Source: a virus. From it: DNA of 20,852 bases. The notes under the pieces are model-generated. The model did no database searches and had not been told where the DNA came from. It saw only the letters and a list, made by a program, of their open reading frames with translations. Where the stretch lies: IMG/VR virus record IMGVR_UViG_3300027770_000300, positions 1-20,852 of that record; one strand, 5' to 3'. The translations under genes and the position numbers were made by a program. Positions 1 to 20,852 of the stretch are shown here, piece by piece (the first letter of the stretch is position 1; every line of letters begins with the position of its first letter).

Positions 1-48
1 GCGGTGGCTAGCCAATTTGAGTGGGTTAGAGAATACACTTCCGGTTGA
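1..48 (+). CDS. C-terminal end of a truncated upstream CDS (candidate)
   Basis: The frame starting at base 1 is open for 15 codons (ending ...EYTSG) and stops at TGA 46-48, inside the -35 box of the first promoter. Several downstream genes have exactly this arrangement, with the -35 box of the next promoter built into their last codons, which is the main reason to accept so short a fragment. The start lies outside the window and the product cannot be named. Confidence 0.4.
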   Translation, partial: AVASQFEWVREYTSG

Positions 49-73
49 CAGGGTCTTAGGATCCTGCTATAAT
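45..73 (+). promoter_or_regulatory. Early sigma70 promoter P1
   Basis: TTGACA at 45-50 and TATAAT at 68-73 are separated by exactly 17 bp. The downstream bases TATAATACACACATAGACAG recur at the other early promoters. It drives the genes at 110 and 321. Confidence 0.93.
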
Positions 74-109
74 ACACACATAGACAGCAACACACACTAG
101 GAGCAGAAG

Positions 110-310
110 ATGACAGTAATAACAGTAGCAGCGATGATAGAGGCATTGAGCCGTTTGCCCGGCGACGCAGAGTTGGTAGTGACCGAAAGCGGTTATTACT
201 GCTATGGCGAATTCGCAACGATCATGTTGCCAGAGCCTTACACACCGGACACAGAAGAGAATGTGCCCACTGTGATGTACCGCATTGGTCACAGTCACCA
301 ATCTTACTAA
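110..310 (+). CDS. Small early protein, 66 aa, unknown function
   Basis: This is the first gene behind promoter P1. The ATG at 110 follows an AGGAG Shine-Dalgarno at 99-103. The protein is 66 aa, acidic, with no membrane segment and no recognisable motif. A possible paired-Tyr segment (GYYCYGE) lies near residues 28-34. Its stop codon overlaps the Shine-Dalgarno of the next gene (309-314), so the two are co-transcribed and probably translationally coupled. Position and size fit an early phage accessory (host-takeover type) gene, but that is inferred from context only. Confidence 0.75.
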   Translation: MTVITVAAMIEALSRLPGDAELVVTESGYYCYGEFATIMLPEPYTPDTEENVPTVMYRIGHSHQSY

Positions 311-320
311 GGAGCAGACA

Positions 321-584
321 ATGGCCTCATATATGGACGCAGTGGCTGGTAACCACACCAGCCAACCTAACTATGACCCACGGCATGGTGGCCCCTATGA
401 TCGGGGCAGTGCCGACAGTTACTACGGTCGTGGATATCATCCGCACTACTTTGAAGGTGCCACAAGCACCACACCTCGTGTGGACTTGGAGAACATGACT
501 GCCGCTGAGATCACAGCCTACACCGCAGGCTTCAACGACAATGAATCGTTTGGTGAGAAAAAAGATTGGGGCAGTGACAAATAA
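321..584 (+). CDS. Small early protein, 87 aa, Tyr/Gly/His-rich N-terminal half
   Basis: The start at ATG 321 is chosen because AAGGAG (309-314) sits at the right distance; an in-frame GTG at 285 would lack a ribosome site and overlap the previous gene more deeply. The 87-aa product has a disordered-looking N-terminal half rich in Tyr, Gly, His and Asp, then a more ordered acidic segment with MTAAEITAYTAGFND near residues 55-70, resembling short helical motifs in phage proteins. No enzymatic motif is visible. It is the second gene of the P1 transcript, and the next promoter begins 3 bases after its stop. Confidence 0.78.
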   Translation: MASYMDAVAGNHTSQPNYDPRHGGPYDRGSADSYYGRGYHPHYFEGATSTTPRVDLENMTAAEITAYTAGFNDNESFGEKKDWGSDK

Positions 585-587
585 AGG

Positions 588-616
588 TTGACAAGGCTGT
601 CTATGTGCGTTATAAT
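588..616 (+). promoter_or_regulatory. Early sigma70 promoter P2 (drives the structured RNA)
   Basis: TTGACA 588-593, a 17-bp spacer, TATAAT 611-616. The expected start site near 622-625 falls right at the foot of the 21-bp helix that closes the RNA at 628-839. Confidence 0.93.
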
Positions 617-627
617 ACACACATAGA

Positions 628-839
628 CAGTTAGGAAAGAGTTAGAGGTTACCTGCATCGTTAGGTGAGTGATGGGATTATGGGTTTGAGCCCCGCCTTA
701 GCAGGCTACTCCTCCACTTACAAGATGGCAATCCGCAAGGAGAAGCAGACGAAATAGGCAGGCAGTAATGACGGCGATTGATCTGAGAGTAGCTAGCTCA
801 GAATTGATCAGCAAAGTTCCTCTAACTTTTTCCTAACTG
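628..839 (+). ncRNA. Structured RNA of unknown class, closed by a 21-bp terminal helix
   Basis: Bases 628-648 pair with 819-839 over 21 consecutive base pairs, with a single G-U wobble. Further stems found by eye: 652-656 with 758-762 (5 bp), 665-671 with 715-721 (7 bp, one wobble), 695-698 with 703-706, a short stem capped by a GCAA tetraloop at 732-741, and 779-783 with 806-810 stacked on 784-787 with 797-800 across a 5-nt bulge. No frame here gives a convincing protein. Promoter P2 starts transcription essentially at the 5' foot of the helix, and the 3' foot abuts the GGAG ribosome site of the gene at 846. The element sits inside what is otherwise the standard early leader (ACATAGACAG ... 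CTGGAGCACA), as if inserted there. I do not recognise the family. It could be a stand-alone ncRNA, a cis-regulatory leader, or a mobile RNA element. The outer helix is very reliable; the inner stems are tentative. Confidence 0.75.
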
Positions 840-845
840 GAGCAC

Positions 846-1079
846 ATGATGGCAATCGTACACAATGTTCAAGTCTACCCTATCTATGCTTTCCATGTGA
901 ATGATCACAAGGTGCTCGGAGAGGAAGAGTTCAAGACCCGTGAGGATGCACTCATGTGGGTGGAATCCTACAATCGACATCGTGACGTCTGGAACATAAA
1001 TGGCTGGCTTGAGGAAGGCAACGGCGTCGTTGCTGTCTACACTGGTGCCATTGATACGGTCTCTGGTGAGAATCTGTAA
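846..1079 (+). CDS. Small early protein, 77 aa, unknown function
   Basis: GGAG (839-842) precedes tandem start codons ATGATG at 846 and 849. The 77-aa protein resembles a small alpha/beta fold with a repeated Val/Tyr strand pattern (VYPIYAFHV, VVAVYTG) and a helix EDALMWVESYNRH; no family assigned. It is transcribed from P2 through the structured RNA, making that RNA its 5' leader. If the helix forms up to 839 it touches the first G of the ribosome site, so RNA folding or processing could affect its translation (inference). Confidence 0.75.
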   Translation: MMAIVHNVQVYPIYAFHVNDHKVLGEEEFKTREDALMWVESYNRHRDVWNINGWLEEGNGVVAVYTGAIDTVSGENL

Positions 1080-1090
1080 AGACCCTTTGG

Positions 1091-1119
1091 TTGACAAGGA
1101 CATTGTTTCCTGCTATAAT
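1091..1119 (+). promoter_or_regulatory. Early sigma70 promoter P3
   Basis: TTGACA 1091-1096, 17-bp spacer, TATAAT 1114-1119, followed by the shared ACACACAT start region. Drives the gene at 1153. Confidence 0.93.
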
Positions 1120-1152
1120 ACACACATGAACAGCAACACACTGGAGCACACA

Positions 1153-1518
1153 ATGGAAACAATGAACCGCTTAGAAGAACTGCAATGCATCTTCTGGGAT
1201 ATGTACAAGGATGCCTACGGTTTCCGCCCACGTGGCATCGACACATCCGCTTGGGATGAGTCCCAGTTCAACACAGAGTTTGACTACCTGGAACAGGTGA
1301 TCGGTGAAAACGAACGCAATCGTAAGATTGCCGAGCACCAGGCAGCACATGCCTTTGAGATGCGTGTCCAATCTATCCTAGCCTGCGGTGCTAAGGACCG
1401 TGAGATGGCCCTGCGTTGGATCCACGAAGCAGAAGGTTCTAACGGTGACGACGAGTTCCTGTGCTACCTGGTTGGCTTGCCCTATCGCTACTTTGTGGTT
1501 GACAAGGCTGCTGTTTGA
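1153..1518 (+). CDS. Early protein, 121 aa, with YKDAYGFRPRG motif
   Basis: The start at ATG 1153 follows GGAG at 1142-1145; a longer open frame from 1000 would run through promoter P3 and is rejected. The 121-aa protein begins with a helical segment (NRLEELQCIFWDMYKDAYGF) and the motif YGFRPRG near residues 22-28, which I recall from many short phage proteins of unknown function. A second helical part covers roughly residues 50-90, and the C-terminus carries FLCYLVGLPYRYF. The last codons contain the -35 box of the next promoter. No function is known to me. Confidence 0.82.
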   Translation: METMNRLEELQCIFWDMYKDAYGFRPRGIDTSAWDESQFNTEFDYLEQVIGENERNRKIAEHQAAHAFEMRVQSILACGAKDREMALRWIHEAEGSNGDDEFLCYLVGLPYRYFVVDKAAV

Positions 1519-1527
1519 CCTTATAAT
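1499..1527 (+). promoter_or_regulatory. Early sigma70 promoter P4, -35 inside upstream gene
   Basis: TTGACA 1499-1504 lies within the final codons of the preceding gene (stop 1516-1518); TATAAT 1522-1527; spacer 17 bp. Drives the genes at 1555 and 1773. Confidence 0.92.
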
Positions 1528-1554
1528 ACATACTTACACACTAAGGAGAACAGC

Positions 1555-1776
1555 ATGGGATATCGCGTAATGGACACCGTAGATCGTATGCGTGACAAGT
1601 ATGGTCCACGCAAAGGACTCGAAGGACCGTTCAACTTCTCAGGTCGTGTTCTGTACTACGACAACAAGGAAGGCATGTACTACGATCCCACTACTGACTT
1701 CTACGTAGAGCAAGAGGAGATGGACATGCTCAACACGGCGTTCATGGACATGTTTCGCAAGGCCGGTGCCCTGTGA
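1555..1776 (+). CDS. Small early protein, 73 aa, unknown function
   Basis: AAGGAG at 1543-1548 precedes the ATG. The 73-aa product is rich in Met, Asp and Tyr, with a short beta-like segment (GRVLYYDNKEGMYYD) followed by an amphipathic acidic helix ending in FMDMFRKAGAL. There is no catalytic or metal-binding motif. Its stop overlaps the GTG start of the next gene by four bases, indicating coupled translation. Confidence 0.77.
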   Translation: MGYRVMDTVDRMRDKYGPRKGLEGPFNFSGRVLYYDNKEGMYYDPTTDFYVEQEEMDMLNTAFMDMFRKAGAL

Positions 1777-1967
1777 TCGTCCTACAAGAGACCACCCGGT
1801 GGCCCGATGGGCAAGGTGGCAATCACATCTACATCTTCAAAGGCAAGCCCGGAGAACGAAGTGCAAGTGCCGTGGCCTACGTGCCACAAGGATCTAACAG
1901 GGTCTTCAAGTTCAAGACACCCTTGGTACTTGACCTAAAAGGCCGGACATTCAAACCGGTTGACTGA
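1773..1967 (+). CDS. Small early protein, 64 aa, GTG start
   Basis: A GTGA overlap with the preceding gene gives a GTG start at 1773, the only plausible initiation point. The 64-aa protein is basic and beta-rich (HIYIFKGKPG, RVFKFKTPLVLDLKGR), perhaps a small barrel-like fold. No family recognised. The terminal codons (GTT GAC TGA) include the -35 box of the next promoter. Confidence 0.65.
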   Translation: MIVLQETTRWPDGQGGNHIYIFKGKPGERSASAVAYVPQGSNRVFKFKTPLVLDLKGRTFKPVD

Positions 1968-1988
1968 ACCCTAGAACCCTGCTATAAT
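1960..1988 (+). promoter_or_regulatory. Early sigma70 promoter P5
   Basis: TTGACT 1960-1965 overlaps the stop codon of the upstream gene; TATAAT 1983-1988; spacer 17 bp. Drives the gene at 2008. Confidence 0.88.
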
Positions 1989-2007
1989 ACAATTTTAGGA
2001 GCAAACG

Positions 2008-2226
2008 ATGAAACTAATTACCGGACTAACCCACAAGCAAAAGGCCCTATGCGACATCATGTGGTCTCTAGAGGAATACAATGCTGTGGAAGCATTCATT
2101 GCTACCTTGCCTAAGGCAGAACGACTTGAGTGCCGCTCGTTAATACAGTTGATGATCATGGCCTTTGCCGATGAGATCACTGAGGTCAATGAGGCAAAAG
2201 AAATGCTTGACCAGTTCCGCATTTAG
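2008..2226 (+). CDS. Small early helical protein, 72 aa
   Basis: Start ATG 2008 lies behind AGGAG (1996-2000). The 72-aa protein looks all-helical: LTHKQKALCDIMWSLEEYNA, AFIATLPKAERLECRSLIQL, and a C-terminal EITEVNEAKEMLDQF. The pattern is reminiscent of short helical proteins common in phage early regions, but no function can be given. The -35 box of the next promoter is coded by its last residues. Confidence 0.78.
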   Translation: MKLITGLTHKQKALCDIMWSLEEYNAVEAFIATLPKAERLECRSLIQLMIMAFADEITEVNEAKEMLDQFRI

Positions 2227-2235
2227 TGTTATAAT
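2207..2235 (+). promoter_or_regulatory. Early sigma70 promoter P6
   Basis: TTGACC 2207-2212 inside the 3' end of the upstream gene; TATAAT 2230-2235; spacer 17 bp. Drives the membrane-protein operon 2255-2759. Confidence 0.85.
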
Positions 2236-2254
2236 ACATTTTTAGGAGATAGAG

Positions 2255-2356
2255 ATGCAACTGTTAAAAGAAACACTAGACTTTGCCATTATTGTAACTG
2301 TGGGCTCGCTTTGCTTGTTGCCTGTAGGTTACGCTATCGTATACATATTTTTGTAA
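2255..2356 (+). CDS. 33-aa single-span membrane peptide
   Basis: AGGAG (2244-2248) is followed by ATG 2255. The frame encodes 33 residues: a short polar start (MQLLKETLD) then a hydrophobic stretch from about residue 10 to 33 that can span a membrane once. It opens an operon of three small membrane-directed proteins downstream of P6. Its small size makes it tentative, but the ribosome site, promoter and neighbours are consistent. Confidence 0.6.
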   Translation: MQLLKETLDFAIIVTVGSLCLLPVGYAIVYIFL

Positions 2357-2365
2357 GAGGTCAAT

Positions 2366-2584
2366 ATGAAAGAACTAACCCTGGCCCTGGCAGCGGCCCT
2401 AGTAGGCATTGCCACCCTGCTGTTCCTATCCTTTGTGCTATCATGGCCTGTGATGATGCTGTGGAATGGCTGCTTCGTTGGTGCCATCGACGGCGTTAAA
2501 GAAGTCACATGGCTACAGGCTTGGGGACTACAGTTCCTATTTGGCCTGCTGTTCAAATCCACCCTAACCACTAAGAAGGATTGA
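2366..2584 (+). CDS. Small inner-membrane protein, 72 aa
   Basis: The ATG at 2366 follows AAGAGG just downstream of the previous stop. The 72-aa protein has a strongly hydrophobic N-terminal helix (residues 4-26), the motif SWPVMMLWNGCF around residues 26-37, and a second hydrophobic segment (WLQAWGLQFLFGLLF, about 49-63), ending in a polar tail. The W-P-V-M-x-L-W-N motif recurs in small phage membrane proteins I remember, none with a known role. It lies between two other small membrane or exported proteins, suggesting an envelope-directed operon. Confidence 0.78.
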   Translation: MKELTLALAAALVGIATLLFLSFVLSWPVMMLWNGCFVGAIDGVKEVTWLQAWGLQFLFGLLFKSTLTTKKD

Positions 2585-2585
2585 T

Positions 2586-2759
2586 ATGTTCTGGGCAATA
2601 GCACTCATTGGCATAGGAACCACAGCACCCAGCGTGACCTATGTGGGGCAGTTCCAGGAGCAGGCCACATGCCAGGTGGCTCTTCAGGATCTACAGAAGC
2701 AGGGGTTCAAATCCACCTGCGTTCAACTACAAGGGGCGAGTTCAACAACCAAGAAATAA
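2586..2759 (+). CDS. Small exported or membrane-anchored protein, 57 aa
   Basis: The ATG at 2586 starts one base after the previous stop. The product is 57 aa: an N-terminal hydrophobic segment (FWAIALIGIGTTAPSV) that looks like a signal or anchor, followed by a Gln-rich part with two cysteines (ATCQVAL and KSTCVQL), which could form a disulfide outside the cytoplasm. No lipobox is evident. The stop codon lies within the left arm of the stem-loop of the next cassette. Function unknown. Confidence 0.68.
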   Translation: MFWAIALIGIGTTAPSVTYVGQFQEQATCQVALQDLQKQGFKSTCVQLQGASSTTKK

Positions 2760-2820
2760 CCTTACCGCTAGCAGGGTTATTAACAGCACACTTGACAGGT
2801 GTGCTGTTCTGCGTTATAAT
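2755..2820 (+). promoter_or_regulatory. PeSL-like cassette A: stem-loop plus early promoter P7 with palindromic -35
   Basis: The arms 2755-2761 and 2775-2781 form a 7-bp stem. Then AGCACAC (2785-2791) and GTGTGCT (2799-2805) form a perfect 7-bp inverted repeat enclosing TTGACA (2792-2797). TATAAT is at 2815-2820, spacer 17 bp. The same organisation recurs at 3392-3456 and 4007-4069. As RNA, the hairpins could limit read-through; as DNA, the palindrome could be an operator (both inferred). Confidence 0.88.
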
Positions 2821-2845
2821 ACACACATAAACAAAAAGGAACTAT

Positions 2846-3019
2846 ATGTATAGCAAACGCAAATTAAGTAACGGACTAACACGTTGGGAAATGTTGTATA
2901 ATATTAAAATGGAATACGACACTAATAGTGCTTGCTACAAAATGACAGACGAGCAGCTGGTTGCTACTTATAACGAGCTGTTTAACTTTACACAAAAAGA
3001 CTTGACAACAGCAGACTAA
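2846..3019 (+). CDS. Small early protein, 57 aa
   Basis: AAGGAA (2836-2841) precedes ATG 2846 behind promoter P7. The 57-aa frame has an N-terminal basic segment (YSKRKLSNGLTRWEM), a Tyr/Asn-rich middle and an acidic helical C-terminal half (MTDEQLVATYNELFNFTQKD). No family is recognised. Its last codons hold the TTGACA of the next promoter. Base composition and codon choice in 2846-4022 look more AT-rich than in the flanking early genes, hinting at separate acquisition. Confidence 0.7.
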   Translation: MYSKRKLSNGLTRWEMLYNIKMEYDTNSACYKMTDEQLVATYNELFNFTQKDLTTAD

Positions 3020-3030
3020 ACTGCTATAAT
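3002..3030 (+). promoter_or_regulatory. Early sigma70 promoter P8, -35 inside upstream gene
   Basis: TTGACA 3002-3007, 17-bp spacer, TATAAT 3025-3030. The stop of the upstream gene (3017-3019) lies in the spacer. Drives the gene at 3057. Confidence 0.92.
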
Positions 3031-3056
3031 ACACACTTAAACACTAAGGAGCAAAG

Positions 3057-3395
3057 ATGTACAAACTAAATGCAACACTGCACACAAGCGGTGGCGGCTA
3101 TTGGAGCAACACTAAAGCGGCTGTAGAGATTACGGCATTGCAATTAAGCTATACAAACGACGAACTAGACTTTGGGGAGTTGCGTGTACGTTTTAATACA
3201 GCTACATGGGACACACACAAGCTAGGACTTATATATACAGACAAACAGTTTATGAGAGAGCTTAAAGAGCTGCTTACAGCTAAGGGCTTTGACGCTAGCG
3301 ATGTAAGCTACAGCGAGCAGGGTATGCAGGGGGATACTTACGTTAGCTGCGACGTGGGAGAACGTTTTATTAATACATTTATGCAAAACGCATAA
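3057..3395 (+). CDS. Early protein, 112 aa, unknown function
   Basis: AAGGAG (3046-3051) precedes the ATG. The 112-aa product has alternating strands and helices: beta-like segments in residues 1-50 (TLHTSGGGYWSN, ELRVRFNTATW), a helix FMRELKELLTAKGF around 62-75, and a C-terminal strand region with a cysteine (YVSCDVGERF). It seems a compact alpha/beta protein with no catalytic signature. It stands alone between P8 and cassette B, whose stem overlaps its stop codon. Confidence 0.8.
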   Translation: MYKLNATLHTSGGGYWSNTKAAVEITALQLSYTNDELDFGELRVRFNTATWDTHKLGLIYTDKQFMRELKELLTAKGFDASDVSYSEQGMQGDTYVSCDVGERFINTFMQNA

Positions 3396-3456
3396 CCCTT
3401 AAGGCTGTAGGGTTATTAGCAGCACACTTGACACGTGTGCTGCTTTGCGTTATAAT
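3392..3456 (+). promoter_or_regulatory. PeSL-like cassette B: stem-loop plus early promoter P9 with palindromic -35
   Basis: An 8-bp stem joins 3392-3399 and 3409-3416. AGCACAC (3421-3427) and GTGTGCT (3435-3441) enclose TTGACA (3428-3433); TATAAT 3451-3456; spacer 17 bp. The palindrome arms are identical to cassettes A and C; only the central base differs. Confidence 0.9.
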
Positions 3457-3485
3457 ACACACTTAAACACTAAACAGGAGCAGTT

Positions 3486-3764
3486 ATGCAAACACTAGCA
3501 AACACAACTACAGTTTTAAACATTGTAAATAAAATTGTAGGGGAACGTGCAAAATACGCAGACAGGGGCGTAAACAATACACGTTTACTAGCGTGGGATA
3601 TTAGCTACAGCGAAAACGTAGACGTACTAGTAAAAGAGATAAAAGACTTGTTTGCACTTGTGGGCTTTACTAACAGAGTTAAAGCAACAACAAGCGCATA
3701 TAAACACAACTGGAGAGAAGGCGGGCGTACATACTTACGCATTAACGCAAGCTACAACAAATAG
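3486..3764 (+). CDS. Early protein, 92 aa, unknown function
   Basis: CAGGAG (3475-3480) precedes ATG 3486. The 92-aa basic protein has an N-terminal helix (TTTVLNIVNKIVGERAKYAD), a strand WDISYSENVDVLV, a helix KEIKDLFALVGF and a C-terminal strand RTYLRINASYN. The helix-then-F/G-F arrangement is loosely like the middle of the gene at 3057 (ELKELLTAKGFDASDVSYSE against EIKDLFALVGFTNRV), so they might be distant paralogues. Function unknown. Confidence 0.78.
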   Translation: MQTLANTTTVLNIVNKIVGERAKYADRGVNNTRLLAWDISYSENVDVLVKEIKDLFALVGFTNRVKATTSAYKHNWREGGRTYLRINASYNK

Positions 3765-3776
3765 TAGAGTAAAGTG

Positions 3777-3825
3777 AAAGGGCTTTGCAACACAGGTTGA
3801 CAGCAGAGCCCTTTAGCGTTATAAT
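3777..3825 (+). promoter_or_regulatory. Variant cassette: hairpin enclosing -35, early promoter P10
   Basis: AAAGGGCT (3777-3784) and AGCCCTTT (3807-3814) form an 8-bp inverted repeat with TTGACA (3797-3802) in its loop; TATAAT is at 3820-3825, spacer 17 bp. The arm sequence differs from cassettes A-C, so the geometry is conserved but not the bases. Confidence 0.88.
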
Positions 3826-3851
3826 ACACACATAAACAAAAAGGAACACAT

Positions 3852-4022
3852 ATGAAACACTTAGTAATTGTTGCACAGTTTGCAAAAGACAGCGGAATGT
3901 CCCTAGTACAAACTATTAACTATTTAGGGGACAATTTTGAGGAATTGGACGCGGAACTTGCAAATGCATACGAGCTTACATACGAGGAACTTATGCAATT
4001 TGTAGAAACCCAGACAGCCTAA
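3852..4022 (+). CDS. Small acidic early protein, 56 aa
   Basis: AAGGAA (3841-3846) precedes ATG 3852. The 56-aa protein is mostly helical: a hydrophobic start (MKHLVIVAQFAKDSG), then MSLVQTINYLGDNFEELDAE, and a Glu/Tyr-rich end. The region around residues 14-28 could be a short helix-turn-helix-like element, but no recognised domain is visible. Its 3' end forms the left arm of cassette C's stem. Confidence 0.68.
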   Translation: MKHLVIVAQFAKDSGMSLVQTINYLGDNFEELDAELANAYELTYEELMQFVETQTA

Positions 4023-4069
4023 GGGTTATTACTAGCACACTTGACAAGTGTGCTGTTCTGCGTTATAAT
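4007..4069 (+). promoter_or_regulatory. PeSL-like cassette C: stem-loop plus early promoter P11 with palindromic -35
   Basis: AACCC (4007-4011) pairs with GGGTT (4023-4027). AGCACAC (4034-4040) and GTGTGCT (4048-4054) surround TTGACA (4041-4046); TATAAT 4064-4069; spacer 17 bp. Confidence 0.88.
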
Positions 4070-4096
4070 ACACACATACACTAAACGGAGCACTAG

Positions 4097-4426
4097 ATGA
4101 AACAAGTACTTGAAACTAAAGAGGCGGGACGCTTTGCTATCGCCGCAGTCTTAGACGCTCAGCGTCGTAACACTAACAACAAGAGCCTCTACACACAAGA
4201 ACAAATCCGCAAGGCCCTGAGTGTGCGAGATCTGCTAGACAGTGCCTTTTCCTACAAGAATCTCTACATTAACTACCGCAAGAAGTTTATAGCAGTTAAA
4301 GCAGAGGGAGCCCGTGCTAAAGATACCTTTGCCCTTGAGGTTGTTTTGGGCTTTGAGGCCAGCGGCCACAGTGTTGTTGCTACACAACAGGGCATCATTG
4401 TTAGACTTGACAGTGCCGCTGTTTGA
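4097..4426 (+). CDS. Early protein, 109 aa, unknown function
   Basis: CGGAG (4087-4091) precedes ATG 4097. The 109-aa basic protein starts with a helical region (GRFAIAAVLDAQRRN), continues with YTQEQIRKALSVRDLLDSAF, and ends in a beta-rich part (KFIAVKAEGARAKDTFALEVVLGF, then VVATQQGIIVRL). A small alpha/beta nucleic-acid-binding protein is possible from its charge, but no motif proves it. Codon use returns to that of the earlier part of the region. The -35 box of P12 is encoded by its last codons. Confidence 0.78.
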   Translation: MKQVLETKEAGRFAIAAVLDAQRRNTNNKSLYTQEQIRKALSVRDLLDSAFSYKNLYINYRKKFIAVKAEGARAKDTFALEVVLGFEASGHSVVATQQGIIVRLDSAAV

Positions 4427-4435
4427 ACTTATAAT
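4407..4435 (+). promoter_or_regulatory. Early sigma70 promoter P12, -35 inside upstream gene
   Basis: TTGACA 4407-4412, 17-bp spacer, TATAAT 4430-4435. The upstream stop TGA (4424-4426) lies in the spacer. Closely resembles P4 (1499-1527), including the GCTGTTTGA..TTATAAT context. Confidence 0.92.
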
Positions 4436-4462
4436 ACTTACTTACACACAAAGGAGCTAGAA

Positions 4463-4789
4463 ATGGAACAAGCAATCGTCAACGCCGCTATCCGCGAAGC
4501 CCAACAAGCCGCCGCCCAGGCCGCTCAGGACTACATCACCAAACACGGTGAAGATTGGTACTGCGGCTTTGCCTGGGTTAACGTCTACGAGAAAGGCTCA
4601 ACCAAACTGGGCCGCGCATTGATCAAAGCAGGCTTTAAGAAAGCCTACGGTGGCGGCCTGCAATGGTGGAACCCAAGTGGCCACGGTACCCAAAGCATGT
4701 CAGTGAAAGAAGCAGGTGCCTATGCGGCTGCAAAGATTCTAAAAGAACGTCTGGGTGTCACAGCATACGCAGGCGGTCGGGCAGATTGA
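4463..4789 (+). CDS. Conserved phage protein, 108 aa (EDWYCGFAWV / GGLQWWNPSG motifs)
   Basis: AAGGAG (4451-4456) precedes ATG 4463. The 108-aa protein has an Ala/Gln-rich N-terminal helix (residues 5-25), then EDWYCGFAWVNVY (about 30-42), KLGRALIKAGFKKAYGGGLQWWN (about 48-70) and a final Ala-rich helix. I recall proteins with these GF.WV and GGLQWWNP motifs from many phages of aquatic bacteria, all uncharacterised. A small hairpin separates it from the ATPase gene, which has no strong promoter of its own and may be read from P12. Confidence 0.82.
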   Translation: MEQAIVNAAIREAQQAAAQAAQDYITKHGEDWYCGFAWVNVYEKGSTKLGRALIKAGFKKAYGGGLQWWNPSGHGTQSMSVKEAGAYAAAKILKERLGVTAYAGGRAD

Positions 4790-4796
4790 ACATAGA

Positions 4797-4814
4797 CAGG
4801 GAGGCGACTCCCTG
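4797..4814 (+). promoter_or_regulatory. Intergenic hairpin with GCGA tetraloop
   Basis: CAGGGAG (4797-4803) and CTCCCTG (4808-4814) pair perfectly around GCGA, a GNRA tetraloop. Only two T residues follow, so this is more likely a partial terminator, processing site or mRNA-stabilising hairpin than a full terminator. TACAAT at 4816-4821 could be a weak -10 box, but no good -35 box accompanies it. Confidence 0.6.
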
Positions 4815-4847
4815 TTACAATAACACTTTTAAACAGAAAGGCATACT

Positions 4848-5720
4848 ATGGCAACCAAAGCATCTATGAAACCCAGCAAGGCAACTAACCTGCTTGAGTT
4901 TGACGCAGACGCTATCAAGCGCAGTGAACAGGCAGTGGCTAAAGAAACAGACCAAGAGATCCTCCAACGACTAGGCGAACGTTTTGAGATCCTCGACGAG
5001 ATGACCAAGGCAGTGCGCCAAGGCGACATCCGTGCTATGATCGTCAGTGGCCCTCCGGGCGTGGGCAAGAGCTACGGTGTTGAAGCTCAACTGCAAAAGG
5101 CAGACCTGTTCAATACGCTGGCAGAGAAGAAGCCCAAGTTTGAGATCGTCAAAGGTGCTATGAGTGCCTTGGGTCTCTACGCTAAACTATATGAGTTCAG
5201 CGGCGAAGGTAACGTGGTTGTGTTCGACGACTGCGACAGTATCCTTATGGAAGACCTCAGCTTGAACATCCTTAAAGGTGCATTGGACAGCTCCACTCGT
5301 CGCTTCATTGCTTGGAACACTGACAGCCGCCTGTTACGTAGTGAAGGCATTCCAGATCGCTTTGAGTTCAAAGGTGCTGCCATATTCATCACCAACATCA
5401 AGTTCGAACACGTAAAGAGCAAACGTCTGCGTGATCACTTAGATGCCTTAGAGTCACGTTGCCACTACATTGACCTGCAAATGGACACAAACCGTGAGAA
5501 GATCCTGCGTATCAAACAGGTCATCCAACAAGGTAAGATGCTGGAACGCTTCGACTTTGAAGAGTGCCAGAAGGACGAGCTCATTGAGTTCGTAGAAGCT
5601 AATCAACTCAAGTTACGTGAGCTCAGCTTGCGTATGGTGCTCAAGCTGGCAGACCTGCGTCGAGGTTTCCCTAACAACTGGCAAGCGATGGCCAAGACTA
5701 CATGTATGAAACGACTATGA
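4848..5720 (+). CDS. AAA+ ATPase, 290 aa
   Basis: The start ATG 4848 follows GAAAGG (4834-4840). Walker A GPPGVGKS is at residues 68-75 and Walker B VVVFDDCD at 123-130. A sensor-1 type polar residue occurs in FITN (180-183), and a possible arginine finger lies at ESRCHYIDL (202-210). The C-terminal part (220-280) is helical, as expected for the AAA+ lid. Similar single-domain ATPases occur in T4-like phages without a firmly assigned role; they are distinct from the clamp loader gp44 and the terminase. The four-base overlap with the next gene links it to two small downstream genes. ATP binding is near certain; substrate and partner are unknown. Confidence 0.88.
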   Translation: MATKASMKPSKATNLLEFDADAIKRSEQAVAKETDQEILQRLGERFEILDEMTKAVRQGDIRAMIVSGPPGVGKSYGVEAQLQKADLFNTLAEKKPKFEIVKGAMSALGLYAKLYEFSGEGNVVVFDDCDSILMEDLSLNILKGALDSSTRRFIAWNTDSRLLRSEGIPDRFEFKGAAIFITNIKFEHVKSKRLRDHLDALESRCHYIDLQMDTNREKILRIKQVIQQGKMLERFDFEECQKDELIEFVEANQLKLRELSLRMVLKLADLRRGFPNNWQAMAKTTCMKRL

Positions 5721-5965
5721 ACGAAACACTACAACGAGCAGCCATCGCACTAACACTGGGCTTGGCCCTGTATGCCATGGGCCATAACATAGACAGCTGG
5801 GAGTTCTGGGCAGTAATGGCCATGCTTTGGACCAGCAACTACCTAACCTACAGAGACGGTGTAGAGTCTGGTGTGGCCACTGCTGTAGAGATGTGGGTGG
5901 ACATGACTGAAGAACAGCGCAAGGACATGATCGAACTGGTAATCAAAACACGGGCAGAAGACTAA
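5717..5965 (+). CDS. Small membrane protein, 82 aa
   Basis: I take the ATG at 5717 because it overlaps the ATPase stop as ATGA, the usual coupling in this genome; an in-frame ATG at 5702 would add five residues. The 82-aa protein has two hydrophobic helices (about residues 7-22, ALTLGLALYAMG, and 28-44, WEFWAVMAMLWTSNYL) then an acidic cytoplasmic-looking tail (MTEEQRKDMIELV). Gene order suggests it could tether or work with the ATPase (inference). No known family. Confidence 0.75.
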   Translation: MNETLQRAAIALTLGLALYAMGHNIDSWEFWAVMAMLWTSNYLTYRDGVESGVATAVEMWVDMTEEQRKDMIELVIKTRAED

Positions 5966-6231
5966 TGACTACATGCACATACATAGGCTCGGGCCCACGC
6001 TGTACACATCCTGCACTAGAGTCTAAGAGCTACTGTAGTGATCACTACGCTGTAGTCTACAAGGTAGGCAGCGGTAAGCAGCGTAAGAAGGATACCCTAC
6101 AGGCGCAGCGTACACGCTTGGTCCAGCAACTGTTCTACGAAGCCATGGAGCAGTTGGAAGCAGAAGGCTTTGATGTCTATGGTGAATCAGAATTGATCCA
6201 ACATGAAGAGATCAAGGAGTTTGATGAATAG
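5965..6231 (+). CDS. Small Cys/His (putative zinc-binding) protein, 88 aa
   Basis: The ATG shares a base with the preceding stop (TAATG). The N-terminus holds C4, C13, H15, C24 and H27 in an arrangement (CTYIGSGPRCTHP ... SYCSDH) that fits a small zinc knuckle. It is followed by a Lys/Arg-rich linker (KQRKKDTLQAQRTR) and an acidic helical C-terminus. I recall short phage proteins of this shape (Cys-rich start, YCSDH, VYKxG) with no known function. A nucleic-acid-binding role is possible from the zinc knuckle and basic stretch. It is the last gene of the early cluster. Confidence 0.8.
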   Translation: MTTCTYIGSGPRCTHPALESKSYCSDHYAVVYKVGSGKQRKKDTLQAQRTRLVQQLFYEAMEQLEAEGFDVYGESELIQHEEIKEFDE

Positions 6232-6277
6232 GCCGGTGGGGTGGTCCCCCCTGGGGGGCCGGCCGGGGGGTGGGGGG
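6231..6277 (+). other. G-rich island: GC hairpin and candidate G-quadruplex
   Basis: GGCCGG (6231-6236) can pair with CCGGCC (6259-6264), and GGGG (6238-6241) with CCCC (6246-6249). G-runs occur at 6238-6241, 6253-6258, 6265-6270 and 6272-6277, enough for an intramolecular G-quadruplex on the + strand. The island directly follows the last early gene and marks the step to AT-rich sequence; as RNA it could stop early transcription. Confidence 0.7.
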
Positions 6278-6451
6278 CTTGTAAAAAGTTTGGCAGCACA
6301 CAAGCAAGCAGCAAGCATTCCGCAAAAAGTTCAAAATTTCTAGGTCGAGTTAGACTAGATCACCAGGGGCCGAGATCTCTGGACCTATTAAAAATTGCGC
6401 TACAGTTTTTTTAGGGCTAGTATAGAAATTCTGGGCACATATAAGAAATAG
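6278..6451. other. Intergenic spacer between convergent early and accessory genes
   Basis: No convincing gene is seen. CCAG (6363-6366) and CTGG (6379-6382) form a weak hairpin containing the palindrome GAGATCTC. A T7 run lies near 6406-6413 without a clear stem before it. It may hold termination signals for both converging units. Confidence 0.5.
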
Positions 6452-6763
6452 TTATTTTATGCTTAGAATCCATTTTACTAAAATTTTTGCTTCGTCTGGG
6501 TTTACTTGACTATTAGCTGGCATGGGCATTGTTCCCCAAACTCCACCACCCCCTGCCATAATTTTTTTACTCAATCTATCTTCAGCAAGCGTATCGTTTT
6601 TATATTTTGCAGCAACATCTTTATATGCTGGTCCAACCAGTTTAGAATCAATTGCGTGACAAGCCAAGCAATTTTTACTTTGCGCCAGTGTTTTAGGATC
6701 AACTGCATATACAGTAGTAGTCAAAGACATGATTAGTATTGCTGATGTTATTAACTTTTTCAT
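6452..6763 (-). CDS. Secreted class I cytochrome c (c551/c552 type), 103 aa
   Basis: The start ATG at 6763 follows AAGGAG at the right spacing; a longer frame to 6814 would run into the terminator and is rejected. Residues 1-20 are a classic Sec signal peptide with a VYA cleavage site. The heme-attachment motif CLACH is at 32-36, and GGGGVWGTMPMPAN (71-84) matches the methionine-ligand loop of the c551 family (compare GVWGPIPMPPN in Pseudomonas c551), making M81 the likely axial ligand. Mature length of about 83 residues is normal. The protein should be a periplasmic electron carrier, needing host heme-maturation machinery. Its presence beside phage genes marks it as a probable host-derived auxiliary metabolic gene. 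Confidence 0.93.
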   Translation of the reverse strand: MKKLITSAILIMSLTTTVYAVDPKTLAQSKNCLACHAIDSKLVGPAYKDVAAKYKNDTLAEDRLSKKIMAGGGGVWGTMPMPANSQVNPDEAKILVKWILSIK

Positions 6764-6794
6764 AAAATACTCCTTAGTTGCATTAGTATATATT

Positions 6795-6821
6795 AAAAAA
6801 GGTTGCCGAAGCAACCTTTTT
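6795..6821 (-). terminator. Rho-independent terminator after the tmRNA
   Basis: On the - strand, GGTTGC-TTCG-GCAACC (6816-6801, UUCG tetraloop) is followed by a T run (6800-6795). A-tracts flank both sides (6817-6821 are T on the + strand), so it could act in both directions. It ends the permuted tmRNA transcript before the cytochrome gene. Confidence 0.92.
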
Positions 6822-6978
6822 GGTGGTTTCTGTTACGAGGTATTTCCTACCCTAAGCGGCGTTTAGGCTGCTAATGCGTACTGTTCGTCGTTTGCGTTTA
6901 CGTTTTTTTAGTTTTAACATCTACTCTGATGTGCCGTCCACTCTGTTACTTGTTGCCCTGTCGAAACTATGCAGGCCC
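6822..6978 (-). ncRNA. ssrA: tmRNA coding piece (5' tRNA half, PK1, tag frame)
   Basis: Begins with the acceptor 5' strand at 6978, then a D-loop-like UUUCGAC (6966-6960) and the P2 strand. A CAUC/GAUG hairpin region resembling pseudoknot PK1 precedes an A-rich stretch before the resume codon. After the tag, hairpins CCUAA/UUAGG and GGUA/UACC follow. The mature 3' end lies somewhere before the terminator stem and is uncertain. Confidence 0.88.
6863..6895 (-). CDS. tmRNA proteolysis tag reading frame (ANDEQYALAA)
   Basis: Resume codon GCA at 6895-6893, then AAC GAC GAA CAG TAC GCA TTA GCA GCC and TAA (6865-6863). The peptide matches the ANDExYALAA type known in beta- and gammaproteobacteria, ending in the LAA degron read by ClpXP. 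It is translated on tmRNA after trans-translation, not from a start codon. Confidence 0.95.
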   Translation of the reverse strand, partial: ANDEQYALAA

Positions 6979-7049
6979 ATTATAAACATACTGTTTGGAA
7001 CTTTTATTATGAGTATTGTTTGCTCATTCACCAGTAGACAATATGTTTA
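6979..7049 (-). other. tmRNA intervening segment removed on maturation
   Basis: The 71 nt between the CCA end and the acceptor 5' strand. Its ends extend the acceptor stem: 7050-7042 pairs with 6990-6982 (9 bp, AUAAACAUA with UAUGUUUAU), so the precursor forms one continuous hairpin. In bacteria with permuted tmRNA this segment is excised by tRNA-end processing, giving two RNA pieces. Confidence 0.85.
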
Positions 7050-7112
7050 TGGTGGACCTGGGGGGATTCGCACCCCCGTCCAGAACACTTTTCTCTTTGC
7101 TTCATACAGCAA
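7050..7112 (-). ncRNA. ssrA: tmRNA acceptor piece (3' tRNA half)
   Basis: Contains the P2 3' strand (7087-7081), the T arm (7077-7061), the acceptor 3' strand (7060-7054), A73 and CCA. The 5' end is set from the late-promoter-like GATAAATA at 7127-7120 and is approximate. Confidence 0.88.
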
Positions 7113-7119
7113 TAACTTC

Positions 7120-7127
7120 TATTTATC
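7120..7127 (-). promoter_or_regulatory. Candidate late promoter of the tmRNA gene
   Basis: GATAAATA on the - strand (7127-7120) is one base off the T4-type late -10 element TATAAATA and lies about 10 nt before the estimated 5' end of the acceptor piece. It overlaps the stop of the 47-aa ORF at 7126. Confidence 0.45.
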
Positions 7128-7269
7128 ACCAAGTTTTCTTAGCAATCCAATGTTGTAGCTCTTGTACTCGCCAAGCCAGTCCCCAAGGCAATGTGAAAAA
7201 TATCTTGTTACCATTAGGAGTGTACATAGTTTTGCCATCATTATCAACACCCATCAATCCTATAAACAT
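7126..7269 (-). CDS. Small protein, 47 aa, Trp-rich, unknown function
   Basis: The ATG at 7269 has a good AGGAG site five bases upstream. The 47 residues start MFIGLMGVDNDGKTMYTPNG, then a strand KIFFTLPWGLAWR and an amphipathic helix VQELQHWIAKKTW. The protein has a coherent beta-hairpin-then-helix look despite its size. Its first 28 bases, including the codons for MFIGLMGVD, are repeated exactly at 7550-7577, upstream of the neighbouring gene. It sits just ahead of the tmRNA, perhaps on the same transcript. Confidence 0.62.
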   Translation of the reverse strand: MFIGLMGVDNDGKTMYTPNGNKIFFTLPWGLAWRVQELQHWIAKKTW

Positions 7270-7271
7270 AT
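7244..7271. repeat. 28-bp direct repeat, copy 1
   Basis: Identical to 7550-7577. It covers the start codon and first nine codons of the 47-aa gene read on the - strand. Confidence 0.9.
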
Positions 7272-7284
7272 CATCTCCTCTAAC

Positions 7285-7521
7285 TCAATGTCTCACAGCA
7301 AACATACTGCTGATCATTGCTCTTACTAAAACTAAATCACTTTCACATGTGACCACTATAGGCTCATCAAGATCTTCATCATCTTCCCAAGCTGCTTGTG
7401 GAAACTGTAAAAAAGTAAAGATGGTTCTGAAGGTCACAGTCCTACCTTGTGTGTAGGCCATTTCTATCACGTCCACTATGGAATTTACTACCTGTTGAGT
7501 TTTAAAATTTAGTGGAGTCAT
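7285..7521 (-). CDS. Acidic small protein, 78 aa, unknown function
   Basis: A GTG at 7524 and an ATG at 7521 are adjacent; I choose the ATG. No strong ribosome site is present, as for many genes of this half. The 78-aa protein begins with a helical part (FKTQQVVNSIVDVIEMAYTQG), then an acidic turn WEDDEDLDEPIVVTCES and a helix LVLVRAMISSMFA. Its C-terminal pattern (P, hydrophobic pair, Cys, acidic, then helix) loosely resembles the acidic ORF at 9490. It lies between the two copies of the 28-bp repeat. Confidence 0.62.
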   Translation of the reverse strand: MTPLNFKTQQVVNSIVDVIEMAYTQGRTVTFRTIFTFLQFPQAAWEDDEDLDEPIVVTCESDLVLVRAMISSMFAVRH

Positions 7522-7530
7522 CACAGTATA

Positions 7531-7538
7531 TATTTATT
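7531..7538 (-). promoter_or_regulatory. Candidate late promoter motif
   Basis: AATAAATA on the - strand (7538-7531) about 9 bases before the start at 7521. The position matches late-type motifs ahead of other genes here. Confidence 0.35.
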
Positions 7539-7549
7539 TAGATAACACG

Positions 7550-7577
7550 TCAACACCCATCAATCCTATAAACATAT
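7550..7577. repeat. 28-bp direct repeat, copy 2 (truncated gene start)
   Basis: Identical to 7244-7271. Read on the - strand it encodes MFIGLMGVD and then runs into VLSK and a stop, so it looks like a broken duplicate of the 5' end of the 47-aa gene. Confidence 0.88.
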
Positions 7578-7586
7578 GCGATCCTT

Positions 7587-7907
7587 TTAATCGTTGTTAG
7601 ATGATATTGTAATCACCATGGCAATAACACCTGCCAAACAGGCAAATAGTATCCATGACTGGACCAGCACACTGACAAACACAGCCAATGCCCACATTAA
7701 TGCCAATGAGCGTGTACGTTGTTCAGGGGTTTCCATGGGCACATCATGTCTAGGCGCATATTGCGTTTGATTTCCGCCATTCAGTGCTGCCATCTTTTCT
7801 TGATGTTCAGTACACCAAGGGCATTGACCGTTATGGAATAGTCTAGGCGGTCTAAAGTACGCTCTACCGCAAGTTGGGCATTGTAGGGTGTCAGTCATAG
7901 TATACAT
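7587..7907 (-). CDS. Zinc-ribbon membrane protein, 106 aa
   Basis: The N-terminus has two CxxC pairs (C10/C13 in CPTCG and C29/C32 in CPWC), a typical zinc ribbon. A polar linker follows, then two close hydrophobic helices between about residues 67 and 101 (SLALMWALAVFVSVLVQSW and LFACLAGVIAMVITI), with a short polar tail. It should sit in the inner membrane with the ribbon in the cytoplasm. Starts at 7907 or three codons later (7898) are both possible; neither has a clear ribosome site. Zinc-ribbon plus transmembrane proteins are widespread and this does not define a function. Confidence 0.8.
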   Translation of the reverse strand: MYTMTDTLQCPTCGRAYFRPPRLFHNGQCPWCTEHQEKMAALNGGNQTQYAPRHDVPMETPEQRTRSLALMWALAVFVSVLVQSWILFACLAGVIAMVITISSNND

Positions 7908-7946
7908 AGTATATTATCTTGGATTAGTACTAATAGCAGTAGTTTA

Positions 7947-8057
7947 TTAACGATTAAAATATTTTTTGCGCCAGTCGCTGCGCTCTTCTATATAGGGTGC
8001 CGGGCAATTACTTCTTTCGTTTAACAGCTTTTTTAGCGGCTCGTTTAGCCATGGCAT
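7947..8057 (-). CDS. Possible 36-aa ORF overlapping the basic-protein gene
   Basis: A frame from ATG 8057 to TAA 7947-7949 overlaps the 38-aa gene in another frame and continues past it. The part beyond the overlap reads as a plausible peptide (CPAPYIEERSDWRKKYFNR). No ribosome site precedes the ATG. It could be a separate gene, the remnant of one, or the tail of a frameshifted product. Confidence 0.28.
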   Translation of the reverse strand: MPWLNEPLKKLLNERSNCPAPYIEERSDWRKKYFNR

Positions 8058-8124
8058 TCAAGCTACGTGGTTTAGGTGGTTTCTTACCTTTAAGGATTTG
8101 ACTTACTCTACGTGGGCTGGGCAT
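8008..8124 (-). CDS. Very basic small protein, 38 aa
   Basis: AGGAG lies just upstream of ATG 8124. About 40 percent of the 38 residues are Lys or Arg (MPSPRRVSQILKGKKPPKPR..., ending KKAVKRKK). There is no hydrophobic core, so it is probably disordered until bound to nucleic acid or ribosomes (inference). Its strong ribosome site, unusual for this half, supports it as a real gene. Confidence 0.6.
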   Translation of the reverse strand: MPSPRRVSQILKGKKPPKPRSLNAMAKRAAKKAVKRKK

Positions 8125-8150
8125 ATTTGACTCCTGGATAAATGATATTG

Positions 8151-8372
8151 TTAATAAAAGTCGTCCGTTTGATTAAGTTGTTTTAGAACTTCTGTAATAG
8201 ATTCACTGACTTCCCAAGTACCGTGGGGTGGACAAAATATAAAAGTTACCGCATCTAAACTTCCATCATCTCTAGGCACCGTGGCATTATGCACTGTGAC
8301 TATCAGATCTTTACGGATACAAATTGTGTTGCCTTTGTGCGCCAGGCTGGCGTTGGTTAATTTTAAGTACAT
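8151..8372 (-). CDS. Small beta-rich protein, 73 aa
   Basis: Start ATG 8372 with no ribosome site. The 73 residues look like a small all-beta fold (YLKLTNASL, NTICIRKDLIVTVHNA, AVTFIFCPPHGTWEVSES) followed by a helix ITEVLKQLNQ. Short phage proteins with an initial strand, an IRKDLIVTV stretch and a final helix are familiar, but I know no function. It diverges from the GNAT-like gene at 8489. Confidence 0.7.
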   Translation of the reverse strand: MYLKLTNASLAHKGNTICIRKDLIVTVHNATVPRDDGSLDAVTFIFCPPHGTWEVSESITEVLKQLNQTDDFY

Positions 8373-8442
8373 AAGTTATTATAACTTGAGTTAACAAATT
8401 AATCTACCAGTTTGGCAAATAATTTTTATTAACCACTAATTA

Positions 8443-8471
8443 TTGACATTTTGTATAAGTATGTATATAAT
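8443..8471 (+). promoter_or_regulatory. Sigma70 promoter of the GNAT-like gene
   Basis: TTGACA 8443-8448, 17-bp spacer, TATAAT 8466-8471: a perfect consensus promoter in the AT-rich half. The expected start near 8478 gives a leader of only about 11 nt before ATG 8489. Confidence 0.88.
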
Positions 8472-8488
8472 TTTAAAAAGTATATTTT

Positions 8489-8932
8489 ATGCTACATCGA
8501 ATAAAAGACGCCTCTGATCCGTTAGTTCAATTAATAAGAGACGATCCTGTTCGTCCTGACATACCCATATCTTTTAGATTAGGTGATAACAGTAGCATAT
8601 ATGTATTGCTCAGTGATGATGAATATGCGTTACCATTAGCGGTAGTATGTGTATGTCACAAGGATCAAGTTCCGAAATCTGTAGAAGAACTAATGGCAGA
8701 AAATGCATCTAATAAAAATGTTGCTGTATTTTACACCATTTGGAGTTATAAGCCAGGTGCGGGGCGTAAACTTATCAGTGAAGCATGTAAGTACATTCGT
8801 AGTAGCAATACGGACATCAAAAAATATGTCACATTAAGTCCGCCCACTGAAATGGCCAAGATCTTTCATCTACGCAATGGAGCACAAGTTCTCAATATAA
8901 ATAATGATACTGTAAACTACAGTTATGACTAA
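8489..8932 (+). CDS. GNAT-like acetyltransferase, 147 aa (probable)
   Basis: The 147-aa protein has the layout of a GNAT fold: strands around residues 37-58 (SIYVLLSDDEYALPLAVVCVCHK), a central strand VAVFYTIWSYK (78-88), then PGAGRKLISEACKYI (89-103), matching the R/Q-x-x-G-x-G/A coenzyme A-binding loop followed by its helix. A late strand YVTLSPPTEMAKIFHLRNGA (113-132) is typical of the acetyltransferase C-terminal arm. Related uncharacterised proteins are familiar from T4-like marine phages. The substrate is unknown. It has its own strong promoter and no evident ribosome site. Confidence 0.68.
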   Translation: MLHRIKDASDPLVQLIRDDPVRPDIPISFRLGDNSSIYVLLSDDEYALPLAVVCVCHKDQVPKSVEELMAENASNKNVAVFYTIWSYKPGAGRKLISEACKYIRSSNTDIKKYVTLSPPTEMAKIFHLRNGAQVLNINNDTVNYSYD

Positions 8933-8941
8933 TGTGACCTA

Positions 8942-9094
8942 ATGCTGCTCTACATTCTAGTATATTCGGAAGAATATTGTAATGAATTTGATGTACTAGA
9001 TTGTGCTCGCATATACCAACAAGCGTTCGGGGGACAACTATATTTGGTGGAGTTACCAGATAAATCTAAACGCTCCAAGAAGAAAACAACATAG
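8942..9094 (+). CDS. Small protein, 50 aa, basic C-terminus
   Basis: The frame begins 9 bases after the GNAT-like gene and encodes 50 residues: a strand (LLYILVYSEEYC), a helical middle with DCARIYQQAFGG, a strand LYLVELP, and a Lys/Arg tail (KSKRSKKKTT). No ribosome site is clear, but the strand-helix-strand order and position argue for a gene read from the promoter at 8443. Function unknown. Confidence 0.55.
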   Translation: MLLYILVYSEEYCNEFDVLDCARIYQQAFGGQLYLVELPDKSKRSKKKTT

Positions 9095-9110
9095 TTTTAC
9101 CTGATTTAAT

Positions 9111-9118
9111 AATAAATA
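9111..9118 (+). promoter_or_regulatory. Candidate late promoter for the fibre-like gene
   Basis: AATAAATA at 9111-9118, 24 bases before the ATG at 9143, with a CAGGA ribosome site between. Fits the position of a T4-type late -10 element. Confidence 0.5.
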
Positions 9119-9142
9119 GTCATTATAACTCAGGAAATCATA

Positions 9143-9460
9143 ATGGCTATTCAAATTATCAATACTGGCTCAACAGCAAATGCAGGAGATGGCGATAGCC
9201 TACGGACAGCTTTTAATAAAGTTAATGCCAATTTTGCATATTTAGGCAGCTCTAGTGGTTCAGGTTCCCGAGGTTATACAGGTAGTACCGGTACACAAGG
9301 CGTTATTGGATTTACAGGTTCAAGAAGCACTGCTACTGGATATACCGGTTCAGCAAGTACGGCACGTGATGGTGGAGCCGCAAGTGGAATGGCTGCGGCT
9401 GGATTCAGACCCACATACTACAACCCAACAACTGGTGAGTTTGTCTACGCCAGCTCATAA
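9143..9460 (+). CDS. Short collagen-like tail fibre protein, 105 aa
   Basis: The start follows CAGGA (9131-9135). Residues 1-34 (MAIQIINTGSTANAGDGDSL, then RTAFNKVNANFAYL) match the conserved N-terminal module that I know from structural and fibre proteins of T4-like cyanophages. Gly-x-y collagen-like repeats follow (GYTGSTGTQGVIGFTGS..., residues about 44-72), then a short end with YNPTTGEFVYASS. Complete members of this type are usually several hundred residues with a receptor-binding tip, so this 105-aa version lacks the tip. It may be a trimmed fibre, a small capsid or tail decoration, or an exchangeable N-terminal cassette. Confidence 0.82.
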   Translation: MAIQIINTGSTANAGDGDSLRTAFNKVNANFAYLGSSSGSGSRGYTGSTGTQGVIGFTGSRSTATGYTGSASTARDGGAASGMAAAGFRPTYYNPTTGEFVYASS

Positions 9461-9472
9461 GTTTTAATCAAT

Positions 9473-9503
9473 AAAAAAAGTCCATGGACTTAACCATGGA
9501 CTT
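9473..9503 (-). terminator. Rho-independent terminator for the - strand operon
   Basis: AAGTCCATGG and CCATGGACTT (9478-9487 and 9494-9503) form a perfect 10-bp stem with a 6-nt loop. On the - strand it is followed by seven T residues (9479-9473). The stop codon of the acidic ORF lies in the loop region. It also separates the convergent fibre-like gene. Confidence 0.88.
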
Positions 9504-9741
9504 CATTAAACTTTTTCAAAGCTAGCTGCCTAGCTAACCATAATCTAAATACTATGTGATCACTTAGATCTTCATCTTGAAGATCACATTTGTCATCACA
9601 TAGTATTAGAGTCGGGCGACGATATGCAACCTGAAAATCAATGTCATCATATCCATCATCGTCGCTGTCGTCTAGTTCGGAAGGATTACTTCTTAGCTGG
9701 TTCAACAGCCTTTGTTGTGGCCGAGGTAGCAGGTGCTTCAC
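9490..9741 (-). CDS. Acidic small protein, up to 83 aa, start uncertain
   Basis: The frame is open from a GTG at 9741, inside the 3' end of the upstream gene, to TAA 9492-9490, which lies in a terminator. A TTG at 9705 is an alternative start. The C-terminal 60 residues look genuine: a run of Asp/Ser (SELDDSDDDGYDDIDF), a strand RRPTLILCDDKCDL and a helix VFRLWLARQLALKKF. No ATG is available in frame, so a non-ATG start or coupling to the upstream stop (TAA 9688-9686) must be assumed. Weak similarity in layout to the acidic protein at 7285. Function unknown. Confidence 0.58.
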   Translation of the reverse strand: MKHLLPRPQQRLLNQLRSNPSELDDSDDDGYDDIDFQVAYRRPTLILCDDKCDLQDEDLSDHIVFRLWLARQLALKKFNEVHG

Positions 9742-9958
9742 TTTTGACAGGCGTCACTTCTGCCTTCTTGTGATCAGCCTTTTTATGTTCAACTTTCTTT
9801 TCTACCTTTTTTGCAGGTGTTGCAGGTGCAGCAGCAGGTGTTGCAGCAGCAGTGGCAGCAGCAGCAGTGGCAGCAGCAGGTGCAGCAGTCTTAGCAGGTT
9901 CAGTAGCGAAAGCAGCGGTTGCTACCAAAGTAGCGATAAGAGTAGCAATTGTTTTCAT
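9686..9958 (-). CDS. Exported Ala/Pro/Lys-rich protein, 90 aa
   Basis: The start ATG at 9958 follows AAGGAA; the longer frame to 10060 is a shadow of the upstream 55-aa gene. Residues 1-18 form a clear Sec signal peptide (ATLIATLVATAAFA, cut after AFA). The mature part is low complexity: Ala/Thr/Pro repeats (22-50), then Lys/Glu/His-rich segments (KKVEKKVEHKKADHKKAE), then Ala/Thr/Lys. Such small periplasmic proteins are common in betaproteobacteria, where they are uncharacterised. A cell-envelope or cation-binding role is conceivable. It is odd in a phage genome and, like the cytochrome, probably of host origin. Confidence 0.82.
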   Translation of the reverse strand: MKTIATLIATLVATAAFATEPAKTAAPAAATAAAATAAATPAAAPATPAKKVEKKVEHKKADHKKAEVTPVKSEAPATSATTKAVEPAKK

Positions 9959-9977
9959 TTGAAGTTTCCTTTTAAAG

Positions 9978-10145
9978 TTAATGAAATTTATGCTTGACAT
10001 TATCAATCTTTTTACATGGTCCAGATCGTCTTTCATCACAATTAGATAATCTCCAATCATAACTAGTGGGCAAATACTGTTCCAAAAACGGTTCGGTTTT
10101 ATCCTCTACCGGTTTATCGTAGTCAGGTTGTTTTTTGTCTTGCAT
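9978..10145 (-). CDS. Small protein, 55 aa, two Cys, unknown function
   Basis: ATG 10145 to TAA 9980-9978 encodes 55 residues: a charged start (MQDKKQPDYDKPVEDKTEPF), a motif YLPTSYDWRLSNCDERR, then GPCKKIDNVKHKFH. The two cysteines (residues 36 and 44) could bind a metal or form a disulfide. There is no signal peptide and no ribosome site. The stop lies just ahead of the ribosome site of the exported protein, suggesting one transcript. Confidence 0.58.
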   Translation of the reverse strand: MQDKKQPDYDKPVEDKTEPFLEQYLPTSYDWRLSNCDERRSGPCKKIDNVKHKFH

Positions 10146-10171
10146 ATATATATAACGCGGCAGCAGACAGT

Positions 10172-10858
10172 TTAGTTGACAAGTATTTTATTAATTTTTC
10201 CCAAAGCTACATAACTATCATGTTGCTCATTTAAAGACAAGATTGATATATTGAAATACTGAAACATTTGCAAAATGAGTTGACTATCAAACACATGTTG
10301 ATGTAAACAACGATTTTCAATATTTTTCAAAGAACGGTTAACAAAGTTCAAAAACGTGCCGGCTGCTGGATCCATAGGTAGATCATGTAATTTCAATATT
10401 TCTTCCAAATGGGTAAGATCCGAGTCATCAACATTATTATTCAAATCTTCAAGCAAATGATTAAATGTAGTAATCGGACGATTGTGATCAAAGTTGCTTT
10501 CTTTTTTTGGTAATACTAAAAATAAAGAACCGCCAGGTTTGAGAACACGTATCCATTCTTGAATTGCTTTAAATGGATTGGCCACATGCTCTAAGTTGTG
10601 CGATGATAATACTAAGTCATAACTATTATCAGCAATTGGATGTAGGTCAGTGGCTTCGCAAATATAAAGATCACCACTCTTACCTTCTCCATAATGGAAT
10701 TGGCCTTGACCGACATTTTGATGTTGTTGCCAAACTGTATTAGCACTAAAATTTACACCGTCTAATGAATTAATGGATTGATAGATTTCGTGCAGTCCCC
10801 AACTAGGTCCACCGATCTCTATGGCTTTCATCCCACGGAAATATTCTTGATATGTCAT
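10172..10858 (-). CDS. SAM-dependent methyltransferase (class I), 228 aa
   Basis: Motif I is AIEIGGPSWG (residues 12-21), the glycine-rich SAM loop with the acidic residue E14. The post-II region YDLVLSSHNLEHVANPFKAI (80-99) and the strand-turn VLKPGGSLFLVLP (105-117) are hallmarks of the Methyltransf_11 family (small molecule, lipid or glycan targets, rather than DNA-base motifs such as DPPY). The C-terminal third is less conserved and probably holds substrate contacts. Phages use related enzymes for capsule or glycan changes, cofactor chemistry or nucleotide modification; the target here is unknown. It starts an operon running toward the terminator at 9473. Confidence 0.85.
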   Translation of the reverse strand: MTYQEYFRGMKAIEIGGPSWGLHEIYQSINSLDGVNFSANTVWQQHQNVGQGQFHYGEGKSGDLYICEATDLHPIADNSYDLVLSSHNLEHVANPFKAIQEWIRVLKPGGSLFLVLPKKESNFDHNRPITTFNHLLEDLNNNVDDSDLTHLEEILKLHDLPMDPAAGTFLNFVNRSLKNIENRCLHQHVFDSQLILQMFQYFNISILSLNEQHDSYVALGKINKILVN

Positions 10859-10904
10859 ATAACCTATATTTACAATGTCGATTAATGACTAACTAGAAAT
10901 ATGA

Positions 10905-11594
10905 TTATTTTATACTCAATTCCTGATCATGCAAGTTACCTATTAAATGCATGAGTTTTTCTACTATTTTGCTGTTACGCAGGGTCTTATATACCAGGTT
11001 AGGAACCCCTAGTTCTCCGGTCTGTTTTAGACCTAATTTGCGGTAATCTCGTAGCATTTTCATTACTTTTCTAGCAATTTCGAGGTCGTTTTCCTTCAGT
11101 GTGTGACCTATGACTACTGACCATATTTTGCTCATACGTAGTACTTCGTCGGTATCAATTTCTTCTGTTTGCTTTACGGGTTTAGTTTTCCAATTGTGAG
11201 TACCGATACTGTAACTTGCACTAACTGCCGGGTGATCCAAATCTTCTACATACAATTCTACAGGTATTCCGTGTATAGTAATATCATATTGTTTTTTATA
11301 TAACAAACGTTTAGCATCAAACAATTCAGCCGCTTCACGATCACATTGTACTGTTTTAAAATCTATAATAATATGTAGATCCAAATCGCTATGTTTTGTA
11401 TAGTAAAAACTAACTTGCCCACCAGTTATTACTAGATCACCCACTTTAATAGGAACACCGATATATTCAATAAAATCTTTGGCAATTTTTATCAAAGCAT
11501 TATTGACTTCGGGTTTTAGCTTATCTCCGTTCCATATTAACGGATTAAGGGTGTCGTGTGATTCGACGCCAAGATTAAATTCTGGAAGATGCAT
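10905..11594 (-). CDS. Nucleotidyltransferase-fold protein, 229 aa
   Basis: The chosen start is ATG 11594 (an adjacent TTG at 11597 is possible). Residues 55-80 read LVITGGQVSFYYTKHSDLDLHIII..., a G-G helix start followed by S-D-L-D-L, the pattern of the polymerase-beta nucleotidyltransferase superfamily (metal ligands at the two Asp of DLD, near 70-72). A later acidic strand (VELYVEDLD, about 112-120) could carry the third acidic residue. The C-terminal half is helical (KENDLEIARKVMKMLRDYRKL). Related proteins occur in T4-like cyanophages as predicted nucleotidyltransferases. RNA- or nucleotide-directed activity is inferred, not shown. Confidence 0.7.
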   Translation of the reverse strand: MHLPEFNLGVESHDTLNPLIWNGDKLKPEVNNALIKIAKDFIEYIGVPIKVGDLVITGGQVSFYYTKHSDLDLHIIIDFKTVQCDREAAELFDAKRLLYKKQYDITIHGIPVELYVEDLDHPAVSASYSIGTHNWKTKPVKQTEEIDTDEVLRMSKIWSVVIGHTLKENDLEIARKVMKMLRDYRKLGLKQTGELGVPNLVYKTLRNSKIVEKLMHLIGNLHDQELSIK

Positions 11595-11599
11595 CAAGA

Positions 11600-11607
11600 T
11601 ATTTATC
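11600..11607 (-). promoter_or_regulatory. Candidate late promoter motif
   Basis: GATAAATA on the - strand (11607-11600), five bases before the ATG at 11594 and overlapping the end of the propeller gene. If used, the transcript would be nearly leaderless. Confidence 0.4.
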
Positions 11608-13441
11608 AGTTAGTATATCTTAAGCAAAGCTCGTTAGCATATAGTTCCGTTTTTACAAGATTAGTTTGTTTAGACGCTAGGTCTAATAATGATAACAATG
11701 ACACATCTTTTGTTGAATTAAGTTCTGCTTGTTTAGCTTGATTAATTAACATATTAATTTGTAAAGAATCATCTCTTCTTGACAACAAATCTTTACTAGC
11801 GTTATGACGTTTTGCCAATTTACTAGCAGCACATATTGCATCTCGAGCCAATAAATCATAACGAGTGGGTTTAAATTTTTGTATACCACCAATCAAGGGC
11901 GGTAATCTATCTCCTAATATTCCTCGAGATAATGCACGCCTCATAGGAGAATGCGCTATGTAAATTGATCCGTCTGGACCAACACTAGATACTGACATAG
12001 TTTCTTCTCTACCTTCAGAAAACCATCTTAATTTTCCAGTTTCTCGATCAAGCAGCCCCATACCAAATTTTGTCATAATACCGGCCTTGCCTAATTTTCT
12101 ACCAGCAGCAATTCCTATCAGAATACCATTAGCTGTGATAGTTGCAGAAATTCCATTAAGATTATCAAATCCTGGATATGCGTCAAGGGTTGCTTTCCAA
12201 ACTATACTTGCTGAATTGTCATTATTATGTAATTTTAATATATGTTCTCTATTCACTACATACATCTCGTTACCATCTGCCGCTACTGCAATAGATGCTG
12301 CTACTTGCGTACCGACATTAATACGCCATACTTCTTTAAGACTCGGATCGAGAGCAATAACATTTCCCGTATCATCTGATATTACTATTAATTTACTATC
12401 GGCCGATACAGTGGGAGTTGCGCCCGATCCTCCTGAAAAATAAAAATGATTAGTTATTTGTAAAGTTTTTTCTTTAGTAAGAGTTAATCGATATATAGCG
12501 CCATTATTTGATATATCGTCAACTTTCCCATCGTTCTCGTCCGGTGCAGTAGCAGCAATAATGATACTATCATCCTTGGGATCTACAGCAAAATAGTTAG
12601 CAACTTTTACATTATTTCCAAATATTATATCTAGAAATGTATTAAATAAATTGTCAATTTTAAATTGTTTTAAAAGTTCTGCATTTGCTTGGTTGGCTAA
12701 AAATTTAGGAATACGTAATTCTGTTTTAGCAGCAGGTGATCCTGGTAATTGAAATGGCGGTGTTAAAGATTTTCCGGTGTGTCTATCTAAAATAATAACT
12801 TTTCCATCAATACTTACCGTAACTAATGCATCGGCATTAGGTAGATAATTCATTCCCCACATATGCATTTGCCAAGTTGAGCCAGCGGGCGGCAAGCCTA
12901 TATTAGTAGGTACGCTCCATATTATACTTCCATCAGTACGTAATGCCATAGCAGTAGTATATGTAATATGATATATTATTTGTTGTCCTGAATGAGCAGG
13001 ATCATTAAGTATTAACGGGGCACCACTGCCAAATCCTTTTCCAGAAATTGCCCAGCGGCGTTTTCCTGTTATACTATCTAATGATACAAGTGATATATTC
13101 TCAGTAGTAACAGTTGGTGTAAAATATAAATTACCAGAATTGTCAAATGTTGGACCTTCGGCAATAAATGCATCTGTTTCTGAAATCCAATCTGGTTCAA
13201 AAGTAGGAGCGATTGCCGTCCATACTTCGTCACTATTAGAAGTAGATACATGCATGGTATGGAATGCATCAGGCAAGGGTATTATAGATGAAGTTTGTAA
13301 TGATGCACTACGATCACCAGTCGGAGACCACTGGGATACTTCCGGGACCGTAAATTCTCGAGCAATAGGAGTTGCTACTAACCAGGTCCAAAATGTAAAA
13401 CAACAAATTATAATTATCAGTAGAATTTTAAGAAAGCGCAT
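11606..13441 (-). CDS. Membrane-anchored PQQ-type beta-propeller protein, 611 aa
   Basis: I take the ATG at 13441 because it opens directly into a signal or anchor helix (residues 2-22, FLKILLIIIICCFTFWTWLVA); the longer frame to 13477 adds 12 unlikely residues and crosses a promoter-like motif. The rest is a repeat protein: segments such as LVSLDSITGKRRW, AMALRTDGSIIWSV, VIILDRHTGK, VIALDPSLKEVWRI and LLDRETGKLRWF are tryptophan-docking blades of the PQQ/quinoprotein-like propeller (as in BamB or alcohol dehydrogenase beta-propellers). Six to eight blades fit the length. No CxxCH heme site is present. An exported propeller of this size is unusual in a phage; it may bind a ligand or partner in the periplasm. 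Confidence 0.82.
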   Translation of the reverse strand: MRFLKILLIIIICCFTFWTWLVATPIAREFTVPEVSQWSPTGDRSASLQTSSIIPLPDAFHTMHVSTSNSDEVWTAIAPTFEPDWISETDAFIAEGPTFDNSGNLYFTPTVTTENISLVSLDSITGKRRWAISGKGFGSGAPLILNDPAHSGQQIIYHITYTTAMALRTDGSIIWSVPTNIGLPPAGSTWQMHMWGMNYLPNADALVTVSIDGKVIILDRHTGKSLTPPFQLPGSPAAKTELRIPKFLANQANAELLKQFKIDNLFNTFLDIIFGNNVKVANYFAVDPKDDSIIIAATAPDENDGKVDDISNNGAIYRLTLTKEKTLQITNHFYFSGGSGATPTVSADSKLIVISDDTGNVIALDPSLKEVWRINVGTQVAASIAVAADGNEMYVVNREHILKLHNNDNSASIVWKATLDAYPGFDNLNGISATITANGILIGIAAGRKLGKAGIMTKFGMGLLDRETGKLRWFSEGREETMSVSSVGPDGSIYIAHSPMRRALSRGILGDRLPPLIGGIQKFKPTRYDLLARDAICAASKLAKRHNASKDLLSRRDDSLQINMLINQAKQAELNSTKDVSLLSLLDLASKQTNLVKTELYANELCLRYTN

Positions 13442-13463
13442 ATTAAGTATGTATATAACCAGA

Positions 13464-13471
13464 TATTTATC
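13464..13471 (-). promoter_or_regulatory. Candidate late promoter motif
   Basis: GATAAATA on the - strand (13471-13464), 22 bases before the propeller start at 13441. Similar motifs precede other late-type genes here. Confidence 0.45.
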
Positions 13472-13512
13472 ATGCATATTTAATTTGAAATAACTATTAG
13501 TTAAATATAACT

Positions 13513-14076
13513 ATGATTGAACAAAACTATCGGGGGTATCTGCTTGCATCTCATCCTAAACGGATAGATCCGTACCTTCGAAGAAGCACAGTATTAATCA
13601 TGGAACACGGTCCAGCAGGTGCTATCGGGTTGCAGATTAACAAAAACTATAGTAATCTTACCCTAAAAAGTGTAATGGAAAACATAGGGCTATCCTTGCC
13701 AAATTCACAAGATTATCCATTATATAACGGCGGCCCTATACATACAAATAGGATTCATGTAGTGCATACACTTGATTGGTACAGCCCTACAACTGTTAAA
13801 TTAAATGATAAAATTGGTGTTAGTAAAGACATAAGCATACTAACTGCACTAGCTAAAGACGACGGCCCTGAACATTTTAGGACCATAGCAGGTTATACTA
13901 AATGGTTACCAGGACACCTAGATGGTGAGATTGTAGGAGAAGATCCTTGGTCCATTAATCATACGTGGACATTTATACCATCGGATATTAATACATTATT
14001 TGGTCTTGACGATATTGATCAATGGCACCGAGTAATTTCAGAAAGTGGAAGATTACAAGTCTCCCACTGGTTTTAA
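13513..14076 (+). CDS. YqgE/AlgH family (UPF0301) protein, 187 aa
   Basis: The N-terminus RGYLLASHPKRIDPYLRRSTVLIMEH matches the family signature G-x-L-x-A-x-P ... D-P-x-F-x-R-S-V-x-L. It continues with GPAGAIGLQINKN and YNGGPIHTNRIHVVHT, then GYTKWLPGHLDGEI, matching the family's GYAGWGPGQLE. Length 187 is normal. AlgH/YqgE proteins are widespread in proteobacteria with no agreed biochemical role. A phage copy suggests transfer from a host or a regulatory use during infection. No ribosome site precedes the ATG. It is convergent with the helicase gene (4-base overlap). Confidence 0.88.
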   Translation: MIEQNYRGYLLASHPKRIDPYLRRSTVLIMEHGPAGAIGLQINKNYSNLTLKSVMENIGLSLPNSQDYPLYNGGPIHTNRIHVVHTLDWYSPTTVKLNDKIGVSKDISILTALAKDDGPEHFRTIAGYTKWLPGHLDGEIVGEDPWSINHTWTFIPSDINTLFGLDDIDQWHRVISESGRLQVSHWF

Positions 14077-15521
14077 TCGCGCTCGCTATTTAAACCAGCA
14101 AGTATAGTTCTAATATCCCCTACCTTAGAACCCTTGTTAAATTTGTTAATACCTATTCCTTGGGTAGGATCTACGTCTGTAATTTCTCCAGTTTCTGGAT
14201 CAGTAGTAGTTGATACTGTGCTAGTTCTCTTTAACCCATTGTATATACTATTTGATTTATTGCTTTGTTGACTCAGGCTTGATTCTTGTTCATCTTCTCC
14301 TAGGTCAGTAATACGTAGTGTTTCTAGATTAAATTCTAATTCAACTTTTTGTCCAACTCCAGAACTCGAACGTGTCTTCATAAACTGAATTTGATAACGT
14401 CCACGTTCCTTCATTGCTCTACTCGTAAAGATACCGATTACATTATCCGCGGTCATAATCTTACTCAATCCGCCCGAGATATGGCTGTGATCAAACTCAA
14501 TTTCTTCAACTGCACTACGATTTAACTGACTAGCAGTTACAGTAATACATTGTGTTTCCATGGCTAAGTTTCTAATCTCTTCTGATACATACTTGTCTTT
14601 AACAAACAAATCACTTGGACTAACTTTAACACTTAGTGGCATCATCAAATCTAAATAGTCGATAAGAAGTACATCAGGTTTACATCCTTTTTTTACTTGA
14701 TACTCTTTTAAATAAGCACGAATGTCATTACAATTCTTGCCCGATGGCATATACTTAACTTGTAAATGACCTGATCTCTTACCAAGAACTTTAACTTTTA
14801 ATTCTACATCATCGATATTTTTAAATATTTCTCTAGTACCAATTCCTGTAGTCATGGAATCTAAACGCATCGCAACTAAACCTTCACTCAACTCAAATGT
14901 CAGATATAAAACATTTAGTCCCGCTAATGCCCAGTTTACACCCAAGTTTGCTAAGAACAAACTCTTGCCACCGCCTGAACCTGCACAGAATATATTCAAC
15001 TCGCCTCTATTAAATCCACCATACAACTTTCTATCGATGCTAGGCCAGCCTGTACTAATTTGCCCATTACCGTCTTTGAGTTTAGTTAGACGTGCTCTCG
15101 GATCTTCAAAGTAATCTGTACCCATATCTTTGTTTAACGATATTTGTATAGCATCTTTGATCAGTTTCTCTACTGGACCGTAGTCACCTTTTTCTAACAA
15201 GTCTGCGCTATCTAAAATTGCTCTCTCAAGACCTTTATGTCGACTAAAATTTTCAAATTCATCCATTAGCCAATCATAGTTTTCTTTAGGCAATGCTACT
15301 GGTTGCAAGTCTATACCCACACTAGCATTAACAATACTGGCCTCTGGCATGACTTTATATTCATCAACATACTTATTAATGAAGTCAGCAGTATCTCTAA
15401 GACGTTGATCAAAATTAAGAGGATCAAAAATATTCTGGCAACGTGCAAATGTTTCGCCGTTGCTCATAAACATTTCTAGATATAGTTTTTGTATATCATA
15501 ATTATAATTTGGTTTAGTCAT
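14073..15521 (-). CDS. 41: Replicative DNA helicase, DnaB / T4 gp41 family, 482 aa
   Basis: Residues 1-130 form a helical N-terminal domain; the RecA-like motor follows. Walker A is GSGGGKS (181-187), with LYLTFELSE (206-213) as motif H1a, Walker B LLIDYLD (285-291), and the H3/H4 region TVTASQLNRSAVEE (327-340) with Q332. KTRSSSGVG (382-390) fits the arginine-finger and DNA-contact segment. This is the 5'-3' hexameric helicase that, with the adjacent primase, forms the phage primosome. The gene overlaps the end of the primase gene by 8 bases. The C-terminal 70 residues are Ser/Thr-rich and probably disordered. Confidence 0.95.
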   Translation of the reverse strand: MTKPNYNYDIQKLYLEMFMSNGETFARCQNIFDPLNFDQRLRDTADFINKYVDEYKVMPEASIVNASVGIDLQPVALPKENYDWLMDEFENFSRHKGLERAILDSADLLEKGDYGPVEKLIKDAIQISLNKDMGTDYFEDPRARLTKLKDGNGQISTGWPSIDRKLYGGFNRGELNIFCAGSGGGKSLFLANLGVNWALAGLNVLYLTFELSEGLVAMRLDSMTTGIGTREIFKNIDDVELKVKVLGKRSGHLQVKYMPSGKNCNDIRAYLKEYQVKKGCKPDVLLIDYLDLMMPLSVKVSPSDLFVKDKYVSEEIRNLAMETQCITVTASQLNRSAVEEIEFDHSHISGGLSKIMTADNVIGIFTSRAMKERGRYQIQFMKTRSSSGVGQKVELEFNLETLRITDLGEDEQESSLSQQSNKSNSIYNGLKRTSTVSTTTDPETGEITDVDPTQGIGINKFNKGSKVGDIRTILAGLNSERD

Positions 15522-16515
15522 AAAGTGCTTCTAATTTTTTCTTTAGTAGTTGTATTTTTATCTCGTTTTCTTCTCGATAACGCAATATTGTGAATAGAGT
15601 ATATATCCTTCCATACTTTGCCACTGCATCTGCTACATCTTTAACATCATTCCATGGGGGTAAACTAACTGCCCAATTATGCTTTATAGCTGCTTGTATT
15701 AGCTTCAACCCAGCCTTATCCCTGTCAGGTACAACTATCACCTGTTTGCCCAGAGCGTTAATTCTAGCGCATTGGGTTTCGTTGGGCTCGTTATGCATGA
15801 TTGCAACACCATCTATACCTATGGCATCAAACTGTCCTTCAACTACTATTATATATTCTCTGTCATTTTTTTGACGGTCTATATTGAATACATATCCTGG
15901 TTGGGCATCTGTAAGATACTTGGGTTTGCCTTCAGTGATCTTTCTACCAGTATATCCAACTATCTTTCCATCTTGATAGAAAGGTATAAGCAATCGATCC
16001 TTATATCCAGGAGCAGGAGTCCACATCCAATCATACCAATCTAAATCCATGCCTCTGCCGACAAGGTATTCAAATACTCGAACCATGTCTTCTTCAGCAC
16101 CCGGCTTCCAAACTACTTGTGCCCAATCTTTGAGCAGCATGGAGCCTTCTGGGAGTTCACGTTCTTCTAAAGTAAAACTAATTGATTTTTTAGCAACAGG
16201 CTGATCATCTTTGAGTTTAAGTGCTATCAATCCAAGTTTAGAGATCTCAGTTTCTGACAAGCCCAACCATTTAAATAAACTTTTAGTATTCTTGGTTAGT
16301 AAATGTCCAGGTGCCCAACCTGCTTTAAAATTACAATTGAAACAGTGATATGTCCAGCCGCCTTTGGCTGTTAATAATATTCCGCCACGTTGACGTGTAT
16401 CTTTACTATTACCAGTATGGATGCAACAGGGCGCATTGAAGCTAGACCAACCACTAGGAGTAGCTTTTCTTTTTGGAGGCAGTAGTGCTAACAGGGCATC
16501 CTGTATTTCATTCAT
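15514..16515 (-). CDS. 61: DNA primase, T4 gp61-like, 333 aa
   Basis: An N-terminal zinc-binding region has C30/C31 with H33 and, after a 24-residue spacer, C58 and C61 (CCIHTG ... YHCFNCNFKAG), matching the CHC2-type motif of primases. A TOPRIM domain follows: VVEGQFDA with catalytic E226 (225-231) and VVPDRDKAG with D264 and D266 (261-269). It synthesises RNA primers for lagging-strand synthesis with the helicase encoded immediately downstream. The start at 16515 is 8 bases after the stop of the structural gene and has a TTGACA-17-TAAAAT promoter. That promoter would start transcription almost at the ATG. Confidence 0.93.
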   Translation of the reverse strand: MNEIQDALLALLPPKRKATPSGWSSFNAPCCIHTGNSKDTRQRGGILLTAKGGWTYHCFNCNFKAGWAPGHLLTKNTKSLFKWLGLSETEISKLGLIALKLKDDQPVAKKSISFTLEERELPEGSMLLKDWAQVVWKPGAEEDMVRVFEYLVGRGMDLDWYDWMWTPAPGYKDRLLIPFYQDGKIVGYTGRKITEGKPKYLTDAQPGYVFNIDRQKNDREYIIVVEGQFDAIGIDGVAIMHNEPNETQCARINALGKQVIVVPDRDKAGLKLIQAAIKHNWAVSLPPWNDVKDVADAVAKYGRIYTLFTILRYREENEIKIQLLKKKLEALYD

Positions 16516-16520
16516 GCACT

Positions 16521-16549
16521 ATTTTAGCTTCTATATAAGATTTTGTCAA
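16521..16549 (-). promoter_or_regulatory. Sigma70 promoter of the primase-helicase operon
   Basis: On the - strand TTGACA (16549-16544), 17-bp spacer, TAAAAT (16526-16521). The -35 lies in the 3' end of the structural gene and the -10 contains its stop codon. The predicted start is within a base or two of the primase ATG, giving a leaderless message. Confidence 0.72.
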
Positions 16550-17324
16550 GAATTCCGGCTGTAGGGATATGTTTAATCCGCACATAGGAATACACACCGC
16601 TGAAGTTTTGGTATTTGATTCCAGATTGTCCAGTGTATGTTAAGGTCGCAATTGTACTATAATTTCCATTTGGTCCTGGATTATTATCTAATGTGCTTTG
16701 AATATAAATTGTTCCAGAATATCCTGTTAGATATAGTTGCATTGTATGTAATGCATCATTGCCATTGTATTCTGGATTTGCATATAAATTACCGCTATAG
16801 TATTCATAATTACCTGTACTAGGATTAATTATTCCATTAAATGTAGTAACTAATACACTATCTTTAAGAACTGGGTTTAAATCATTGTTAAGATGAATTG
16901 TTCCTGCCATACCGTAATATGTGTTAGTATATGCAGGAGTATAACTATTATCTTCATTATCCAAAACTCTAACTCCGTATTGATAACTAGTTCTATCCAA
17001 ATCTAAAGTATCGCTTTCATTAAGAGTTAACAATGCTAATCCCTTAGTAGAAGTAGATCCGTTGTCAAGTACATCTAAATTTTTATTAATAATCAATCGT
17101 TGATTAATAGCATCAAACATACTGAATACAAATGTTTGTGTATTTGATATCCTAATTTTCTTCTGATCGCTATTCTTAAATTGAATTTGGATTTGATTTT
17201 TAATGCCTTTTTGTATTTTTAAATCTCGTTGATACATTATTCGGTTAACTCCTACTATATTGGCATCCATATCTAATATAATGTCGATTGTATTTGGATA
17301 TAAATAGATTGGTAAATTCTGCAT
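16524..17324 (-). CDS. Virion structural protein (baseplate/tail type), 266 aa
   Basis: The start is ATG 17324. Residues 1-60 (LPIYLYPNTIDIILDMD ... VNRIMYQRDLKIQKGIKNQI) resemble N-terminal modules of T4-like cyanophage virion proteins that I recall as structural proteins of uncertain position. The body is all-beta and Asn/Tyr/Thr-rich, with segments such as LYLTGYSGTIYIQSTLDN and ATLTYTGQSGIKYQNFSGVYSYVRI (about 190-255), which look like jelly-roll or carbohydrate-binding strands of tail proteins. No signal peptide or enzyme motif is seen. A role in tail or baseplate contact is inferred. Confidence 0.72.
   Translation of the reverse strand: MQNLPIYLYPNTIDIILDMDANIVGVNRIMYQRDLKIQKGIKNQIQIQFKNSDQKKIRISNTQTFVFSMFDAINQRLIINKNLDVLDNGSTSTKGLALLTLNESDTLDLDRTSYQYGVRVLDNEDNSYTPAYTNTYYGMAGTIHLNNDLNPVLKDSVLVTTFNGIINPSTGNYEYYSGNLYANPEYNGNDALHTMQLYLTGYSGTIYIQSTLDNNPGPNGNYSTIATLTYTGQSGIKYQNFSGVYSYVRIKHIPTAGILDKILYRS
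17299..17306 (+). promoter_or_regulatory. Late promoter consensus TATAAATA
   Basis: Exact TATAAATA at 17299-17306, 39 bases before the ATG at 17346. This is the best match in the window to the T4-type late -10 element, though it lies inside the start of the opposite-strand structural gene. Confidence 0.55.
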
Positions 17325-17328
17325 AAGG

Positions 17329-17336
17329 TATTTATT
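17329..17336 (-). promoter_or_regulatory. Candidate late promoter of the structural gene
   Basis: AATAAATA on the - strand (17336-17329), four bases before the ATG at 17324. If real the transcript would be leaderless or start inside the gene, so it is uncertain. Confidence 0.35.
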
Positions 17337-17345
17337 TTAATTACA

Positions 17346-17723
17346 ATGAAAGATCAATTTCAAGAAAAGTTCCCGTTTATTTCCTGCGTAAAGTCTAATG
17401 AAAAAGAATATGTAGGCATTATTATCAATTTTGATAATGTTATTGCCAGTATATACGACATATCAATGATGATAGATGAGCAGGAGAAAGTAGTATTCTT
17501 AGAATTAGGGGAAATATGGTGGTGGGAAAGTAATCGTAGAATTCCTATCAATATTTTTCTTAAATCAGAAATGCAACTCTTTAAACCATTTATTAAAACA
17601 TTTAATGCTAAAGAAGCATCATTGATGTTTGGACCTGCGGTTAATTTAAGTGAAATTGCAGAAAAAAGAGTTAAACGCAGATCAATCCAACTAGTAAGAT
17701 CTGTTAAGAGTATCCGTAACTGA
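17346..17723 (+). CDS. Conserved T4-like phage protein, 125 aa, unknown function
   Basis: The 125-aa protein has a beta-rich N-terminal half (FPFISCVKSNEKEYVGIIINFDNVIASIYDI), the Trp-rich segment LELGEIWWWESNRRIPINIFL (about 51-72), and a basic C-terminal part (EKRVKRRSIQLVRSVKS). The WWWES.R.IPI motif recurs in small proteins of T4-like cyanophages and related phages in my memory, none with a known role. The exact TATAAATA at 17299 suggests late expression. Its 3' end overlaps the opposite-strand DnaE-like gene by 20 bases. Confidence 0.78.
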   Translation: MKDQFQEKFPFISCVKSNEKEYVGIIINFDNVIASIYDISMMIDEQEKVVFLELGEIWWWESNRRIPINIFLKSEMQLFKPFIKTFNAKEASLMFGPAVNLSEIAEKRVKRRSIQLVRSVKSIRN

Positions 17724-18288
17724 ACTTTTCACAGATCAGATTTAATTGAACTATAATAACACTAGCATAGGAGATAGCATGAGCCTTTTTAAAGAAATAG
17801 GAATCTTCAGTTTTAGTCCATATTTCATCTTTGATAGACTGAAATCCGTTGGCCTTGCACATTGGGATGAGATGTTTTTTCCCAGGTCTGATCATAGCAA
17901 GGACCATGGCTAGTTCAATAATACTTGTTGGTTTTAATTCTCTAAGCAAGTTGTGATATCCGTTGATGTGGAACAATTGATCACATATATCTTTCTCATA
18001 TAGTAAATCCCACAGTGGTTCGATATTAAGCAATTCTGTTAAATGTTTTTCATTCTTAACGTCTTTATATGCTGTAACATTAAGAAAATCTATTTTAAAA
18101 TAGCCCCTATCCTCAGCAGATTTATAATCAATACTAGCAGTACCAGTTAACGGATTATATGGAATAGAGTGACAATATACACCTGTATTATGTTTTTTAA
18201 AAGTTCCATTATCATCAATCATAGCGGGAATATGTTTGATTATGTCAAGCACATTTTTTCTATCAGGAAAGTCTATATCTATGTCCAT
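17704..18288 (-). CDS. Miniature DnaE-like (Pol III alpha) protein, 194 aa
   Basis: The ATG at 18288 shares a base with the stop of dCMP deaminase. MDIDIDFPDR at the start matches the P-D-x-D-x-D-F-x-x-x-R palm motif of bacterial DnaE, whose two Asp are D401/D403 in E. coli. RGYFKIDFLNV (61-71) matches V-K-F-D-F-L-G-L, whose Asp is D555. IIELAMVLAMIRPGKKHLIP (123-142) matches the A-L-F-R-P-G-P finger region, and YFFKKAHAISYASVIIVQLNL (164-184) matches Y-G-F-N-K-S-H-x-x-A-Y-A-L. All landmarks occur in order but compressed into 194 residues, against about 1,160 for DnaE. The PHP domain, most of the palm and thumb, and the beta-clamp site are missing. Whether it polymerises, modulates the host replicase, or acts otherwise is unknown. 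Confidence 0.78.
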   Translation of the reverse strand: MDIDIDFPDRKNVLDIIKHIPAMIDDNGTFKKHNTGVYCHSIPYNPLTGTASIDYKSAEDRGYFKIDFLNVTAYKDVKNEKHLTELLNIEPLWDLLYEKDICDQLFHINGYHNLLRELKPTSIIELAMVLAMIRPGKKHLIPMCKANGFQSIKDEIWTKTEDSYFFKKAHAISYASVIIVQLNLICEKFSYGYS

Positions 18289-18815
18289 TATATTTGTTCA
18301 ACCTTTACACCCGATGCTTCAAGAAACGTAATGCCACTAGTATCCCGATAAGACTCGCGATATAGAACGTGCCTAATACCGCTTTGGTATATAAGTTTGG
18401 CACACTCCATACATGGAGCGTGGGTAATAAACATAGTAGCATCCATACCGCTATTTGTACTTTTGGCCAATTTCGCAATAGCATTTGATTCAGCATGTAA
18501 TACCTCTTGTTTAGTTTTTAGTTTATAACGACGAGTAGTTTCAAAACTTTCATTATCGTTCGCGCCTACTACAGTTTCTTCAAATGGCCACTGTTCGTAA
18601 ATCTCTTCGGGATCGAGCCAACCGCCAGCACTACCACCCATGTATTCTTTGTTCTCGCAATTGTTATCCCAACCTGCAGGAGTCCCATTATATCCATAAC
18701 TGATCACACTATCATCCTTGACAATGACCGCACCTACCTGTAATCGTTGGGCATGGCTAAGTTGGGCAGTACGAGTAGCCCAGTCCATGTACAGGTCAAT
18801 AAATTTTTGTTTCAT
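18288..18815 (-). CDS. cd: dCMP deaminase, 175 aa
   Basis: The start at 18815 overlaps the previous stop as ATGA; the longer frame to 18857 is rejected. Zinc-site motifs are H107-A-E109 (EVLHAESNAIAKLA) and PCMEC (134-138: ligands C135 and C138), the cytidine/deoxycytidylate deaminase signature. RLQVGAVIVKDDSVISYGYNGTPAG (24-48) is the typical substrate-pocket start of phage dCMP deaminases. Length is close to the T4 enzyme (193 aa). It converts dCMP to dUMP, feeding thymidylate synthesis for phage DNA. It is linked by overlap to a 57-aa gene upstream and the DnaE-like gene downstream. Confidence 0.95.
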   Translation of the reverse strand: MKQKFIDLYMDWATRTAQLSHAQRLQVGAVIVKDDSVISYGYNGTPAGWDNNCENKEYMGGSAGGWLDPEEIYEQWPFEETVVGANDNESFETTRRYKLKTKQEVLHAESNAIAKLAKSTNSGMDATMFITHAPCMECAKLIYQSGIRHVLYRESYRDTSGITFLEASGVKVEQI

Positions 18816-18985
18816 AATACAGGTGTAAATCTTTCTAAGAAACTTTCCACATAGCAACTATATTCTTGATCACTAGATTCTAGTCTATAATGAACCCACA
18901 TATGCCCGTTTAATTCAATTGTATGTAATACAACAAATGTTTCGGTAATAGTAGCCCACCTACTTCCTTCTTTTGGTATTTTCAT
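18812..18985 (-). CDS. Small protein, 57 aa, unknown function
   Basis: ATG 18985 overlaps the upstream stop (ATGA), and its stop TGA 18814-18812 overlaps the dCMP deaminase start, so it is a true member of the overlapping operon despite its size. The 57 residues look like a small beta-sheet with a final helix: SRWATITETFVVLHTIELN, MWVHYRLESSDQEYSCYVESF, LERFTPVL. No known family. Confidence 0.75.
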   Translation of the reverse strand: MKIPKEGSRWATITETFVVLHTIELNGHMWVHYRLESSDQEYSCYVESFLERFTPVL

Positions 18986-19371
18986 AATTCGCCGCTCTCT
19001 GCTAATTTCAACATTAGACTATAATGTTCGTAGGCTTTTTTCACTGCTGGATATTTGTTCTTAATATACTTCTCACGTTCTTTCAATTCAGTCATATGTT
19101 CAAACATTCTGTAATGACCGCGCTCATGTAAGTTATTATAAACTTCTGCTTCAAAGTCTGCAATACGTTCTAACTCACTCTCTGAAATTTCCACTGTTAG
19201 TAATCTTTCAGTTTCAAAGTTCATAGCATTCATTGCTGTTAATTCGTTATAGTCAGCAGGGTTGTTAAAATATTTCACATGCATACGTGTCATTTTATAG
19301 GCACGTTTGTTATCATCAATGACCTGCATATGATGATAGTTTACAAACTTTTGAACATTTTCTTGACTCAT
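18982..19371 (-). CDS. Conserved phage protein, 129 aa, mostly helical
   Basis: Start 19371 overlaps the upstream stop by four bases. The 129-aa protein has a short strand region (VNYHHMQVIDDNKRAYKMTRMHV) followed by long charged helices (ELTAMNAMNFETERLLTVEISESELERI, then DFEAEVYNNLHERGHYRMFEHM and a Lys/Glu-rich end). It is probably part of the replication/nucleotide operon. I recall similar unnamed proteins in T4-like cyanophages; there is no catalytic motif. Confidence 0.78.
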   Translation of the reverse strand: MSQENVQKFVNYHHMQVIDDNKRAYKMTRMHVKYFNNPADYNELTAMNAMNFETERLLTVEISESELERIADFEAEVYNNLHERGHYRMFEHMTELKEREKYIKNKYPAVKKAYEHYSLMLKLAESGEL

Positions 19372-20063
19372 TTTATACCCGCTTCTTTTAGTATTTCATT
19401 TACTAACAACACATCAGCGGGAGATTCTTTAAATTTTTTCAACCAGAATTTAATATCAAACGCTGGAGATATCATAGCTAATTGCTCATCATTCATCTTA
19501 CTAACCATATCTTTACCCGAGGACGAATTTAGTATTACCCAAGAACTAACTCTACCATTTAACATATCGTATACTGCTTTATTCAAACTAACCTGTGAAA
19601 AGTATTGTGCAAATTCTATATTATGCTCATCACCCCATTCCATCATGGTTTGTAATGTACGTTGTACAGCACTTTCAACAGGTTCTACTTTTAATGTTTC
19701 AAACAGATATTGATCATACAATTCATCTCGGCACCAATGGTCTAACTTAACACCGCTCTTAATTACAAAATCAATAAACTTAGTTGGATATAACGGATTT
19801 ACATTGTTGATAAAACTTCCGAACTTTACAAACGCATTATAATAACTACTATCTGCAAAATCATTATAACTTTTATTTTTCTTAGCATTCTGTGTCAGTT
19901 GCCAAAACCGATTAAATGCCATGAAGCCTGCTTGTACACGTTTCTCATCTTTTTGTAAGGCACGCCGTTTCCTTTCGCACATATGGGCTACAAGAGTCTT
20001 CTCTTGCATAAAACTCTTTTTGCAATGCACACAATTATACGGCTGATTTACCAATGCTATCAC
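19368..20063 (-). CDS. Cys/His zinc-finger protein, 231 aa
   Basis: Residues 11-29 carry C11-x2-C14-x12-H27-x-C29 (CVHCKKSFMQ ... AHMCE), a C2HC variant of the classic C2H2 finger, followed by a basic stretch (RKRRALQKDEKR). The remaining 190 residues are helical with aromatic residues (FNRFWQLT, YYNAFVKFGSF, PLYPTKFIDFVI). Single-finger proteins of this length near replication genes are known in T4-like marine phages but are uncharacterised. A DNA- or RNA-binding role is likely. It overlaps both neighbours by four bases. Confidence 0.75.
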   Translation of the reverse strand: MIALVNQPYNCVHCKKSFMQEKTLVAHMCERKRRALQKDEKRVQAGFMAFNRFWQLTQNAKKNKSYNDFADSSYYNAFVKFGSFINNVNPLYPTKFIDFVIKSGVKLDHWCRDELYDQYLFETLKVEPVESAVQRTLQTMMEWGDEHNIEFAQYFSQVSLNKAVYDMLNGRVSSWVILNSSSGKDMVSKMNDEQLAMISPAFDIKFWLKKFKESPADVLLVNEILKEAGIK

Positions 20064-20551
20064 TCGTATTCTTTCCTTTGCTTCTTATCAAATCCCATAC
20101 CATCTAACAATTCATCTTTTTCATCATCAGTCATTAGTCTAGCCAATAGCTTAACATCTTCAATTTTATAACTAGGGTGCAGCTCTGCTAATAACTTTTC
20201 AATTTTATTAAATTCTTTTTTAAGTGCAGGTAGATATGGGTGATACGTTTTGACTCCGGCACCGACTGCTGCGTATAGTTGCCATAACAATTTTTCGTTA
20301 TCTTTACCTAGACTAAAGTAGTTTTTATTTACTAATTCATTAGTACGTTCTATAAACCATTCTTGCAAATCGCTATCATTAGAGTCAACATTACTAACAT
20401 AGCGCATTAGGATATATGGACTGAATTCTTTTAATTCTAGTGTGGAGAGATTATCATAAAAGTCGTAATTTTTATTATCAACCGCAGCTAGCAATCGAGA
20501 TAAATCAAGTTCTCGTTTCTTTTTAGGTTTAGCTTTTTTTGCGGTTGCCAT
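20060..20551 (-). CDS. Helical phage protein, 163 aa, basic N-terminus
   Basis: The ATG at 20551 starts within the 3' end of the gene at 20529. A Lys-rich N-terminus (residues 2-14) is followed by helices: LSRLLAAVDNKNYDFYDNL, LKEFSPYILMRYVSNV (about 40-55), TNELVNKNYFSLGKDNEKLLWQLYAAVGAG (about 70-100) and a C-terminal acidic helix. The Y-x-L-M-R and NELVNK-x-Y-F motifs are familiar from T4-like phages. A clamp-loader small subunit (gp62-like) or another replication accessory is possible from size and place, but the clamp-loader partner gene is not seen, so I leave it unassigned. Confidence 0.72.
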   Translation of the reverse strand: MATAKKAKPKKKRELDLSRLLAAVDNKNYDFYDNLSTLELKEFSPYILMRYVSNVDSNDSDLQEWFIERTNELVNKNYFSLGKDNEKLLWQLYAAVGAGVKTYHPYLPALKKEFNKIEKLLAELHPSYKIEDVKLLARLMTDDEKDELLDGMGFDKKQRKEYE

Positions 20552-20780
20552 ATCGTTCTTCGTAATCTTTTGTTAGGTAATATGTTATTTTAACACGATC
20601 AATAGCTTCTTGTAAAGTGGGATTGAGTTTAGCGGCTCGGTGTATATTACCCCAGAGCTGACTTTCTCTTATTTGGTCTCTTATTGAGATATTCTCTTTA
20701 ACCAAATAGCGGTCAATGGAATCAGCCTGACGGACATATATAGTCTCACCCTTGTCTGGGCTTTCAAATATTTGAGCCAT
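20529..20780 (-). CDS. Conserved small T4-like phage protein, 83 aa
   Basis: ATG 20780 begins directly after the stop of the partial upstream gene. The 83-aa protein has a strand start (MAQIFESPDKGETIYVRQADS), a charged helix (ENISIRDQIRESQLWGNIHRAAK) and a final LQEAIDRVKITYYLTKDYEERYGN. Its pattern (QIFxSPDxGETIYVR, LWxxIHRAAKxNPxLQEAxDRVK) recalls small conserved proteins of cyanophage-type T4 relatives. No function known. Its 3' end overlaps the next gene by 23 bases. Confidence 0.8.
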   Translation of the reverse strand: MAQIFESPDKGETIYVRQADSIDRYLVKENISIRDQIRESQLWGNIHRAAKLNPTLQEAIDRVKITYYLTKDYEERYGNRKKS

Positions 20781-20852
20781 TTACCAACACCTTGTATAAT
20801 CTACCAATTCACTTTGACGACTAACTTCTTTGACAAAATATGCACAGGTAGG
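20781..20852 (-). CDS. C-terminal fragment of a CDS cut by the window edge
   Basis: The - strand frame is open from the window edge for 23 codons and stops at TAA 20783-20781, directly before the ATG of the next gene. The fragment ends ...VSRQSELVDYTRCW and looks like real protein. The immediate stop-start contact (TAAATG) matches the rest of the operon. Product unknown. Confidence 0.55.
   Translation of the reverse strand, partial: PTCAYFVKEVSRQSELVDYTRCW

Follow-up and report, generated by a model that had tools for sequence, protein, structure and literature searches.

A complete circularly permuted, beta-type tmRNA gene in a phage contig and its relatives in viral genomes

Anatomy of the permuted gene

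The window analysed here, a virus record of 20,852 bases, carries on its minus strand a complete, circularly permuted tmRNA gene of the beta type. The Rfam model beta_tmRNA (RF01850) matches positions 6794-7163 over its full length (model positions 1-331) with 128.9 bits and an E value of 1.9e-39, against a gathering cut-off of 84 bits, and the model tmRNA_permuted (RF04321, cut-off 47 bits) matches the same gene with 123.4 bits (E 4e-24). ARAGORN likewise calls a permuted tmRNA, at 6772-7142 of this strand, with the tag ANDEQYALAA. The 3' half of the acceptor comes first, then an intervening segment and then the 5' half, which is the order of a permuted, two-piece gene. An earlier note on this DNA had proposed such a gene at 6801-7127; the place is right, and the interval is slightly short at both ends when compared with the two program-defined extents. 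The parts of the gene are as follows.

6794-7163, minus strand: permuted beta-type tmRNA gene (ssrA), including its terminator (Rfam extent; ARAGORN)
7050-7128, minus strand: acceptor (3') piece, with the 5' arm of P2, the T arm and the acceptor 3' strand (5' end approximate)
7060-7054, minus strand: acceptor 3' strand, CAGGUCC (direct reading)
7053, minus strand: A73 (direct reading)
7052-7050, minus strand: encoded CCA (direct reading)
6979-7049, minus strand: intervening segment, 71 nt, non-coding; a UAAU linker precedes G1
6983-7049, minus strand: helix that closes the intervening segment (7049-7038 paired to 6983-6994; 12 pairs if G-U is included)
6978-6972, minus strand: acceptor 5' strand, GGGCCUG, the start of the mRNA-like piece (direct reading)
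6822-6978, minus strand: mRNA-like (5') piece, with the D-like loop, P2, the tag region and a 3' part (3' end approximate)
6863-6895, minus strand: tag frame ANDEQYALAA with UAA stop, resume codon GCA (ARAGORN, direct reading)
6796-6821, minus strand: intrinsic terminator with UUCG tetraloop and U tract (Rfam alignment, terminator reading)

Direct reading bears out most of the details first proposed. The acceptor stem is paired at 7/7 positions, including G3-U70, and is followed by A73 and CCA; the intervening segment runs from 7049 to 6979 and thus has the 71 nt ascribed to it; and the UUCG-loop terminator is found at 6821-6796. A helix between the ends of the segment had been given as 9 bp: it is present and uninterrupted, stacked on the acceptor stem, and comprises 12 pairs when G-U is counted. 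The tag frame is closed by a stop codon and has a hydrophobic AA end, and ARAGORN reports the very tag that had been read from the sequence. The 71-nt segment holds no open reading frame of 10 codons or more and is in this sense non-coding. The tmRNA strand out-folds 100/100 dinucleotide shuffles (z -3.5). A promoter scan of the window returned 7 candidates against 6.6 expected, no excess over shuffles.

Phage context and the relatives of the gene

The neighbouring genes had been described as T4-like. They are phage genes, related to those of the jumbo phages Atu_ph07 and PA5oct and, judged by the helicase, probably only distantly T4-like: the helicase of the window has its nearest cultured relatives in Atu_ph07 and the PA5oct group (53-54%), and further matches to phage families include a primase, a dCMP deaminase and a DNA polymerase-like protein.

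14073-16515, minus strand: DnaB-like replicative helicase and primase, the basis for grouping the contig with jumbo phages related to Atu_ph07/PA5oct
6413-8202, no strand assigned: accessory insertion of ~1.8 kb with the cytochrome c gene, the tmRNA and ORFs of 79 and 106 aa (comparison with relatives)
6452-6763, minus strand: small c-type cytochrome gene, 3' of the tmRNA terminator (PF00034, 2.6e-10; phrog_36206)
7285-7524, minus strand: 79-aa ORF upstream of the tmRNA (homologue in contig L169)

The tmRNA lies within an insertion at about 6413-8202 that we regard as accessory, because related contigs bring its flanks close together: only 72 nt separate the counterparts of 6349-6412 and of 8203 onward in L010, and ~160 nt lie between the flanks that match the insertion borders in L003 and L027. 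A tblastn search with the cytochrome c protein of the insertion gave no match in cultured phages. Beside the insertion, at 6344-6412, about 60 apparently non-coding bases are kept in L010, L003, L018, L027, L038, L057 and L061, and the first 32-33 bases of this stretch in L021 and L060. Elsewhere in the window an AlgH/YqgE-like gene (13513-14076; PF02622, 1.4e-27) adjoins the phage helicase, with several relatives aligning across it, and a PQQ-type beta-propeller protein is encoded at 11606-13477, in the same phage contig as the small c-type cytochrome.

Fusion of a bacterial fragment to a phage contig is a general risk in metagenomes, and the neighbouring cytochrome c gene could be taken as a sign of it. 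Such an artefact, which the earlier note had named as a possible refutation, is nevertheless highly improbable here, because the phage flanks are collinear on both sides, because an independent contig (L169) has a related tmRNA beside the same 79-aa gene (88% DNA identity), and because relatives of the phage have their own copies. We fetched 80 viral helicase relatives and checked 50 of them, many being fragments, and found a permuted tmRNA in 3/50 (L050, L061 and the 354-kb record of L058). In L050 and L061 it occupies the same region as in the window, between the helicase gene and an AAA gene and in opposite orientation, and in the 354-kb record it is placed outside the helicase-AAA interval. 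L169 also encodes an endolysin-like protein, a thioredoxin and a ribonucleotide reductase; a large terminase match is present in 17/36 tmRNA-bearing records checked, most of the long ones among them; and a close bacterial copy of the window tmRNA was not found in the bacterial genomes searched.

A wider family was assembled from viral contigs scanned with two patterns, from the relatives found through the helicase and from records of cultured phages. Genes were called by ARAGORN, and fetched loci that held a one-piece gene or an ssrA fragment were set aside. The family holds at least 184 permuted tmRNA genes and at least 159 distinct intervening segments, in which frequencies are rough and conservation at some bases is not counted as evidence, these bases being fixed by the scan patterns. 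The acceptor stem is paired at 7/7 positions in 88/89 phage permuted genes and G3-U70 is present in 87/89, where the first search pattern had set C66, A67, U70-C72 and A73-CCA in most of the 89 and had left the partner 5' strand free.

The bacterial genes set against this family, about 50 loci, come from essentially one bacterial family, in which beta-type genes are concentrated: they occur in 76/200 of its genomes and in 1/41 genomes across its order, and class- and phylum-wide searches returned one or a few permuted genes above the cut-off. The window gene shares with betaproteobacterial RF01850 genes the gene order, the tRNA-like domain, P2, the tag region and the terminator. Its score of 128.9 bits is low beside the 220-336 bits or so of complete bacterial genes (one family sampled), and its 71-nt segment with a long acceptor-stacked helix differs from the 4-49 nt of the bacterial genes; viral segments mostly measure 53-255 nt. 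ARAGORN also places the CCA end differently in 42/56 sampled bacterial genes. At the lower limit, the bacterial permuted tmRNAs of L286 (G115:C1:605801-605991) and several of L361-L380 have intervening segments that measure just 4 nt; L286, whose tag is ANDDNFEVALAA, is an outlier.

In a tree of 141 genes and 210 columns the sampled bacterial genes form a cluster to which only a few viral genes come close; the window gene falls inside a large phage clade. The tree supports this separation and neither a direction nor a number of transfers, because it has no outgroup, a short alignment and essentially one bacterial family. In pairwise comparisons phage copies match the window gene over about 300 nt, whereas the sampled bacterial genes share only stretches of 35-55 nt.

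These comparisons bear on the idea that the gene is a neutral passenger, a host gene lately captured by transduction or excision that serves the phage in no way. The accessory insertion which it shares with a cellular-looking cytochrome c gene, the relatives that do not have this insertion, and the small number of carriers among the helicase relatives, many of them fragments, would all fit a passenger. Related copies are present in many viral contigs, however, the long matches among phage copies stand against short ones to bacterial genes, and the structure covaries across the phage set, so that we hold this explanation to be quite unlikely.

The tag had been suggested as a pointer to the donor host, a use to which it is not suited. 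Beyond the window, and in the codon patterns searched, the exact ANDEQYALAA was found among viral contigs in three one-piece genes only, and in bacterial genomes 76 matches came from Pasteurellaceae, where the organism was named, and from one record labelled Pseudomonas stutzeri. As a donor marker the tag was therefore ruled out, because its other exact matches are one-piece genes of the Pasteurellaceae type, while the body of the window RNA belongs to the beta type and has its nearest relatives among other phage copies.

Five cultured phage records hold an unannotated permuted tmRNA, one of them (vB_AbaM_3098) on an ARAGORN call only and with hypothetical protein genes annotated across it.

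L284: Xanthomonas phage X1
L485, L486, L487, L488: Xanthomonas phage Rb1, Acinetobacter phage BUCT628, Alcaligenes phage QDWS595 and Acinetobacter phage vB_AbaM_3098

Xanthomonas, Alcaligenes and Acinetobacter hosts carry a one-piece tmRNA; if this holds for the hosts concerned, the copies in the cultured phages are no recent captures from them. These records supply cultured phage-host pairs in the three genera for direct tests of how a phage uses its tmRNA. Together with the family described above, they suggest that phages widely carry the permuted tmRNA as an accessory gene, and that it is commoner in viral contigs than annotation implies.

The ssrA genes of the mycobacteriophage Bxz1 group, of Wildcat and of Bacillus phage G are one-piece, unlike that of the window. 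Phage-borne ssrA has been listed for these phages (PMC4131195). Permuted genes in phages are also already known, and the carriage by a phage that the earlier note found surprising is thus not new in itself (PMC9004378, PMC8928761). The methylophage Melnitz, a myophage with T4-like genes, has a two-piece ssrA for which a similar role was proposed, and when its authors surveyed the tmRNAs in 18,146 phage genomes, they found 53 of the two-piece kind (PMC9004378). The Melnitz tmRNA is of the alphaproteobacterial type by the authors' tree and is associated with a glutamine riboswitch (PMC9004378), whereas the window gene is of the beta type and the Rfam search of the window gave no riboswitch. Stenotrophomonas phage Marzo, of T4-like size and morphology, has a tmRNA inside a tRNA cluster that was called similar to the 'Betaproteobacter-class' (PMC8928761); the likeness to the window gene rests on this description, and permutation is unmentioned in the paper.

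Intervening segments and nested reading frames

The closing helix of the window recurs in the phage genes. Ten consecutive terminal positions at one end of the segment pair with the opposite end, with an offset of four nucleotides, in 84-98% of at least 142 distinct segments, and most of these positions show several pair types among the segments listed, that is, they covary; pairs 1 and 2 were partly set by one search pattern, and the other pairs were free.

Among the viral matches listed, 34/110 intervening segments of 75 nt or more contain a nested open reading frame. It starts about 9-14 nt past CCA, often after AAGGAG or AAGGAA, and the ribosome-binding site often lies inside the closing helix; it mostly ends in UGA, one base ahead of G1 and thus of the tRNA-like half. 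A stop codon in this place does not by itself argue for coding, because the terminal UGAU is also found in segments that have no frame. Spanning frames were compared with shuffles of the segment interiors. Where segments measured 130 nt or more, 16/21 clusters had such a frame, while 0.36 were expected and none of 300 interior shuffles gave more than 2; among clusters of 75-100 nt it was 11/41, against 2.9 expected (maximum 8); segments of 100-130 nt showed no excess (1/16 clusters). A third sample of permuted genes, for which the sole criterion was a ribosome-binding-like site after CCA and which includes some near-duplicates, had a nested frame in 13/15 against 3.7 expected (maximum 9).

The nested frames are of two size classes. 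Those of 39-80 codons fill the segment, from a start just past CCA to a stop at its far end. Of the short nested products, 10/12 are strongly hydrophobic (for example MNDNLGDLAIGVIVVLVIFALVLL), and many nested products are probably single-span membrane peptides of 20-29 residues.

39-80-codon nested ORFs: L282 (354-kb record of L058), L190, L101, L387, L419, L441, L479
39-80-codon nested ORFs, further loci: L461, L141, L415, L125, L167, L083, L598
21-29-residue hydrophobic nested peptides: L173, L192, L422, L478, L397, L409, L434, L200, L095, L414
21-29-residue hydrophobic nested peptides, further loci: L400, L482, L122, L499, L523, L537, L543, L509, L528, L556
Free-standing homologues of nested proteins, upstream of a phage tmRNA: L155:1040-1195, L136:5328-5483, L396:1290-1418, L381:7005-7133, L185:3348-3476

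Three homologous pairs of nested frames gave synonymous versus non-synonymous values of 0.71 vs 0.21, 0.61 vs 0.26 and 0.59 vs 0.21, very close pairs being uninformative for this test; judged by these values, the tested pairs show purifying selection. The nested proteins of L415/L141 and L430 have free-standing homologues just upstream of other phage tmRNAs, for example in L155 and L136. No homologue of two nested proteins was found in cultured phages, and a PHROGs search with ten of them gave one weak match.

Taken together, the closing helix and the nested frames make it probable that in this phage-owned lineage the intervening segment is a functional compartment, closed by a helix and occupied in a minority of genes by a small protein gene, of which the window has the non-coding version. 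If so, a single precursor RNA would yield both a protein and a tmRNA, and the question arises whether processing of the tmRNA controls translation of a small phage protein, or the reverse. Available portions of a 2025 tmRNA survey describe intervening segments with a tRNA gene or a repeat and leave protein genes unmentioned. We found no earlier report of nested frames in the open-access literature, and reports elsewhere are possible. Within that literature, three features appear to be new: how large the phage lineage is, the acceptor-stacked helix with its covariation, and the presence of nested frames in a minority of genes.

Proposed function

The earlier note had suggested a search for smpB. 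No member of the SmpB family turned up in the window contig, and none in 47 phage records, among which were the whole X1 record and three long contigs (383, 354 and 342 kb); the same search was positive in 10/14 control genomes. SmpB has been reported from some huge phages (PMC7162821), and since the contig is a 20.9-kb fragment, smpB may lie elsewhere in the genome of this phage. The absence from the contig and from the 47 records makes the SmpB of the host the likely partner.

We therefore favour, with a probability of about 0.8, a functional, phage-owned two-piece tmRNA that rescues ribosomes with the help of host partners. From the layout of the gene we infer the following course. After transcription of the precursor, the helix between the segment ends would prolong the acceptor stem, so that the tRNA-like end is presented as a single long stem; RNase P of the host would cut at G1 and other ribonucleases after CCA, which would remove the intervening segment, and the acceptor and mRNA-like pieces would stay joined through base pairs. 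The G3-U70 pair would allow charging with alanine by the host AlaRS, and host SmpB and EF-Tu would then carry the charged RNA to ribosomes stalled on broken messages, where ANDEQYALAA would be appended and the tagged product degraded by ClpXP-type proteases of the host. A lytic infection destroys the DNA and RNA of the host and cuts messages; under these conditions a copy of the phage's own could sustain the recycling of ribosomes, and it is plausible that it supplements the trans-translation of the host.

The gene might instead supply a decoy, an RNA that inhibits trans-translation in the host by titrating its SmpB or by filling stalled ribosomes. This has been proposed for the RNA of mycobacteriophage DS6A, which consists of a tRNA-like domain only, and molecules of this type are described as inhibitors of tmRNA, perhaps through titration of SmpB (PMC4131195; PMC11915505); the unusual C-termini (..ANA, ..RYA) of some related phage tags might likewise evade proteolysis. 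The window gene, however, keeps an intact mRNA-like piece, a resume codon, a stop codon and a canonical ALAA end, and among its phage relatives identical tags are spelled with different synonymous codons, which suggests that the tag itself is under selection. We consider a decoy unlikely and prefer the rescue of ribosomes by a working tmRNA.

Two groups of tags stand out among the relatives. Tags ending in ..QAANA, ..MTANA, ..LRANA and ..VARYA occur in L168, L135, L175 and L284 (Xanthomonas phage X1), and those in ..ANA or ..RYA may be poor ClpXP signals. A clade comprising L124, L132, L159, L166, L195, L200, L104, L140, L092 and L173 has ARAGORN tags of 24-31 residues (for example ANADTFDFSAMSFTGNTVSGKSKVALAA), some of which end in a second canonical-looking tag; either these tags are truly long or their resume point has been mis-set.
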